Assembly: GCA_031292095.1 (NCBI GenBank)
Contig: JARLHU010000084.1
Coordinates: forward strand, 1-64,000
Direction: 5' to 3'
Origin: Desulfosporosinus sp.
Lineage (GTDB): Bacteria; Bacillota; Desulfitobacteriia; Desulfitobacteriales; Desulfitobacteriaceae
Length of the DNA: 64,000 bases
The notes below the pieces were generated by a model that was not told the origin of the DNA, searched no databases, and saw only the letters and a list, made by a program, of their open reading frames with translations. A program made the translations under genes and the position numbers. Below are positions 1 through 64,000 of this stretch, in pieces. The first letter of the stretch is position 1; the number at the start of each line of letters is the position of its first letter.

Positions 1-1497
1 CATAGTGTCATGAAACAAGGCTATTATCAAGGGATTGTCGACAGCATACTCGCGATTGACCGCACAGATGATTTTATCGTTGTGCTTGCGGAGCTGATCC
101 GCAAGTTGGTGGTGGATCATCTACACATTGTTGGAGATATTTACGACCGCGGTTATGGAGCGCATCAAGTGATGGATACACTCAGAAGGCATCATTCGGT
201 GGACATCCAATGGGGCAATCACGATGTGCTTTGGATTGGCGCTGCATGCGGTTCGGAGGTGTGTATGGCAGGCGCGCTGCGAGTGTCGCTTCGCTATGCG
301 AATCTGGAGACTATTGAGGAAGACTACGGCTTGAACCTCACGCCACTAATGCGTCTCGCGCTCGATCATTATCAGGGGGAATACGCACCGACATTTCAAG
401 TGAAAGTCAAAGAGACTTATTTGCGGGAAAAGGACCTGGATCTGTTGTCGCGGATGCAAAAAGCCATTGCGGTGATCCAAATGAAATTAGAAGGGCAATT
501 GATTATGCGGCGTCCAGAACTACAGCTTGCTGATCGACAGTTCCTGCATCGGATTGACTATCAGGCGGGTACTGTCACCCTCAATGGCCAGGTGTACCGG
601 CTGATGGACGCGGATTTCCCTACGGTAGATCCAGAGCGGCCCTATGAGCTGACGAAGGATGAACAGAATGTGGTGAACAAGCTCAAGGTGTCTTTTCAGC
701 ATTCCTCGGATCTGCAGAAGCATGCACGGTTTTTAATCGACAAAGGGAGCATGTACAAGGTCTACAATGGCAATCTGCTCTACCACGCGTGTATACCACT
801 GACGGAGGAGGGCGATTTTCAGGAGTTTGAGTTGTGTGGTCGACCGCTTAGAGGCAAGGCGCTGCTGGATGCCTTCGATGAAATGGTCAGAAAGGCCTAT
901 TACGCCCAGGATTCTCAGGAGAAGGCGCAGGCCCTGGATATGGTGTGGTATTTATGGTGCGGCGCGAATTCGCCCTTGTTCGGCAAGAGCAAAATGGCCA
1001 CCTTCGAGCGGTATTTTATCGCCGAAAAAGAGACACACAAAGAAGTAAAAAACTCCTATTATGCGTTGCGCGACGACGAATCGGTCTGTGTGCGTATTCT
1101 GGGTGAATTCGGCCTGAATGCAGCCACCAGTCACATCATCAATGGTCATGTGCCTGTAAAGGTCACTGCGGGCGAGGCGCCGATCAGAGCCAACGGTAAG
1201 CTCATTACCATCGACGGCGGGTTTGCCAAAGCCTATCAGAAAGTGACGGGTATTGCCGGTTACACTCTCATCTTCAATTCCCAGGGGATGCACTTGGTGT
1301 CACATGAGCCCTTCGAATCCAAGGAGCGCGCCATTTGTGAAGATTTGGACATATTACCAACCAGTGTATTCATAGAGAAAAACCGAGCCCGCATGCTGGT
1401 GGGTGACACGGACATAGGGATGGGGCTCAAAGCGGATATCGTTACGTTGAAGAGCCTTTTGGAAGCGTATCGCGATGGGTCGGTGAAAGAGCAGTAG
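1..1497 (+). CDS. fbp: Fructose-1,6-bisphosphatase class III, 3' part
   Basis: Hydrolyses fructose 1,6-bisphosphate to fructose 6-phosphate in gluconeogenesis. The reading frame is open from the window edge, so the gene begins upstream; about 498 residues are visible and the family is usually about 640-670, so roughly 150 N-terminal residues are missing. Metallophosphatase motifs are clear: GDIYDRG, then GNHD about 25 residues later, and the late INGHVPV histidine motif. This class is typical of Firmicutes and is unrelated to the class I and II enzymes. It converges on the next gene with an 11-bp gap. It fits functionally with pckA and the glycogen genes further along. Confident in the family. 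Confidence 0.93.
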   Translation, partial: HSVMKQGYYQGIVDSILAIDRTDDFIVVLAELIRKLVVDHLHIVGDIYDRGYGAHQVMDTLRRHHSVDIQWGNHDVLWIGAACGSEVCMAGALRVSLRYANLETIEEDYGLNLTPLMRLALDHYQGEYAPTFQVKVKETYLREKDLDLLSRMQKAIAVIQMKLEGQLIMRRPELQLADRQFLHRIDYQAGTVTLNGQVYRLMDADFPTVDPERPYELTKDEQNVVNKLKVSFQHSSDLQKHARFLIDKGSMYKVYNGNLLYHACIPLTEEGDFQEFELCGRPLRGKALLDAFDEMVRKAYYAQDSQEKAQALDMVWYLWCGANSPLFGKSKMATFERYFIAEKETHKEVKNSYYALRDDESVCVRILGEFGLNAATSHIINGHVPVKVTAGEAPIRANGKLITIDGGFAKAYQKVTGIAGYTLIFNSQGMHLVSHEPFESKERAICEDLDILPTSVFIEKNRARMLVGDTDIGMGLKADIVTLKSLLEAYRDGSVKEQ

Positions 1498-1508
1498 TGC
1501 GGTAAGTG

Positions 1509-3797
1509 TCAAGTCAGAACAGGAAAAATTATAAAGAATGTTGTTCCACATGGATTAGATTCAATGTGCACCTTGGCGTTATGAGATTCTGCAATTTTGT
1601 AGCATGATGCTAAACCCAACCCCGTCCCAGTATCTTTGGTCGTAAAGAAGGGCGTTCCTAGCTTACTTATATATTCTGGTAGAATACCGCATCCCTCATC
1701 CGCAATTGCTAGCACTACCAAGTCGCCCTGTAAATAAGTTTTAATAGTTAGAGAACCTCTTTCTAGCATTGCTTCAAGTCCATTGCGAGTTAAATTTAGT
1801 ACCAATTGGGAGATTTCTTGTTCATCTAGGTTTATATTGGGAATATTCCCTGGGATAAAACTAATTTGTTTATCTTGGGTAAACGTGTCGGCTTCTAAAA
1901 GAGGATATAAGTCATTTATTATATCGTTAAGGTTTTGAGGTTTTATTCTAGTTTCTTTTGTTTGAGATAAGGAAAGAAACTCTGTAATAATCGCGTTTGC
2001 CCGATCCAGTTCCGAAATCATCAGTTCGAAAGTAGACTTCTTAGCTTCATATTCAGGTTTTGATCCTAACAGTTGGAGGTAACCACGCACAGTGGTCATG
2101 GGATTCCTTACTTCATGCGCAATACTAGCTGCCATTTGGCCAATCAGGTTTAGTCGATCCAGCTTAGCCATCTCTTTTTGAACATGCTTTTGATCGGTAA
2201 TGTCAACAAGTCCTGTTATGTGGCAAGGCTGTTCATCTAAATAGAATAATTGACTCCAACTAAGACCCTGACGGATTTCGCCTAATTTGGTGCGGAAGTC
2301 AAGTTCTTCATTCTCTAACCTGCTCTGTTCCATTAGCTTCTTCCCACATCTTTGCCTCTTGTCCGTATCCACAAAAAAATTCAATTCTTTTGCAGTGCGA
2401 CCAATAATATCCTCATGGGTATAACCTGTACCAGAACAAAATGCCTCATTGGCATCTATGAATTTTCCTTCTTTCACAGTGGCCAAAGCCATCATAATCG
2501 GTCCACCATGAAAAGCTTTGGAGAATTTCTCTTCAGATTGAAGCAAGGTTTCTTCTGCTAGTTTACGACTCGTAATGTCTCGGAAATAGCAACTCACTCC
2601 AGCTTCTGTAGGGTAAGCAGTTGCATCAATCCATTTATTACCTAACGCTTCGGAAATGACTTCAAAAGTAACCGGCCTCTTTTCGTTCATTACATCATGA
2701 TAGTGTTGTAGGGCGGTATCATTGATCTTAAATACTTCAGTCATTTTTTTGCCCAATAGCTGATCACGAGATTTTCCGAAGACTATTTCTGCTCCGTTAT
2801 TCACGTATGTGTAATGCAAGTTCCTATCAACCGTGAAAAAACAATCTGTCATGCTTTCGAGAATTGATAACATCTCTTTTTGAGATTTTATCAATTCCTC
2901 ATGCGCTAATTCTCTTTCAGTAATATCTCTTTTCTGATCAGTAATATCGTTGACAATCGCTGCACATGCGTATTCGCCACTAGGCATCTGAAAACTAGAC
3001 AAGTCAGTGACAAAGTGCCTACCATCTACTGTAGCAATTTCTTTGCGCAGTTGATTAGTCGTATTCAGCCATGTTCTATCGGAGTTCAGTAATAGATTCG
3101 GATTTTCAATATACGGGTATGATTGATGTTGCGTTTTTAGAGTTTTGCTAAACAAAATGGGTCCCTGGGCATCAAAAATCATTAAGCTTATTGGACTGTA
3201 GTTAATTAAGGTATTCAGGATCGAAGTTTTGCCAAAAAATTCGTAGGTCCAGAAGTAGAAGTTAAATATTATGGTTGTTGCCAGCGGAGTGATGATTAAG
3301 AAAGGAACGGCGACAATTCTAAAAACCATTGTGGAATTGCCCCTCATAGGGGGGATAAATATTGCTATAAATAGTGAAATACAGGCCATGAGGATGCCGA
3401 TAAGAAACCAAAGCAATGGTTTCTTTCCATTTTGCTTGCTCTTTAAATGTCTACCTAAGATAATTCCAAAACAAGCAAAAAAGATAATGCTGGTGATGCC
3501 TCCCATCGAACCACTTCCGCCCGCATAGTACCGATACAGAGAACTTATGATAGCTGCTAGCGCAGCAGTAATTGGACCACCAATGAAACCTGCCATAGTC
3601 ATCGTGATAAGTCGGAAATCATAGAAACGACCTTCGGCAACCGTGATTCTACCGTACATTACAAAGATAGTTATAAGACCGAATATAACACCTAAAATGT
3701 AATGAGAGTATTTTTTGTTGAGAGACAATTCGAGCCATATGACAACGCCGCAGAGAAATAAAACACTAATAACATTAGATACAAGGCCATAGTACAA
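1509..3797 (-). CDS. LytS-type membrane PAS sensor histidine kinase
   Basis: Membrane sensor kinase of 762 residues. The first ~190 residues form several hydrophobic segments resembling the 5TM-5TMR_LYT module (GGPITAALAA and a small-residue AGGSGSMGG stretch). At least three PAS-like segments follow, then HisKA with the phospho-acceptor histidine in ASIAHEVRNP (about residue 561), and an ATPase domain with NGLEAML, DEGCGI and TGTGLGLAS. The start is TTG at 3797, chosen because AGGAGG lies eight bases upstream. No response regulator gene is adjacent, so it is probably an orphan kinase; sporulation-type KinB/KinC-like input to Spo0F is one possibility but is inference. The ligand is unknown. 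Confidence 0.9.
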   Translation of the reverse strand: MYYGLVSNVISVLFLCGVVIWLELSLNKKYSHYILGVIFGLITIFVMYGRITVAEGRFYDFRLITMTMAGFIGGPITAALAAIISSLYRYYAGGSGSMGGITSIIFFACFGIILGRHLKSKQNGKKPLLWFLIGILMACISLFIAIFIPPMRGNSTMVFRIVAVPFLIITPLATTIIFNFYFWTYEFFGKTSILNTLINYSPISLMIFDAQGPILFSKTLKTQHQSYPYIENPNLLLNSDRTWLNTTNQLRKEIATVDGRHFVTDLSSFQMPSGEYACAAIVNDITDQKRDITERELAHEELIKSQKEMLSILESMTDCFFTVDRNLHYTYVNNGAEIVFGKSRDQLLGKKMTEVFKINDTALQHYHDVMNEKRPVTFEVISEALGNKWIDATAYPTEAGVSCYFRDITSRKLAEETLLQSEEKFSKAFHGGPIMMALATVKEGKFIDANEAFCSGTGYTHEDIIGRTAKELNFFVDTDKRQRCGKKLMEQSRLENEELDFRTKLGEIRQGLSWSQLFYLDEQPCHITGLVDITDQKHVQKEMAKLDRLNLIGQMAASIAHEVRNPMTTVRGYLQLLGSKPEYEAKKSTFELMISELDRANAIITEFLSLSQTKETRIKPQNLNDIINDLYPLLEADTFTQDKQISFIPGNIPNINLDEQEISQLVLNLTRNGLEAMLERGSLTIKTYLQGDLVVLAIADEGCGILPEYISKLGTPFFTTKDTGTGLGLASCYKIAESHNAKVHIESNPCGTTFFIIFPVLT

Positions 3798-4155
3798 AGT
3801 GGCTACCTCCTATTGGAATAGTTATAATTTATTAATTGTACATTAAATGTTAACAAAACTTTGTCGGATTATTTTGTCGTATTACAATAATAAATTGTAA
3901 TATAACCCACATTCATGAGCAAGCTAAAATAATAATAGTTTATCGTAATATGAGTTCAACAAATATCAAACAGTAAGGCCGCCTGTTGATAAGGCGACCT
4001 GCCTGATCCTGTTTTATTTATATCCACGCAGGGCGTGTAATTAAAAGCAAGGAAAACGTACATACAGACGAGGATTCTTAATCAAAGAAAACATACCCCC
4101 ATCGGTACCAAGCGATGGGGGCTGGAAGTTAGATATAAGAAGGCTATTATCAGTG
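3798..4155. other. Intergenic region between kinase and DUF3786 gene
   Basis: No gene is seen here. The part near 3800-3960 is very AT-rich and should carry the kinase promoter on the minus strand. A small inverted repeat (GGCCGCC...GGCGACC type) lies near 3980-4000, and the terminator hairpin of the DUF3786 gene is at 4096-4121. Confidence 0.5.
4096..4121 (-). terminator. Terminator hairpin of the DUF3786 gene
   Basis: Perfect 9-bp arms CCCCCATCG / CGATGGGGG with an 8-base loop. On the minus strand it is followed by a T-rich stretch (TATGTTTTCTTT) and lies 35 bp after the stop of the DUF3786 gene. The loop/stem edge contains ATCGGTA, shared with other hairpins in this window. Confidence 0.65.
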
Positions 4156-4806
4156 CTAATTAACGTCATTCTGCTCGTTCTTGTCTAACCAGAAGATAAT
4201 TTTCTCCGCTATGTTGTTGCCCAGAACGTTTAAACTCTCCGTACTGAGGTGCATACTGGCAGTGGCGTCAAAAAGAATGTTGACCCGGGCAGGCCATTCT
4301 TCGTCAGCAAGCCACAGTATAAAGGCAAGTTGCAGTCTGGGGAAAGCCGGTATGGCAAAGGCTAGGTCTCCCATGGCAAGTTTTTTGCCGCCAAGATTGA
4401 GGCAGGCAAGCTCAAACTCAACTGGGGAGGAACCAAAGCGTTTAGCCAAAGGATCCATTGCTTCCAGCTTAAAGGCTGCGTAGTGGTTGTTTCCCCACGG
4501 TATTTCCCTAAAAGAGATCCATCTACCAGTTGGCTGCACCCCACAAACTTCAGTTAGGTAGTGGAGAATAAGAATCCGGTCGGTTATTTCAACCCAATCC
4601 CCATGTTCTTTTGATTCAGTAGGGGTGATTTCGCCCCCAGGGTGCTGGACTTGATATAACTTTCCCCCGTAGCGGATGATCAACCCTGAGTCGCCATAGG
4701 GTTCTGCACCGGAAAGTTCCAGCATTTTGGACAAACTGCGTTTGGCAAATTCCCGTTTGGCATGTTCCAAAGCGTCACGATATTTTTTCTGATTTTCTTT
4801 AGCCAT
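4156..4806 (-). CDS. DUF3786 domain protein
   Basis: Cytoplasmic protein of 216 residues resembling DUF3786 proteins of anaerobes. There is a charged N-terminal helix, then a central part with ILILHYL and a region with WISFREIPWG, as in that family. The start is taken at MAKENQ (4806) because GGAGG lies about eight bases upstream; an upstream in-frame start adds 15 residues without a ribosome site. DUF3786 genes often occur near corrinoid or C1 metabolism genes, but here the neighbours are a kinase and a peptidase. The molecular function is not known. Confidence 0.75.
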   Translation of the reverse strand: MAKENQKKYRDALEHAKREFAKRSLSKMLELSGAEPYGDSGLIIRYGGKLYQVQHPGGEITPTESKEHGDWVEITDRILILHYLTEVCGVQPTGRWISFREIPWGNNHYAAFKLEAMDPLAKRFGSSPVEFELACLNLGGKKLAMGDLAFAIPAFPRLQLAFILWLADEEWPARVNILFDATASMHLSTESLNVLGNNIAEKIIFWLDKNEQNDVN

Positions 4807-5022
4807 ATTTAATCCTCCAAGCTTTGCGTTTTCTGCATTACATGGTGTCACTAATTACTTTATAAGGATAACCTTGAACCAGTTATCGTGCAAGGGGAAA
4901 ACTATGATCAGTGACTGGATTGAGTAGGGAACCACCAAGAGGACTGTCAAAGAAATGTGATTGAGAAGGAGAATCCTTGAAACTGAGAAATCGATGGAGT
5001 ATAAAGACTGACGGGTTAGGGG

Positions 5023-6027
5023 TTATAAAGTTTTTATGAAGCTGTTCTGAAAATTGTCTATTGTGGTGTGGAAAGTAGCCTGAAAATCTGTACCTGCATT
5101 TTCAGTCTTTAGGTTTTGAATAAAAGTCCTGTAAGTAGATGTCCCATGTTGTTTTACTAGTTGCTCAACAGCCATAAAGTCTTCGTATTCGATATTATAT
5201 TGTGCGTTAAGAATATCGTTTTCTGAAGCAGTCAAGGGGAGTAAAATACCCTTTTGAGCAGCATTTCGCACGTCAGCTTCAAGATATGTCATTTCTAGAG
5301 ATGCTTTTTGTGGATTTACTTTTTGCATAGCCGTTAGCCCAATACGCCAAGCTGTCCCTTCGTTAAGCCAAGTTGGCAGTTGGCCGCCATAATTTTGACT
5401 AGATGCACAAGCATGGAAAAGTTCGTGGCTGAGAACATTAGCGAGATCACTATTATCTGCTAGATTATATAATGGAATCCAGATTGTTGTGTCGACAGTT
5501 AGACCTCCTGAATTGGTGACGATTGATTGTATGGAACTAGGATCTATATTTGCCTGGCTTAAAGCCTGGGCATAGGTCTTTGATGATGAGAATAAGACAA
5601 CTTGAATAGTTTTTGCTGGAGTTAATCCGACAACTGTATTTAATGTTGGTAAAGATATGTCTTTTATCATTTGACTAGCTTGAGTAAGACTTGTGACTGA
5701 CACAGCATTATCACCAGCCTTGATGTAAACATTTGTTGCAACCTTTTGGCTCGTAGAGATTTGAGTGGATGGAAGACTACGTAATTTTTTAGCGATATGT
5801 TCCACCTGCCTATTTCTAACTGAGCTATGGTTTGGCTTTTGAAGATTGGAACCGGACGATGAACTGCTACCTTGCGGATCGCTCTGAGTTGTGGTTTGGG
5901 GAGCTTGAGTTCCCTGAATAGAGTTGGAGTTCGAAAGATTACCGTGAAGCAAAGAGGAAACAATTAATACTATTGTGGCAACTAAAGTTGTGATCACTTT
6001 CAAAAGGTGACTTAATAAGTCATTCAT
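5023..6027 (-). CDS. Membrane-anchored HExxH zinc metallopeptidase (gluzincin-like)
   Basis: 334 residues. An N-terminal hydrophobic segment (about residues 9-27) acts as a signal anchor or signal peptide, followed by a low-complexity Ser/Thr/Gln/Pro linker to about residue 65. The catalytic motif is HELFH (His201, Glu202, His205); the likely third ligand is Glu223 in WLNEGTA, 18 residues later, the spacing of gluzincins of the peptidase MA type. The extracellular domain therefore probably cleaves peptides or proteins outside the membrane. GGGAG eight bases before the ATG supports the start. It appears monocistronic. The substrate is unknown. Confidence 0.8.
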   Translation of the reverse strand: MNDLLSHLLKVITTLVATIVLIVSSLLHGNLSNSNSIQGTQAPQTTTQSDPQGSSSSSGSNLQKPNHSSVRNRQVEHIAKKLRSLPSTQISTSQKVATNVYIKAGDNAVSVTSLTQASQMIKDISLPTLNTVVGLTPAKTIQVVLFSSSKTYAQALSQANIDPSSIQSIVTNSGGLTVDTTIWIPLYNLADNSDLANVLSHELFHACASSQNYGGQLPTWLNEGTAWRIGLTAMQKVNPQKASLEMTYLEADVRNAAQKGILLPLTASENDILNAQYNIEYEDFMAVEQLVKQHGTSTYRTFIQNLKTENAGTDFQATFHTTIDNFQNSFIKTL

Positions 6028-6545
6028 CTATGATACTCCCTTACCTGATAAAAATAGCTTCACACCCGATAATATCTACATGTTAACATACCTTTCGGTA
6101 TGAAGCATATTCTTTCTCTGTAATTGCTTGTAATGGACCTTAAAGGATCAGCAAAAAGAAATGGCTGCTATGATTAAGAAACAACCGGTAACAGGGTGGC
6201 TTAAGATATTTCCTATATTTCAACAAAACTTACCTTTAAATACTTGCAATTAATATGTGGATTTTAGTACAATGTAGATGGTACAAGGTCACGTCCTTTC
6301 ATTTGCCCCCCCATCGGTAACGGCGCTGGGGGCTTTTTTTTGTAAGAACGGCAAAAAGGCATTGAACAAAGTTTCATTCCAAAAGACTCATACCGTTGAT
6401 TTTGACCAAGAAGCAGGTGAAAAATAACGGAATTGTTAAATCAACCTTGAAAACGGAAGCAGTGGAACACTGAATCTTGAAAACCGACGATCTCAGGAAT
6501 GGAATGTGAGGAATAAAAATGGATGATCTTTTAATATTGTTTATT
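6028..6545. other. Intergenic region upstream of the peptidase gene
   Basis: About 520 bp without a convincing gene. It holds the minus-strand peptidase promoter region and one strong plus-strand terminator-like hairpin (6305-6341) that has no intact plus-strand gene in front of it. A 30-codon plus-strand reading frame near 6162-6254 has only a distant AAAGGA and is not counted as a gene. Confidence 0.5.
6305..6341 (+). terminator. Orphan rho-independent terminator-like hairpin
   Basis: GCCCCC ... GGGGGC stem with ATCGGTAACGG in the loop, followed by eight T residues on the plus strand. No plus-strand gene ends nearby, so it may end a small RNA or a lost gene. Confidence 0.7.
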
Positions 6546-8624
6546 TTAGGATCCGTATCGTTTTTGTAAGGACACATAGTCTGTTTTTCCGCTACCTAAA
6601 AGTGGAAGCTTATCTACAAGAGTGAGCTCAGACGGCATTAATAGTGGCGATAAATTCCTTGAACTAATGAAGGCCCTGAGTGTTTTTAATGAATGGCCTT
6701 CGTCTGTCATAAAGAGAACAATTTTTTCGCCTTTAGATGGGTCGGCCGTAACCAGTGTCGCAAGGTTCGATGTTCCAAAACATTCAGAGGCTACTTCTTC
6801 GCTAAGATCTAAGGAAACCATCTCGCCTGCAATTTTGGCAAAACGCTTAAGCCGCGATTTGATGGTGATGAACCCTTGCTCGTCAATTTCGACAATGTCA
6901 CCAGTCCTATACCAGTCTTTAAGTGGCTTAAAACCTTCTCCGTGAATAAGATAGCCTTCCATGAGGTTAGCTCCTTTAACGAGAAGGTTGCCACCGCTTT
7001 CAATTCCTTCGACAGGTTCGAGCTTGTACTCTATTCCTGGCAAAAAACAACCAACACTCCCTTTTTTGTTGAGAAGCGGAGTGTTTAAAGAAAGAATTGG
7101 AGATGCTTCTGTAGTGCCATACCCTTCATAGATGCGAATCCCAAATTTATCGATCCACAGTTCACGGACTTCTTCTTTCAGCTTCTCTGCACCAGCAAAG
7201 ACGTATCGAAGCGAATAGAAGTCATAGGGATGGGCATTTTTACCATAACCTTTTAAAAAAGTTGATGTCCCAAAAAGAATTGTGCAGTTCTTTTCGTAAG
7301 CAATCTCGGGAATTATCCTATAATGCAAGGGAGTTGGATATAAGAACACTTGAACGTTGCATAACACAGGCAATAATGTTCCCGCTGTAAGTCCAAAACT
7401 ATGGAACATAGGGAGCACATTTAGAAACTTATCTTTATCCGTTATATCAATAACACTTTTTGCTTGTTGAATATTGCTATAGATATTTCTATGGGAGAGA
7501 ACAACACCCTTTGGTTTACTTTCAGTTCCCGAGGTAAACATTATTAGATTTCCATCTTTAAACTCGGAACGTTTTTTTAACAGATAACTGCAGAAACTAT
7601 TCAACTTATCGCCCATTGTAATACTTGCTTTAACATCTTCCAAGTATGTGATTTTAATTTTTGGCGCTAAGGCCGTAATATGATCATTAAGTTCTGCTTT
7701 ATTTATAAATTCTCTCGAAGTGAGTATCTCTTTTATTTCAGCAGTTTCACAGCAGTCTAATAGATTCTGCTGTCCGATTGAGAAGTTGAGAATAGCAGCG
7801 GTTATCCCGTTTTTAAAAAGAGCAAATAATGTGGACACCTGTGCGACAGAGTTAGGCAGGAGAACTCCAACCCCAGACTTGTCTTTGAATTTCGCTCCTA
7901 AGGCATAACTAGATAAAAGTAGCTTTTTATATGACACCTTCTGGTTAATATCCTCAATTATTATGCGGTTTTCATCAGCCACGCTTGCTATATCTAAGAG
8001 CTTGTTAAAAAGATTAATGTTGTTTTCAGAACTACTTTTAACCTGTTCAGCCTGCATAATCCTTAAAATGGTATCTGAAGCCATGATTTTCTGCGCTTTA
8101 AGGGACTTTTCAGTTTCTATAGGCATATAAAATGGATCGCCTACCCTGATCAATACCTTTGGAAAAATCTTCGTCGTAACTTTGTTTTGCAAGTAAGAAA
8201 GCTTCGACCTTTCTAATCCTCTGAGGGTAATTGGATAAATTCTAGCGTTTGACTTTAGAGCCACATGAGCCGCTCCACCATATATTTTCATTAATCCACC
8301 GGTTGTTGTGATTCTACCTTCTGGAAAAATAAGTAATATTTTTCCGCTTTTGACTTCTTTAATTATCTGTCTTATTGAAAATGGATTCAACGGGCCTACA
8401 GTGATATGTTTAGTCGTGTTCACTAAGAAGGCATATTTCTTGGCAATTTCAGTATTTACCACAAAACATACATTATCTGGCAGATTTAGAGCCAAAATGA
8501 TCGCATCAAGTAACGACGTGTGATTAGGCATTAAGATTGTCGGCTCGGAAAAATCCAACTTATCTAGGTTTTTTAATTTAATTTTAAACAATCTATTAAC
8601 GATTAGTTTGAGAAGTTTCTTCAA
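6546..8624 (-). CDS. aas: Aas-like bifunctional acyltransferase / acyl-ACP synthetase
   Basis: Fusion of a PlsC-type acyltransferase and an AMP-forming acyl ligase, as in Aas, which re-acylates lysophospholipids at the membrane. With the TTG start at 8624 the protein has 692 residues (E. coli Aas 719). Acyltransferase motifs are NHTSLLD (His35, Asp40) and FPEGR (about 100-104). The ligase half has FTSGTESKPKG (363-373), GYGTTEAS (501-508) and YRTGDIVEID. TTG was chosen because AGAGGGGAT precedes it at good spacing; the frame stays open upstream to 8747, but that part has no ribosome site and runs through a terminator-like hairpin. Lysophospholipid repair is the family role; free fatty acid activation is also possible. 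Confidence 0.85.
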   Translation of the reverse strand: MKKLLKLIVNRLFKIKLKNLDKLDFSEPTILMPNHTSLLDAIILALNLPDNVCFVVNTEIAKKYAFLVNTTKHITVGPLNPFSIRQIIKEVKSGKILLIFPEGRITTTGGLMKIYGGAAHVALKSNARIYPITLRGLERSKLSYLQNKVTTKIFPKVLIRVGDPFYMPIETEKSLKAQKIMASDTILRIMQAEQVKSSSENNINLFNKLLDIASVADENRIIIEDINQKVSYKKLLLSSYALGAKFKDKSGVGVLLPNSVAQVSTLFALFKNGITAAILNFSIGQQNLLDCCETAEIKEILTSREFINKAELNDHITALAPKIKITYLEDVKASITMGDKLNSFCSYLLKKRSEFKDGNLIMFTSGTESKPKGVVLSHRNIYSNIQQAKSVIDITDKDKFLNVLPMFHSFGLTAGTLLPVLCNVQVFLYPTPLHYRIIPEIAYEKNCTILFGTSTFLKGYGKNAHPYDFYSLRYVFAGAEKLKEEVRELWIDKFGIRIYEGYGTTEASPILSLNTPLLNKKGSVGCFLPGIEYKLEPVEGIESGGNLLVKGANLMEGYLIHGEGFKPLKDWYRTGDIVEIDEQGFITIKSRLKRFAKIAGEMVSLDLSEEVASECFGTSNLATLVTADPSKGEKIVLFMTDEGHSLKTLRAFISSRNLSPLLMPSELTLVDKLPLLGSGKTDYVSLQKRYGS

Positions 8625-8655
8625 CGGCGATCCCCTCTTCACATATAAATAATAA

Positions 8656-8679
8656 AAGACTCTTTGTCGCAAGAGTCTT
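8656..8679 (-). terminator. Terminator-like hairpin in the aas leader
   Basis: On the minus strand AAGACTCTT-gcgaca-AAGAGTCTT forms a perfect 9-bp stem followed immediately by TTATTATTT. It lies between the promoter (8770-8796) and the TTG start (8624), so it would stop transcription before the gene unless read through: a possible attenuator. Confidence 0.6.
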
Positions 8680-8769
8680 AGAGTTCTTTGTCTAGTTTTA
8701 CAGGAAAAAAGATTATTTGGACTAAATACACTATTATCGTTTATCAATTAACATTATATGTCTGCTGGT

Positions 8770-8796
8770 ATTATATCATTAAACTGTATTTGTCAA
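8770..8796 (-). promoter_or_regulatory. Predicted sigma-A promoter of aas
   Basis: On the minus strand TTGACA (8796-8791) and TATAAT (8775-8770) are both perfect, spaced by 15 bases, somewhat shorter than the usual 17. The start of transcription would be near 8763, giving a leader of about 140 bases. Confidence 0.6.
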
Positions 8797-8915
8797 CATG
8801 ATTAACAATATGTAAAATAGATTATGACGATAGAGGTTGGGTATAGACAAGATTTTAAGGGAATGTTAGACTTTATTTGGAACTATATTGCGATTGAAAA
8901 AAGGAGGATATACTT

Positions 8916-9152
8916 ATGTTAGCGCAAAATCCTGCATTCAGAACTAGCCTATCCCTTCGCTACCAGTACCAGTTCCACGTCGGAGACCGTGTCGAGACGT
9001 ATAATCACTGCGAAGGAACTGTTGTCCGTGTTGAGATTGATGAAAGTGGAGTATTTATAATAGTGCGGTTTGAAACTCTAAACGGCGAATTTGCTTACGA
9101 CCCCTACGAGCTGAGAGTAATTCAATTAAGTTCTAGCGTAACTGATGTTTGA
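8916..9152 (+). CDS. Small conserved-looking hypothetical protein, 78 aa
   Basis: Starts 9 bases after a strong AAAGGAGG. The middle part (FHVGDRVETY... GTVVRVEIDESGVFIIVRFE) alternates hydrophobic residues with VGDRV and GTVV turns, resembling a small beta-barrel of the KOW/SH3 kind. The 3' end overlaps the convergent sigma-54 activator gene by 20 bp. No specific function can be given. Confidence 0.7.
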   Translation: MLAQNPAFRTSLSLRYQYQFHVGDRVETYNHCEGTVVRVEIDESGVFIIVRFETLNGEFAYDPYELRVIQLSSSVTDV

Positions 9153-10866
9153 ATAATTTTTTGTACAAGCCCGCTCGAGATAAACCTAAGGCTTTAGCTG
9201 CCTGGACTTTATTCCCATTGGTAGCATTCATTGCATAAATAAGAGCTTCTTTTTCTACCCCATTGAGAATATTTTCCAGTGACCCTTCGACAAAAGTGTG
9301 TTTTTCATGGGCGGCCACTAAGATTTGCAAATAGTTTGGTAAATGTTTAAGCTGAATTTCTGTTCCATCTAGCAGGTTGAAGGCCCGCTCGATAATATTT
9401 TCGAGTTCGCGAATATTACCGGGCCAGCGATGTTTCATCAGAACGTCTAAGGCCTCTTTCGTTATACCTGTCACAGATTGTGAAAACTGAAGATTAAACT
9501 TCTTTAAAAACGTTTCAATCAACGCTTCTATATCGTCCTTTCTTTCCCGTAAAGGAGGAATCGTCAAGGTCACGACATTTAAACGATAATAAAGGTCCTC
9601 GCGGAATTGTTGATTGCGAATCATAGCTTCCAGATCACGATTAGTCGCTGCAACCAAACGCACGTCTATATAACGAGTTTTATTGCTTCCTAACCGTTCA
9701 ATTTCCCGCTCCTGAATGACACGCAATAACTTGGCTTGCATGGCCATTTCCATATCTCCTACTTCGTCGAGGAACAGGGTTCCTCCGTCCGCGAGTTCAA
9801 ATTTTCCAAGTTTCCCGCCTTTACGAGCTCCGGTAAATGCTCCTTCGTCATAACCAAACAATTCGGATTCCAGTAAGTTCCCTGGTACAGCGGCACAATT
9901 CACCTTGATAAAGGGACCTTGCCAACGGTTGCTTTCTTTATGAAGTAGTTGGGCAAATAATTCTTTACCCGTTCCATTTTCTCCCCTCAAGAGCACGGTG
10001 GACTCTGATTTGGCTACGCGCAAGGCAGTCTGAACCAATGAAATCATATGGGGATTTTTCCCCTTTAAGAGTTCTCTTGCCGAGCGATTTTCTTGTAAGA
10101 GAGTCTTCTTATAGTAGTCTAGTTCCGAACGCAATGAATTAACTTTTTTTGTCAAGGCGTAAAGTTCGCCAACGTTTTTGAATACAATTTTTCCTAAAGC
10201 CCCCACTATTTTACCATCCAGAATAATCGGAATTCTGCTGGCGATGATTTCATGTCCGTTTAAGTCATGAATATAGCCGTACACAGGTAAACCTGTTTCC
10301 AGAACGTCAGTGAATTTGTGGTTTTTGTAGATTTCAGTGATTGGTCTTCCAATCAGATCCTTGGGGGATTTCCCGAAAAAGCTAGCAAAGGCCTGATTCG
10401 TCATGGTTACAACCCCTTCTTTGTTAACCACAATCAGCCCATCATAAGCAATGTTAAGGACAACTTCGAGGGTCAGTTGGAGCTGCTTGGTTTTCTCGTG
10501 CTCCATAACTAAATTGTCAACGAAATTTTGAAGAATCGTTATGTCTTGGAAGACAGCCACAGCGCCAACCAACTCACCATGAAGATAGATTGGGGTCCGA
10601 TTAGTCAATAAAACAGTATCATTAAGTATCATCTGCTGACCTAACTCAGCAACGCCGTTTTCAAAAACTCTCATTAATCCAGTCTCTGGAAAATAGGCGA
10701 TCGCAGACTGTCCTACCAGATCTTGGACGGGGATTTTTAAAGTATTAAAAACAGCGCGATTAGCGTAAAGAATAAGACCTTGGGGGTCAATGGCAATGAT
10801 GGCGTTGTTCGTATTCTCTAGAATTTCGTTAAGAGTGATCGAATTGGGTTGTCCCTCTAGTAACAT
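9133..10866 (-). CDS. PAS-containing sigma-54-dependent transcriptional activator
   Basis: Bacterial enhancer-binding protein of 577 residues from the ATG at 10866, which has CGGAGG seven bases upstream. Two N-terminal PAS domains ([18 protein letters not shown]; then [18 protein letters not shown]) are joined by a coiled coil to an AAA+ domain with Walker A GENGTGKE, the sigma-54 contact loop GAFTGA and Walker [12 protein letters not shown] Fis-type helix-turn-helix ([20 protein letters not shown]) ends the protein. It would bind upstream palindromes and open RNA polymerase-sigma54 promoters. The -24/-12 promoter and 19-bp repeats before the hbd gene at 12.4 kb make that operon the obvious candidate target. 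The signal sensed by the PAS domains is unknown. Confidence 0.92.
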
Positions 10867-10917
10867 TGGTAAACCTCCGGAAATATTAGTATTATCGTAG
10901 CTGTTCCTTAACAATTT

Positions 10918-11751
10918 TCATAGAAATAATTCTGGTTCTTTTCGAGCAGTATATTCGATTTCTAATTCTTGTTTATGTCTTAAATAATTCTCATCATCAT
11001 AATATTTTGCTTGTACAGGACATTTTTTTATACACGCACCACATTTAATACAAATTCCATTTATTTTAGAGACATCTTCAGCATCGATGGAACCCATGGG
11101 ACAGGCATTGACACAAAGTTTACAATCAATACAATTGCTATTTGTTTTTGGAACAACCTTTCTAAGATCCACAGGACGACCATCTTTGTTTATAGGCATA
11201 TAATGTTTTCGATAAGGCTGATTTCCCTTTACAACTACAGTTTGAATTTCTTCTTGAGTGGTTATTTTTGTATAGATTTGCTTAGCGAAATCACTAACGA
11301 TGACCATATCTTTTTCATCCGGTCTATTTTTGGCAAGAGTCATTGAAAAGGAGTGCTCTCCGATAAATGCTCCCGCTGCAATAACTTTAAAGCCGTTAAA
11401 TTCAAGAATATCTTTTAATTCTATTAATGCATCGTCATAGTTTCTGTTTCCATAAACTACTACAGGGATTGCTAAGGCGCCGTTACCTGTAATAGAATTT
11501 AAATATTTTAGCAGTACATTGGGAACTCTTCCAGCATAGACTGGAACTCCTATGATGACAACATCCTGTACGGAAAAAGACATTGCCTTTATTCTAACTC
11601 CCGGTAAGGTAAAATCGATAGTATTTACGGCGATAGTATTTACGGTTATTTTATCATTAATAGTATCTGAAATCTTTTTTGCTATTCCAGATACTATTTT
11701 TTTAGTTGTATTTGTCGGGCTAAAATATAGAGCATTAATCGTTTTATGCAC
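10918..11751 (-). CDS. EFR1-type flavodoxin-ferredoxin fusion protein
   Basis: 277 residues from GTG at 11751 (GGAGG seven bases upstream). An N-terminal flavodoxin-like domain (ALYFSPTNTTKKIV phosphate-binding loop for FMN, GVPVYAGRVP) is followed by two 4Fe-4S motifs, CIDCKLCVNACP and CIKCGACIKKCP, near the C-terminus. It is a small cytoplasmic electron-transfer protein. It lies 51 bp upstream of, and in the same direction as, the sigma-54 activator, so the two may be cotranscribed; it is divergent from the hbd operon. A role as electron carrier for acyl-CoA redox steps is possible but is inference from position only. Confidence 0.87.
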   Translation of the reverse strand: MHKTINALYFSPTNTTKKIVSGIAKKISDTINDKITVNTIAVNTIDFTLPGVRIKAMSFSVQDVVIIGVPVYAGRVPNVLLKYLNSITGNGALAIPVVVYGNRNYDDALIELKDILEFNGFKVIAAGAFIGEHSFSMTLAKNRPDEKDMVIVSDFAKQIYTKITTQEEIQTVVVKGNQPYRKHYMPINKDGRPVDLRKVVPKTNSNCIDCKLCVNACPMGSIDAEDVSKINGICIKCGACIKKCPVQAKYYDDENYLRHKQELEIEYTARKEPELFL

Positions 11752-12022
11752 ACTAAGACCTCCAAATAATATATTTATGATATATTTTACTCGTTTCATT
11801 CAGGCCTTAAAATTTAGTTAACGACATTGAAAACCGTTCTTAACGCCCGTTTAATTAATTATGTTCTCTTTCCAATGACCCTAATCTAAACCTAATCTTA
11901 GTAATAAATGCAAGTCCTATGCCAAGATACAATATACAGGATTCAAATTATTTATCTTCGTTGGTACTAAAGGTTACGGTCCTTTTGCCATTGCGAATTG
12001 CCCCAAAATATAATTATCAAGA

Positions 12023-12041
12023 TGTACACGATTGTTTACAC
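12023..12041 (+). promoter_or_regulatory. Candidate activator site 1 (UAS) for hbd operon
   Basis: TGTACACGATTGTTTACAC matches the consensus TGTAYAYRATYGKWTACAY built from the three copies in this region: a TGTA-N11-TACA palindrome. It lies about 390 bp before the -24/-12 promoter. Confidence 0.6.
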
Positions 12042-12204
12042 TCCTGGGCACAAGAACTCGTAATCCATTATAGCCCTGGCTTTGGCGTAGTGTCAACTAA
12101 TGGGTACATGTATCTATTTGTTGATGCGTTGATTTACTGTGTCAAATTAGGAGACAAAACTTAATATTGAACAAAATAATCCCTGAATTTGGGAGATCAA
12201 TACA

Positions 12205-12223
12205 TGTACACAATCGGATACAT
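12205..12223 (+). promoter_or_regulatory. Candidate activator site 2 (UAS) for hbd operon
   Basis: TGTACACAATCGGATACAT, second copy of the 19-bp palindrome. Its symmetry extends outward: both flanks read TACATGTA (12201-12208 and 12219-12226). It lies about 205 bp upstream of the sigma-54 promoter, a usual enhancer distance. Confidence 0.68.
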
Positions 12224-12293
12224 GTATTTTTTGTGTACATAAATCCTTGCTTGATGATTACAAAAAGGTTTAGCGATCTAAAATAATCAAAAA

Positions 12294-12312
12294 TGTATAT
12301 AATCGTATACAC
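12294..12312 (+). promoter_or_regulatory. Candidate activator site 3 (UAS) for hbd operon
   Basis: TGTATATAATCGTATACAC, third copy, with GTATA / TATAC arms. It ends about 98 bp upstream of the -24 element, the classical position for an enhancer-binding protein dimer. Confidence 0.68.
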
Positions 12313-12409
12313 TCGTTTAATCTAGGTAGTGTTGAGGTTTTTAGCATAACGTGGTCTGTATCCCTTGGTATCAGGGAAAACAGAAGAGTTGGAATTGATT
12401 GAATTTTTA

Positions 12410-12426
12410 TTGGCATAAGAATTGCA
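12410..12426 (+). promoter_or_regulatory. Sigma-54 (-24/-12) promoter of the hbd operon
   Basis: TTGGCATAAGAATTGCA has the invariant GG (12412-12413) and GC (12424-12425) with exactly ten bases between them, matching TTGGCAC-N5-TTGCW at nearly every conserved base. Transcription would start near 12437, about 60 bp before the GTG start of hbd. Confidence 0.8.
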
Positions 12427-12496
12427 AAACAATTCAATAAGATTACAAAATTCCTTGATAAGGGATGTAATTCGACAAACATAAGGAGGAGTTAGA

Positions 12497-13342
12497 GTGA
12501 AGACAATCATGGTTATTGGAGCGGGACAAATGGGTGGGGGTATCGCTCAGGTTGCCGCTCAAGCGGGCTACTCTGTCATTTTAAATGACATTAAAGATGA
12601 ATTTGTAGATCGGGGTTTCGACATCATTGATAAGAACCTCAGCCGTAGTGTCGAAAAAGGAAGACTTAAGGCGGAGGAAAAAGAACTTATCTTAGGACGG
12701 ATCACTAGATCTACCTCCCTACAAGATGCCGTATCGGCTGATTTGGTCATTGAAGCAGCAGTTGAAAATATGGCGATTAAAGGTCAAATATTTTCTCAAC
12801 TTGATGTAATCTGTCCCGAAAATACTATTCTCGCCACGAATACTTCTTCCTTACCAATCACTGAGGTTGCTGCTTTCACTAAACGCCCGGATCGCGTGAT
12901 CGGGATGCATTTCATGAACCCCGTTCCGGCGATGAAGCTCGTTGAGGTTATCCGTGGTTTGGCTACTAGTGATGAAGTTTTTAAAACGATTGAAGCACTC
13001 AGCATTGACATCGGTAAAACACCAGTAGAAGTCAATGATGCTCCCGGCTTTGTCGCTAATCGAATCTTAATTCCCATGCTCAATGAAGCTGTACGCACGC
13101 TCTATAGAGGGATTGCCTCTGTTGAATCGATTGATAATGTTATGAAGTTGGGCTGCAATCATCCTATGGGTCCGCTGGCTTTAGCCGACTTAATTGGTCT
13201 GGATACTGTCCTATCGATTATGGAAACCCTCCATGAAAACTTAGGCGAAGCCTATCGCCCGTGCCCGTTACTCCGCAAATATGTTAAAGCGGGTTGGCTC
13301 GGACGTAAATCTGGTCGTGGTTTTTATAAATACGACGCCTAA
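12497..13342 (+). CDS. hbd: 3-hydroxybutyryl-CoA dehydrogenase
   Basis: Interconverts acetoacetyl-CoA and 3-hydroxybutyryl-CoA with NAD(P)H. 281 residues, the normal family length. The N-terminal Rossmann motif [11 protein letters not shown] is intact, [10 protein letters not shown] and the catalytic histidine region [10 protein letters not shown] follow, and [12 protein letters not shown] begins the C-terminal helical dimerisation domain. GTG start with GGAGG eight bases upstream. First gene of hbd-crt-acyl-CoA dehydrogenase, behind a sigma-54 promoter with three upstream palindromes. The pathway could run as butyrate formation or as butyrate/crotonate oxidation; the sequence alone does not decide. 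Confidence 0.95.
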
Positions 13343-13394
13343 ATTCCTAAGACATTCTAGGGATAGAGATTTGTTAAATTGAGGAGGAGACGGC

Positions 13395-14177
13395 GTGGAG
13401 TATACCAATTTATTATTGGAAAAGAACGGTGCTGTCGCCGTTCTAACGATCAATCGCCCCAAAGCCTTTAACGCCTTGAATGGTGACACATTATTGGAAC
13501 TGTCCACCGTGCTCGATGAGCTGGGGATGGATTCCAGTGTCAAAGTAGTGATTCTCACAGGTAGCGGAAATAAGGCTTTTGTTGCGGGCGCAGATATTTC
13601 TCAAATGAAAAATTTTGATGCTTTGGAAGGCCGACGTTTTGCCCAATTAGGCCATAAAACCTTACGGAAAATTGAACATTTGCCACAGCCCGTGATCGCG
13701 GCAATCAAAGGATTTGCTTTAGGCGGTGGTTGCGAGTTGGCCATGGCTTGCGATATTCGTCTAGCTAGTGATACTGCAAAGTTTGGTCAACCGGAAGTAA
13801 CCCTTGGACTAACTGCCGGATTTGGGGGCACTCAGCGTTTACCCCGCCTAGTCGGCACAGGTATAGCCAGCGAGATGCTTTTTACCGGAGACGTAATTGA
13901 TGCTCACGAAGCTTACCGGATTGGTTTAGTAAATCATGTCTATCCTTTAGACACTCTCATGGAAGAAGCGCAAAAGCTGGCTGAAAGAATTGCAGAACGG
14001 GCTCCGTTAGCAGTTCAGTTAACCAAAAGCGCTATCCAAAATGGTTGTAATATGGATTTAGACAGCGCGCAAGCCTTTGAAGCCGGGATTTTTGGCCTCA
14101 CTTGTAGTACCCAGGATCAAAAAGCGGGATGTACTGCCTTTACAGAAAAATGTAAACCTACTTTTGAAGGGCGATAA
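13395..14177 (+). CDS. crt: Enoyl-CoA hydratase / crotonase
   Basis: Hydrates crotonyl-CoA to 3-hydroxybutyryl-CoA, or the reverse. 260 residues. Crotonase landmarks are the oxyanion-hole segment AFVAGADISQMK, the first catalytic glutamate in GGGCELAMACDI and the second in QPEVTLGLTAGFGGTQRLP. GTG start with GGAGGAG upstream. It follows hbd by 52 bp and precedes the acyl-CoA dehydrogenase by 26 bp, so the three are probably cotranscribed. Confidence 0.94.
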   Translation: MEYTNLLLEKNGAVAVLTINRPKAFNALNGDTLLELSTVLDELGMDSSVKVVILTGSGNKAFVAGADISQMKNFDALEGRRFAQLGHKTLRKIEHLPQPVIAAIKGFALGGGCELAMACDIRLASDTAKFGQPEVTLGLTAGFGGTQRLPRLVGTGIASEMLFTGDVIDAHEAYRIGLVNHVYPLDTLMEEAQKLAERIAERAPLAVQLTKSAIQNGCNMDLDSAQAFEAGIFGLTCSTQDQKAGCTAFTEKCKPTFEGR

Positions 14178-14203
14178 TATCCAAAAAAGAGAGGAAGATT
14201 TAA

Positions 14204-15346
14204 ATGATTTTTGAATTAACTGATGAACATAAAATGATGCGTAAAATGGTTCGTGATTTTGCTGAGAAGGAATGTGGTCCCGGGGCTGAAGAACGCGATG
14301 AGAATGAAGAATTTTCGATGGAAATATGGAAAAAAGCGGGAGAACTTGGCCTGGCTGGGGTTACATTCCCTGAAGAATTTGGCGGTGTTGGAGCAGACTA
14401 CATCTCTTATGCCATTACGGTAGAGGAGTTGTCTCGAGTTGATGCATCCGTAGGCGTGACCATTTCGGCACATGCGAGTTTATGTGCCAATCCCATTGCT
14501 AAATTTGGAACGGAAGAACAAAAGAAAAAATATCTTACGCCGTTGGCTACTGGGGAAAAACTCGGAGCTTTTGGTTTGACCGAGCCCATGGCTGGTTCAG
14601 ACTCTTCAGGGACACGTACGAGGGCGGTTCGTGATGGCAACGATTACATCCTCAATGGTACAAAAATCTTTATTACCAATGGATACTATGCTGACACGTA
14701 TGTTGTCACTGCACAAATGGATAAGAGCAAAGGTAATAGAGGGATTGCTGCCTTTATCGTTGAAAAAGGCATGCCTGGATTCAGCTTCGGTAAAAAAGAG
14801 AAAAAGATGGGCATTCGTTCTTCTGCCACCTATGAATTAGTCTTCGAAGATGTTCGTGTTCCGGCTGAGAACCTCCTCGGCAAAGAAGGAGAAGGTTTTA
14901 AAATTGCCATGATCACACTTGATTATGGAAGAATCGGTATTGCTTCCCAAGCCTTGGGAATTGCCCAAGGTGCTTATGAGCAAGCTTTAAAATATTCTAA
15001 ATTAAGAGAGCAGTTCGGCAAACCACTGTCTGAATTCCAGATTACTCAATTTAAGTTGGCTGACATGGCGACTCAAATCGAAGCCGCTCGTCTGCTTGTC
15101 TATCAAGCTGCTTATTTGGCTTCTGCACACCAACCTGTTTCTAAGGCCGCTGCCATGGCCAAACTTTTTGCTTCCGAGACCGCTATGTGGGTAACCACAC
15201 AGTCTGTTCAAATTCACGGCGGATATGGTTACACTCGTGAATATCCAGTTGAGCGCATGATGAGGGACGCCAAAATTACAGAGATTTATGAAGGAACCAG
15301 TGAAATGCAACGCGTTGTTATTGCCAGTCATATTCTTAAAGCTTAA
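14204..15346 (+). CDS. bcd: Short-chain acyl-CoA dehydrogenase (butyryl-CoA type)
   Basis: FAD enzyme linking butyryl-CoA and crotonyl-CoA. 380 residues. FAD/substrate motifs are [17 protein letters not shown] and [15 protein letters not shown]; the catalytic glutamate lies in [13 protein letters not shown] near the C-terminus; [20 protein letters not shown] is typical. No etfA/etfB lies beside it, so its electron-transfer flavoprotein must be encoded elsewhere, unlike most clostridial bcd-etfBA clusters. The substrate is inferred from the hbd-crt neighbours. Confidence 0.9.
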
Positions 15347-15408
15347 TACCGTTGCCTTGAAGGAAAAAAGAACTCGAACATTTTCGATTGAATAGAGAAT
15401 AATTTAGA

Positions 15409-15431
15409 GAAGCGCCTCTCAAAGGCGCTTC
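15409..15431 (+). terminator. Hairpin after bcd
   Basis: Perfect 9-bp arms GAAGCGCCT / AGGCGCTTC, 62 bp after the bcd stop. No T-run follows, so it may stabilise the mRNA end or be a partial terminator. Confidence 0.45.
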
Positions 15432-15462
15432 ACTAAATAAGACTTGTCATTTAACTAAGACT

Positions 15463-15489
15463 TTAGAGGGACGGCCTCTAATAGTTTTT
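15463..15489 (+). terminator. Terminator-like hairpin before the thiolase gene
   Basis: TTAGAGG / CCTCTAA stem with a five-base loop followed by TAGTTTTT. It separates bcd from the thiolase gene and may end the hbd-crt-bcd transcript or attenuate thiolase expression. Confidence 0.55.
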
Positions 15490-15530
15490 GGTGCAACAGA
15501 CTAAATAACTTGAAGGAGATGTGTTTATCC

Positions 15531-16709
15531 ATGAGAGAAGTTGTTATTGTAAGTGCAGTGCGTACGCCAGTCGGTTCATTTTGTGCTGCTTTAGGACAAA
15601 TACCGGCAGCTGATTTGGGCGCAATTGCCATTAAAGAAGCGATCCTGAGAGCGGGAATTACCCCGGATCAGGTTGATGAGGTTATATTGGGTAACGTAAT
15701 ACAAGCTGGCTTAGGGCAAAATCCTGCTCGTCAAGCGGCAATCAAAGCTGGAATTCCTCAAGAAGTTCCTTCTTGGACGCTGAATAAGGTCTGCGGATCT
15801 GGGATTAAATCGATAGTTTGCGCAGCCCAAGCCATTATTGCTGGGGATGCTGACATTGTGGTTGCCGGTGGGATGGAGAATATGTCCCTGGCTCCTTATG
15901 TGCTGCCTAAAGCGCGTACAGGATATCGAATGGGCAATGGTACCATTATCGATGCCATGGTTAACGATGGCTTAACCGATGCCTTTGACAACATGCACAT
16001 GGGTATCACAGCTGAAAACATTGCAGAACAGTTTGGTATTTCCCGAGAGGAACAAGATCGTTATGCCGTGTCCAGTCAAAATCGTGCCGAAGTTGCTATA
16101 AAAGCCGGGAAATTTACGGAAGAAATTGTACCGGTGTCCATCCCCCAACGTAAAGGCGACCCGATTATTGTCTCACAGGATGAATTTCCGCGTTTTGGTG
16201 CGACGTATGAATCTATGGCCAAGTTACGGCCCGCTTTTAAAAAGGATGGAACCGTCACTGCTGCCAATGCTTCGGGGATTAATGACGGAGCTGCAGCTGT
16301 CGTTGTCATGTCCAAAGAAAAAGCTGAGCAATTAGGCTTGACACCTTTAGCGAAAATTACGTCATGGGCTTCGGCTGGTGTAGACCCAAGGATTATGGGA
16401 ACAGGCCCCATCCCTGCAAGTCGTAAAGCGTTAGCAAAAGCTGGGTTAAAAATTACGGATATCGACTTGGTAGAAGCTAATGAAGCATTTGCTTCGCAAA
16501 CCTTAGAAGTGGCTAAAGAACTTCAACTTGATATGGAAAAGACAAATATCAATGGCGGGGCAATTGCTTTGGGTCATCCTGTTGGTGCTTCAGGAACACG
16601 AATTCTCGTGACGTTGCTTCATGAAATGAAGCGCAGTAAGGCTCATCGTGGCTTGGCAACACTATGTATTGGCGGCGGACAAGGTATCGCCATCATTGTA
16701 GAACGTTAA
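15531..16709 (+). CDS. thlA: Acetyl-CoA C-acetyltransferase (thiolase)
   Basis: Condenses two acetyl-CoA to acetoacetyl-CoA, or cleaves acetoacetyl-CoA. 392 residues from the ATG at 15531; upstream in-frame starts overlap the AAGGAG site. The acyl-accepting cysteine is in [12 protein letters not shown], the catalytic histidine in [17 protein letters not shown] and the second cysteine in TLCIGGGQG. It supplies the C4 substrate for Hbd and so belongs functionally with the preceding cluster, although terminator-like hairpins lie between them. Confidence 0.94.
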
Positions 16710-16840
16710 AATAATCGAGACCACTGGTTCCCCCATTCTAAGCGTGGCTTTACTAATACTTCCCCTGCCCAATATTAAGAAGATACGAACATGGTTTTTA
16801 GACTAGAGGAGAAGGAAAAAAGAGCAAAGGGGATATATCA

Positions 16841-18172
16841 ATGATCATGGACGAGTATCGTAAGAAGTGTGTCTCAGCAGACGAAGCCGTAAAAGTGATT
16901 CGTAGCGGAGATTGGATAGAGTATGCTTGGGCCGCAAGTAGCCCAATTTTGTTAGGTGAAGCTTTGGCTCGGCGTAAACACGAACTTACTGATGTGAATT
17001 TGCGCGGAGGAGTTATGTTGACGCCGTTGCCTTTTGTGGATTGTGATCCAGAGGGAGCACATTTTACTTGGAATAGCTGGCACATGGGTGGGGGCGAACG
17101 GAAGTTGGCCCAAAAGGGTTTAGCTTATTACATTCCCATCAAATATTCTGAGGTACCTCGGTACTTACGTGAGAATTTACAGACGGATATTGTAGCCATT
17201 CAAGTGGCTCCTATGGATGAACATGGGTATTTCAGCTTTGGAGTCTCAGTATCGCACTATGCAGCAGCGATTGAAAAGGCTCGAGCTGTTATTGTAGAAG
17301 TTAATGAGGATATGCCGAGTGCCCATGGTGGGTATGACAATACCGTTCATATCTCCAAAGTGGATTATGTCGTTGAAGGCGGCCACAGAGGACTCCCGGT
17401 ATTACCTTCGGCCCCTGCCTCTGAAATCGATAAACAAATTGCTGGATTTGTATTGCCGGAGATTCACGACGGAGCATGTATCCAATTGGGAATTGGCGGG
17501 ATGCCGAATGCTTTAGGGAAAATGATTGCGCAATCAGACCTCAAGGACCTCGGGATTCATACGGAAATGTTGGTTGACGGCTTTGTGGATATGGCGGAAG
17601 CGGGAAAAGTTACCGGATTGAACAAGAAATTAGACCGGGGCAGAATGGTTTATGCCTTTGCGGCTGGGACCCAGAAACTCTATGATTTCATCCGTAATAA
17701 CCCTTCTTTAGCAGCCTATCCTGTGGATTATACCAATCATCCCTTTATTGCTTCGCAAAACGACCAACTAATTTCCATTAACAGTGCTTTGGAAATTGAC
17801 TTGGCTGGTCAGGTTTGTTCAGAAACCGCTGGACCGAATATTATTAGTGGTGCCGGTGGTCAGCTTGACTTTGTGGAAGGATCCTACAATTCGAAAGGCG
17901 GCAAAAGCTTTATCTGCTTACCCTCTACCTTTACGGATAAAGCAGGGAAAGTTCATTCCCGCATCAAAGGGGTTATGACGCTAGGTTCAGTAATTACGGA
18001 TACTCGGACGACCGTTATGTTTGTGGTCACTGAGTACGGAAAAGTCAATCTTAAAGGATTGTCATCTTGGCAACGTGCTGAAGCCTTAATTTCAATTGCT
18101 CATCCCGATTTTAGGGAAGAACTGATTGCTGAGGCCAAAACGCTAAAGATTTGGCGACGCAAGGCCCAATAG
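16841..18172 (+). CDS. Acetyl-CoA hydrolase/transferase family CoA-transferase (butyryl- or 4-hydroxybutyrate type)
   Basis: 443 residues, two-domain CoA-transferase of the Cat/AbfT/But group. The nucleotide loop GIGGMPNALG and the active-site region INSALEIDLAGQVCSE are present, followed by GAGGQLDFVEG. It would exchange CoA between butyryl-CoA (or 4-hydroxybutyryl-CoA) and acetate, closing a butyrate pathway with thiolase, Hbd, Crt and the dehydrogenase just upstream. The position makes butyryl-CoA:acetate exchange likeliest. AAAGGGG lies nine bases before the ATG. Confidence 0.88.
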   Translation: MIMDEYRKKCVSADEAVKVIRSGDWIEYAWAASSPILLGEALARRKHELTDVNLRGGVMLTPLPFVDCDPEGAHFTWNSWHMGGGERKLAQKGLAYYIPIKYSEVPRYLRENLQTDIVAIQVAPMDEHGYFSFGVSVSHYAAAIEKARAVIVEVNEDMPSAHGGYDNTVHISKVDYVVEGGHRGLPVLPSAPASEIDKQIAGFVLPEIHDGACIQLGIGGMPNALGKMIAQSDLKDLGIHTEMLVDGFVDMAEAGKVTGLNKKLDRGRMVYAFAAGTQKLYDFIRNNPSLAAYPVDYTNHPFIASQNDQLISINSALEIDLAGQVCSETAGPNIISGAGGQLDFVEGSYNSKGGKSFICLPSTFTDKAGKVHSRIKGVMTLGSVITDTRTTVMFVVTEYGKVNLKGLSSWQRAEALISIAHPDFREELIAEAKTLKIWRRKAQ

Positions 18173-18189
18173 TATTGGTTGAAGGCGGC

Positions 18190-18221
18190 AAGAAGGGAGT
18201 CTCTTAGAGCCCCTTCTTTTT
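18190..18221 (+). terminator. Terminator of the CoA-transferase gene
   Basis: AAGAAGGG / CCCTTCTT stem followed by TTTTTG, 18 bp after the stop codon. Confidence 0.7.
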
Positions 18222-18371
18222 GTATGGTGATCTCGGCCGCTTTGGTAAACGCGAAGTTCGAGAAAATAGGTTAACTAAAGCAGGAAAATAAGCTGTTTAA
18301 GAGAATAAAGATTAAGATAGTGAGGATAATACGTAAACAGTAAACACAAAGAATTTAGAGGAGAGATTAAG

Positions 18372-18899
18372 ATGAACTTTCTTGAAGTAGTTCAGGCCCG
18401 CCGGAGTTTGCGTAGTTATTTGGATAAGTCAGTCGAACGGGAAAAATTGGAATATATCCTAGAATCCGCGCGGTTAGCACCGTCCTGGAAAAACATGCAG
18501 TGTTGGCGTTTTATTGTAGTCGAAGAGTCGGTTGGGAGGCAGGCCTTGGCGGAAAGCATGGGGGAGGACAATCCTGGGCGTAAGGCCTTGATCGGAGCCC
18601 CAATTGTCATTGTGCTCTGCGCCGTGCCGAGCGAATCAGAGGTATGGGAAGGCAAGGACTATATGATGCTTGATGCAGGACTAGCGATGGAACATTTGCT
18701 GTTGGCTGCGACGGAACAAGGGCTGGGGACGTGCTGGCAGGGTTTGTTCGGCGAGGAGAAAGCCCGGAAAGCCCTAAATGTTCCGGCCAATGTGCGTGTT
18801 GTGGCTATGACGCCTTTAGGCTATGCCGCAGAGGAACGGCGTCCACGGCCACGAAAAGGTACGGCAGAGATTGTTTTCCATGAAAAATGGGGTCAATAA
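18372..18899 (+). CDS. Nitroreductase family flavoprotein
   Basis: 175 residues, FMN-dependent nitroreductase fold. Typical features are the N-terminal RRSLRSYLDKSV, the APSWKNMQCWRF segment near residue 40 and the C-terminal GLGTCWQGLFGEE with MTPLGYAAE. These proteins reduce nitro groups, quinones or flavins using NAD(P)H. It stands 30 bp before the radical SAM gene and may be cotranscribed with it. The physiological substrate is unknown. Confidence 0.88.
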   Translation: MNFLEVVQARRSLRSYLDKSVEREKLEYILESARLAPSWKNMQCWRFIVVEESVGRQALAESMGEDNPGRKALIGAPIVIVLCAVPSESEVWEGKDYMMLDAGLAMEHLLLAATEQGLGTCWQGLFGEEKARKALNVPANVRVVAMTPLGYAAEERRPRPRKGTAEIVFHEKWGQ

Positions 18900-18929
18900 A
18901 TACGAAAAAACGACTTAGGAGTTGGTACA

Positions 18930-19805
18930 ATGTTGTACGAAGGGAAAATTTACCGACCGCCAAGTGAGGCTAAAAGCATCATCTTGCAGATCACTGTGGG
19001 ATGCCAGCACAATGCTTGTACTTTCTGCACCATGTATAAGGATAAATCCTTTCGGATTAAATCTCGCGCAGAAATTGAAGATATTATCGCCACAACCGTG
19101 GCACAGGACTCTGACGCTGAACGGATTTTTCTTGCTGACGGAGATGCTATAGCGGTTGATACTTTATTGCTCATTGAAATTCTTGATCAACTTTACGCAA
19201 AATTGCCTCGACTTAAACGTGTAGGGATTTATGGTGGCCCTAAAGATATTCTCGCCAAGAGCTCAAAAGAATTAGCAGATTTAAAAGCTCATGGCCTAAC
19301 TATGGTTTATTTGGGGGTTGAAAGTGGCAATGAAGAGATTTTAGCCTCCGTTTGTAAAGGCGTCACAGCGGAGCAAATGATCGCCGCTGGGCAAAAAGTT
19401 AAAGCCAGCGGTTTAATTCTCTCCTGTACTATCATTATTGGCCTTGGAGGAAAAGTCCTTTCGCATGAACATGCCCTTGCTACCGCACGAGTCATCAGTT
19501 CCATTGACCCCCACTATTTAGGAGCCTTGACCTTAATGGTGGAACCGCTTGCGCCTTTGACTAAGGCGATTGAACGCGGGACCTTTCAACTTCTCACTCC
19601 TTTCGAAGCTTTAACTGAAATTCGAACCCTGCTTGAACAGCTTCGTGTTACTCACTGTGTTTTTCGAAGTAATCACGCCTCTAATTATTTGCCCCTCCGT
19701 GCAACTCTACCCGATGATCGAGACGAACTGTTGAAATCTCTCGACAATGTCATCGAGAATCATGCCATCGAACAGCTTCGACCTGAAGGTTGGCGAGGGC
19801 TATAA
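18930..19805 (+). CDS. Radical SAM protein with CxxxxCxxC cluster motif
   Basis: 291 residues. The iron-sulfur motif reads CQHNACTFC, that is CX4CX2C rather than the canonical CX3CX2C, a variant I associate with a Firmicute radical SAM family having a GCPHNKCTFC-like motif. A SAM-binding GG-like region (IYGGPKDIL) and GVESGNEEIL follow. Its reaction is unknown. GGAG precedes the ATG. It follows the nitroreductase gene closely and is followed by a strong terminator. Confidence 0.87.
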   Translation: MLYEGKIYRPPSEAKSIILQITVGCQHNACTFCTMYKDKSFRIKSRAEIEDIIATTVAQDSDAERIFLADGDAIAVDTLLLIEILDQLYAKLPRLKRVGIYGGPKDILAKSSKELADLKAHGLTMVYLGVESGNEEILASVCKGVTAEQMIAAGQKVKASGLILSCTIIIGLGGKVLSHEHALATARVISSIDPHYLGALTLMVEPLAPLTKAIERGTFQLLTPFEALTEIRTLLEQLRVTHCVFRSNHASNYLPLRATLPDDRDELLKSLDNVIENHAIEQLRPEGWRGL

Positions 19806-19874
19806 AATTCAGGTTTATGATGAAAGATTCCACAGCTTTAGTATGACTCGACTCCGCAAAGCCAGGTAGTTAGC

Positions 19875-19904
19875 CAGACCGTTTTGTACGGTCTGATTTT
19901 TTTG
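19875..19904 (+). terminator. Terminator of the radical SAM gene
   Basis: CAGACCG / CGGTCTG stem with a seven-base loop followed by ATTTTTTT on the plus strand. Confidence 0.85.
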
Positions 19905-20042
19905 TTATTGCTTGGATTATGTACGCTATCTTGGAAGGAAATGAAGGGAAGATGTTGAATATTTGGTGTGGTAGGAATATGTAGGCGCCGGATGTAGAGT
20001 GGAATCAGCCATTAATATAGTAATATTATTTGGAGGTGTAAA

Positions 20043-20435
20043 ATGCCAATTTGTACGTGGGACATTAAATATTCTGTTGGTATAGATGAAATTGATAAAC
20101 AGCACCAAAAATTGGTACTTCTTTTAAACACATTGTACGATGCAATGAAGGATGAGGATGGCAAAGCTAAGCTTGAACATATATTGAATGAACTTGTAGA
20201 GTATACCGACTATCATTTTAAATTTGAAGAAGAACTTTTTGAGAGATATTCTTACATGGACAAAACGGCCCATATAAAGGAACACAATGATTTAAGAGAA
20301 AAGGTTATTAAATTCAATAACAATATAAAAGCTGGGCAAGGAGTTGTTACACAAGAGATTCTAAAATTCTTAATTGATTGGCTGGTGAGGCATATTCTTA
20401 TTTCTGACAAAGAATATTCACAGCATCTTTCTTAA
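20043..20435 (+). CDS. Bacteriohemerythrin
   Basis: 130-residue di-iron oxygen-binding protein. It opens with the characteristic WDIKYSVGIDEIDKQHQKL. The metal ligands are visible in order: His of DKQHQKL, His and Glu of HFKFEEELF, His of HIKEHNDL, and the final His and Asp of RHILISDKEY. In anaerobes such proteins bind O2 for sensing or detoxification. GGAGG precedes the ATG. It appears to be a single-gene transcript. Confidence 0.93.
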   Translation: MPICTWDIKYSVGIDEIDKQHQKLVLLLNTLYDAMKDEDGKAKLEHILNELVEYTDYHFKFEEELFERYSYMDKTAHIKEHNDLREKVIKFNNNIKAGQGVVTQEILKFLIDWLVRHILISDKEYSQHLS

Positions 20436-20530
20436 AACTTGGGTCTTCTGAAAGGTCAAGGCCAGACTAGATATCGTTTTCAAATCGCTCATGAGAAATG
20501 GTTCAGTTGTGATTAAGGAGGCATTCCATA

Positions 20531-20746
20531 ATGAATAAGAGTCAAATAATTGACTTATATAGTTATAATGATTGGGCAAATAAAAAGTTGCTGATTTCAG
20601 TGAGCCACTTGGAATTGTGGAAACAAATGCTTCACGTGACCAATCATTCAACGTTCCACCGGGGACAGACTGTAACTATGCTCAGGCAACTGAAGAAGAT
20701 ACCACCTTCACTGGACCTGTTTTATTATTATTTAGGGGAAAGGTAA
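20531..20746 (+). pseudogene. DinB family gene with a large internal deletion
   Basis: The 71-residue product joins a DinB-type N-terminus (LYSYNDWANKKLL) directly to a DinB-type C-terminus (HVTNHSTFHRGQTVTMLRQL ... PSLDLFYYYL). A normal DinB protein has about 150-165 residues, so some 90 internal residues, including the first metal-binding histidine region, are missing in frame. A ribosome site (AAGGAGG) is still present. The product is very unlikely to fold as the usual four-helix bundle. Confidence 0.8.
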
Positions 20747-20817
20747 TAGGGGTGGCGTCTACGAAACCTATCAGACCCACTGAAAATAAGCCCCAATTAC
20801 GTATTAATCTATGAGAT

Positions 20818-21015
20818 ATGTTTTTGGAGGGTGGAGTCTATATCGAAAGACTGGATTTTTTAGTAACAGCTATCTGCTTCTCTGTTTTAGGTTATGGGTT
20901 ATGTTACCTTGCTCTTTCCTGTAATTATAAAATTAAAAATACAAAAATAAAGATTGTCTCAAATAATAAAACTCATCCCTCGAGTAAGAAGATTATTCGC
21001 CTAAAAAGTGGCTAA
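20818..21015 (+). CDS. Small single-pass membrane protein, hypothetical
   Basis: Up to 65 residues with one clear hydrophobic segment (FLVTAICFSVLGYGLCYLAL) and a basic C-terminal tail. The stop codon lies inside a perfect 14-bp terminator stem. The start is uncertain: the ATG at 20818 has no ribosome site, while GGAGGGTGGAG lies inside the first codons, so translation may begin later at a rare start codon. No family recognised. Confidence 0.4.
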   Translation: MFLEGGVYIERLDFLVTAICFSVLGYGLCYLALSCNYKIKNTKIKIVSNNKTHPSSKKIIRLKSG

Positions 21016-21036
21016 GGATTATATCCTTAGCCACTT
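21006..21036 (+). terminator. Perfect hairpin overlapping the small membrane gene's stop
   Basis: AAGTGGCTAAGGAT / ATCCTTAGCCACTT, 14 perfect base pairs with a 3-base loop. Only a weak T signal follows. Confidence 0.6.
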
Positions 21037-21113
21037 CCATGCAAAAAAAGTATATACTTTCATATAATAGACAAGAAGGACATATTACTAGTAGGTGTTC
21101 AGAGTAGTAAAAC

Positions 21114-21155
21114 TGTGGATAAGTCTGTGGACAATTAAATTGAAGTTGTGGATAA
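21114..21155 (-). promoter_or_regulatory. Cluster of three DnaA boxes
   Basis: TGTGGATAA at 21114-21122 and 21147-21155 are exact minus-strand copies of the DnaA box TTATCCACA; TGTGGACAA at 21126-21134 differs by one base (TTGTCCACA). All have the same orientation within 42 bp, upstream of the isochorismatase-like gene. No dnaA or dnaN gene is nearby, so this is not the usual origin setting. Confidence 0.65.
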
Positions 21156-21256
21156 GCGGGAACATACCGAGGGGTAGCGGTTTTGGATTACAGAGCTCAG
21201 AGCATAAGAGTAAATGGACGATGGAAGATATCGTAACTTAGAAAGGTATGGTCACA

Positions 21257-21880
21257 ATGAAAACTGCATTTATAATAATTGATATGCAAAAGGACTTTTG
21301 TCAACCAGGGGCTCCCTTTGAAGTAACGGGAGCCATGAATGTCGTTCCATATATTAAACGAACATTGGCTGCCTGTCGTAGCCATAGGATACCAGTTATT
21401 CATGTATTCCGTTATTATCGTGCAGATGGAATCGACGTGGAACTGACAAGATATGATGCTTTCATGAAAGCGGGTGGAGCTTGTATTCAGGGAACAAAAG
21501 GCGCTGAAATTCTTGATGAGCTAAAACCAATTGAAGGAGAATATTTAATCATTAAACAACGTTGGAGTGCCTTTTTCCAAACCGAGTTAGATTGTTTACT
21601 TAAGCGTTTAGGTGTCGAGCAAATTATTGTGACCGGGGTTCAAACTCCTAACTGCATCCGAGGTACGGTTTGGGATGCAAATTCCTTAGATTATGAAGTG
21701 ATTGTCCTAACAGATGGAACTGGTGCTAAAACAACTGAAATTCACATTGCTAATTTAATTGATATGGAAAGCATTGGCATTAAGCTTATGACCACTGACG
21801 ATTTGATTAAATCATTGCCAACTATACCTAAAGATAACATTAGACAAAGAATACAGCGTGAAATACAGAGAAAGCATTGA
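21257..21880 (+). CDS. Isochorismatase-family cysteine hydrolase
   Basis: 207 residues. The catalytic aspartate is in AFIIIDMQKDF, the lysine in LIIKQRWSAF and the cysteine in VTGVQTPNCIRGT, the full triad of this family. Family members hydrolyse amides or vinyl ethers (nicotinamide, N-carbamoylsarcosine, isochorismate and others). The second in-frame ATG at 21257 is preferred because the first lies only one base after AAAGGT. It is downstream of three DnaA boxes. Substrate unknown. Confidence 0.88.
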   Translation: MKTAFIIIDMQKDFCQPGAPFEVTGAMNVVPYIKRTLAACRSHRIPVIHVFRYYRADGIDVELTRYDAFMKAGGACIQGTKGAEILDELKPIEGEYLIIKQRWSAFFQTELDCLLKRLGVEQIIVTGVQTPNCIRGTVWDANSLDYEVIVLTDGTGAKTTEIHIANLIDMESIGIKLMTTDDLIKSLPTIPKDNIRQRIQREIQRKH

Positions 21881-21919
21881 CTAAGATATTTTCTGATCAA
21901 AAATGGGATGGAAGTGAAA

Positions 21920-21954
21920 CAAGACACCGATTGATATTACCAAACGGTGTCTTG
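21920..21954. terminator. Bidirectional terminator between convergent genes
   Basis: CAAGACACCG / CGGTGTCTTG, ten perfect pairs, with TTTTG following on the plus strand. It lies between the hydrolase gene and the convergent terD-like gene. Confidence 0.75.
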
Positions 21955-21994
21955 TTTTGCATTAACAATGGCAAAATTATCGTAAAATGTTGTA

Positions 21995-22579
21995 TTATTC
22001 GGCGTCCAAACCGAAGTTTGCACAAAGCGCTTTCAACCCGCCAGAGAAACCATTACCAATAGCGTTGAATTTCCATTCTCCTTGATTTCGATACAGCTCA
22101 CAAACTACCAGAGCTGTTTCTACGGAGAAATCTTCGCCTAAATCATAACGCATGACCTCTTGGCTATTCTCTTCATTGACCACGTGAACATAGGCGTTCG
22201 AGACTTGCCCAAAATTCTGTGCTCGGGCAATCGCGTCGTGAATTGTAACGGTAATTGCTATTTTATCAACGTTGGCTGGTACGATTGAGAGGTTGATTTT
22301 TATTTGTTCATCGTCTCCGTCGCCTTCTCCTGTCAAATTATCCCCTGTGTGTTTCACAGAACCTTCCCCCGCTACAAGATTGTTATAAAAAATGAAATCT
22401 TCAAGTCCACGGGCTTTGCCGTTTTTATCAAGTAAGAAGGCTGAAGCGTCTAGGTCAAAGTCAAATCCTCCCGAATACTTGTTGGTATCCCAACCCAATC
22501 CGACAATGATTTTAGATAAACCAGGGTTTCCTTTGGTTAAATCAATTTTTTGGCCTTTTTGAAGACTGATAGTTGTCAT
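21995..22579 (-). CDS. TerD family (tellurium resistance/stress) protein
   Basis: 194 residues, the usual TerD length. The calcium-binding beta-sandwich motifs are visible: [20 protein letters not shown] and [11 protein letters not shown]. It starts [20 protein letters not shown] as many TerD proteins do. AAAGGGATGTG precedes the ATG. Only one ter gene is present, without terB/C/E/Z, so resistance to tellurite is not implied; a general stress or phage-defence link is only known from other systems. Confidence 0.92.
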
Positions 22580-22943
22580 AATTAATACACATCCCTTTTA
22601 GTTAATATTCAAAACTAAGTCCACCGAGTAAAGTATCTTGTCCATCTTGTTAGCTTTACAAAGTGTATCATAAATTCTATACAATATACAAAGAACGAAA
22701 GTCACATGGATTAGATAATGTTAAGAAGTGATCTTTCAAGTATACAGAATTCATAAGAGAGAAGTGTTGAAGGACAATTCGTTACCGTGATACAATTCTA
22801 AGTATAAAAGGTGCACTACCGATAACCCAATGGTTAGGAAAAAAACAAAGATAAAGCAATGGCGCTTTGAGAATACTCGAAAGAGTAACTCAAGGCGCTA
22901 TTTTATTTTTTGGTAAAGTTACATCGTTAAAGGGGGGGTAAAT
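22580..22943. other. Divergent intergenic region between terD-like and P-II genes
   Basis: No gene is seen in 364 bp. It should carry both promoters. The only strong structure is the hairpin at 22860-22912, which lies in the leader of the P-II gene. Confidence 0.5.
22860..22912 (+). terminator. Hairpin with T-run in the P-II gene leader
   Basis: GCGCTTTGAG / CTCAAGGCGC (one G-T pair) with an inner ACTC / GAGT stem, followed by TATTTTATTTTTTGG, only 32 bp before the GTG start. A terminator or attenuator. Confidence 0.6.
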
Positions 22944-23285
22944 GTGAAGAAGATCGAGGCAATCATTCGACCAGCAAGGCTAGATAGGGTGAACGATGCA
23001 TTAGGCAGTCGCGGGTTCATCGGTTTAACAATGACTCAGGTGGTTGGATGCGGAAAACAGAAGCGGCATACTCGGATTTATCGTGATGTAGTGTATACAG
23101 CACAATTTATTTCTAAGGTAAAGATCGAAATCCTAGTTATGGATAACTTAGCTGAAGAGGTCATCCAAGTTATTATGAAAGAAGGACGAATAGGGGAAAG
23201 TGGTGACGGAAAAATCTTTGTGTCAGACATAAAAAATGCCTACAGGATAAGAACGGGAGCTAAGGGAGTACAAGCATTCCAATAA
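22944..23285 (+). CDS. P-II family nitrogen regulatory protein
   Basis: 113-residue GlnB/GlnK-like signal protein. The N-terminus KKIEAIIRPARLDRVNDAL and T-loop region GCGKQKRHTRIYRDVVY are typical; the tyrosine equivalent to the uridylylated Tyr51 is kept (last residue of that segment), and the C-terminal GRIGESGDGKIFV is canonical. It normally reports 2-oxoglutarate and ATP/ADP status. No amtB, glnA or nif gene is adjacent, so its partner is not visible. GTG start after AAAGGGGGGG. Confidence 0.9.
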   Translation: MKKIEAIIRPARLDRVNDALGSRGFIGLTMTQVVGCGKQKRHTRIYRDVVYTAQFISKVKIEILVMDNLAEEVIQVIMKEGRIGESGDGKIFVSDIKNAYRIRTGAKGVQAFQ

Positions 23286-23435
23286 GTTACAATTGCAAGG
23301 ACCCGCTAGTGAAATTTTATGAGGATGAATAATGAACAAGAAGGATACTTAAAATATCATAGAATGCCTATGATATATTTTTTTATAAAAGAGAAAATTA
23401 GGATACAATAAGACATAAGAAGAAAAGGAGATATG

Positions 23436-24908
23436 ATGACAAAGGGAAAAGTAATCATAGAAACAGGATGGAACTTAGACAACAGTTATGCTCGTCTGCC
23501 AAAATCATTGTTTACCAGCCTCAACCCAAGCGCTGTACCTTCGCCGAAGTTGATCATTCTCAATTACCCGTTGGCAACATCCCTGGGCTTGAACATCCAG
23601 GCGCTACAAAGCAAAGAGGGCGTTGCAGTGCTTGCTGGCAACCGGATCCCTGAAGGAGCCTTGCCTCTTGCTCAAGCTTACGCGGGGCATCAATTCGGGC
23701 ATTTTGCCTTGTTAGGGGACGGCCGGGCTCTGCTACTTGGCGAGCAGATCACTCCCCTAGGTAAGCGGGTAGATATTCAGCTCAAGGGTTCAGGTCAAAC
23801 GCCATACTCCCGCGGGGGCGACGGTCGAGCGGCACTTGGACCGATGCTGCGCGAATACATCATCAGCGAAGCTATGCATGCGCTTGGTATTGCTACGACT
23901 CGCAGCCTAGCAGTGGTGACAACCGGTGAGACAGTCATCCGCGAAACCGAGCTGCCTGGTGCCATTCTGACCCGCGTGGCTGCCAGTCATCTGCGCGTCG
24001 GAACCTTTCAATACGTTTCAGAATGGGGCACTGTTGAGGATCTCCGGATCCTGGCTGATTATACATTGCAACGACATTTTCCAAACGTTGACACTGCTCA
24101 GAATCGCTATCTTTTGCTACTTCAGGAAGTGATCAAACTTCAGGCTTTGCTGGTTGCCAAATGGCAACTGGTTGGCTTTATTCATGGAGTGATGAATACT
24201 GACAACGTGGCCCTTAGCGGAGAAACCATTGATTATGGTCCTTGCGCTTTCATGGATGCCTATGACCCGGCAACGGTATTCAGTTCCATTGACGTTCAAG
24301 GTCGCTATGCCTATGGTAACCAGCCACATATTGCTGGGTGGAATCTCGCGCGATTTGCGGAAACTCTGTTGCCGTTGCTACATGTCAATCAGGAGGAGGC
24401 TATTAAACTGGCCCAAGATGCGATTTCAGATTTTACTGAGTTGTATCACGGTAATTGGCTCGCGGGTATGAGAGCAAAACTGGGAATTTATAATGAAGAG
24501 ATGCAGGATGAATCCCTAATTGAAAGCCTGCTCAGTATGATGCAGAAGTATCGTGCGGACTATACCAATACCTTCCGGGCATTAACTTTTGATACGCTGG
24601 AGGATACAGTCCTGTTTGGCAGCACAGAATTTGCTCAATGGCACAAGCTGTGGCAGGCGAGACTAGGTCGGCAGCAAGAATCGAAAGTTTCCTCACATCA
24701 GTTGATGCGAAACTGCAATCCTGGGCTTATCCCTCGCAACCATCAGGTAGAAGCTGCTCTAGAAGCTGCAGTGAAAGGAGACTACGGTGTCATGGAGCGG
24801 CTTCTTGAGGTTCTTGCAAGCCCCTACGCGCACTCTCCCGAACAAGCTGATTACTCCACACTGCCGGCGCCATCAACCTGTTCTTACCGAACCTTTTGCG
24901 GTACCTGA
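23436..24908 (+). CDS. selO: Protein adenylyltransferase SelO (YdiU/UPF0061)
   Basis: 490 residues, a complete SelO pseudokinase that transfers AMP to Ser/Thr/Tyr of proteins. Family landmarks are [36 protein letters not shown] and [20 protein letters not shown], where the asparagine and aspartate of the metal-binding site lie. The C-terminus SYRTFCGT matches the usual family end, so the gene is not truncated. In bacteria the third last position holds Cys rather than selenocysteine, as here. Two adjacent ATGs occur; the second has better spacing to AAAAGGAG. Confidence 0.93.
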
Positions 24909-24998
24909 TTATAAAAGCATTAATATAGAACAAGATGGGATATACGAAAACTATTTAACTCTATTTTTATTGGAGTTGTTGTCGTTGCCCTAGATGTA

Positions 24999-25026
24999 AA
25001 AGGAGAGCATTAAGCTCTCCTTATTT
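24999..25026 (+). terminator. Terminator after selO
   Basis: AAGGAGAGC / GCTCTCCTT perfect stem with a five-base loop, followed by ATTTC. Located 91 bp after the stop. Confidence 0.6.
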
Positions 25027-25126
25027 CGGTTATTCGCAAGAAATTATAAGGGTTTTTTGAAGACAACTGCTATAGCACTGAGCTTGTTTGTCTTTGACCA
25101 TTTTGTCTTGATTGGCGAATCTTATA

Positions 25127-25252
25127 CTAATACCATCCTCCGTAGGGATACTGTGGATAGGGATAGGGATACGATGGGTAATAACGAGGCCTCGCTATTG
25201 AAGCTCCTAACCCAAAACCAAGAGCAAGGGGGAGAAATCCGAAACCAAACAA
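25127..25252 (-). CDS. Tiny Gly/Phe- and Tyr/Pro-rich protein, 41 aa
   Basis: Too short for ordinary gene calling. From TTG at 25252, nine bases after AAGGAG, it reads through a glycine-rich hydrophobic segment (FGFGFLPLALGFGLG) and ends in a tail of repeated Tyr-Pro (RYYPSYPYPYPQYPYGG). Such hydrophobic plus Tyr/Pro-rich micro-proteins are frequent in spore-formers. It lies directly downstream, on the same strand, of two YjcZ-like proteins. Function unknown; a spore coat or cell-surface structural role is inference. Confidence 0.55.
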   Translation of the reverse strand: MFGFGFLPLALGFGLGASIARPRYYPSYPYPYPQYPYGGWY

Positions 25253-25297
25253 AAGATCAACTCCTTCTACCCTTCGTATATAATGAAGAATCTATTT

Positions 25298-25468
25298 TTA
25301 GAAAATAACGCCTAAAGCGATAAGGATCAAAATTGCAACAGCGATAATTCCTACACCGACCCCAGCACCAACGCCGCCGTAAGGTGCTACTGGGGCGACA
25401 GGGGGAGGACAACATATTGGGGGAGGACAACATGCTCCACCCATTCCACCATAACCCATTCCATACAT
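25298..25468 (-). CDS. YjcZ-like tiny hydrophobic protein, 56 aa
   Basis: The ATG at 25468 follows AGAAAGGTGG at good spacing. The first half is rich in Gly, Cys and Pro (GGACCPPPICCPPPVAPVAP) and the second half is a single transmembrane helix (GIIAVAILILIALGVIF) reminiscent of the YjcZ family of sporulation micro-proteins. It has a close paralogue at 51728-51916 with an identical C-terminus, and each is preceded by a shorter glycine-rich partner. Function unknown. Confidence 0.7.
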   Translation of the reverse strand: MYGMGYGGMGGACCPPPICCPPPVAPVAPYGGVGAGVGVGIIAVAILILIALGVIF

Positions 25469-25490
25469 AAGAAGTTCCACCTTTCTAAAT

Positions 25491-25616
25491 TTAAAATACG
25501 ATTCCCATTGCGATAAGCAGAAGAATAATTACGACAACTGCAGCGATCCCAGCTCCAAAGCCACGTCTTGGCCCACAAGCAATTCCATCGACTCCATCAA
25601 CTCCACCGAATGCCAT
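25491..25616 (-). CDS. YjcZ-like tiny glycine-rich membrane protein, 41 aa
   Basis: Begins MAFGGVDGVDGIACGPRRG and ends in a transmembrane helix (AAVVVIILLLIAMGIVF). AAAGGAGG stands before the ATG at 25616. Its paralogue is at 51939-52055, in the same arrangement with the 56-62 residue partner 22 bp downstream, so the pair was duplicated as a unit. Function unknown; the helix plus Gly-rich start is typical of sporulation micro-proteins. Confidence 0.7.
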   Translation of the reverse strand: MAFGGVDGVDGIACGPRRGFGAGIAAVVVIILLLIAMGIVF

Positions 25617-25755
25617 TTGCATTTCCTCCTTTGTTAAGAGATAGTACATAATATGCACAAGCTGGGATATATGGAACTATAAGGTAATTAATTAACTTCT
25701 GAGAGATCGTTTGATAATATGACATTAAACACTAAAGGCGATAAAAATAAATAGT

Positions 25756-25819
25756 GGTGAGTAGAAGGATTCTTACTTATAGCGTCGAACAGATGTATGA
25801 GAGTAAGTGGTTACTCACC
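25756..25819 (+). other. Nested hairpin in the leader of the chemoreceptor gene
   Basis: Outer arms GGTGAGTA / TACTCACC (perfect) enclose inner arms CTTACT / AGTAAG. It lies 72 bp upstream of the TTG start of the chemoreceptor gene. It does not match any riboswitch consensus I know, and no T-run follows directly. Confidence 0.45.
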
Positions 25820-25890
25820 TAGAAAATTAAAATATGATAGTCAATTATTTAAATTTAGATCATTATTATTATTTTTAAGGAGGAATACAT

Positions 25891-27609
25891 TTGAATTGGT
25901 TGAGAAATAAGAAAATGGCAAGTAAAATGGGGCTATTAATTGGTTTTATGGCTATTCTTATGGCCGTATCTGGCTTTGTTGGTTATGTATATTTTAATCG
26001 AGCAGGTCGCTTCATTGATCAATTCTATTCAGATAACTTAATATCAATTCAAATTATAAATCAAGCACGTTCTGACAGTAATGCCCTAAAATCTGCTGCA
26101 TTAACTCTCACTTCCTACACGATGGACAATGCAACAGAAAAAGCACAACTAGCTCAAATCGATACACGCGAAAACTCTATAGATAAATTTATTTCAGATT
26201 TTGAACCCATGGCTACAACGACATATGAATCTGAGAGAATTATTAAAATTAAAGAAGAATTTCAATCTATTAAAGATATTACTAAAAAAGCGATAGACTA
26301 TGCACAAGCTGGTAAAAAAGCTGAGGCTCAGGACTATTACTCGAAAAATGTATTTTCTAAGCAGGACGACTTTCAAACTTTATTAAGGGAACTTGGGACT
26401 TATAACGTCACTGAATCCAAAAACCAAGTGGATGTTGAAAACAACACAATTGCTATTGTTAAAATACTTTTGTTACTATTACCAATCATTGTGATTATAG
26501 TAGCTGTCCTCTTCGGAATTGTAATTTCGAGAATGATCACGGTGCCCATAAATAAAGTCGTTGCCAATATTAAAGAAATTGCCAAGGGTAACCTGACGAT
26601 TGAGGACTTAAAACTTGACTCTAAAGATGAAATTGGGGTTTTAGCTCAAGGCTTGAATATTATGTCTTCTAATGTAAGGGCCTTGATTAGCCAAGTAGCA
26701 ACATCCGCAGAGCTGTTGGCATCGGCTTCAGAAGAGCTAACCGCAAGCGCCGAACAACAGGCTCAGGCAACGAATCAGGTCGCTTTAGCCATTCAACAGG
26801 TGGCAACTGGGACCGAAAAGCAATCAAACGCCATTGACGAAACTTCTTCAGCAATTGAGCAAATGTCTGCTGCCATACAGGAGGTGGCTGCAAGTAGTAA
26901 CGAAGTGGCGGAACAAGCCAACAATACGTCGCTAGCTGCGAACAAGGGACAAAAAGTGGTTGGCAAGGCTGTTGATCAGATGGAGAAAATTGGACATTCA
27001 ACGGCAGAGGTTCAAGAAGCCGTTATGCAATTGGAACAAGGATCAAAGAAAATCGGAGAAATTACGAATGTTATCTCGGGTATTGCTGCTCAGACCAATT
27101 TGCTCGCCCTTAATGCCGCAATTGAGGCAGCCCGGGCTGGAGAGCAAGGACGAGGTTTTGCCGTTGTGGCCGAGGAAGTGCGCAAACTGGCAGAACAGTC
27201 AAAGGTAGCTGCAGAACAAATTACTTCATTAATTAATAATAACCAGATTAACATTAACAATGCGGTCAAGGCTATGCAGGCTGGAACAGCGGATGTTAAA
27301 GACGGCATTGAAGGTGTAACTTCTGCCGGAGAGACATTTCTACATATCGCGGGTTCGATAAATCAGGTAGTCACTCAGATTCAGGAAGTATCGGTAACTG
27401 TCGAAGAAATGGCTAGCAGCAGTCAGCTAATTTTGTCATCGATTAGTCAGATTGAAGGAATCAGTAAGGATAATATGGTTCAGAGCCAATCTGTTTCGGC
27501 AGCTACGGAAGAACAGACAGCTTCTAGCGATCAGATTGCGTCGGCCAGCCAAAGCTTGGCTGGGATGGCCCAAGATTTGCAAATCGTGATCAGTAAGTTC
27601 CGTGTATAA
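25891..27609 (+). CDS. Methyl-accepting chemotaxis protein
   Basis: 572-residue membrane chemoreceptor. TM1 is at about residues 13-33, followed by a four-helix-bundle periplasmic/extracellular sensor, TM2 near 190-212 ([20 protein letters not shown]), a HAMP domain and the long cytoplasmic coiled coil. The conserved hairpin tip reads [20 protein letters not shown] with [21 protein letters not shown] start with AAGGAGG upstream. No CheA/CheW genes are near. It precedes a hybrid kinase, but a terminator hairpin lies between. Ligand unknown. Confidence 0.94.
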
Positions 27610-27667
27610 AGAAGGAAGGAAGGTATAGGCTGATTGCCCTATGTTTTTAATGTCGAAAGAATTTGCC

Positions 27668-27690
27668 AACGATGCAGTTGGTGCATCGTT
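27668..27690 (+). terminator. Terminator hairpin after the chemoreceptor gene
   Basis: AACGATGCA / TGCATCGTT perfect 9-bp stem with a 5-base loop, 58 bp after the stop; the following T-run is weak (CCTTC). Confidence 0.5.
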
Positions 27691-27800
27691 CCTTCAAGCA
27701 TCACGGGTTAAGAATGAAATGATTAGTCAGAGTTAAGAAATTATTATTGCTCAGATGTGAACATTAAAGTGTGTTCGTCGCTAGGTCTGGAGGATTGAAT

Positions 27801-30044
27801 GTGAAGGTAAAGAAAAAATACGCTTTTTATAGATCTGACGAAAGCTTTCGGCTGTTATTTAACAATATGGCAGATGGCTTTGCTTATCATAAGATGGTGT
27901 ATGATTCCGATGGAAAACCAGTTGATTATGTATTTTTGGACATTAACTATGAATTTGAACAACAAACCGGATTGAAGAGGGAAAATCTTATCGGGAAACG
28001 TGTTCTAGAAGTGATGCCAAACACTGAACGTTATTGGATCGAAACCTATGGTAGAGTTGCCTTGACAGGCATCTCAGAGAAATATGAAAACTATTCGCGG
28101 GAACTTCAAAAATGGTATGCAGTCAATGCTTATTCCCCACGAGTAGGGCATTTTGCAGTCATCGTTAGGGACATTACCCAGAAGAAACAAACGGTAGAAG
28201 CAATTAGAAAACTAAATTTAGAGCTAGAAAGTAAAGTAATTACGCGCACACTGCAGCTCCAAGCTATAAATTCTGATTTAGAAACGGCCAACGCTGAATT
28301 AGAAGAATTTAATGCAAGGCTTGAGGAGGAGATCGCCGAGCGTCAAGAGGCTCAGGCAGAAATAATAAAATTAAATACCGAACTGGAAAGAAGGGTAGAG
28401 GAACGTACTTATCAACTTCAAGAAATTAATTCATCGCTTGAAGAAGAAATTGTAGAACGGCAGAAAGCAGAACAAATATTAAAAGAAAGTGAAAGTCAGT
28501 TTAGGAACGCCTTAGATAAGGCGCCGATTCCTATCATGCTTCGTGCTGAAGATGGGGAAATTATTAAAATAAGCCGTGTCTGGTCTGAAATAACCGGGTA
28601 CACCCATCAAGAAATTCCAACTATTTACGAATGGATAGAAAGGATCCATGGTACAGATAAGCGAAAAGTGCAAGTAGATATTAATAATACATTTAGCCAA
28701 GCTAGCTCGGACAATAATAATGAATACCAAATTAGGACAAAAAGTGGCGAGCTAAGGACTTGGCTAATAACCAGAGCCACGATAGGTAAAACATATGATG
28801 GCCGAAAAATTGCAATGAGTGCTGCGATGGATATAACGGAGCGTAAACAAGCCGAAGAAGAATTAAATATTGCCAAAGATCAAGCAGAGGCAGCTAACCT
28901 TGCAAAGAGTCAGTTCCTAGCTAATATGTCTCATGAAATCAGAACTCCGATGAATGGGGTTGTTGGGATGATACAACTTATGCAGATGACGCGGCTTACT
29001 AAGGAACAAAAAGAGTATATGCGTCTTTCTATGACTTCCTCAAATGCGCTGTTAGTTGTTATTAATGACATCCTTGATTATTCAAAAATTGAGGCGGGAA
29101 AGTTGGACATGGAGAAAACAGCTTTTAGCCTTGCAAACGTGATCAAGGATGTCATAAGTTTATTCCATCTTTCCGCTACCAGAAAGGGGTTGATTATGGG
29201 CTCTTTCACAGAGGAAAACGTTCCGGATTATCTGGAAGGTGATTCTTTTAGGCTGAGACAGGTCCTTTCTAATCTAATTGGGAATGCTATTAAATTTACG
29301 AAAGACGGCAGGATTGATATTGTCGTTCGGAGAATCGAGAACAACCAAAGCGTCAATGACGCAAAAGTAAAACTAGAATTTTTGGTAAAAGACACAGGTA
29401 TTGGCATATCTTCTGTTAATAACGATTTTCTTTTCAAAAGCTTTAGTCAAATGGACAGTTCGACAACTCGTAAATATGGGGGAACCGGACTGGGACTTGC
29501 TATATGCAAAGGATTAGTTGAAAATATGAAGGGTGAGATATGGGCAGAAAGCGAAGAAGGGGAAGGCAGCAACTTCTATTTCACTTGCGTCTTAGAAAAA
29601 TCTGAGGAAACTGATAACCTTAGTATAATGAAGGTTATCAATAAAGAAGATCGCACAAACTCAAACTCATTGAAGGTGTTGATTGTAGAGGATGATGCAA
29701 TAAGTCGAGTGGTTATGGAATATCTTGCACGACGAAAAGGCTGGCAAATTACTATGGCGGATAATGGAGAAGAAGCTATAAGGGTTTATCGAGAGAATAG
29801 TTTTGATGTAATTCTTATGGATGTTCAGATGCCTGTTTTAGATGGATACAAAGCCACTGAAGTCATAAGAAAGATAGAAAACCCGAAAAACATACACATC
29901 CCCATCATTGCCATGACCGCTTACGCATTAAAGGAAGTCAGAGAAAAATGCCTGGAATCGGGAATGGATGATTACCTGTCTAAACCAATTGATACTGATG
30001 AATTCTATGCAACGGTTGAGAAGTGGACAAAAAAGAAGAATTAA
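27801..30044 (+). CDS. Hybrid PAS histidine kinase / response regulator
   Basis: 747 residues from the GTG at 27801 (GGAGG seven bases upstream). Order: PAS (about 10-120), a long charged coiled coil (about 125-235, [16 protein letters not shown]), a second PAS, HisKA with the histidine in [13 protein letters not shown], ATPase with [17 protein letters not shown] and [12 protein letters not shown], and a receiver domain with the acceptor aspartate in [13 protein letters not shown] and the lysine in DYLSKPID. No transmembrane segment, so a cytoplasmic sensor. The C-terminal receiver without output suggests a phosphorelay to a separate protein. The same coiled-coil theme recurs in the GGDEF/HD-GYP protein at 58 kb. 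Confidence 0.93.
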
Positions 30045-30084
30045 TGGAATAGCTCGAGCTTATTGAACTGACACAAAAATACCT

Positions 30085-30306
30085 TTAGGATGGATGAGAA
30101 TCCCAAATCTCATCTCTAGCTTCTCGTACAGTATCAAAATAGCCTAAAGGCCGATCTAAAGACTTATCCATCCAGGCCAGATATCCGAGTTTGGTGGGTG
30201 TAACTAGCCACTCACAGCCGTCGTTTCTAAAGATAACGATACTTGCTGTTACCATCAAGGTGTAGGATTCAAAACCATTGTTGTGAGCAAATTTTTCTTG
30301 TTCCAT
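30085..30306 (-). CDS. Hypothetical protein, 73 aa
   Basis: Begins after GAGGAGG at a good distance. It is soluble and mixed in composition, with a central hydrophobic strand (TLMVTASIVIF) and an acidic end (YFDTVREARDEIWDS). No family recognised. It converges on the hybrid kinase gene. Confidence 0.6.
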   Translation of the reverse strand: MEQEKFAHNNGFESYTLMVTASIVIFRNDGCEWLVTPTKLGYLAWMDKSLDRPLGYFDTVREARDEIWDSHPS

Positions 30307-30530
30307 TAGGGCCTCCTCAGTTATTAAGATTGTTACTCAAAGTATTTTATCCAAAGCACCATTATGATATTTTTCTTTGGTTTTTTTGTTTCCTTCTTGG
30401 GGGCTTGTCTCCAATCTCCTGTTACAAGATATATTTCGACATAGCATGCAAAATTCCTGTAAGAAGACAGGACGTAGGATAAAGTAGTTAAGCTACCGCT
30501 CACTCCTGTTACCCGATATATATGAGATTA

Positions 30531-30556
30531 ACTTAAATTTGAATAAATTTAAGTTT
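30531..30556. promoter_or_regulatory. Perfect 11-bp palindrome upstream of the DUF3231 gene
   Basis: AACTTAAATTT / AAATTTAAGTT around a 4-base centre, ending 31 bp before the ATG. AT-rich and perfect, so either an operator or an mRNA hairpin near the ribosome site. Confidence 0.5.
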
Positions 30557-30587
30557 TATAGAAATAATGATTATAAGGAGTGATGAG

Positions 30588-31595
30588 ATGAGTTCTGAAA
30601 AAAACAAAGAATCTGGGGTAGGATTAACCTCAACTGAAATCTCCAATATTTGGGCTACATATATGAAAAGTAGTATGGAATTAAGATTTTTCGAATATTT
30701 TATTGAGACCATAGAGAATGGTGAAATTAGAAAAGTATTAGAAAGGATGTTAAATCAATCTCGGAAAAGTATTGAGGATATTAAGGACATATTTATCAAC
30801 GAGAATCTAGCTATTCCATTAGGTTTTACTGATGAGGACGTAAGGGTTAATGCACTTAAAATGTTCTCAGATACATTTATCTTATTTTTCTGTTACGATA
30901 TAATACTACTTTCTATTACTACCTTTTCTAGTGCATTATCTGATTGTACCAGAAAAGATGTTAGAAATTATTTTCAAATGAGTTTGGAATTTACTTTAAG
31001 TATGCAGAATGAAATGATTGACCTGATGTTATCTAAAGGGGTATATTTGAGACCTCCCCAAGTAGCTATAGATAATGTAGTAGATTTTGTTGATGAAATG
31101 AAATATTTCAGCGGATTTTTAGGCGGTTCAAGACCTGTTAATGTAGCTGAAATTGCTAATTTATCAAGAATTATACATAGAGCACAGTTTTCAAAAATGA
31201 TTTTTGTAGCATTTAGTAAAGCAGCCACATCAAGAGAGCTTGGACTCCATTTTAGCAAAGGCAGAGACGAGATTCAAAAAGTTTTAGATTCACTTCAGGA
31301 AGTTCTCGAAAAAGAAAATATTCCAATTTCGGCATCAGGTGATTACAAGATATTTGATATAGAAGTGCCTCCGTTTTCCGACAAATTGATGTTGTTTTTT
31401 GTTAATATATGTTTGGGAATGTTCTGTTTTACCCTGATATCTCAGGCGATGACATCCAGTTTTAGGTTAGATATAGTTTCTAAATTTACTAAAATCATGA
31501 ATGATATGAAGCATTATTACGGGGAGGGTTTGAAATTAACAATAAAAGAGGGATGGTTAGAAAGACCTCCTCAATCGATAAATAGAAAGATTTAA
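30588..31595 (+). CDS. DUF3231 family protein
   Basis: 335 residues built of two similar helical halves, each with a helix rich in Met/Phe and a GVYLRPPQ / GWLERPPQ type end, as in DUF3231 proteins of spore-formers. The ATG at 30588 is preferred (AAGGAGTG upstream). Related four-helix proteins include CotF-like coat proteins, so a sporulation role is possible. An 11-bp palindrome sits just before the gene and a terminator follows it. Confidence 0.8.
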   Translation: MSSEKNKESGVGLTSTEISNIWATYMKSSMELRFFEYFIETIENGEIRKVLERMLNQSRKSIEDIKDIFINENLAIPLGFTDEDVRVNALKMFSDTFILFFCYDIILLSITTFSSALSDCTRKDVRNYFQMSLEFTLSMQNEMIDLMLSKGVYLRPPQVAIDNVVDFVDEMKYFSGFLGGSRPVNVAEIANLSRIIHRAQFSKMIFVAFSKAATSRELGLHFSKGRDEIQKVLDSLQEVLEKENIPISASGDYKIFDIEVPPFSDKLMLFFVNICLGMFCFTLISQAMTSSFRLDIVSKFTKIMNDMKHYYGEGLKLTIKEGWLERPPQSINRKI

Positions 31596-32026
31596 TGCTT
31601 GAGTTTGAGGCCTATAATTATGACTCAAATATGCTCTCCCTTGTTAATTTTTAACGTTGGGAGGGCTATTTTAATTGTGCGCCGGTTGTTCAATCACAAC
31701 CGAAGGTCTTCTAAAACTCTTCCGCCTAATGAAAGTCAAGACTTGGTAAGCCAGTTGGTTCGTTTGTTGGTACACTAGGTGGCACACTAGAGTGCACCTA
31801 TAAAGCCCTGGGAGGTTCATAATCCTAGATCACGCATTCAAAGGGATTAACTATTCCCGTTTTCTAGAACAGCCTGAATTGTCGCTCTCTACCTATTTAG
31901 GATATACTATACCTAATTGCTTCGTGCCTTCTCATTATCTGGCGATATTAAGATGTATTGACTTGATTTCTGATAGGGCAAGTAGTTCCACAACTATTTG
32001 AAAATTAAAGGAGACTTGAATTCAAA
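31596..32026. other. Intergenic region with terminator and small inverted repeats
   Basis: Apart from the DUF3231 terminator, a CGGTTGT / ACAACCG hairpin (31682-31701), an imperfect inverted repeat around 31777-31801 (TAGGTG ... CACCTA) and a near-palindrome at 31898-31915 (TAGG-ATATACTAT-ACCTA) are seen. No gene is visible. Confidence 0.45.
31633..31672 (+). terminator. Terminator of the DUF3231 gene
   Basis: GCTCTCCC / GGGAGGGC stem (one G-T pair) with a long loop, followed by TATTTTAATT. Confidence 0.65.
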
Positions 32027-32398
32027 ATGAATTTTGATCAGATTTACTACGCCAGTGCCCAACACAAAGAACATTTCTTAGCTCTTGTGAATACAAAGAA
32101 ATCGAACGAGTCGGGCTATTATTCCGCATATTATATTCTTACTTCAAGTAAAGAAATTTGGTCATTAGCAAAAAAACATACCCAATCAGAGGCAATTGAT
32201 TTTGATAAAATTTTGGAACACGGTTTGATTAGTAGTTATAAATCACTTGTGTTGTTAGCACAACATCTGTTCATGGCGAGTAATAGCTTTGACTTAGATC
32301 GTGCTTTAGAAAGTTGGGATCAGCCCAGTTACAGTGTTGCATTACAGGCGATTAAACTACGTTGGACGCTATCACGCGAGAGCGCAGAGGATCTCTAA
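32027..32398 (+). CDS. Hypothetical protein, 123 aa
   Basis: AAGGAG precedes the ATG. Soluble and helical; opens with FDQIYYASAQHKEHFLALV, which resembles phage/plasmid-associated proteins of the DUF6075/DUF2538 kind that start with a similar His-Phe helix, but this is a weak resemblance. A terminator follows, so it is a single-gene unit. Function unknown. Confidence 0.65.
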   Translation: MNFDQIYYASAQHKEHFLALVNTKKSNESGYYSAYYILTSSKEIWSLAKKHTQSEAIDFDKILEHGLISSYKSLVLLAQHLFMASNSFDLDRALESWDQPSYSVALQAIKLRWTLSRESAEDL

Positions 32399-32440
32399 AA
32401 GTAATCTAACCTTCATTGATACTGGCATAATCTTCGAAAC

Positions 32441-32465
32441 AGCAGATTTAGTCTGCTATTTTTAT
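32441..32465 (+). terminator. Terminator of the 123-aa protein gene
   Basis: AGCAGA / TCTGCT stem with a five-base loop followed by ATTTTTATT. Confidence 0.65.
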
Positions 32466-32571
32466 TGATTCCAGTAAGTATCGGAAGGAATTCAAGGCAA
32501 CTTGTGGAATGTTAGATTACTGGCTTTGCCCAGATAGGTATATATTTGTTATATTCAAGGAGGATAAGGAA

Positions 32572-34149
32572 ATGAACGAAGTGACACAAACCGCTAATGC
32601 CAATCTGGTAAGGCCTCCGGTTGGATGTAATCTGCCGGTCAGTCAGTTAGTCGAAATTGCCTTGGCTCGTGGGGAGGGCGTTCTAGCTGCAACAGGTTCT
32701 CTCTCCTGTACGACCGGAAAATACACAGGTCGATCTCCTCAGGATCGTTTCATTGTGGATGAGCCTTCTGTTCATGACCGGATTGCCTGGGGCAAAATCA
32801 ACAGACCACTTGCTGAAAATAGCTTCGAAGGCCTTTATCAAAAGGTGATGGCTTATTTGGGTACAACACAGTATTTTATATTCGATGGCTTCGCCGGGGC
32901 AGATGAAAGATATCGATTGCCAGTACGGGTAATCAATGAGTTTGCCTGGCACAATATTTTTGTCCAACAACTGTTGATTTGCCCTACTGTCGATCAATTA
33001 GCAGACCATCAGCCAGAGTTTACTGTGATCTGTACGCCGGGCTTAAAAGCCGACCCCCTAACTGATGGCACTAATTCCGAGGCTTTTATTGTACTGTCCT
33101 TTGAAAAAAGAGTCGTATTGATCGGCGGTACAGAGTACGCAGGGGAGATAAAAAAGTCCATCTTTAGCGTGCTGAATTATTTAATGCCCGAGCGAGAAAT
33201 TCTTCCCATGCATTGTTCGGCAAATGTCGGTGTTGATAACGATGTGGCCCTGTTTTTTGGTCTTTCAGGGACAGGCAAGACTACCTTATCAGCAGATCTC
33301 GAGCGGCGTTTGATCGGAGATGATGAGCATGGCTGGTCGAGCACCGGCATATTCAACTTTGAGGGTGGCTGCTATGCTAAATGTATTAATTTATCGAAGC
33401 AACATGAGCCCCAAATTTGGGATGCCATTCGCTTTGGCACAGTGACTGAAAATGTAGTATTGGATACTCATACCCGGGCGGCGGACTATAGCAATGAGTC
33501 TCTGACCGAAAATACCCGCGCTGGTTATCCAATCGAGCATATCGAAAATGCTATGATTCCTGGACTAGCTGGCCATCCTCATGTGGTGATCTTTTTGACT
33601 GCGGATGCATTTGGGATATTACCTCCGATTGCCAAGCTAACCAAAGAGCAGGCGATGTACTATTTCCTCTCTGGTTATACCTCCAAGTTGGCTGGGACCG
33701 AAAGAGGAATTACAGAACCGGAAGCCACTTTTTCCTCTTGTTTTGGTGAACCGTTTTTGCCCTTGAATCCGGCCGTGTATGCCAATATGCTGGGGGAACG
33801 GATTGAAGCCCACCATGTCCAAGTTTATCTGGTTAATACTGGTTGGTCGGGTGGCCCATATGGGGTGGGAAAGCGGATGAAGCTTTCATTTACCCGTGCC
33901 ATGATTTCGGCTGCCTTAAATGGTACCTTGGAAAAAGTACTCTATCGACAGGATCCGGTGTTCGGGTTTCTCATTCCAGAAACAGTCCCAGGGGTGCCGG
34001 AGACCATATTACAACCACGGGGCACTTGGGAGGATCCGGCCGCATACGATAACGCTGCCCAAGCACTTGCTGCTCGTTTTCACCAGAATTTTATTAAATT
34101 TCCTGACATTTCGCCCGAGATTCGTAGCGCTGGACCGCAGCTTAGATGA
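32572..34149 (+). CDS. pckA: Phosphoenolpyruvate carboxykinase (ATP)
   Basis: Converts oxaloacetate and ATP to PEP, CO2 and ADP. 525 residues from the ATG at 32572, which follows CAAGGAGG; the frame extends 21 codons upstream without a ribosome site. The P-loop [13 protein letters not shown], the metal-binding IGDDEHGW, the substrate loop [13 protein letters not shown] and [16 protein letters not shown] are all present. It feeds gluconeogenesis together with the FBPase at the window start and the glycogen genes downstream. A strong bidirectional terminator follows. Confidence 0.96.
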
Positions 34150-34157
34150 GCGAGATT

Positions 34158-34197
34158 AAAAAAGCCAGATCGTTTTTTGAACGATCTGGCTTTTTTA
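34158..34197. terminator. Strong bidirectional terminator of pckA
   Basis: AAAAAGCCAGATCG / CGATCTGGCTTTTTT stem with a short loop. The 318-bp dispersed repeat begins exactly where this terminator ends. Confidence 0.9.
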
Positions 34198-34514
34198 TAC
34201 TATCAGAAAGTATAAACTTGCGTTATATACTTTCTAAGCATTAAGGGCAACTGGCAGCCGCTGGCCATGACTCGAACAGGACGTTCGAGGTTAGAGCATC
34301 GCCATGACTCGAACAGGACGTTCGAGGTTAGAGCATCGCCATGACTCGAACAAGGATGTTCGAGATTAGACACCGCCATGGATGGCGAGGTGTCGTGATG
34401 GCCGAGTGTCCCTGTAGCCATGGATGGGCGAGAAGGGACCGCCTTCGCTAAAGCTGACAGAATGACTAATACGTGCGAAGACAGTGTTTTCGGGCGCCAG
34501 CCAAGTTTTCTTTA
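34197..34514 (+). repeat. Structured dispersed repeat, family 2, long copy (318 bp)
   Basis: Shares ends and most of its interior with 61274-61514. It begins ATACTATCAG, has an inverted repeat AGAAAGTATA / TATACTTTCT near the left end, a hairpin with GACACC / GGTGTC around GCCATGGATGGC, and the hairpin CGAAGACA / TGTTTTCG near the right end, finishing CCAAGTTTTCTTTA. It differs from the other copy mainly by two extra 37-bp units. No open reading frame of consequence. Non-coding, so an RNA or a small mobile element. Confidence 0.75.
34264..34374 (+). repeat. Three tandem 37-bp hairpin units inside the repeat
   Basis: Units start at 34264, 34301 and 34338. The first two are identical over 37 bp; the third has an inserted A and a few changes. 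Each carries CTCGAAC / GTTCGAG arms with a five-base loop. The copy at 61 kb has a single unit (61343-61379). Confidence 0.8.
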
Positions 34515-34738
34515 ACGTATTATTTTAATTTATGGGAGGAAATGGAATTTACGCGTGGAATATCTATGGTAACGGGTGATCCAAAAGAAAGCGCGTATGA
34601 TATTAATATTAGTGAATAGATATTTACAGCAAGTATAGTGGCTGTCGTGACCGTGAAGAAAAAATCTGTCATGAAAATGCTCTCCATTGGGTACAGGTAC
34701 AACATGGTAACAGATTTTAAGAGGAAAGGGAGATACGC

Positions 34739-35929
34739 ATGAGAAAGCAAGAATGTGTAGCAATGCTTTTGGCCGGTGGACAAGGAAGCAGATTGGGTGG
34801 TCTAACTCGGATTCGGGCCAAACCAGCAGTTTCATTCTGTGGCAAGTATCGAATTGTTGATTTTACCTTGAGTAACTGCTCAAATTCACACATTAACACG
34901 GTTGGTGTTCTTATCCAATATAAACCCTTTCTTCTTAATTCATATATCGGTTTGGGTTCAGCTTGGGACTTAGATAATCCATATGGTGGTGTTCATATTT
35001 TGCCCCCTTTTCAAAGTGAAACGGCAGGAAGTTGGTACAACGGCACAGCGAATGCCGTGTATCAAAATTACGAATTTATCGATTATTACGATCCTGAATA
35101 TGTGATTATCCTTTCTGGGGATCATGTCTATAAAATGGATTATACTCTGATGTTAAAGTTCCACAAGGAGAAAAATTCGGACATTACAATAGCAACGATT
35201 CAAGTTCCATGGGAAGAAGCGTCTCGGTTCGGTATCCTCAGCGTTGATGACGATGCACGAATCACAAAGTTTTCAGAAAAACCTTCTCAACCGGATAGTA
35301 ATCTTGCTTCCATGGGAGTTTATATTTTTAACTGGTCAACACTTAAACAGGCGTTAATCGCAGACTCAAAAGATTCTCTGTCTCAAAATGATTTTGGCCA
35401 AAATATTATCCCTCAGCAATTAAAAGAAGCAAAACGAGTCTATGCGTATAAATTCCAGGGTTATTGGCGAGATGTCGGTACGATTGAAAGTTATTATCAA
35501 GCAAATATGGAGTCCTTAGGAACGGGACACTTCCTTAATATTTTCGATCCCAAGTTTCGGATATTTTCGAATGAGGATATCTTACCTCCTCATTTTGTCG
35601 GTTCTAATGCCATGATTGAGAACAGTCTTGTTTGTAATGGTTGTATTGTTCATGGTAAGGTAAGCAACTCGATCCTGGCACCTGGAGTCTATGTTGGAAA
35701 AGGGGTGCAGATCAAGGATTCTATTTTATTGCCTTATGTCAAGGTTCATGAAGGAGCAATGGTTTACAAGACGATAGTCGGGGAACAAGCTGAAATTATG
35801 CGTCACTGTATTATCGGTGCTGAGGTGGAAAATGCTCCTGATCAAGATGGGATTACAGTGATTGAGGATAATCATTTAATTTCTGCAGGCTCCGTTATTG
35901 AAGCGGGTAAAAATGTCTACAAGATCTAG
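34739..35929 (+). CDS. glgC: Glucose-1-phosphate adenylyltransferase, catalytic subunit
   Basis: Makes ADP-glucose for glycogen synthesis. 396 residues. N-terminal nucleotidyltransferase domain with [21 protein letters not shown] signature residues, [20 protein letters not shown] and [10 protein letters not shown]; the C-terminal part is a left-handed beta-helix (repeated [14 protein letters not shown]). GAGGAAAGGGAG precedes the ATG. It is followed 24 bp later by glgD. No glgA, glgB or glgP is in the window. Confidence 0.95.
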
Positions 35930-35953
35930 AGGGTTTGAAAGGAGGGAGAAATA

Positions 35954-37075
35954 TTGTCTAATGCTACAGGAATTATTTTTGCTAATAGTGGCTATGACAG
36001 CCTACAAGGGCTTGCACAAGAAAGACCTATCGCAGCTGTCCCCTTTGGAGGAAGATATCGAATTCTCGACTTCGCATTATCTAGCATGGTCAATTCCGGG
36101 TTAAGGACGATCGGATTGGTTACACCTCGCTACAATAGGCCGCTTTTAGATCACTTGGGAGCTGGAAAGGATTGGTTTCTCGACCGGAAGGCTGGAGGAC
36201 TATTTATTTTGCCTGGAGTAGTACATGGATTGGCAGGAAACGATCATACCTTTTGTATAAAGGATTTACAGTATAATACTGAATATTTACAGAAAGATTT
36301 TGAAGAAAATGTTGTTATTAGTAGAGGTGATCAAATATTTAATATCAATTTTCAGAAGGCTTTAGAATCTCATAACGATAAGCAGGCAGACGTTACTTTG
36401 ATTTATAAAGAATGTGATATCTCAGTCGATCCGGTATATGAGAGGTTACTTGAGATGGATAATAATCGGAAAGTTTATAATATTACGGACCCGAAGGGCC
36501 GAGAGGTGAAAGAGCCCAGCTACCCTCATTTTGTGAATATGTTAATAATTCGTCGCGATCTTTTGTTAAACATTATCGGCAAGTATGGTTCAGTTGGGTG
36601 TATGGACTTAATGGATATTTTAACTGTGAATTTGGAAGTTCTCAAAATCTATGGAAGTCCAACGGATTCGTTGATGGGCTTGATTAGCACAGTTCAGGAT
36701 TATTTTCATAGAAGTATGGATCTGTTGGACTCGGAAGTACGAGACAAATTATGGTTGGGCGAAGATCAAATTCGTACAAAAATTGTTGATAATCCCCCCA
36801 CCCGATACACTTCTCAGGCCAAAGTCAGCAATTCATTGATTGCTAGTGGGTGCACCATAGCTGGAGAAGTGCTAAACTCAATTATTTTTCGAGGTGTGAT
36901 TGTTGAGCGAGGATGCCAAATTAAAAATAGCATCATCTTGCCCAATTGTCATATTCATGAGAATGCTCAAACGGAATTTGCAATTCTCGATAAATTTGTA
37001 AAGATTAATGGAGGAAATATCCTCAAAGGGAGTTTGAATAACCCCTTGGTTGTCATAAAAAGCACTGTGATTTAA
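35954..37075 (+). CDS. glgD: Glucose-1-phosphate adenylyltransferase, GlgD subunit
   Basis: 373 residues, paralogue of GlgC. The N-terminal glycine-rich loop is altered (IIFANSGYDSLQGLAQERPI instead of the GGxGxRL motif), as in the GlgD regulatory subunits of Firmicutes, while FGGRYRILDFALSSMVNSGL and the C-terminal beta-helix remain. GlgC and GlgD form a heterotetramer with higher activity. TTG start preceded by GGAGGGAG. Confidence 0.93.
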   Translation: MSNATGIIFANSGYDSLQGLAQERPIAAVPFGGRYRILDFALSSMVNSGLRTIGLVTPRYNRPLLDHLGAGKDWFLDRKAGGLFILPGVVHGLAGNDHTFCIKDLQYNTEYLQKDFEENVVISRGDQIFNINFQKALESHNDKQADVTLIYKECDISVDPVYERLLEMDNNRKVYNITDPKGREVKEPSYPHFVNMLIIRRDLLLNIIGKYGSVGCMDLMDILTVNLEVLKIYGSPTDSLMGLISTVQDYFHRSMDLLDSEVRDKLWLGEDQIRTKIVDNPPTRYTSQAKVSNSLIASGCTIAGEVLNSIIFRGVIVERGCQIKNSIILPNCHIHENAQTEFAILDKFVKINGGNILKGSLNNPLVVIKSTVI

Positions 37076-37208
37076 CATTGTTGTCCCCTATGATACATCA
37101 AATCAATATATTTGAAATGCAATTTTGATGGTGGCGGAGGATGTCCCTACAGCTGTAAGAAATCGAGAAGTCTGAATGATAAAGATAGTAGAATCATATT
37201 ATTAAGAA

Positions 37209-37238
37209 AAGAGAAGCAGCATTTATGCGGCTTCTCTT
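37209..37238 (+). terminator. Terminator after glgD
   Basis: AAGAGAAGC / GCTTCTCTT with an inner GCAT / ATGC pair, about 130 bp after the glgD stop; the T-run is weak. It could also serve the opposite strand. Confidence 0.5.
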
Positions 37239-37355
37239 GATGTTTGCAGTTAACAACGTACAAGTTATTCCTTCCTCCATAAGATGTCTTACTTTGAAGA
37301 TTTGACACAGATGTACTAATTCCGTTCTAAGAAAAAAGTAGAAATAAACTATTTT

Positions 37356-38258
37356 TTAGGAAGGGGTAAGGAATGTCAGTGTAAGCGGCTGTACCTGTAA
37401 ATTTATGCCTATAAAGCTAACGATTCCTGTCATAACGCCCGTTGATTCTATTATGGAATAATGTCCATCGACATAATGGAATTCGAGAAAGCAATTGTCA
37501 GATTTAATAAACCCTTTGCCTCTTAATATATTGCCGAAGTCTCCATTTTTACATTTTTCGAGGATGCTCTCCAATTGCTCCAATTTAAAAATTTTAGAGG
37601 TGCGGAGTCCCATCGACTTAAAGTCGTGACTCAGTGAGTGTTCAATGTTATTGACCATTAATACTGCTTTTTTGTCTACCAGATCCAAGAGTTCTCCGTT
37701 CGATAACTCCGTCCAATTCTTGGCTAATATCGTCGCGTTCTCATTTAACATGCGCAACTCTAATTCAATCTGGGCAATCTCTTCAGGCAAGAGAAGCTGA
37801 GTTTTACTAATAATTAAGGAAGATGCGCTGCAAATCTGACTCTTAAAGAAGCCAGAGTAACTTTGGATGTGGTTTGAAAAATTCTGAGCATCAACAACGG
37901 TCGTTACGGAGTTAATATAACACTCTGAGGAAATCTGAGGATCCTTAAATAGATCGAAGATTTCGCCTATTATAAATATACCAGACGGTTCAAAGATTAT
38001 TCTATCAATCTTTTGAGTAAGAATTTGTTTTAAGGTGAAAATGAATTCTCCCTTGAGTTTACAGCAGACACAGCCGTTAGATATTTCATAAATCTCAAAA
38101 CCCTCAATTGCTAGGATTTCTCGGTCGACATTGACATCACCAAATTCGTTTTCTATTAACACGATTTTTTCACTACTATCAAGTGAATTAAGGATTTTCC
38201 TAATTAAGGTTGTCTTGCCAGACCCTAAAAAGCCGGAAATTATATCGAATTTTACCAT
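37356..38258 (-). CDS. CobW/P47K family GTP-binding metallochaperone-like protein
   Basis: 300 residues. G3E GTPase with Walker A GFLGSGKTT at the N-terminus, the ENEFGDVNVD segment and the metal-binding GCVCCKLKG. C-terminal CobW domain is short and divergent. It is divergent from mtaC with 508 bp between. CobW-type proteins handle zinc or cobalt; beside a corrinoid methyltransferase whose MtaB subunit needs zinc, delivery of zinc or help in cobamide handling is plausible but is inference. Confidence 0.88.
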   Translation of the reverse strand: MVKFDIISGFLGSGKTTLIRKILNSLDSSEKIVLIENEFGDVNVDREILAIEGFEIYEISNGCVCCKLKGEFIFTLKQILTQKIDRIIFEPSGIFIIGEIFDLFKDPQISSECYINSVTTVVDAQNFSNHIQSYSGFFKSQICSASSLIISKTQLLLPEEIAQIELELRMLNENATILAKNWTELSNGELLDLVDKKAVLMVNNIEHSLSHDFKSMGLRTSKIFKLEQLESILEKCKNGDFGNILRGKGFIKSDNCFLEFHYVDGHYSIIESTGVMTGIVSFIGINLQVQPLTLTFLTPS

Positions 38259-38766
38259 AGATTTATCCTCCTATGATTAGCGGGATATTTTTCCCCTACT
38301 TATAAGTAAGCTTAATAATAATTAGCCGGCTTGACCATGGATTATTCTGTATTAATTTGGATTTTTCGAATCCCACTTGATTAAATCACCCCTTTCAATA
38401 AGGGTACTAGCCGACCAGATAACGACACTTGTGCCAAATAGTCAGTCTTCTAAGTTTATTTCGCCCGTTGACGATTGCCTTGTGCAGAACAACTAGGTTA
38501 GATTTATCAATTTAAAACAAGATAGTCCATAGCAAAGAATGGCTCCAAAGAACTAAACTAATATCAACAGAAAAAACAAAGTATTCAGAACATCAGAGAA
38601 TTTGGTAAAGCGTAGTTAGCCGAGGGAAGGATGTGTAGTAGTCTCTCTATATGAAAAGTAAACAGACTGAGGGTTTTACGGGATGTTATGGATTATATGA
38701 AGCGAAACATGTCTAATCTCTAAATCAGGTGATCAAATTAAAACGAACTAATTAGGAGGCAACAAG
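38259..38766. other. Divergent region between the CobW-like gene and mtaC
   Basis: 508 bp without a gene. I looked for a cobalamin riboswitch and a -24/-12 promoter and saw neither. It must carry both promoters and a long mtaC leader; GGAGG stands eight bases before the mtaC ATG. Confidence 0.5.
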
Positions 38767-39399
38767 ATGTTTGATTTTTCAGGATTAAGTAATGCTGTTA
38801 TCGCGGGAGACGAAGATGTAGTTCTTGATTTAACTCAAAAAGCTATTAGTGCAAAGGTTGATCCACTTTCCATTATTAATGATGGACTTATTGCAGGGAT
38901 GAATGTAGTGGGTGCTCGTTTTAAAATTAACGATATGTATGTGCCGGAAGTATTGATGTCAGCTGCGGCTATGAAAGCCGGCGTGGCTCTTGTAAAGCCA
39001 TTGTTAGTGAGCGGCGAGGTTACAACTAAGGGAACGATCGTTCTTGGAACAGTTACCGGAGATTTACATGATATTGGAAAAAGTTTAGTTGGAATGATGC
39101 TGGAATGCTCAGGTTATGCTGTAATCGACTTGGGCGTGGATGTTTCAGGTGATGATTTTGTTGCTGCAGTTAAGGCCAATAATGCTGGGGTAGTGGGTCT
39201 TTCATGCATGCTGACTACGACCATGTTACAAATGAAAACAATTATTGAAGTATTAACCGCAAACGGTATACGCAAGGACGTAAAAGTCATTGTTGGTGGT
39301 GCTCCAATAACCCAAGAATTCGCAGATAATATTGGTTCAGATGGATATGCGACAGATGCTGCTGGGGCAGTTGATGTTGTAACTGCGTTATTAAACTAA
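38767..39399 (+). CDS. mtaC: Methanol-type corrinoid protein
   Basis: 210-residue corrinoid protein that carries the methyl group on its cobamide cobalt. N-terminal helical cap (residues 1-85) and a B12-binding Rossmann domain with the cobalt-ligating histidine His101 in GDLHDIGK, the SCMLTTTM segment and GGAPITQEFA. It is directly followed by mtaB (24-bp gap), which gives the methanol assignment. A second corrinoid protein at 42.5 kb is a paralogue. Confidence 0.92.
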   Translation: MFDFSGLSNAVIAGDEDVVLDLTQKAISAKVDPLSIINDGLIAGMNVVGARFKINDMYVPEVLMSAAAMKAGVALVKPLLVSGEVTTKGTIVLGTVTGDLHDIGKSLVGMMLECSGYAVIDLGVDVSGDDFVAAVKANNAGVVGLSCMLTTTMLQMKTIIEVLTANGIRKDVKVIVGGAPITQEFADNIGSDGYATDAAGAVDVVTALLN

Positions 39400-39423
39400 C
39401 TAAGAAACAAAGGAGGGAATATT

Positions 39424-40797
39424 GTGACTGTAAAATTTACTGAATTAGCTTACACTAACGTGGATGAATTCGTTTATGGAACTGCCAAGAAACCCGTAAA
39501 ATGTGCTAATGGAATGGTTATCGGTGGGGGAACAGTTTACCCAGAACTGAACTGTACCCTGCCAATGATGATGATCACTGAAGAAACTATGCCGAAAGTT
39601 TTGGCGCAGTATGAAGAAATGATTCACGGTGTCTGTTCTATGGGCGTTGAATTAAAAGTTCCTGGTATGTTAGTCGAAATTGAACTTCTACCTCCATGTA
39701 CCTTTAATCCTCAATGGGGAATTGATGTTACTAAAGTTGTTAAAGGCGTAATGAAGGAATATGAAACGAAGTTTGGTCTTAAAAGCTTGTTAAGAATGAC
39801 ACCTGTTGATGTTCGCGAAGGTAAGACTATTAAACATATGTATAAAGGCGCAGAATGGGATCAAGTCATCGATACTATGAAGGGTTGCGCTGCAAACGGA
39901 GCAGACTTCTTAGCGATCGAATCTATTGGCGGAAAACACCTGCACGATGAATCGGTTATGAATATTGACCTTCCTAAGGCTGTATTTTCTTTAGGAATCG
40001 TCGGCTGCCGTGATATGAAAATTTTGTGGGATGAAATTGTAAAAATTTCGGCCGAATATAATGTTTTGCCTTCTGGAGATACTGCCTGTGGTTTTGCTAA
40101 TACATCGATGGTCATGGGTCACAAGAATTTTATTCCTAAAGTTTTTGCTGCTATTGACCGGGTTATGTGTGCCGTCAGAACTATGGTAGCAGTCGAATCC
40201 GGTGCCGTTGGACCGGATAAAGATTGCGGTTATGAAGGGGTTTATCTCAAAGCTATTACTGGAACACCAATTTCCATGGAAGGAAGAGTAGCCGCTTGTG
40301 CTCATTCCAGTGCAGTTGGTAACGTTTCCTTAGCCTTGGCAGATTGCTGGAGTAATGAATCCGTAGAAAATGTAAGATTGTTAGGCAATATGGCTCCTAC
40401 TGTATCCATGGAGCAACTTGCCTATGATTGTCGCCAAATGAACGTAGCAACAGCTAAAGGCTTTGCACTTCAAATGAGAGATATCCTTGTGGAATCCGAC
40501 AATAAGTACGACCCTACTGCCTACATTATGACTCCTAGCGTCGTTCTGAAAATCGCCGGTGAGATCATTAAAGGCAAAACTCATTTTGAACGGACGAAAA
40601 TTGCTGCTGGCGTTACGATTACGGAATTACGTACAGCTGCTCAAGCAGGTCTCTTAGAGCTTGGTCCTAAAGAAATGAAATATCTAGATATTTTCGAAAA
40701 GCAACTTAAAAGTATTCCAGAGGACGAAGCTAAGTTTATAGCAGATATGATTAAAGCTAATCCTAAACACGATCTGGGTATGTATGACATTTCTTAG
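39424..40797 (+). CDS. mtaB: Methanol:corrinoid methyltransferase
   Basis: 457 residues, zinc-dependent TIM-barrel enzyme that moves the methyl of methanol onto MtaC. The N-terminus KFTELAYTNVDEFVYGTAKK matches MtaB proteins. The three zinc ligands known from Methanosarcina MtaB (Glu164, Cys220, Cys269) have clear counterparts at Glu166 (AIESIGG), Cys222 (DTACGFAN) and Cys268 (DKDCGYEG), so it should be active. GTG start after GGAGGG. A terminator follows. Confidence 0.93.
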   Translation: MTVKFTELAYTNVDEFVYGTAKKPVKCANGMVIGGGTVYPELNCTLPMMMITEETMPKVLAQYEEMIHGVCSMGVELKVPGMLVEIELLPPCTFNPQWGIDVTKVVKGVMKEYETKFGLKSLLRMTPVDVREGKTIKHMYKGAEWDQVIDTMKGCAANGADFLAIESIGGKHLHDESVMNIDLPKAVFSLGIVGCRDMKILWDEIVKISAEYNVLPSGDTACGFANTSMVMGHKNFIPKVFAAIDRVMCAVRTMVAVESGAVGPDKDCGYEGVYLKAITGTPISMEGRVAACAHSSAVGNVSLALADCWSNESVENVRLLGNMAPTVSMEQLAYDCRQMNVATAKGFALQMRDILVESDNKYDPTAYIMTPSVVLKIAGEIIKGKTHFERTKIAAGVTITELRTAAQAGLLELGPKEMKYLDIFEKQLKSIPEDEAKFIADMIKANPKHDLGMYDIS

Positions 40798-40832
40798 AAT
40801 TATTACTGAATATTAATTCATAAATTGTTATG

Positions 40833-40883
40833 GCGCTCAAATCTCCCGTGTGTAGTATTGGTACCTGACGGGGATTTGAGTGC
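40833..40883 (+). terminator. Terminator hairpin after mtaB
   Basis: GCGCTCAAATC-t-CCCGT pairs with ACGGG-g-ATTTGAGTGC (one G-T), 36 bp after the stop. The T-run is loose (TTTGTGG...ATATTTTT). Confidence 0.6.
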
Positions 40884-41180
40884 TTTGTGGCATTATATTT
40901 TTGCATTTAATTATTAGAATATTCTAAATATATTACTTAAAACGGCAAATAATCATTTTTTTATGCTATACTATATATAGTGACTCCTCTGCATAAACCT
41001 ATTTTGCATCACAAAGGCTGTAAATGGTATCGATTAGACTTTTTACCGAGGAATCAATATATATAGGCTTAATACAAGGCATAGCGGTTACTAATCTAAA
41101 TTGAGTATGTAGCAAGTGTCAAGGAGGTTACGGTTCTCAGGGACTTTCTAAAGTGTGAAATTGACTGCGGAGGTGGGAAT
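40884..41180. other. Leader region of the PocR-AraC regulator gene
   Basis: About 300 bp, AT-rich in its first half (TATACTATATATAG near 40970), without a gene. The promoter of the regulator gene should lie here. Confidence 0.4.
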
Positions 41181-42500
41181 GTGAATCAAGCAAACATTAC
41201 TCCAGAAGAGGAATCACAATGGCTAGAGAAACTAGTAGGACGGAACCTGCTGGAAAAAATGTTATGTTCTTTTTCAAAATCTACTGGTTTAAAAGCGATA
41301 CTAGTTGATACGCGGGGAAATACGCTTGTTTCTACTGATCATGAGATTATGGATTGTAGTTTCTGTAGAAAGATCAGGTCTGATAGCTCTGGAACACGAA
41401 AATGTCAGCGCTCATACGCACGAGCATGTACTGAAGCAGCTAAATATGGTGAGCCTTATATATTTCGATGTCATGCAGGCTTGATAATGTGGGCAGCACC
41501 AATTGTATTAAATGAATATGTTTTCTCCATTATTTGTGGACAAGTTCTTATGTGGGAACCGGAAGATTATTTTTTGGAAGAAATTGAGGAAATGGTCAAA
41601 GGACTTGATGTGGATGTTTCTGCGGTCAAGTGGGCAGCTGCTCAGTTAGAGGTCATGTCAAGTGATAAGGTACAAGCGGCGGCAGACCTTTTGTTTATCG
41701 TAGCTAATCAAATCATGAAAAGCGGTATGACTGTCTTGGCACAAAGAAGGAACATCACTGCCCAACAGGCGAGGCTGGCAGAAGAAATACAGGCTCGTAA
41801 ACGTTCCGAAGTTGCTATGCGTACGATTGAGTCGAGAGCGGTTAGCTCAAGTTCTTTGGACAAGGAACATGAGCTAAAGACGATGGTGCGCAATGGTCAA
41901 AAGCTAGCGGCCCAACAACTACTTGAAAACTTATTAGTTGATATAATAGAAATTAATTCGGAGCATATCGATACGGTTAAAGCAAGAGTAGTTGAACTAG
42001 TTGTAATCATTTCAAGGGCGGCCGTAGATGGAGGCGCGGACTTAAGTGTTATTTTACAGCAAAACTCATTATTTTATCTGGAGTTGCTTAAAATAACGAA
42101 GTCTGAGGAAATCTGTATCTGGTCCAGAGATATGTTAGAAACATTTATGAACCAAATAGATCTTAACAAAGATCAAAAGAATCTCCAAGCTATTCAGAAA
42201 GCTGCCGAATATATTCGAGAGAATTTTCGTAAGAAGATAACGATTGAGGATATAGCACAGGTAGTTTATCTCAGCCCATGTTACGTCAGCAGAATTTTCA
42301 AACAGGGTCTTGGCTGCACGTTGATGGAATATCTGACTCAAATAAGGGTAGAAAAAGCTAAAACAATGTTAAAAGACCCTAAATATAATGTTATGCAGGC
42401 TGCTGAAGAGAGTGGTTTTGAGGATCCTGCCTACTTTACCAGGGTTTTTAAGAAGCTTGAGGGAATTACTCCAAGTAGATTTAAGCAATACGCTTTGTAA
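41181..42500 (+). CDS. PocR-domain AraC family transcriptional regulator
   Basis: 439 residues. An N-terminal PocR sensory domain (about 15-145) has the cysteine set CSFCRKI, RKCQRSYARAC and RCHAGLIMWAAP; PocR domains bind small hydrocarbon-type ligands in known cases such as propanediol. A linker with a coiled coil follows, then two AraC helix-turn-helix units (ITIEDIAQVVYLSPCYVSR and VMQAAEESGFEDPAYFTRVF). GTG start. It lies between mtaB and the second corrinoid gene and is the natural candidate regulator of both methyltransferase units, sensing methanol or another methyl donor. Confidence 0.92.
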   Translation: MNQANITPEEESQWLEKLVGRNLLEKMLCSFSKSTGLKAILVDTRGNTLVSTDHEIMDCSFCRKIRSDSSGTRKCQRSYARACTEAAKYGEPYIFRCHAGLIMWAAPIVLNEYVFSIICGQVLMWEPEDYFLEEIEEMVKGLDVDVSAVKWAAAQLEVMSSDKVQAAADLLFIVANQIMKSGMTVLAQRRNITAQQARLAEEIQARKRSEVAMRTIESRAVSSSSLDKEHELKTMVRNGQKLAAQQLLENLLVDIIEINSEHIDTVKARVVELVVIISRAAVDGGADLSVILQQNSLFYLELLKITKSEEICIWSRDMLETFMNQIDLNKDQKNLQAIQKAAEYIRENFRKKITIEDIAQVVYLSPCYVSRIFKQGLGCTLMEYLTQIRVEKAKTMLKDPKYNVMQAAEESGFEDPAYFTRVFKKLEGITPSRFKQYAL

Positions 42501-42531
42501 ACCTATGCAGTTACCGAGGGAGTGGATTCTG

Positions 42532-43212
42532 TTGATAACTCCAGAATTAGGCTTAATAACTAAGGCTTTAATACAGGGACAGGCTAACCGGGTGAAAACT
42601 CTCACCGTTCTAGCGATTGAGAACGGGATAGAACCCCTAACAGTCCTTGAAAAGGCGTTAATGCCAGGCATGGAGGAAATTGGTGAACAATTTAGGGGTA
42701 AAATTATTTATATATCGGATGTGTTAATCGCTTCACGGGCAATGCATGCGGGGTTGCATGTATTGAAGCCGTTCTTGTCGAATCCACAGCAATCTTCGCT
42801 CGGTAAAGTAGTTATCGGTACTGTAGCCGGGGATTTACATGATATTGGTAAGAACTTAATCGTCATGATGTTTCGTGGTGCGGGATTAGAAGTCATTGAT
42901 CTTGGAGTTGATGTCCAGCCCGAGGACTTTGCACAAGCAATTATAGACCACCAACCCGACATCCTCGGCATGTCTGCTATGCTTACGACCACTTTAGGTA
43001 TGATGTCTGAGACAATAAGGGAACTGGATCGTCGTGATCTGCGGAATAAAGTTAAGATAATTATTGGGGGAAGTCCAGCGACCAAAGAATTTGCACGTGC
43101 TATCAATGCAGATGGTTTTGCTACCGATGTAATGAAAGCTGTTGATTTAGCAATGAAAATTATTAAAGAAGGAAAAGAAAACGTAAACCACACTCAATAC
43201 TTGCCTCAATAA
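42532..43212 (+). CDS. Second corrinoid methyl-carrier protein
   Basis: 226 residues from the TTG at 42532, which has GGGAG nine bases upstream; the frame is open further upstream only because it overlaps the regulator gene. The cobalt ligand histidine is in GDLHDIGKN, followed by MLTTTLG and GGSPATKEFA. It is a paralogue of the MtaC at 38.8 kb but has no methanol methyltransferase beside it. The next genes are a methyl-THF methyltransferase and a corrinoid reactivator, so it may accept methyls from a different donor or hand them to THF. Confidence 0.87.
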   Translation: MITPELGLITKALIQGQANRVKTLTVLAIENGIEPLTVLEKALMPGMEEIGEQFRGKIIYISDVLIASRAMHAGLHVLKPFLSNPQQSSLGKVVIGTVAGDLHDIGKNLIVMMFRGAGLEVIDLGVDVQPEDFAQAIIDHQPDILGMSAMLTTTLGMMSETIRELDRRDLRNKVKIIIGGSPATKEFARAINADGFATDVMKAVDLAMKIIKEGKENVNHTQYLPQ

Positions 43213-43233
43213 CGAAAAATCAAAACATACGAT

Positions 43234-43297
43234 ATAAGGCATATGAAAGAAAATAACAAGTCAAAGATGCCTTGGATATTTTCTTTTATATACCTAA
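43234..43297 (+). repeat. Shortened copy of the 164-bp repeat (family 1, copy C)
   Basis: Begins ATAAGGCATATGAAAGAAAA exactly like copies A and B, then keeps ATGCC-TGGATATTTT and ends with CCTAA, but about 100 central bases are missing. The remaining arms (GAAAGAAAATA and TATTTTCTTTT) still pair as a stem. Confidence 0.65.
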
Positions 43298-43299
43298 AT

Positions 43300-43353
43300 A
43301 AGAAAAAGAGGAGCAATGATTCCAGATTCAGATTCATTGCTCCTCTTTTTCTT
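43300..43353. terminator. Perfect 20-bp terminator stem after the second corrinoid gene
   Basis: AAGAAAAAGAGGAGCAATGA pairs perfectly with 43334-43353, with a 14-base loop; TTTTTCTT closes the plus-strand side. Directly abuts repeat copy C. Confidence 0.8.
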
Positions 43354-43650
43354 TATCAGAGTCTTAAATATTAGGAACACTGAGTATAAACAAAGCTGTG
43401 CCTGAAATTTTAGTAAAGATTGATCAAGATAAAACAAGAATATCCATATATAAAACAATGATTTAAGACTAAAATTATAATATCAATTATCTAGATTATT
43501 CACGCTAGATAATAAATTTAGTTTTTTAGCTAATAGATTAGAGGTAAATTAGCAGAACAATTCAGCTTAAGCTAAAAGAGGGCAGTTTGCCGGTCACAAG
43601 AATGAGTGGACTAATTCTAATATCCTTATTTAATTGAAGGAGGAAAAGCA
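43354..43650. other. Upstream region of the methyl-THF methyltransferase gene
   Basis: About 300 bp without a gene. It contains the perfect inverted repeat at 43487-43514 and an AT-rich stretch likely to include the promoter. Confidence 0.45.
43487..43514. promoter_or_regulatory. Candidate operator: ATTATCTAG-N10-CTAGATAAT
   Basis: Perfect 9-bp arms separated by ten bases, 136 bp upstream of the methyltransferase start. The size fits a regulator dimer site; which protein binds is unknown. Confidence 0.5.
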
Positions 43651-44448
43651 ATGTTAGTTGTAGGAGAGCTTATTAATGCCAGTCGTAAAGCCATCGGTGC
43701 GGCCATCAAAGAACAAAATGTTGAATTTATCCAAAAGGTAGCAAAGGATCAGTTTGAGGCGGGAGCACATTATATTGATGTTAACGCCGGCATCTTTCTT
43801 GATAAGGAACCCGAATACCTTGCCTGGCTTGTCAAAACTGTTCAGGAAGTCGTTGATTGTCCCTGCTGCTTAGACAGTCCTGACCCAAAGGCGATCGCAG
43901 CGGCATTTGCAGTACACAAAGGCATACCAATGATTAACTCTATCTCACTTGAAAAAGCTCGCTACGACGCATTACTACCTGTGCTTTCTGGAACGGACCT
44001 AAAAGTTGTGGCTCTTTGCATGAGTGATGCTGGAATGCCAGAAACAATGGCTGATCGGGTAAAAATTGCCGACAAGCTCATTAATGGGCTCGTCCAAGCC
44101 AATGTACCGATCGGTAACATTTATGTAGATCCATTGGTACAACCAATCTCTGTAAACAACACGTTTGCTATGGAGTTTATAAATTCTGTTGAAGCCATTA
44201 TGACCCAGTTTAAAGGAGTTCATACGATGTGCGGGCTGTCTAACATATCCTATGGCCTGCCAGAACGGAAATTCATGAATCGTGGCTTTGCAGTTATGGC
44301 CATTGCCAAAGGGCTGGACGGTATGATTGTTGACCCGTTGGACAAAATGATGATGGCTAATATAGTCACAGCTGAGGCGCTGGCTGGACGAGACGCATAC
44401 TGTGCCAAATATCTTAAGGCTTTCCGCAACAAACAATTCGAATTTTAA
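43651..44448 (+). CDS. Methyltetrahydrofolate:corrinoid methyltransferase (MtgA/AcsE-like)
   Basis: 265-residue pterin-binding TIM barrel. Landmarks are VVGELINASRKAIG, the pterin-site GAHYIDVNAGI, CCLDSPDPKAI, NSISLEK and MCGLSNISYGLPERKFMNR. It exchanges a methyl group between a methylated corrinoid protein and tetrahydrofolate, thereby linking methanol (or another donor) to the Wood-Ljungdahl methyl branch. GGAGG precedes the ATG. It opens the run of genes that continues with DUF1638, the ASKHA protein and DUF6951. Confidence 0.91.
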   Translation: MLVVGELINASRKAIGAAIKEQNVEFIQKVAKDQFEAGAHYIDVNAGIFLDKEPEYLAWLVKTVQEVVDCPCCLDSPDPKAIAAAFAVHKGIPMINSISLEKARYDALLPVLSGTDLKVVALCMSDAGMPETMADRVKIADKLINGLVQANVPIGNIYVDPLVQPISVNNTFAMEFINSVEAIMTQFKGVHTMCGLSNISYGLPERKFMNRGFAVMAIAKGLDGMIVDPLDKMMMANIVTAEALAGRDAYCAKYLKAFRNKQFEF

Positions 44449-44600
44449 GGTTAATATAGCAATTCTAAATCCCTTTCTCTAGCAATAAAATGGGATGTTC
44501 TTTTAACAGAAGAACGTAAATATGGAAAATAGGTCAATGCACGAAAGATGTCATTGGCCTATTTGAAGACAAAGTTTACTATGATGTGAGGGGATCCGCC

Positions 44601-45260
44601 ATAAAGATTAAACTCATCGGTTGTGATTCCACCAAGAACGAAGTTTGTTCGCTGGGAATTCCAGAAACTATGGATTATGAGTTCCTTGATTTCAATTACC
44701 ACGGCAAACCAGATCTGCTTCATGTACGACTTCAGGAAATTATTGACCAAAGCCAGGATTACGATCTGATTATTACGACCTATAGTCGATGTTCAAATGT
44801 CGTCGTCGGTTTGCTTTCCCAAGGGGTACCGTTATTATTGCCAAGAACTCATGATTGTATCTCCCTTCTGCTTGGTTCGAACGAAAGGCAACTTAAGTTG
44901 CTCAAGCAAAATCCGGGAACTTACTATTTCAGTCGAGGGTGGTTGGACTATGGTCGGACTCCCTATGCTGAGTACCTAGAATACGTCGATCGTTTTGGAC
45001 AGGAAAAAGCTGCAGATCTAATTAAAATGTTATATGGTAGTTATAATAAAGCGGTTCTTATCGTTACACTGGGAACGAAAGACATCGAGAGATACCGAGA
45101 GAAAGTTCGCAAGATTGCTGACTTCTTCGGGTGGGACGTGGGTGAAGAAGAAGGGGATCTTCATCTGTTAACCGCCGTATTAAATGGAAGCATTCGGGAA
45201 GACACAGTGTATGTCGAACCGGGACAGATGATTACAGTAGATATACTGGCAGGAGGTTAA
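44601..45260 (+). CDS. DUF1638 domain protein
   Basis: About 219 residues, DUF1638 family (LIGCDSTKNEV ... LIITTYSRCSNVVVGL ... LPRTHDCISLLLGS). These proteins occur with corrinoid methyltransferases; the role is unknown. The start is unusual: GAGGGG is seven bases before an ATA codon at 44601, which starts exactly at the usual family N-terminus (IKIKLIGC). The only standard start in frame, GTG at 44586, overlaps the ribosome site. I therefore propose ATA as start, with GTG 44586 as the alternative. The next gene begins three bases after the stop. Confidence 0.8.
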   Translation: MKIKLIGCDSTKNEVCSLGIPETMDYEFLDFNYHGKPDLLHVRLQEIIDQSQDYDLIITTYSRCSNVVVGLLSQGVPLLLPRTHDCISLLLGSNERQLKLLKQNPGTYYFSRGWLDYGRTPYAEYLEYVDRFGQEKAADLIKMLYGSYNKAVLIVTLGTKDIERYREKVRKIADFFGWDVGEEEGDLHLLTAVLNGSIREDTVYVEPGQMITVDILAGG

Positions 45261-45263
45261 TTT

Positions 45264-47099
45264 ATGCAAATAACAATACTCCCAAATCGCGTCATGACAA
45301 CTCTGGAAAATGAAACATTAATGGAAGCGTTAATTCGTCATCATCTTCCTGTACAGAATATTTGTAATGGCGAAGGGACTTGCGGTAAATGCAAAGTTCG
45401 GATGACAGGACATGTCCCTCCACCGAGTGATCACGATTTAGAGCATCTTAATGAGACCGAGTTAAAGGCCGGAATTCGACTTGCCTGTGCTGTAACGCCT
45501 GTAGAGGGAATGATCATTGAACTCAATTTTGTAGAAAGCCAGGATCGGAAAGAAGGTGTCCTCCTCGGCTTAAAGGCAACTAGCTTAGATCCCGGCCTTG
45601 AAAAGGTGTTTGTAAAAACCAGTGTACCATCGCTAGCGGATGAGCGGGGAGACTGGGACCGTTTTGTGGATGAGCTAAGTAGCACTACGGGTAAGAGCTA
45701 TGATAAAGCAAGTCTCCATGTCCTCAGAAAAGTTTCAGAGGTCATACGAACGGGCGAATTCGCCCTAACGGCTACGATTTATAGGGACGAAATTTTAGAT
45801 ATTGAAGCGGGTGATACAACAAAACGGTTGTATGGTGTGGCAATCGATATTGGCACAACCAGTGTGGCGGTGGCCTTAGTCGATCTGAACCAGGGAAATA
45901 TCATGAAGGTTGTCTCCGCTGAAAATCAACAAACTGCCTATGGCGCAGATGTAATTTCTCGTATTACCTATGCTCGTGAAAGTCAAGAGAATGCCTTGAC
46001 TCTACGTGCCGCCGTTAGAGGAACAATTAATCACCTACTGGAAGAACTTGCCGCCCAAACGAATGTGAGCAAGAACGAGATGTACAAGATGACGCTCGTT
46101 GGCAATACTACGATGCATCATCTCTTCATTGGTTTAGAAATATCTCATTTGGCAGTATCACCCTTCGTCTCCGTTTGTAATAGACCGTTGGAATTCACGG
46201 CGGAAGAATTGGGAATGGAAATTAATTCTCAAGCAAAAATCATATTTTTGCCGAACATTGGAAGTTTTGTTGGAGCAGATACGGTAGGGGCAATAATGGG
46301 GACGCCAGTGGCCCTTGAAGCAGGCAATCACTTGCTGATTGACTTAGGAACCAACTGTGAATTATTTCTAAAAACAGAAGATACGATGATAGCCTGTTCC
46401 ACAGCCGCCGGGCCTGCCTTTGAGGGGGCTGGCATAGCTCATGGAATGAGGGCGAAAATTGGAGCTATTGAAGGTGTGACCCTTACCGAAGAAGGTGGAG
46501 TAACCTGTCAAGTGATCGGAGAGCAGGAACCCATAGGGATTTGCGGATCAGGTCTTATTGAGGGAATTGACGAGCTGAGAAAAGTTGGGGTCGTTAATAA
46601 ACAGGGAAAGATTGTCGACCCGGAAAAGGCACAAACGCTTGCCCCGGAGCTGCTCAAACGGATTCGTATGGGTGAAAAAGGTCGTGAATTTGTCTTAGCT
46701 TATGGGACTGATCAAGGGTTTGATGTGACTTTATGTCAAAAAGACATCGGAGAATTGCAGTTAGCCAAAGGTGCGGTATGCGCAGGAATTAAGACGTTGG
46801 TAGAAATGGCCAAAATATCTATAGCGGATCTCAATTCGGTGACTTTATCCGGAACGTTTGCAACATATCTTAAGGCCAACAATATCTTAAATATTGGCCT
46901 TGTACCGGATATTGCCCCAGAGAAGATTAAGACGGTGGGCAATGCGGCCCATGTCGGCGCGCTTTTAGCTCTGATTGACCACCATGAACTCGCTAAGGCA
47001 GGAGAGTTATATCGTAGGATTAGTCATGTCGAACTAGGCGGGAGCCCCAAATTTTCTAATTATTTTATGACCAGTATGTACCTTGAACGGAATAGCTGA
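45264..47099 (+). CDS. Corrinoid reductive activator (2Fe-2S plus ASKHA, RamA/RACo-like)
   Basis: 611 residues. An N-terminal plant-type 2Fe-2S domain has CNGEGTCGKC and a distal LACAV cysteine; the C-terminal two thirds is the ASKHA ATPase (DUF4445) with AIDIGTTSVAVALVDL, LIDLGTNCELFL and the GICGSGLIEGIDEL segment. These enzymes use ATP to drive reduction of accidentally oxidised Co(II) corrinoid to active Co(I). It should serve the MtaC and the second corrinoid protein. AGGAGG lies just before the ATG, inside the end of the DUF1638 gene. Confidence 0.92.
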   Translation: MQITILPNRVMTTLENETLMEALIRHHLPVQNICNGEGTCGKCKVRMTGHVPPPSDHDLEHLNETELKAGIRLACAVTPVEGMIIELNFVESQDRKEGVLLGLKATSLDPGLEKVFVKTSVPSLADERGDWDRFVDELSSTTGKSYDKASLHVLRKVSEVIRTGEFALTATIYRDEILDIEAGDTTKRLYGVAIDIGTTSVAVALVDLNQGNIMKVVSAENQQTAYGADVISRITYARESQENALTLRAAVRGTINHLLEELAAQTNVSKNEMYKMTLVGNTTMHHLFIGLEISHLAVSPFVSVCNRPLEFTAEELGMEINSQAKIIFLPNIGSFVGADTVGAIMGTPVALEAGNHLLIDLGTNCELFLKTEDTMIACSTAAGPAFEGAGIAHGMRAKIGAIEGVTLTEEGGVTCQVIGEQEPIGICGSGLIEGIDELRKVGVVNKQGKIVDPEKAQTLAPELLKRIRMGEKGREFVLAYGTDQGFDVTLCQKDIGELQLAKGAVCAGIKTLVEMAKISIADLNSVTLSGTFATYLKANNILNIGLVPDIAPEKIKTVGNAAHVGALLALIDHHELAKAGELYRRISHVELGGSPKFSNYFMTSMYLERNS

Positions 47100-47124
47100 T
47101 TTTTTAGATTGGGAGGGCATTTTG

Positions 47125-47439
47125 ATGGCGACAGGAGTTATACACAGCGGTGTTTGCGGTTTTACTATTACTGTCAAAGCAGTTTGCGATGACGGTCATA
47201 AGGTGAAACTGGACATAACAAGTGATTGTCCTAATTATCAAAAGATAGCGAAAGAATTAACGGAAGTTGATGCCTTCAAAGAAATATTTCAAAAACTCCA
47301 TCTGGGGACAGTTTATCAGGCGTTTGCCAAATATAGCCCGCATCCCAGTTGTCCTGGGGTTTCAGGAATTATGAAAACAATTGAAGTGGCAGCAGGCTTG
47401 GCGTTGCCGCAAAATGCTAATATTAGCGTCACTAAGTAA
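47125..47439 (+). CDS. DUF6951 family protein of corrinoid methyltransferase clusters
   Basis: 104 residues from the ATG at 47125 (GGGAGG upstream). Compact protein with several cysteines (HSGVCGF, ITSDCPNY, SPHPSCPGVSG), resembling the small DUF6951 proteins found beside ASKHA and methyltransferase genes. Function unknown; the conserved cysteines could bind a metal or cluster. Last gene of this run. Confidence 0.75.
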   Translation: MATGVIHSGVCGFTITVKAVCDDGHKVKLDITSDCPNYQKIAKELTEVDAFKEIFQKLHLGTVYQAFAKYSPHPSCPGVSGIMKTIEVAAGLALPQNANISVTK

Positions 47440-47769
47440 ATAAGGCCTAAGTAAAATTCCTCCAACTAAAAGTAAAAGGAATACTAGAAGGTTTGGTTAA
47501 AGGAAATGCTTATCCCAACTACCTCGGAGAATCCCGAGAGTTTATTTAAGACCACGGAAGTCATTAGGCAGCAAGACGGTGCCTTTGATTTCTATGGTTT
47601 TTTATTTATGTGAAATAGGGGGGAGAAAGCCCGTTGGCGGCACGAAGTACAACTGCTATATTGGGAATTTCATGGTACAATATGGAGAGATCAGTAAAAG
47701 TATAGTAGTTAGTTATGATACAACCCTGTAGGGTGTATCTTTCATTAAGAACTTCTGAGGTGAGCGCTC
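47440..47769. other. Intergenic region before the GNAT gene
   Basis: 330 bp; a CTCGG-agaat-CCGAG hairpin near 47541-47556 may end the methyltransferase transcript, and a T-rich run occurs near 47600. No gene seen. Confidence 0.4.
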
Positions 47770-48270
47770 ATGATTAGAAAAGCAAAAAGGAAAGACTTGG
47801 ACAGTATAATCGAAATACTGCAAAAAATTATAATCGAAATGCACAAGGATAACAATTTTCAATGGGATGGAAATTACCCTCAATACAAAGATTTTGCCAA
47901 TGATATTGAAAAAGGGGATTTATTTGTCTCGGTTAGAGAAAATACGGTTGCCGGGTTCATATGTATTAATAGAGATCAACCGATTGAGTATCGAGTACTA
48001 AAATGGTCATCGGCTGAAAATGAATTTGTAATTCATAGGATGGGAGTCAGTCCATGCTGTAGAAATGCTGGTATTGGGGCTGAGCTTATAGGGTTTGCTG
48101 ACGAATTAGCAAAAAGCTTTGGAGTAAAATACTTAAAAACAGATACCAATTCTTTAAATACAAAAGCCCAAAGATTATTTCATAAAAGCGGATATAGTTT
48201 TGTTGGGGAAATATGGTTATCAGGAAAAGAGAAGCCATTTTATTGCTATGAGAAAAGTGTATATAATTGA
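47770..48270 (+). CDS. GNAT family N-acetyltransferase
   Basis: 166 residues. The acetyl-CoA motif is VIHRMGVSPCCRNAGIGAEL, followed by KYLKTDTNSLNTKAQRLFHKSG, the usual C-terminal GNAT pattern. The substrate is unknown. It lies 37 bp upstream of the YczE-like membrane protein gene. Confidence 0.88.
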   Translation: MIRKAKRKDLDSIIEILQKIIIEMHKDNNFQWDGNYPQYKDFANDIEKGDLFVSVRENTVAGFICINRDQPIEYRVLKWSSAENEFVIHRMGVSPCCRNAGIGAELIGFADELAKSFGVKYLKTDTNSLNTKAQRLFHKSGYSFVGEIWLSGKEKPFYCYEKSVYN

Positions 48271-48307
48271 TGGATATAGAATTTTCAGAAAGTTATGGTG
48301 GCAAGCT

Positions 48308-48976
48308 TTGAAACAAATGGTGCAAAAGGTTACAAGACTCTTCATTGGCCTATTTTTGTATGCCGTGGGAATAGTTTTAACGATTAACGCTAACTTGGGT
48401 CTTGCGCCATGGGATGTTTTTCATCAGGGAATGACGCACATTATCGGCATTACTATGGGTCAAGCAAGTATAGGTGTAGGAATAATTTTGGTAATTTTAG
48501 ACGCGGTTCTAGGGGAGAGATTAGGCTGGGGAACATTGTGCAACATGTTGTTTATTGGACTATTTATGGATTTTATTATGCTTAATCACCTGATTCCAAT
48601 ATGTAAAGGAGTTCTATCAGGCACAATAATGATGGTGTTGGGAATGATCGTCATTGGAATTGCAAGTTATTTCTACATCGGAGCAGGACTAGGATCTGGT
48701 CCGAGAGATGGATTAATGATTGCCTTAACAAAAAAGACCTGTAAGTCAGTTAGGTTCGTGCGAAATGCTATTGAATTAAGCGCACTTCTTGTAGGGTACA
48801 TTTTAGGTGGCTTTGTGGGGGTGGGCACCTTGATTATGGCATTAACCCTAGGATATATTATTCAGTTTGCCTTTAAAATTTTAAAATTTGATGTTAGTAA
48901 TATTAAGCATAGGTTTATTGATGAGGATATAAAAAATCTGAAAGAAAAGCTATCTAAAGTAAACTCATTCAGCTAA
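48308..48976 (+). CDS. YczE/YyaS-like integral membrane protein
   Basis: About 222 residues with five predicted membrane segments. The family motif NANLGLAPWDVFHQG follows the first helix, and GAGLGSGPRDGLM lies in the fourth. TTG at 48308 was chosen because GGTGG stands six bases upstream and it gives the usual short N-terminus; longer starts overlap the GNAT gene in another frame. In Bacillus YczE is linked to surfactin-type synthesis regulation, but a general function is not known. Confidence 0.83.
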   Translation: MKQMVQKVTRLFIGLFLYAVGIVLTINANLGLAPWDVFHQGMTHIIGITMGQASIGVGIILVILDAVLGERLGWGTLCNMLFIGLFMDFIMLNHLIPICKGVLSGTIMMVLGMIVIGIASYFYIGAGLGSGPRDGLMIALTKKTCKSVRFVRNAIELSALLVGYILGGFVGVGTLIMALTLGYIIQFAFKILKFDVSNIKHRFIDEDIKNLKEKLSKVNSFS

Positions 48977-49023
48977 AGCTGAACATTGGGGACAATAGTT
49001 ACGATAGTTTCCAGTGACGATAG

Positions 49024-49626
49024 ATCAAACTCCCTTTATTTATTACTCAAGCGATGCCATCTTGGCTCGCTTACCTCTTCCTCCTAGGTTTATTAGCTGC
49101 CGCAATGTCTGCTTTAAGCGGCCAATTCCACATGATTTCCACATCTATCAGTTATGACCTTAACCCTAGTTCAGGTAAGAATCATCATAGAGCAGTAGCG
49201 CTTGGACGGATCGGCATCCTTGCTGGCTTTGCCCTAACAATGTTTGTTGCCTTTCAACTTCCAGGTAGCATCATACCCATCGCTACTTCTATCTTCTTTG
49301 GGCTCTGTGCAGCGGGTTTCTTACCGATGTATGTTGCTGCTCTATATTGGCACAGGGTAAGCACAATAGCTGCGGTTTTGAGTATGTTTGTCGGCACTAT
49401 CACTTACGCCTATATGGTGCTTTTTGTACATGCAAAAGAGGCTACTATTTTCGGACTTTGTAAAATGCTTTTTGGTGTGCCTACACTTTCTTCGGCACCC
49501 TGGACTTACATCGATCCGATGGTTGTCGCTCTACCTGTAAGCGCAGTAGTTCTTGTTGTTGTCACATTTCTCACTAAACCTCAACCATTTAACCTCCCGT
49601 CAACAAAAAGTGCATTAATGAAATAA
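49024..49626 (+). pseudogene. C-terminal fragment of a sodium:solute symporter
   Basis: The 200 codons open after a stop at 49021 encode only the last third of an SSS-type transporter (LLGLLAAAMSALSGQFHMIST, SISYDL, then five membrane helices). Full-length relatives have about 500-600 residues, so the first eight or so helices are gone. No ribosome site. A terminator follows, apparently the original one. Confidence 0.75.
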
Positions 49627-49646
49627 CTGACTTTAAATTACTCTCT

Positions 49647-49679
49647 GCCTCCATCGGTAAGTGGGGGCCTTTCTTTTTG
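49647..49679 (+). terminator. Terminator after the symporter fragment
   Basis: GCCTCCATC...GTGGGGGC stem with CGGTAA in the loop, followed by CTTTCTTTTT. One of several similar hairpins with ATCGGTAA. Confidence 0.65.
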
Positions 49680-49823
49680 TTGACAGTGGATAAAAACCTT
49701 ACGTTGTGCTTAATAATAAAAAAAGAACCTTAAAGAGGAAAAACATGATTATTATCGAAATAGGTAGAATGAATAATGGATGTGAGTACAGGATTGAATG
49801 ATAATGACGGGAATGTGTTAAAT

Positions 49824-50309
49824 ATGAAAAAAATATTTTTAATAATCTTAATTATGGGAATTTGTTTATCCAGTGGAATTTATTTGTGGCAATCACGGAC
49901 ATATAAAACTGTTCAAGTACCAGATATTACACCAAATCAGTTACAAGAAATGAGTGATAAGGGCGATAATTTTTATGTTTACTTCTATTCGCCTATCTGT
50001 GAAGAGTGTATTAAGTCTGAACCCAAGTTGATAGAGGCTGTGAAAGAACTTATGATCAATAATATTGTGAAAGTAGATGTACAAAAATATGACTATTTGC
50101 GCAAAGACCTCCAAATACAAGGAACCCCATCTATTTTTGTATATAGTAATCATAAAATAATAAAGGGAATTACTGGAGGTTTTAAAACAGTTGATGAGTA
50201 CAAAAATTTTTTTAGAGAAACAGTGGGACAAGTTGCTTTTAAAATTATTGCTCGCAGGCATTTACTTATTTGCTGGAGGAGCAAAGATTTTCAATCTTTA
50301 CCTTTATAA
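49824..50309 (+). CDS. Membrane-anchored thioredoxin-fold protein
   Basis: 161 residues from the ATG at 49824, giving an N-terminal signal anchor (KKIFLIILIMGICLSSGIYL). The thioredoxin motif is CEEC in FYSPICEECIKSEP, and the cis-proline region is QIQGTPSIFVY. The domain ends near FKTVDEYKNFFRE; the final ~25 residues overlap the next gene in another frame and look unlike the family, so an original stop may have been lost. With the MauE-like gene it forms an extracytoplasmic thiol-redox pair. Confidence 0.8.
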   Translation: MKKIFLIILIMGICLSSGIYLWQSRTYKTVQVPDITPNQLQEMSDKGDNFYVYFYSPICEECIKSEPKLIEAVKELMINNIVKVDVQKYDYLRKDLQIQGTPSIFVYSNHKIIKGITGGFKTVDEYKNFFRETVGQVAFKIIARRHLLICWRSKDFQSLPL

Positions 50310-50661
50310 GGTCACTATTTTGGCATATTACTCCTTTTTGCCAGAATCCTTGGCATTATTGATTGCCATTGTGTTTCCTTGGGTGGAAATATTAGCTGGC
50401 TTATCTCTAGTTTTAAATTGGAAAACCAAGTATTCAAGCGGATTTTTATTTTTGCTGTCCTTGTTTTTCTTTATACAAATAATCCTTAATTATAGCAACA
50501 TTCTGCCCTATGGGTGTGGGTGTTTTGGGTTTGGTGGACCGGAAAAAATTAGTTTATACCACGTACTTAGAGATTTTTTGATTATGTTTTTAGCAGGCTT
50601 GGTTAGTTTGAAAGAATGGTTGTATAGGAGGAATTCAGCAATTTATAGAGAAACTAAATAA
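50194..50661 (+). CDS. MauE/DoxX-like membrane redox protein
   Basis: 155 residues with four membrane helices. The first helix KLLLAGIYLFAGGAKIF, the FPWVEILAGL segment and the paired cysteines in LPYGCGCFGFG after helix 3 are typical of MauE-like proteins, which pass electrons across the membrane to extracytoplasmic thioredoxins. Its start lies inside the preceding thioredoxin-like gene, a 116-bp overlap. ATG 50194 or TTG 50191 both follow GGAGG. Confidence 0.8.
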   Translation: MSTKIFLEKQWDKLLLKLLLAGIYLFAGGAKIFNLYLYKVTILAYYSFLPESLALLIAIVFPWVEILAGLSLVLNWKTKYSSGFLFLLSLFFFIQIILNYSNILPYGCGCFGFGGPEKISLYHVLRDFLIMFLAGLVSLKEWLYRRNSAIYRETK

Positions 50662-50703
50662 AACGATTAACCGGATACGCTGGAATTTTAAGGAGTGAAA
50701 ATC

Positions 50704-50805
50704 ATGAAAAGTAAGATTGCCGATGCTATTAAACTTAAAAATCAACCTGATTTCAGCAATTCATCAATTAATTCTCACGGGAGCAGCGGCTATTTTAAAA
50801 GATAA
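50704..50805 (+). CDS. 33-codon reading frame, possibly the start of a lost DUF169 gene
   Basis: AAGGAG precedes the ATG at proper distance. The first dozen residues (MKSKIADAIKLKNQP) resemble the N-terminus of DUF169 proteins, after which the sequence diverges and stops. Either a truncated remnant or a real small peptide belonging to the thioredoxin-MauE operon; I lean to a remnant. Confidence 0.4.
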   Translation: MKSKIADAIKLKNQPDFSNSSINSHGSSGYFKR

Positions 50806-51109
50806 AAGGTTTTCAGCGTTTAACCCTAGGAAGTATGGCTATTATGGGAATTTCACTACAGTGTAAAGCATGTGCGAAGCAAATAAGCTTGAGATAGACA
50901 ATTAGTTATAGCCTTCTGATTTGGCCTCATCGGAAACGGTGTGGGCCTTTCTTATGCCCAATTCGATACCTATTTCTTAGAATGACAAAAGTGGGATGTC
51001 TTGGAGATATTCCGACAAAATATTACATTATACATGGTTGAAGTTACGGTATCATTAAGTTAAAATTACACAGCATACCAATATGATTTTGAAACGAGGT
51101 ATTTCTAAA
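50806..51109. other. Intergenic region after the MauE operon
   Basis: Short cysteine-containing frames near 50840-50897 lack support. The terminator at 50923-50952 ends the operon; the rest should carry the Spo0E-like gene promoter. Confidence 0.4.
50923..50952 (+). terminator. Terminator of the thioredoxin-MauE operon
   Basis: GGCCTCATC...GGTGTGGGCC stem with CGGAAA in the loop followed by TTTCTT. Confidence 0.55.
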
Positions 51110-51286
51110 TTGAAACTCACGGTACATGAACAAATCGAAGAATTGAGATTACAACTTCAAAAAATTGCTTCCGATAAAGACCTTACCGATCCTAAAGTGC
51201 TGAGTATAAGCGAAAAATTAGACTTACTCATTAATGAGTTTTATATTATCAAAGGAACAAATAAGCAGGCTAGATTGCTTATTTGA
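51110..51286 (+). CDS. Spo0E-like aspartyl-phosphate phosphatase
   Basis: 58 residues from TTG at 51110 (CGAGG upstream). Two helices with the Spo0E signature SEKLDLLINEFY (the family pattern is S-x-x-L-D-x-L-[IL]-N-x-[YF]). Spo0E proteins dephosphorylate Spo0A-P and delay sporulation. A hairpin AATAAGCA / TGCTTATT (51260-51283) covers the gene's end. Supports a spore-forming host. Confidence 0.82.
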   Translation: MKLTVHEQIEELRLQLQKIASDKDLTDPKVLSISEKLDLLINEFYIIKGTNKQARLLI

Positions 51287-51320
51287 AGGATAATACTATA
51301 ATTATAAAGGGGTGTATATT

Positions 51321-51659
51321 ATGGAAAAAGATAAACTTGTAAATATCATCGAATGGGAAAAAGAGAGATATGAAAGGATCAAAAGAGATTACCTGAAAAA
51401 ATATTTGTTGAAAAAAGGATTAGAAGCTAGCGATGATAATATTAAGCTTGCTGAATACGATTTTGATTTTGATTTTTCAGATGGCTTAAAGCATGCAATA
51501 AACGAAAGTAATTTACTTAGTTTAGTTATACATGGCAATGAGATTGTCTCTTACGCGTTAAATAATAATACGATCCAGTTACATTTTTCAAAGAGTAACT
51601 CCATTGAGTTTTTTGTGGACATAAATGGGAAAATCCAAACGAGGTTTATACAAATGTAA
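51321..51659 (+). CDS. Hypothetical protein, 112 aa
   Basis: ATG at 51321 follows AAAGGGG. The N-terminal half is a charged helix (EWEKERYERIKRDYLKKYLL) and an acidic patch (YDFDFDFSDG) lies in the middle; the C-terminal part looks like beta strands. 34 bp after the Spo0E-like gene, so the two may be cotranscribed. No family recognised. Confidence 0.6.
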   Translation: MEKDKLVNIIEWEKERYERIKRDYLKKYLLKKGLEASDDNIKLAEYDFDFDFSDGLKHAINESNLLSLVIHGNEIVSYALNNNTIQLHFSKSNSIEFFVDINGKIQTRFIQM

Positions 51660-51660
51660 T

Positions 51661-51695
51661 TTAGGACCATTCTCCGGAGTGGAGAATGGTCCTAA
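51661..51695. terminator. Perfect 15-bp hairpin between convergent genes
   Basis: TTAGGACCATTCTCC / GGAGAATGGTCCTAA with a 5-base loop, one base after the stop of the 112-aa gene. Probably a shared terminator. Confidence 0.7.
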
Positions 51696-51727
51696 CATTG
51701 ATCTAGAATTGCAGAGCGAGAAAACTC

Positions 51728-51916
51728 TTAGAAGATAACGCCTAATGCGATAAGAATTAAAATAGCCACCGCGATAATTCCAACTCCTACACCTGCACCT
51801 ATGCCACCACAAGCAGCAACCGGGGCAACTGGGGGAGGGCAACATACAGGGGGATGACAGCATGCTCCACCCATTCCACCGTGAACCATCATTCCACCTT
51901 GATTCATTCCATACAT
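51728..51916 (-). CDS. YjcZ-like tiny hydrophobic protein, 62 aa (paralogue)
   Basis: Paralogue of 25298-25468: same ribosome site context (AGAAAGGTGG), same Cys/Pro-rich middle (CCPPPVAPVA) and identical last 17 residues (GIIAVAILILIALGVIF). It has an N-terminal insertion rich in Met, Gly and His (NQGGMMVHGGMGG). Membrane-anchored; function unknown. Confidence 0.7.
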   Translation of the reverse strand: MYGMNQGGMMVHGGMGGACCHPPVCCPPPVAPVAACGGIGAGVGVGIIAVAILILIALGVIF

Positions 51917-51938
51917 AAGAAATTCCACCTTTCTAAAT

Positions 51939-52055
51939 TTAGAATACAATTCCCATTGCGATCAGAAGAAGAATTATTACTACAACTACAGCGATTCCTG
52001 CGCCAAAGCCTTTTCCACAACCGCAAGCAGCTCCGTCAACGTTACCAAATGCCAT
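51939..52055 (-). CDS. YjcZ-like tiny glycine-rich membrane protein, 38 aa (paralogue)
   Basis: Paralogue of 25491-25616. Begins MAFGNVDGAACGCGKGFGAG and ends VVVVIILLLIAMGIVF. AAAGGAGG precedes the ATG. It is 22 bp upstream of the 62-residue protein, the same arrangement as at 25 kb, so the whole gene pair was duplicated. Confidence 0.7.
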   Translation of the reverse strand: MAFGNVDGAACGCGKGFGAGIAVVVVIILLLIAMGIVF

Positions 52056-52140
52056 TTGAATTCCTCCTTTACCAGAGATAATTTAATATATGAATAAAAT
52101 ACATAATATGGAACTAAATGGTTTAAAAAAACTGAATAAA

Positions 52141-52178
52141 GTACAAGAAGAGGAAGCTAATGCTTCCTCTTCTTGTAC
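52141..52178. terminator. Perfect 17-bp terminator stem downstream of the selenium genes
   Basis: GTACAAGAAGAGGAAGC pairs perfectly with 52162-52178 around a TAAT loop. It lies 53 bp after the end of the DUF3343 gene on the minus strand. Confidence 0.7.
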
Positions 52179-52230
52179 TAGTCAGAATGTATAACTTTCA
52201 GTTTTCTTTAGACTTCACTCCGCAAGGTAG

Positions 52231-52482
52231 TCAGAGCACCACTTCGCTGTACACTGTACCGTGCAAATCCGTCGTTGTTTGATAGACGGCTGACACAACT
52301 ATGTTGTTCTCTTTTAGAAGCAGATTTGATGAAATATAATCAGCTACCCGTAACGCGATGCCGCATCCAGCTTTGATGCCAGACGGTAAAGGCATCACTC
52401 CTACTGAATATCCAGCCTTTAACAGTGCCTTTTCAGCGAAAATGGCCGCATGAGTGTTGACGAAAGTAAGAATATAAGACAC
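52231..52482 (-). CDS. DUF3343 putative selenium/sulfur carrier protein
   Basis: 83 residues from GTG at 52482, with AGGAGG seven bases upstream. It has the DUF3343 pattern: a TFVNTHAAIFAEKALL helix, VMPLPSGIKAGCGIALRV with the single conserved cysteine that may carry Se or S. It is the third gene after selD and yedF on the same strand. The long upstream extension in the frame overlaps yedF and is rejected. Confidence 0.85.
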   Translation of the reverse strand: MSYILTFVNTHAAIFAEKALLKAGYSVGVMPLPSGIKAGCGIALRVADYISSNLLLKENNIVVSAVYQTTTDLHGTVYSEVVL

Positions 52483-52492
52483 AAAAGGCCTC

Positions 52493-53086
52493 CTAGATAT
52501 TGATAAGCCGCTTCGCACCGGCCATAGCGGTTAGGATACCGTACATGTTGGCGATCTCACCAACCGCGAGCTTCTCTGAAATTCCATAATAATTGGTACA
52601 AGTACCACAGGTCAGGATAATTGTTCCCGCTGCTTCTAGTCCACGGAGATCCTCCAAGCTGTTGGAATCAGTGCCGGTAAGGTATGAACCCGAATTGAAA
52701 AACAAGATATGAGTGGGCGGCGGCGCAAGCTCCTGTAGGGCATAGATAAAACCTTTGATCAGTATTTGGCCCAACTCCTGGCTGCCTTCTCCCATAGTAT
52801 CCCGGCCGATAGCCACGACTAATCCCGAATCTCCAGCTGTCGCGCAAACGTCCACAGCGCAACCTTCACCAGCAACAATGGTCACCTCGACCATGCCGTT
52901 TTCTTTTTTTACATATTCGCTCTGATAACCCAGACCAGTCGCCATCTTTTGAAGATTTTGCCGAGCAATGTCGTTGTCTACTAAAATAGCAACTACGCCT
53001 CCTGCTTCCCCCATCCCCTCCAGTGCCTTTTTTGCTCGTATGACAGGTATGGGGCAGACCTGCCCTGTGGCATCAATTTGTGTCAT
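52493..53086 (-). CDS. yedF: Selenium metabolism sulfurtransferase-like protein YedF
   Basis: 197 residues: an N-terminal TusA-like domain with GQVCPIPVIRAKKAL (the CPxP cysteine) and a C-terminal DsrE-like domain with TCGTCTNYYG. This TusA-DsrE fusion is the YedF protein found with selD in Firmicutes, where it is thought to supply persulfide/selenide. It begins 13 bp after the selD stop, with a ribosome site AAGGAGG overlapping that end. Confidence 0.9.
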   Translation of the reverse strand: MTQIDATGQVCPIPVIRAKKALEGMGEAGGVVAILVDNDIARQNLQKMATGLGYQSEYVKKENGMVEVTIVAGEGCAVDVCATAGDSGLVVAIGRDTMGEGSQELGQILIKGFIYALQELAPPPTHILFFNSGSYLTGTDSNSLEDLRGLEAAGTIILTCGTCTNYYGISEKLAVGEIANMYGILTAMAGAKRLINI

Positions 53087-53098
53087 AGGTATTCCTCC

Positions 53099-54121
53099 TT
53101 ATCGTAATAAAATCGGTAGATTTTGGGGGAGGAGCACTTCTCCCACTATTCTGGCCTGAGGTTCCATTTCCTGAAGGGCACTTAACAACTCTTGCGCACA
53201 GGATCTTGGGGCGCTGAGAAACAGCCCTCCCGAGGTTTGCGGATCCAGCATCAATTCCTGCAAGGCAAACGGTGTGTCGCCAAGCTCGACAAAGCCCTGC
53301 ATATGATTGCGGTTGCGTTGCGCGGCCGCAGTTATTAGATAATCCCCGGCATATGTATAAGCCTCTGGGATGTACGGTAGCTCCGAAGGATATAATACCA
53401 ACGATGTGGCTGCCCCTGCCATTTCCTTGGCATGTGCCAACAGTCCAAATCCTGTGATATCGGTGCAGGCACTGATAGGAAAATTGTGCATTTTCTCCGC
53501 TGCGTATTTGTTCAGCCGCTGCATGGAAGCAAGCGCCGCCTGCACGGCCTGTTCATCTGCCATTTCTCCACGCAGTGCCGCCATGACAATGCCCACACCA
53601 AGCGGTTTGGTAAGGATCAGTTGATCCCCGGGCGCTGGTGTATTATTGCGCCAAATCCGTTTGGGATTGATGCGTCCAGTGACCGCCAGCCCGTATTTTG
53701 GCTCTTTGTCATAGATGGAATGGCCGCCGCAAAGTACTGCTCCCGCTTCTAGGATCTTTTCTGCGCCGCCGGATAATATTTCGCCCAAGGCGTCCAATTC
53801 CATGTTTTCCGGATAACAAACAAGATTCAGTGCAAAAAGCGGCGTACCGCCCATGGCGTAGACATCACTCAAAGCATTGGCGGCTGCGATGCGACCAAAT
53901 AAGCGGGAATCATTAACCATTGGTGAGAAAAAATCTACAGTAGAAACAATGGCAGTGTCTGCATCAATTTGATAGACAGCAGCATCATCCGAGGCATCAA
54001 AGCCAACCAACAGTTTAGGGTCGCAAAAAGCAGGCAGACCGGATAATACCTTGGATAACTCGCCTGGGCCGATCTTAGCTCCGCAGCCACCCGACGTACA
54101 GTTTGACAATAAACTTATCAT
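53099..54121 (-). CDS. selD: Selenide, water dikinase (selenophosphate synthetase)
   Basis: 340 residues from ATG at 54121 (GGAAG eight bases upstream). Makes selenophosphate from selenide and ATP. The N-terminal active-site motif reads GGCGAKIGP: the essential Cys (Cys17 in E. coli) and Lys are kept, while the E. coli second Cys is Ala. GFDASDDAAVYQI, DVYAMGGTPLFALNL and GGHSIYDKEPKYGL follow. Heads the selD-yedF-DUF3343 operon. No selA, selB or tRNA-Sec gene is visible in this window, so the end use of selenophosphate is not shown. Confidence 0.93.
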   Translation of the reverse strand: MISLLSNCTSGGCGAKIGPGELSKVLSGLPAFCDPKLLVGFDASDDAAVYQIDADTAIVSTVDFFSPMVNDSRLFGRIAAANALSDVYAMGGTPLFALNLVCYPENMELDALGEILSGGAEKILEAGAVLCGGHSIYDKEPKYGLAVTGRINPKRIWRNNTPAPGDQLILTKPLGVGIVMAALRGEMADEQAVQAALASMQRLNKYAAEKMHNFPISACTDITGFGLLAHAKEMAGAATSLVLYPSELPYIPEAYTYAGDYLITAAAQRNRNHMQGFVELGDTPFALQELMLDPQTSGGLFLSAPRSCAQELLSALQEMEPQARIVGEVLLPQNLPILLR

Positions 54122-54162
54122 GAGAATCACTTCCTTACTGCAGGTATTTGCATTATACTAAT

Positions 54163-54326
54163 ATAAGGCATATGAAAGAAAATAACAGGTCAGTATGCCA
54201 TGGATATTTTGAGTCAGACAAGGAGGTATGTGCCCCTCATAGCGGGGCTATTAGGGGCACATACCGACGCAGTATGGCGCGAAATAGACTGGCATAATGG
54301 CCTGTTATTTCCTTGAATGTGCCTAA
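54163..54326 (+). repeat. Structured 164-bp repeat, family 1, copy A
   Basis: Only five mismatches to copy B at 57554-57717, equal length. Ends form an imperfect inverted repeat (TAAGGCATATGAAAG / rc TTAGGCACATTCAAGG). Stems: AAATAACAGG / CCTGTTATTT, TATGCCA / TGGCATA, and a long central hairpin GGTATGTGCCCC / GGGGCACATACC. It lies between selD and the aminotransferase gene. No coding capacity. Confidence 0.8.
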
Positions 54327-54330
54327 ACAC

Positions 54331-54404
54331 AGAAGTCGGAGGTCAGACGTCGGATGTGTCAGATCGTAGTATTCCATTTCTGATCTCTGTCTTCTGACCT
54401 CTGG
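54331..54404. repeat. Long imperfect inverted repeat before the aminotransferase gene
   Basis: GGAGGTCAGA (54338-54347) and TCTGACCTC (54393-54401) are inverted copies, with CAGATC / GATCTCTG between them. Similar GGTCAGA tracts are common in Firmicute intergenic regions. Confidence 0.5.
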
Positions 54405-54424
54405 AAAAACAGATTGGAGTAAAA

Positions 54425-55531
54425 ATGATTTATTTGGACAACGCCGCTACAACCCTAACAAAACCCGATTGCGTCAAGAAAGCCGTTTTGCGGGCCCTAG
54501 ATACCTTCGGCAACGCTTCACGTGGAGCGCATACACCGGCGCTTGATGCCCTACGGATGTTGATGGAAGCGCGGATAGCCTTGGCCTCGCTCTTTGGGCT
54601 TAGTGATGACCCTATGCGTGTTGTATTCACACCCAATGCTACTGTCGCCTTAAACATCGCCATTGCTGGTATTAATGGACATATTGTCTCAACCGCCGCA
54701 GAGCACAACTCAGTATTGCGACCCATTTACAGGCGCGGGAATTATACCATTGTTCCTTGCGACCGCTTGGGATGTATTTCGATAGATACCATTTCCTCTG
54801 CCATTCGGCCGGATACTGGAGCAGTGGTACTCACGCATGCTTCCAATGTCACAGGCAACGTATTTGATATACAGTCTATCGGTGAATTGTGCGCAGTGCG
54901 TGGCGTGCGCCTCATTGTAGATGCCGCACAAAGCGCTGGGCTTTTGCCTATTGAAATTAAAAACATCTCGGCGCTTTGCTTTACAGGTCATAAATCACTC
55001 TTCGGGCCGCAAGGCACCGGCGGGCTGTGTTTAGGAGCCGATTACATGCCCGAGGCCCTGTATGTAGGAGGAAGCGGCCACCATTCCTTTGACCACAAAC
55101 ATCCCTGGCAATTGCCCGATGCGTTGGAAGCCGGTACGCAAAATGCACATGGGATCGCAGGGCTGTTGGCTGGCGTGCAATATATACAATCTACTGGGCT
55201 ATCGACCATCCACAACCAGGCCGATGTTTTGGCACGCCTGTTCGCACATTCGCTTGCGGATACTCCGGGGGTTACGCTATATGGCGACTTGGATGCGCCC
55301 CTCCGTGCACCCATAATATGTATAAATATCGAAGGGCATGATTCTGCGCAAGTAGCTAGTTTACTTTTTGAGAGGTATGGCATCGCCGTACGCTCGGGGG
55401 CACATTGTGCACCGTTGATGCATGATGCACTCAAAATATCTGGCTCTGTCCGGTTTTCGTTCTCGCATTTTAACACTCGAGAAGAGACGCAATCCGCTGT
55501 TGAAGCCGTTCGCACATTGGCTGGTCGATAG
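54425..55531 (+). CDS. Class V aminotransferase, cysteine desulfurase-like
   Basis: 368 residues, PLP enzyme. The start YLDNAATTLTKPD is typical of cysteine desulfurase family proteins; the PLP lysine is in CFTGHKSLFGPQG, and the C-terminal active-site cysteine is in GIAVRSGAHCAPLMH. It is divergent from selD, with repeat copy A between. Such proteins may deliver sulfane sulfur or selenium to SelD. More GC-rich than its neighbours, like selD and yedF, which suggests the cluster was acquired together. Confidence 0.87.
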   Translation: MIYLDNAATTLTKPDCVKKAVLRALDTFGNASRGAHTPALDALRMLMEARIALASLFGLSDDPMRVVFTPNATVALNIAIAGINGHIVSTAAEHNSVLRPIYRRGNYTIVPCDRLGCISIDTISSAIRPDTGAVVLTHASNVTGNVFDIQSIGELCAVRGVRLIVDAAQSAGLLPIEIKNISALCFTGHKSLFGPQGTGGLCLGADYMPEALYVGGSGHHSFDHKHPWQLPDALEAGTQNAHGIAGLLAGVQYIQSTGLSTIHNQADVLARLFAHSLADTPGVTLYGDLDAPLRAPIICINIEGHDSAQVASLLFERYGIAVRSGAHCAPLMHDALKISGSVRFSFSHFNTREETQSAVEAVRTLAGR

Positions 55532-56286
55532 TAGTAGGCAATTAGTATCTTACCATTTCTCGCATCTTGTTTCAATTATGATATGTCATTATTACACCCT
55601 TATCAGAAATCCATAGCAGATTAGCTAAGTTCTGTAATTTTTGCAAACCGATACCCTTTTTCTTAAAGACTTTCAGGAGCTGGTGAAGGACTGAGTTATC
55701 ATGGGTATAAGAGGGATAACCGTCCAGACCTTTACTCAATCAAGGTTATGCTGTCAAACTCGAGGTATGGGGCTAAGAAAAAACTGTCTAAAATGTTAGG
55801 CTTGAGGTACCTTGAGGTTAAATAGTTTATGAAAATCGAACATACTGAGATAGACAATACCCCCTGAGATGAGGGCTTTTTTCTTGAGATGATATACTTG
55901 GTCATTGGTCCGATAAATGTTTTCTTAAGCCAGAGCGTTCAAATACGCTCCGGCTTAAATACAATCACAAAATAAATATTAATTTATACTAAAGCTCGAT
56001 TGAAGATGATTGCTAATGTTCCCTGAATTCTAAGATTTAGTAATCCTTTAATTTCCTGCAACGCTGAGCTTGAATACCAATAGCTTTTCGAAAAGGTAAA
56101 ACATGGGCATAAATAATTATTCCAATAATATTTTGGATAAAGATAATATTTGCCCTGTTGGGAGGAATTTGAAGGAACCATGTGGAATATTTTTAAGAAC
56201 AGAGTTGGTGGACATGTCTGGAACAGTCAGAGACGATAGATGTAAGTTAATACAAGAGGAATCGGAAGTTAGATGGAGGGTATCAA
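55532..56286. other. 755-bp intergenic region with a transposase remnant
   Basis: Contains the remnant at 55691-55825, a weak hairpin with T-run near 55860 (CCC...GGGCTTTTTTC) and an AAGCC-a-GAGCGT / ACGCTC-c-GGCTT hairpin near 55931-55956. The leader of the next gene (56103-56286) may be partly translated-looking but no gene is supported. Confidence 0.45.
55691..55825 (+). pseudogene. Possible transposase remnant (IS1634/IS4-like)
   Basis: The frame reads LSYHGYKRDNRPDLYSIKVM and continues to a stop at 55823. The GYKRDNRPDL core resembles the G-H/Y-S-K/R-D-H/N-R-P-D-L motif of IS1634-type transposases. No other transposase parts or terminal repeats were found, so this is a weak call. Confidence 0.35.
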
Positions 56287-57576
56287 TTGAAACCAACTCG
56301 TGTACTCGTGTTTTCCGCAACCTTTGGAGCTGGTCATGTAAAGGCTGCAGAAGCTCTTATAGAAACAATTAAAAATACAGAGCCATCAGTAGAAATAATC
56401 CATGAAGATTCAGTTGCCATGCTCAACAGGAATGTTAATGCGTTTCTTTGTGCGTTGTACATCATCTTAATGAAGAGAGCACCCAAAATTTGGGGTGTAT
56501 TTTATAAACAAACGCAAGAAATAGCGGAGGATTCGCTTTTTCAGCGCTTTCTTAATACGTATGGTCGCAGTCAGTTTGTTACTTATCTGAATCTATCGAA
56601 ACCCGATATTATCGTTTGTACCTATCCAACTGTTGCTGGGGTATTGGCACAGTTGAGGGAAAATGGCGAGCTAAATATTCCTGTAGTCGCGGTTGTAACG
56701 GATTACACTGTCCACAGTCAATGGATTCATCGAGGAGTAGATGTTAATATTGTGGGTAGTGCTAAGGTTTACAGGGGATTTATAGCGCGTGGAATAGAAT
56801 CGAGCCGTATTCAGATATCCGGAATTCCAGTAAATCCGCGGTTTGAGCGTAATTTAAATAAAGAAGAGATACTCAGAAGATTAGGTCTCGTTGAAAATCG
56901 GTTGACATTTTTGGTAATGTGTGGCGCTTGCGGTGTATTAGATAAAGCTAAGTGGATATGTAAGCTGATTGCCAATGTTCAGTCGCCAGTTCAGGCCATT
57001 ATTGTCTGCGGTAATGATCAGAAACTGTTCAGTTCTTTAGACAACGTGGTTCAAGAAGCTCATAACCCTATGGTTCGTTTTAACTTTGTCAATAACGTTG
57101 ATGAACTTATGACGGCTGCGGATATCATTATTACAAAGGCAGGTGGCCTTACGGTTTCTGAAGCTCTGACCAAACATATACCTATGATTATTTTCAAACC
57201 ACTTCCCGGTCAAGAGGAAAACAATGCTAGGTTTGTTGAGGAAATTGAAGCTGGACGAATTGCTTTTTCAGATGAACAGTTTGTGGAGATCATGAACGAA
57301 CTTATCAATAATCCCTGTGAAATCAACAAAATGAGTGCGGCCTCAATTCAAGCCTTTCCTGGCCATTCGGCAGAGAAAGCAGTGCAAGTTATATTAGAGT
57401 TGGCTGCCGACTTTTCTCAGGGCACGATAAGTAACGATCAAGTCGTATATACCTCCCTTAGCCAGAGTCGTGCAAGTGTTTGGTTCAGCACATTCTTCCG
57501 TATCTTACGTCCTTTCCTTCCAAAGCTCAAACGTTCCTTACCTTTTTTTTCAGATAAGGCATATGAAAGAAAATAA
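56287..57576 (+). CDS. MGDG-synthase-like (GT28) glycosyltransferase
   Basis: 429 residues from TTG (GGAGGG upstream). N-terminal MGDG-synthase motif FSATFGAGHVKAAEAL and C-terminal GT28 part with TKAGGLTVSEAL and FKPLPGQEENNARF. It likely glycosylates diacylglycerol at the membrane face, like UgtP. The last residues (KAYERK) and the stop are encoded by repeat copy B, which begins at 57554, so the element's insertion shaped the C-terminus. Confidence 0.88.
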   Translation: MKPTRVLVFSATFGAGHVKAAEALIETIKNTEPSVEIIHEDSVAMLNRNVNAFLCALYIILMKRAPKIWGVFYKQTQEIAEDSLFQRFLNTYGRSQFVTYLNLSKPDIIVCTYPTVAGVLAQLRENGELNIPVVAVVTDYTVHSQWIHRGVDVNIVGSAKVYRGFIARGIESSRIQISGIPVNPRFERNLNKEEILRRLGLVENRLTFLVMCGACGVLDKAKWICKLIANVQSPVQAIIVCGNDQKLFSSLDNVVQEAHNPMVRFNFVNNVDELMTAADIIITKAGGLTVSEALTKHIPMIIFKPLPGQEENNARFVEEIEAGRIAFSDEQFVEIMNELINNPCEINKMSAASIQAFPGHSAEKAVQVILELAADFSQGTISNDQVVYTSLSQSRASVWFSTFFRILRPFLPKLKRSLPFFSDKAYERK

Positions 57577-57717
57577 TAGGTCAGTATGCCATGGATATTT
57601 TGAGTCAGACAAGGAGGTATGTTCCCCTCATAGCGGGGCTATTGGGGGAACATACCGACGCAGTATGGCGCGAAATAGACTGGCATAATGGCTTGTTATT
57701 TCCTTGAATGTGCCTAA
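57554..57717 (+). repeat. Structured 164-bp repeat, family 1, copy B
   Basis: Same length as copy A with five differences. In the central hairpin a G-C pair of copy A is a T-A pair here (GGTATGTTCCCC / GGGGAACATACC), and in the outer stem two C-to-T changes keep U-G and G-U pairs in plus-strand RNA. It overlaps the last seven codons of the preceding glycosyltransferase gene. Confidence 0.8.
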
Positions 57718-57767
57718 CCCTGATCACAAAGCCGTTGATCGCCATCGTTGCTGTTCTGCGCTCAGCG

Positions 57768-57812
57768 CAAAAATGCCCTCCCACGCTGATAAGGCGGAAG
57801 AGGGCATTTTTG
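57768..57812. terminator. Terminator following repeat copy B
   Basis: CAAAAATGCCCTC / GAGGGCATTTTTG stem with a 19-base loop; T-rich on both strands. Confidence 0.75.
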
Positions 57813-58021
57813 CTGGTTATAAAAAAGAAATAAAAGTTGAAATAAAAAAGGAATATTACGACTGAGATTAGAGGGAAAAAGAAGTTCATGTAGAATATTT
57901 TGTAAACAACATTTAAGTATTATTTTCAGAAATTTCTGGTAATTTAGAGAATGCTATTTAAAATTATCAACTAACCGTTCATCGATAAAAAGAATAAGTA
58001 CAAGGGTAAGGTGTTTAAGAG

Positions 58022-60475
58022 ATGAGCGAACAGTTCACATCTGACGATTATACTGATATCTCTGCATACAAGTTTTCTGAGCTCTTTGATTTGAACGAAA
58101 TTCAAAAGCTACAGGATCTATTTTCTGCGGCAACCGGTGTGGCCTCAATCGTTACTGATCTTAATGGAACACCAATAACTGAACCCAGTGGTTTTTGCAA
58201 AGAAGAGGATCCTAACATTCAAACATGTTTAAGCGGTAGTCTGTTTAATGGAAGAGCCAGTATTATTGTTGCAGATAAGCATATTGCCAACTGGTTAATC
58301 TGGCAAGTTCACGATGATTCTAAACAGCAATTTGAAAATGTATGTAATTATCTATTTTTGCATGCACAATTGCTCTCAAGGTATGCGATGCAAAACATAT
58401 CTTTAATCCAACAAATTAATCAAAAGATAATGAATGAAGTTGAGATTAAGAATCTTAATAGCGAACTTGAAGCAAGGATCAAACGAAGAACTACACAACT
58501 AGAAGAAACCAATGCAGAGTTAGAAGAAGCTAATGCAGAGTTAGAAGAGATCAATACAATACTTGAAGAAGAAATCTCTAAGCGCCAAAAGGTTGAAGAA
58601 AAAATCAAGGGCTTAAATGAAGTATTGGAAATCAAGGTTATAGAGCGTACAAACCAACTCCAGGATATGAATACTATTTTGGAAGAAGAGATTATTGAGA
58701 AGATACAGGCTGAATATGAATTAAATACTGAAAGAGTATTTACAGATGCCTTATTTAACAGTGCTCCGGGAATGATATATCTTTACGATGATAAAAGTAA
58801 GTTAGTGAGATGGAACAAGAAGCACGAAGAGATGACGGGTTATTCCTCGCAAGAGCTAGCTTCCATGAATTTATTAGATTGGTATGCAGGCGATGAAAAA
58901 AGTCAGACGGCTATAATAGAAGGAATTAAAAGGGTAAACAAGAATGGATTTGGGGATGCCGAGGCAAATCTGCAGAAAAAAGACGGCACTAAGATTCCAA
59001 TGTATTTCACTGCAAGTCCTATAACTATTGAGGGTAAACAATATTTTGCTGGCATAGGAATCGATATAACCGAGCGAAAGCGAATGCATGAAAGGCTAGA
59101 AAAATATCGAGTTCTTGCTGAAAAGGCTAACGATGCGATGCTGTTCATAGATAAGGAAGGAAATATCCTCGAAGTCAATGATGCTGCAATCAGAATTTAT
59201 GGATATACACATCAAGAATTTTCGTCCATGAATATTTTTGATTTGAGGCGTCTTAATAAATCATTATATATAATTGAGCAAATGGAATTAGCCGATAAAG
59301 AAGGAATTATTTTCGAAACTGTTCATTACCTAAAAGATGGTACTTCGATTAATGTTGAAGTAAGTTCACAAGGAACTATTTTAGGAAATAGAAGGGTTCT
59401 CCTCAGTATCGTAAGAGATATCACAAAGCGTAAAAAAAAGGAAGAGGAAAATTTTTATTTGAGTTATCACGATGTTTTAACAGGGCTTTATAATAGAAGA
59501 TATTACGAAGAAGAAATCAGCCGCTTGGATACTGAAAGGAATCTGCCAATATCGATTATCATTGGGGATGTTAATGGGTTAAAATTTGTGAATGATGCCT
59601 TTGGCCACGATAAAGGGGATGAACTTCTGCAAAAAGCGGCAGCGGCCATTCAAAATGCGTGCAGAACCGATGATATTGTTGCTCGTTGGGGGGGCGATGA
59701 ATTTGTCATTCTTCTGCCCAAAACTAATAAAGAAGAGGCGGAGAAAGTTGTTAACAGAATTAAAGAGCTTTATTCCAATGAACTAGTCAGCGCAATTCAT
59801 GTTAGTATTTCATTTGGGTGGGAGACAAAGAAGAAACCTGATGAGAAAATACTGAATATCCTCAAAAATGCTGAGGATGCTATGTATAAACATAAAATTA
59901 TTGAGAATGAAGGTATGAGGGGCAATACAATCAACACCATAATTAATACTCTGCATGAGAAAAATCCTAGGGAAGAACTACACTCTAAAAGAGTAAGTCA
60001 AATATGTAAGGATATCGGCAGAGCGATCGGCTTATCTGAAATTGAAGTAAATAGGCTTAAAGTAGTAGGTCTGCTCCATGATATAGGGAAAATAGCCATC
60101 GAGGAAGGTATCCTTAATAAACCAGGGAAACTGACCGAAAACGAGTGGGAACAAATAAAGAGGCATCCGGATATTGGCTATAGAATTCTGAGTTCGTCCC
60201 ATGAAATGGTAGATTTAGCCGATTGTATATTGGCACACCATGAACGATGGGATGGTACTGGTTACCCAAATTGTTTAAAAGGTGATGCTATTCCAATGGT
60301 TTCAAGAATTATTGCTCTGGCTGACAGCTATGATGCCATGATCAGTGAACGACCTTACCGAAATGCTTTGAGTGAAGAACAAGCCTTGAAGGAAATTCAA
60401 AAAAACTCAGGGACACAATTCGATCCTGAAATTGCGAGAATATTTATACTCAGCCATTCTGAAAAGATTCACTGA
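58022..60475 (+). CDS. PocR-PAS-GGDEF-HD-GYP cyclic-di-GMP sensor protein
   Basis: 817 residues. A shortened PocR-like domain (about 15-110), a coiled coil with repeated NAELEEANAELEE-type heptads (about 140-235), two PAS domains, a GGDEF domain with intact RWGGDEFVILLP (diguanylate cyclase) and a C-terminal HD-GYP domain with LLHDIGKIAI and HHERWDGTGYP (c-di-GMP phosphodiesterase). Both enzymatic sites look complete, so the direction is set by signals. The PocR part lacks the cysteine/histidine block seen in the regulator at 41 kb. The 3' end overlaps the HAD gene by 26 bp. Confidence 0.92.
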   Translation: MSEQFTSDDYTDISAYKFSELFDLNEIQKLQDLFSAATGVASIVTDLNGTPITEPSGFCKEEDPNIQTCLSGSLFNGRASIIVADKHIANWLIWQVHDDSKQQFENVCNYLFLHAQLLSRYAMQNISLIQQINQKIMNEVEIKNLNSELEARIKRRTTQLEETNAELEEANAELEEINTILEEEISKRQKVEEKIKGLNEVLEIKVIERTNQLQDMNTILEEEIIEKIQAEYELNTERVFTDALFNSAPGMIYLYDDKSKLVRWNKKHEEMTGYSSQELASMNLLDWYAGDEKSQTAIIEGIKRVNKNGFGDAEANLQKKDGTKIPMYFTASPITIEGKQYFAGIGIDITERKRMHERLEKYRVLAEKANDAMLFIDKEGNILEVNDAAIRIYGYTHQEFSSMNIFDLRRLNKSLYIIEQMELADKEGIIFETVHYLKDGTSINVEVSSQGTILGNRRVLLSIVRDITKRKKKEEENFYLSYHDVLTGLYNRRYYEEEISRLDTERNLPISIIIGDVNGLKFVNDAFGHDKGDELLQKAAAAIQNACRTDDIVARWGGDEFVILLPKTNKEEAEKVVNRIKELYSNELVSAIHVSISFGWETKKKPDEKILNILKNAEDAMYKHKIIENEGMRGNTINTIINTLHEKNPREELHSKRVSQICKDIGRAIGLSEIEVNRLKVVGLLHDIGKIAIEEGILNKPGKLTENEWEQIKRHPDIGYRILSSSHEMVDLADCILAHHERWDGTGYPNCLKGDAIPMVSRIIALADSYDAMISERPYRNALSEEQALKEIQKNSGTQFDPEIARIFILSHSEKIH

Positions 60476-61100
60476 TCCATACATTAAAAGATTCAACGCT
60501 TTCGAAGGCGTAAGCCGGATTCATGGCTAATACTTTTTGGACTTGTACGGTTTCAGCCCAGAGCGCACTGATCGGTAAAACCCCAACTTCTTTGGCAGAC
60601 GCCACATCATAAGCAATATCTCCCACATAAGCGACTTCATTCGGGGAGAATTTCCAAAGTTCCAAAACTTGTCTTATATGCTCTGGTTTACTTGCTCCGA
60701 GCTCAGAACCCGAGGTTATTATCTCAAAAAAATGTTTCAATCCAGAATGCCTCATGGAAATTTCCATGCTTCCCGCGCCCTTACCTGACACTAAGGCTAA
60801 CTTTATTCTCTTCGCCTGCAACATAGTTAGAGTCTCTACGACCCCCGGAAATGGGTTAGCATATTGAACATGAATTCGGTCATACTCATTTAGATAAAAT
60901 TGCAGCACCTCTTTCCATGATTCAGGGAACAGCTTTTTAAAGATACCATCTTCTGAGGGCCCAAATAAAGAGGATAATTCTTTGTCGGTGTAAACACGTC
61001 CACTGAATTTCAAGAGTGTAGCATTCAGGCTGGTACGAACAACCGGTAGCGAATTAATTAATGTTCCGTCCAGATCAAATATAAAGCCTTTCAGTTTCAT
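60450..61100 (-). CDS. HAD-family phosphatase (phosphoglycolate phosphatase-like)
   Basis: 216 residues. The nucleophile motif GFIFDLDGTLINS is at the N-terminus, LVSGKGAGSME holds motif II, KPEHIRQVLE motif III lysine and YVGDIAYDVASAKEVG motif IV. Typical of Gph/PpaX-like enzymes. Convergent with the GGDEF/HD-GYP gene. GGAGTAG precedes the ATG. The true substrate is unknown. Confidence 0.9.
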   Translation of the reverse strand: MKLKGFIFDLDGTLINSLPVVRTSLNATLLKFSGRVYTDKELSSLFGPSEDGIFKKLFPESWKEVLQFYLNEYDRIHVQYANPFPGVVETLTMLQAKRIKLALVSGKGAGSMEISMRHSGLKHFFEIITSGSELGASKPEHIRQVLELWKFSPNEVAYVGDIAYDVASAKEVGVLPISALWAETVQVQKVLAMNPAYAFESVESFNVWISESFQNG

Positions 61101-61210
61101 TTGCTACTCCTTTTTGAGCTAGTTGTTTAGATATATTATATACTACAAACTGAGGATATTGCATTTAATGCTTGTAGAAAATCTGAAAATACCAATTGTT
61201 TAAATCAAAC

Positions 61211-61264
61211 AACCCCCTAAAGTAGATGGTTTATTAGCCATGTCTACTTTAGAGGGTTCGTTTT
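61211..61264. terminator. 16-bp hairpin upstream of the family 2 repeat
   Basis: AACCCCCTAAAGTAGA / TCTACTTTAGAGGGTT (one mismatch) followed by CGTTTTAGTTTTT on the plus strand. No plus-strand gene ends here; it may end a small RNA. Confidence 0.55.
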
Positions 61265-61273
61265 AGTTTTTGA

Positions 61274-61514
61274 ATACTATCAGAAAGTATAAACTTGCGT
61301 TATATACTTTCTAAGCATAAGTACAACTAGGCGGCCGCTGGTCATGACTCGAACAGGACGTTCGAGGTTAGAACACCGCCATGGATGGCTAGGTGTCGTG
61401 ATGGCCGAGTGTCCCTGTAGCCAAGGAGGCGAGAAGGGACCGCCTTCGCTAAGGCTGCAAGAAGGCTAATTCGTGCGAAGACAGTGTCTTCGAGCGCCAG
61501 CCAAGTTTTCTTTA
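61274..61514 (+). repeat. Structured dispersed repeat, family 2, short copy (241 bp)
   Basis: Matches 34197-34514 from ATACTATCAG to CCAAGTTTTCTTTA, with one 37-bp unit instead of three. The right-end hairpin is CGAAGACA / TGTCTTCG here; the long copy has TGTTTTCG, which still pairs in plus-strand RNA by G-U. Confidence 0.75.
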
Positions 61515-61923
61515 TATGCCTTAGGCGATGTTTATAATAACGTTTGTGACTCCCACGATAAGAATCGCTAAAACAATTGTTCCACCTATAATAATCAAAT
61601 TTTGTTTTTTTGTATTAATTTTATGCCAAACCAAAAGATCCTCAACTCCTCTTATAGATTATCAATCCCTGTCCAATACTATCATTACTTTATATCAAAA
61701 AGTATGCGTTTAAGGTCCCAAGCATCTAGGACAAAGGTCCTAACGATTGAAAGGCGCATTACCGCTGGAATAAATATAACCTAAAATCCCGCATTTTTTT
61801 ATACCTACAAGGAAAAACGCTGTAAATACGCCTTGGGGAATTCTGAACGGAGAACCACAGATTACACAGATTACACAGATTAAGAACGATTAGATAGAAA
61901 CACACAGACAAAGAATAAAGGGG
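61515..61923. other. Intergenic region before the GxxExxY remnant
   Basis: No gene. A 61-codon frame at 61528 and an overlapping one have no ribosome site. The left inverted repeat of the GxxExxY unit lies at 61853-61882. Confidence 0.4.
61853..61882 (+). repeat. Left inverted repeat of the GxxExxY unit
   Basis: AACCACAGATTACACAGATT followed by a further ACACAGATTAA. The first 20 bases and the final TTAA end are matched in inverted orientation at 62089-62110; the inner ATTACACAG is itself repeated in tandem. Confidence 0.75.
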
Positions 61924-62112
61924 ATGGAAAATGTGGAACGGGATTCACAGACCTATGCCATTATTGGTGCAGCAATGGAGGAACACCGGACACTTGGACC
62001 AGGGTTTCTCGAAGCGGTTTATCAGGCGGCATTAGCAATTGAGTTACAAGCGATTTGTAGTTTAGAGCCAAAATGTATTTATTCTGTGTTAATCTGTGTA
62101 ATCTGTGGTTGA
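61924..62112 (+). pseudogene. Truncated GxxExxY family protein gene
   Basis: Codes for the first ~43 residues of a GxxExxY protein: [23 protein letters not shown] matches the family motif (G-x-x-E-x-x-Y). Full proteins have about 125 residues; here the frame runs into the right inverted repeat and stops. AAAGGGG precedes the ATG. Flanked by 22-bp inverted repeats, so it looks like a decayed, once-mobile unit. Confidence 0.75.
62089..62110 (-). repeat. Right inverted repeat of the GxxExxY unit
   Basis: On the minus strand AACCACAGATTACACAGATT-AA, the inverted counterpart of the repeat at 61853. It encodes the last residues of the truncated frame. Confidence 0.75.
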
Positions 62113-62277
62113 TTAACTGAGTACCTGAATAGTCACAAAAATAATGATTCGCAATTCAATTAGTAGGTATAATTTTTATACCTATAAAAATACCAAAATG
62201 CCTGTAAAATCAGGGTTTATTAATGTAGGTATAATTTTTCACGGGAATCAAGGATTGAACTAATGAGGAGATTTAAT

Positions 62278-63444
62278 ATGTCAGTGGTCCTAAAAATCGT
62301 AGCCCTGGAATTCACAGATTTCTCTCGCGACAAGAGGGAGTTATCTGGTGTAAAAGAGATGGGTCATAAGGTTTTGGTTATGGCAAAGGGTGAGAAAAAC
62401 GAGATTGTATATATTGAAGGCTTTGAGGTACATTTGCGGAGTACGCGCCCGTTGGGGCAAGCGCCTGCCCTCACACGTCTTAACCGAATTGTTTCTGTGT
62501 TCACGTGGGCTTTTTATGCAAGGAAGCTCCGTCCAGACTGCATTAGTGGGCATGATTTGACGGGATTGTTTATTGGTTGGCTGTCCACTTGGTTTATTCC
62601 TAAGAAGAAACGTCCCAATCTTGTCTATGATGCCCACGAATTTGAGGTGGGTCGCCACGGCAAACGCAGCCGGTTTAAGAGGCTGCTGATTCCACATGCT
62701 GAAAAGTTCTTTATGAAGCGGTGCAAATTCTCTATCATGGTAAATGATATCATCGCAGATATGGTTCAAGAAGCCTATAAATTAAAAGATAGGCCTGTGG
62801 TGGCGAGAAACATGGCTGTGAACTGGGCCATCAATGAGAAGGAATGTGAAGAGAAAAGGCGTGAGTTCTGCGACAAACTGCCATCACCGGAAAAATTCCT
62901 GGTGATGTATCATGGCGGTATTAAACTGGGGAGAGGGCTTGAGACACTACTGCAGGTGGTTCAAAGGGACGAACATATCCAAGCAATCCTCCTCGGCAAT
63001 GTGGAAGAAAAATATAAGCAAGAACTCCGCAAATCAGCCCTTGAATTAGGAATTGAAGATCGAATATTGTTCCATAACGCTGTCCCCATTTCTGAATTAT
63101 GGAAGTATGTCGGAGCCGTCGATATATCCATGATCACCATACCGGCATCGTGCCAAAGCTACTACTATATGTTGCCTAATAAGTTTTTTGAGAGCATCCA
63201 GTCTTTAACCCCGATTATCGCCAGTGATTTTCCTGAGGTGGGTAAAATTGTCCGGGAGTATGAGATTGGATTGCTTGTAAATCCGGACAGTGTCGAAGAC
63301 ATTGTTGCTGCTGTTGAACGGTTACGCTTGGATAAAGAGCTATATAGGCGCTTCAAAACTAATCTAAAGCGTGCTAAGGAAGAACTATGTTGGGAACGAG
63401 AAAAACTGGCTTTGTGTAAGGCATATGCAAGGGTGTTGGATTAG
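62278..63444 (+). CDS. Group 1 (GT4-like) glycosyltransferase
   Basis: 388 residues from ATG at 62278 (GAGGAG seven bases upstream). GT-B fold: N-terminal acceptor domain with SGHDLTGLFIGW and LVYDAHEFEVG, donor domain with MYHGGIKLGRGLETLL and a NKFFESIQSLTPIIASDF segment that holds the usual glutamate. Probably adds a sugar to a surface polysaccharide or lipid carrier. A close paralogue follows 26 bp downstream, so this is the beginning of a polysaccharide gene cluster. Confidence 0.88.
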   Translation: MSVVLKIVALEFTDFSRDKRELSGVKEMGHKVLVMAKGEKNEIVYIEGFEVHLRSTRPLGQAPALTRLNRIVSVFTWAFYARKLRPDCISGHDLTGLFIGWLSTWFIPKKKRPNLVYDAHEFEVGRHGKRSRFKRLLIPHAEKFFMKRCKFSIMVNDIIADMVQEAYKLKDRPVVARNMAVNWAINEKECEEKRREFCDKLPSPEKFLVMYHGGIKLGRGLETLLQVVQRDEHIQAILLGNVEEKYKQELRKSALELGIEDRILFHNAVPISELWKYVGAVDISMITIPASCQSYYYMLPNKFFESIQSLTPIIASDFPEVGKIVREYEIGLLVNPDSVEDIVAAVERLRLDKELYRRFKTNLKRAKEELCWEREKLALCKAYARVLD

Positions 63445-63470
63445 CCTTTTATTAAAGAAGGGACAGATTT

Positions 63471-64000
63471 ATGAAAACTGTTGTTAAGTTTCTCCAGTTT
63501 GATTACATGAGGTCGAGCAGAGATAAACGTGAGGTTTCTGTATTGCTTGAGATGGGTGCTAATGTAATTATACTGGAGGCCGGAGAAATACAAGAAAGCA
63601 AGATGTTGTCTAACCGGTGCGAATATAGAATACAAAAAATACTCCCGCTGTCTTCGCGACAAAATCGATTAATACGGAAAGCAAGGATATTAAAAAACTG
63701 GACGATGTTAGCGCGTGTTTTGCGAGGATTAGATGCTGATATCCTTAGTTGTCATGATCTTACTGCACTTTTCATTGGTTGGAGGTCAACATGGTTTATG
63801 CCGAAGACAAAGCGGCCAAAATTAGTCTACGATGCCCATGAATTTGAGGTAGGGCGCAACACTGAGGCTAAACGCGGGTGGTTAAAAAAATGGCTCATCC
63901 CTCGCACAGAGAGGTTCTTAATGAAGCGTTGTGCGTTTTCCATCATGGTCAACGATTCCATTGCAGATATGGTTCAAGAAGCCTACCAATGCAAAGAGCG
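63471..64000 (+). CDS. Group 1 (GT4-like) glycosyltransferase, 5' part
   Basis: Starts at ATG 63471 (AAGAAGGG upstream) and is open to the window end; about 176 residues are visible. Strongly similar to the preceding gene: CHDLTALFIGW, LVYDAHEFEVGRN, RFLMKRCAFSIMVNDSIADM and VQEAY repeat its motifs. A tandem duplication followed by divergence; the first ~90 residues differ most, so acceptor specificity has probably changed. Confidence 0.88.
   Translation, partial: MKTVVKFLQFDYMRSSRDKREVSVLLEMGANVIILEAGEIQESKMLSNRCEYRIQKILPLSSRQNRLIRKARILKNWTMLARVLRGLDADILSCHDLTALFIGWRSTWFMPKTKRPKLVYDAHEFEVGRNTEAKRGWLKKWLIPRTERFLMKRCAFSIMVNDSIADMVQEAYQCKE

Follow-up and report, generated by a model that had tools for sequence, protein, structure and literature searches.

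Does the fold of a short repeated element serve the bacterium that carries it, or the element itself? Many bacteria are known to have short structured repeats, and for their RNA-like folds this question had stayed open. The window studied here, a stretch of 64,000 nucleotides from Desulfosporosinus sp., raises it through two copies, A (54163-54326) and B (57554-57717), which are 97% identical over 164 nt. The original prediction described a 164-bp dispersed element with compensatory changes, and both the alignment of A with B and the plus-strand fold confirm it. The copies differ at copy positions 24, 70, 91, 96 and 140. All five differences retain pairing in the predicted plus-strand fold, through one double change (70/96, G-C to U-A) and three changes to G.U (24/142, C-G to U-G; 75/91, U-A to U-G; 140/26, C-G to U-G). 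Four of them had been interpreted beforehand and indeed keep their pairs; the fifth (A to G, 54253/57644) had been left out and is also pair-keeping. The central hairpin with its paired swap is present, with 13 pairs plus a 5-pair apical stem instead of the 12 bp first given. The features in the window are:

54167..54323, plus strand: copy A, 157-bp full-length element, from sequence comparison with copy B and end patterns
54164..54166, no strand: TAA, left copy of the 3-bp target duplication of copy A, from the TWA pattern across copies
54324..54326, no strand: TAA, right copy of the target duplication of copy A
54213..54223, plus strand: left half of the conserved core of copy A, GTCAGACAAGG, nearly constant across genera
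54266..54278, plus strand: right half of the conserved core of copy A, GACGCAGTATGGC, nearly constant across genera
54225..54265, plus strand: apical hairpin of copy A, arms hypervariable yet paired (17 different 6-nt cores in 96 copies)
57558..57714, plus strand: copy B, 157-bp full-length element
57555..57557, no strand: TAA, left target duplication of copy B
57715..57717, no strand: TAA, right target duplication of copy B
57604..57614, plus strand: left half of the conserved core of copy B, from core constancy across genera
57657..57669, plus strand: right half of the conserved core of copy B, from core constancy across genera
43238..43294, plus strand: third copy in the window, 57-nt short form, outer stem only

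More than 100 copies of this hairpin element are present in the genome, whose assembly comprises 4.59 Mb in 248 contigs. BLAST returned 77 matches (both strands counted), and searches for the element ends found 109 left and 119 right ends, with none in reversed-pattern controls. Among named relatives, the left-end sequence occurs in Desulfosporosinus and in one copy in Clostridium frigidicarnis. The element is mainly 157-159 bp long, plus the duplicated TWA target, and has short forms of 45-92 nt and long forms of 211-505 nt. In most long forms, a second repeat family has inserted into the element at two fixed sites. The larger size classes were rejected as ancestral forms, since their extra sequence is this second family, which is also found alone. 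The second family is itself structured (TATAAAGAAAAC...CAGAAAGTATATAACGTTAGTTATACTTTCTGACTAGTAC). It stands free in the window at about 52172-52215 (minus strand) and in L073, L194, L197 and L015, and is nested at the two fixed sites in L054, L058, L060, L062, L063, L065, L070, L071, L074, L075, L083 and L090. Such composites are multi-copy themselves.

The flanks indicate how the element inserts. Of 128 elements in Desulfosporosinus, 39 have TTA/TTA, 34 have TAA/TAA and 8 have a mixed pair, and in C. frigidicarnis the same classes number 35, 21 and 2. Left and right flanks thus vary in matched fashion and represent a 3-bp TWA target duplication; two copies in G283 lack a clear one. An empty-site comparison, originally proposed as support for a MITE, gave a consistent picture in the rpe-thiN gap. 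The element is present here, most relatives with a match there lack the insert, and the flanks joined minus one TTA equal the relatives' length, with flanks only about 70-80% identical and the single TWA itself not seen. Two relatives (L168 and L184) have different extra sequence at this junction, and no close relative showed an empty site in which one TWA is left intact. Short, non-coding and multi-copy, with terminal inverted repeats, a constant-length target duplication and empty sites in relatives, this is a MITE-like mobile element. Copies often begin right at the upstream gene's stop codon, or provide that codon themselves. In the window, a glycosyltransferase-like ORF (56287-57576) extends into copy B, where the first 19 bases of the element encode the final residues and the stop codon of this ORF, and several further upstream ORFs likewise end on element-supplied residues and a stop codon. 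Forms of 55-57 nt do not contain the core, but TWA flanks surround them at many sites. They may have arisen by deletion after insertion, or may mean that the core can be dispensed with.

The plus strand can fold into a single long hairpin with interruptions, whose internal-loop core is nearly constant. For copy A, this strand reaches a minimum free energy of -91.6 kcal/mol (z -12.4; shuffled sequences average -42.4), and the minus strand reaches -72.1 kcal/mol. The plus strand is also the more stable one in 96 of 97 Desulfosporosinus copies, 59 of 60 C. frigidicarnis copies and 17 of 18 listed copies. Across 101 full copies, which include the C. frigidicarnis copy, the stem cells hold 5730 Watson-Crick pairs, 306 G.U and 28 A.C. 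When mapped on a tree, 85 changes from Watson-Crick lead to G.U and 27 to A.C (24 and 2 on internal branches only), and unpaired sites have no clear strand bias. In 51 Desulfosporosinus copies and one Clostridium copy, double changes occur at 19 of 63 pairs, compared with 5.7 in shuffles, and the covariation score is 0.117 versus 0.070 shuffled. In the apical stem, 96 copies hold 17 different 6-nt cores. Pairing is free of mismatches in 84 of these copies, whereas 20% of the combinations of arms taken from different variants pair. The covariation search suggested with the original prediction gave a strong signal in more than 100 further copies, far beyond A and B. Neither of the two outcomes named there as refuting it occurred: covariation extends well beyond the first two copies, and the matches are not termini of a known insertion sequence. 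No known RNA family had been recognised either, and in Rfam 15 neither the window, the long form nor the distant copies scored above a family threshold. A known structured RNA family was accordingly rejected.

The element is not confined to one genus. Among 398 sampled Bacillota genomes, five outside Desulfosporosinus carry copies, with relatives in five other genera. In C. frigidicarnis, the model matches 129 times (both strands counted), with about 70 full-length matches, and full and short copies together number about 120. Phage and plasmid records gave no match, and in IMG/VR a single contig (L296) holds one copy, the other pattern matches not fitting the model; a phage or plasmid origin was rejected on these grounds. 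The core, GUCAGACAAGG / AACGCAGUAUGAC, is nearly constant across genera, and a U-rich/A-rich stem also persists. Several copies from other genera have ends unrelated in sequence, for example GGGGCTGTTAAGG...GACAGTCCC between TAA and TAA, or TACTGTTGCCGG...CCGGAAATAGTA, again between TAA and TAA. Almost all of the stem sequence is replaced between genera and pairing persists. In twelve copies from other genomes (alignment A3), double changes occur at 55 of 63 pairs and covariation reaches 0.541, compared with 0.180 shuffled and at most 0.108 slid; these copies were not used in building the model, but their alignment was fitted to its structure. One single copy in another genus (L293:3018-3121) has the core and the apical hairpin and no outer stem, and could be a truncated or free-standing RNA form.

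A terminal-repeat transposase predicts conserved terminal repeats. Here the opposite is seen, a conserved core with replaced terminal repeats, which suggests an unrecognised mobilising system in Bacillota. This bears on the reading of the family as an ordinary MITE, in which a DDE transposase would act on double-stranded terminal inverted repeats and the interior would be kept by hairpin-templated (quasi-palindrome) replication correction, not by selection. Terminal inverted repeats, TWA duplication, short non-coding units and size variants all fit such an element. Moreover, transversions that affect both sides of a pair in concert cluster in five or six neighbouring apical pairs, as templated correction would give. 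Templated correction is strand-neutral, however, and pooled shared changes on the plus strand favour G.U over A.C (46:19, p 0.001). The plus strand also folds better nearly always, and the terminal sequences are not conserved between genera whereas the internal core is. Furthermore, DUF4096 (PF13340, IS1031-type) and DDE_Tnp_4 (PF13359, PIF-type) transposases are absent in 30 genomes of the genus. Taken together, we consider an ordinary MITE rather unlikely, although it is the strongest competitor.

Other sources of mobility were considered. PIF/Harbinger and IS1031-group IS5 elements make a 3-bp target duplication of TWA or TNA. The element resembles them in its TWA-type duplication but, with their DDE_Tnp_4/DUF4096 genes not found in the genus, it was not assigned to the IS1031 group or to PIF-like elements. 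An IS200/IS605-derived element, expected to lack a target duplication, was rejected because a 3-bp duplication is present. The loci searched around family ends revealed no mobilising gene or autonomous copy, unpaired ends adjoin ordinary genes, and the PF01609 loci in this genome have no matching element ends. In another species, pairs of ends spaced 0.5-4 kb apart were candidates for a parent insertion sequence, but proved to be separate elements. A search for TWA-flanked inverted ends 0.6-3.5 kb apart returned only L121, whose interior is without a recognisable transposase. There, two inverted family ends, flanked on each side by TTA, enclose a 1.3-kb segment (L121:4779-6092) that contains a LysM-like 82-aa ORF and a 109-aa ORF. 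The segment may have arisen by rearrangement or may be a unit that carries cargo.

With many copies in two genera, benefit to the host can be told apart from benefit to the element, and the evidence points to propagation. In Desulfosporosinus, the states private to one copy (18 G.U, 15 A.C, 34 other mismatches) fit a neutral spectrum, and those found in more than five copies comprise 8 G.U, no A.C and 4 mismatches, plus 7 compensatory doubles. C. frigidicarnis presents a similar picture, with private states (16 G.U, 23 A.C, 41 mismatches) that again fit a neutral spectrum and shared changes that are mostly pair-preserving. Private and shared changes differ significantly in both (p 0.0005 in Desulfosporosinus, p 0.0002 in C. 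frigidicarnis), the two classes being only a proxy for resident versus source history, as shared changes are older and have been filtered for longer. Because shared changes preserve pairs and private ones look neutral in both genera, we infer that the fold was kept in lineages that spread and was not visibly selected in resident copies. Given the greater age of the shared changes, weak long-term selection on resident copies may also have contributed. On balance, selection during propagation seems to us more likely than a function of resident copies.

The position of the copies relative to genes is relevant to such a resident function. A dispersed cis-acting RNA could work in mRNAs, for example by affecting how transcripts are processed or how stable they are, a role proposed for ERIC and NEMIS. 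In Desulfosporosinus, copies within tandem genes, called by a simple ORF rule, are sense and antisense in a ratio of 61:26, and many lie in sense inside operons. Judging from the flanking ORFs, examples between co-directional operon genes are mreB-mreC, argJ-argB and rpe-thiN, so that the RNA is probably transcribed. Against a resident role, private changes are not biased towards pair-preserving states in either genus, no common gene class is apparent beside the copies, and the orientation is reversed in C. frigidicarnis (9:33). An argument for sense-strand function from orientation was dropped for this last reason, and a resident mRNA function appears unlikely overall.

The reversed orientation could instead reflect transcription termination. 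The T run of the 3' arm on the plus strand is 6-7 long in C. frigidicarnis and mostly 4 in Desulfosporosinus, and the orientation differs between the two hosts as expected if terminator-like U-tracts were avoided. Full-size Desulfosporosinus copies with a T run of at least 6 are never in sense (sense to antisense 0:6, versus 44:19 for the rest, p 0.0015), in a test devised after seeing the data. With all size classes pooled, the effect is lost (5:5 versus 58:22, p 0.16, not significant), and the tract on the minus strand has no effect. It is plausible, although not established, that the orientation bias of each host arises from avoiding termination. A much stronger claim, that the elements are mobile transcription terminators whose fold and orientation both reflect the purging of insertions that terminate host transcripts, is very improbable. 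A simple terminator scan found none inside the element, and purging accounts for host tolerance, not for the conserved core.

Propagation remains the reading that we prefer, with the family as non-autonomous mobile elements whose folded plus strand, as RNA or single-stranded DNA, probably matters for their spread. The original prediction had named two possibilities, selection acting on an RNA structure and a mobile intermediate that is single-stranded and folded; mobility and the conserved fold of one strand support it, and both readings hold in combination. Mechanistically, the folded strand would be needed for propagation or would favour it, and an unlinked trans-acting enzyme would recognise the fold or the core and insert the element at TWA. 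The host would mostly tolerate the element in gaps between genes and at stop codons, with the orientation of copies perhaps partly set by the avoidance of termination. More specifically, and more tentatively, the enzyme might recognise the shape of one folded strand and the internal core, not the terminal sequence, and insert folded units at TWA with a 3-bp duplication. We regard this version as possible but doubtful. If it were true, the ends would be free to drift completely between genera while still pairing.

Integron attC sites are recognised by a strand-specific fold with variable stem sequence, and their insertion makes no 3-bp target duplication. The hairpin element shares their variable stems and has a fold that favours one strand, but differs in its duplication. 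Closer in size are ERIC, NEMIS/Correia, YPAL and RUP, elements of about 100-170 bp with mostly terminal inverted repeats and target duplications, mostly TA termini and long stem-loop transcripts, each listed for a narrow host group; they have size variants through internal sequence, and orientation effects are reported for ERIC (PMC2229807). The hairpin element is like these structured MITEs in size, inverted repeats, target duplication, stem-loop and size variants. Unlike in them, its terminal inverted repeats vary between genera and an internal core persists. In the Bacillus cereus group, bcr1-bcr18 are short intergenic repeats, several of them MITE-like and some with conserved secondary structure, that are often transcribed in UTRs or operons (PMC3446304). 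They too are short intergenic repeats of a Gram-positive host, in part MITE-like and structured, and are compared here by their descriptions: they are described for one species group, and the hairpin element has one core across several distant genera and a TWA duplication. The target duplication of bcr1 is longer. The open-access papers searched contained no published description of the family, which is apparently an undescribed group of short mobile elements scattered through several distantly related Bacillota. C. frigidicarnis also holds a short perfect palindrome, GGCATCTGAAAAAATAATAG...CTATTATTTTTCAGATGCC between TTA and TTA (L114:5376-5433), which looks like another short relative of the hairpin element.
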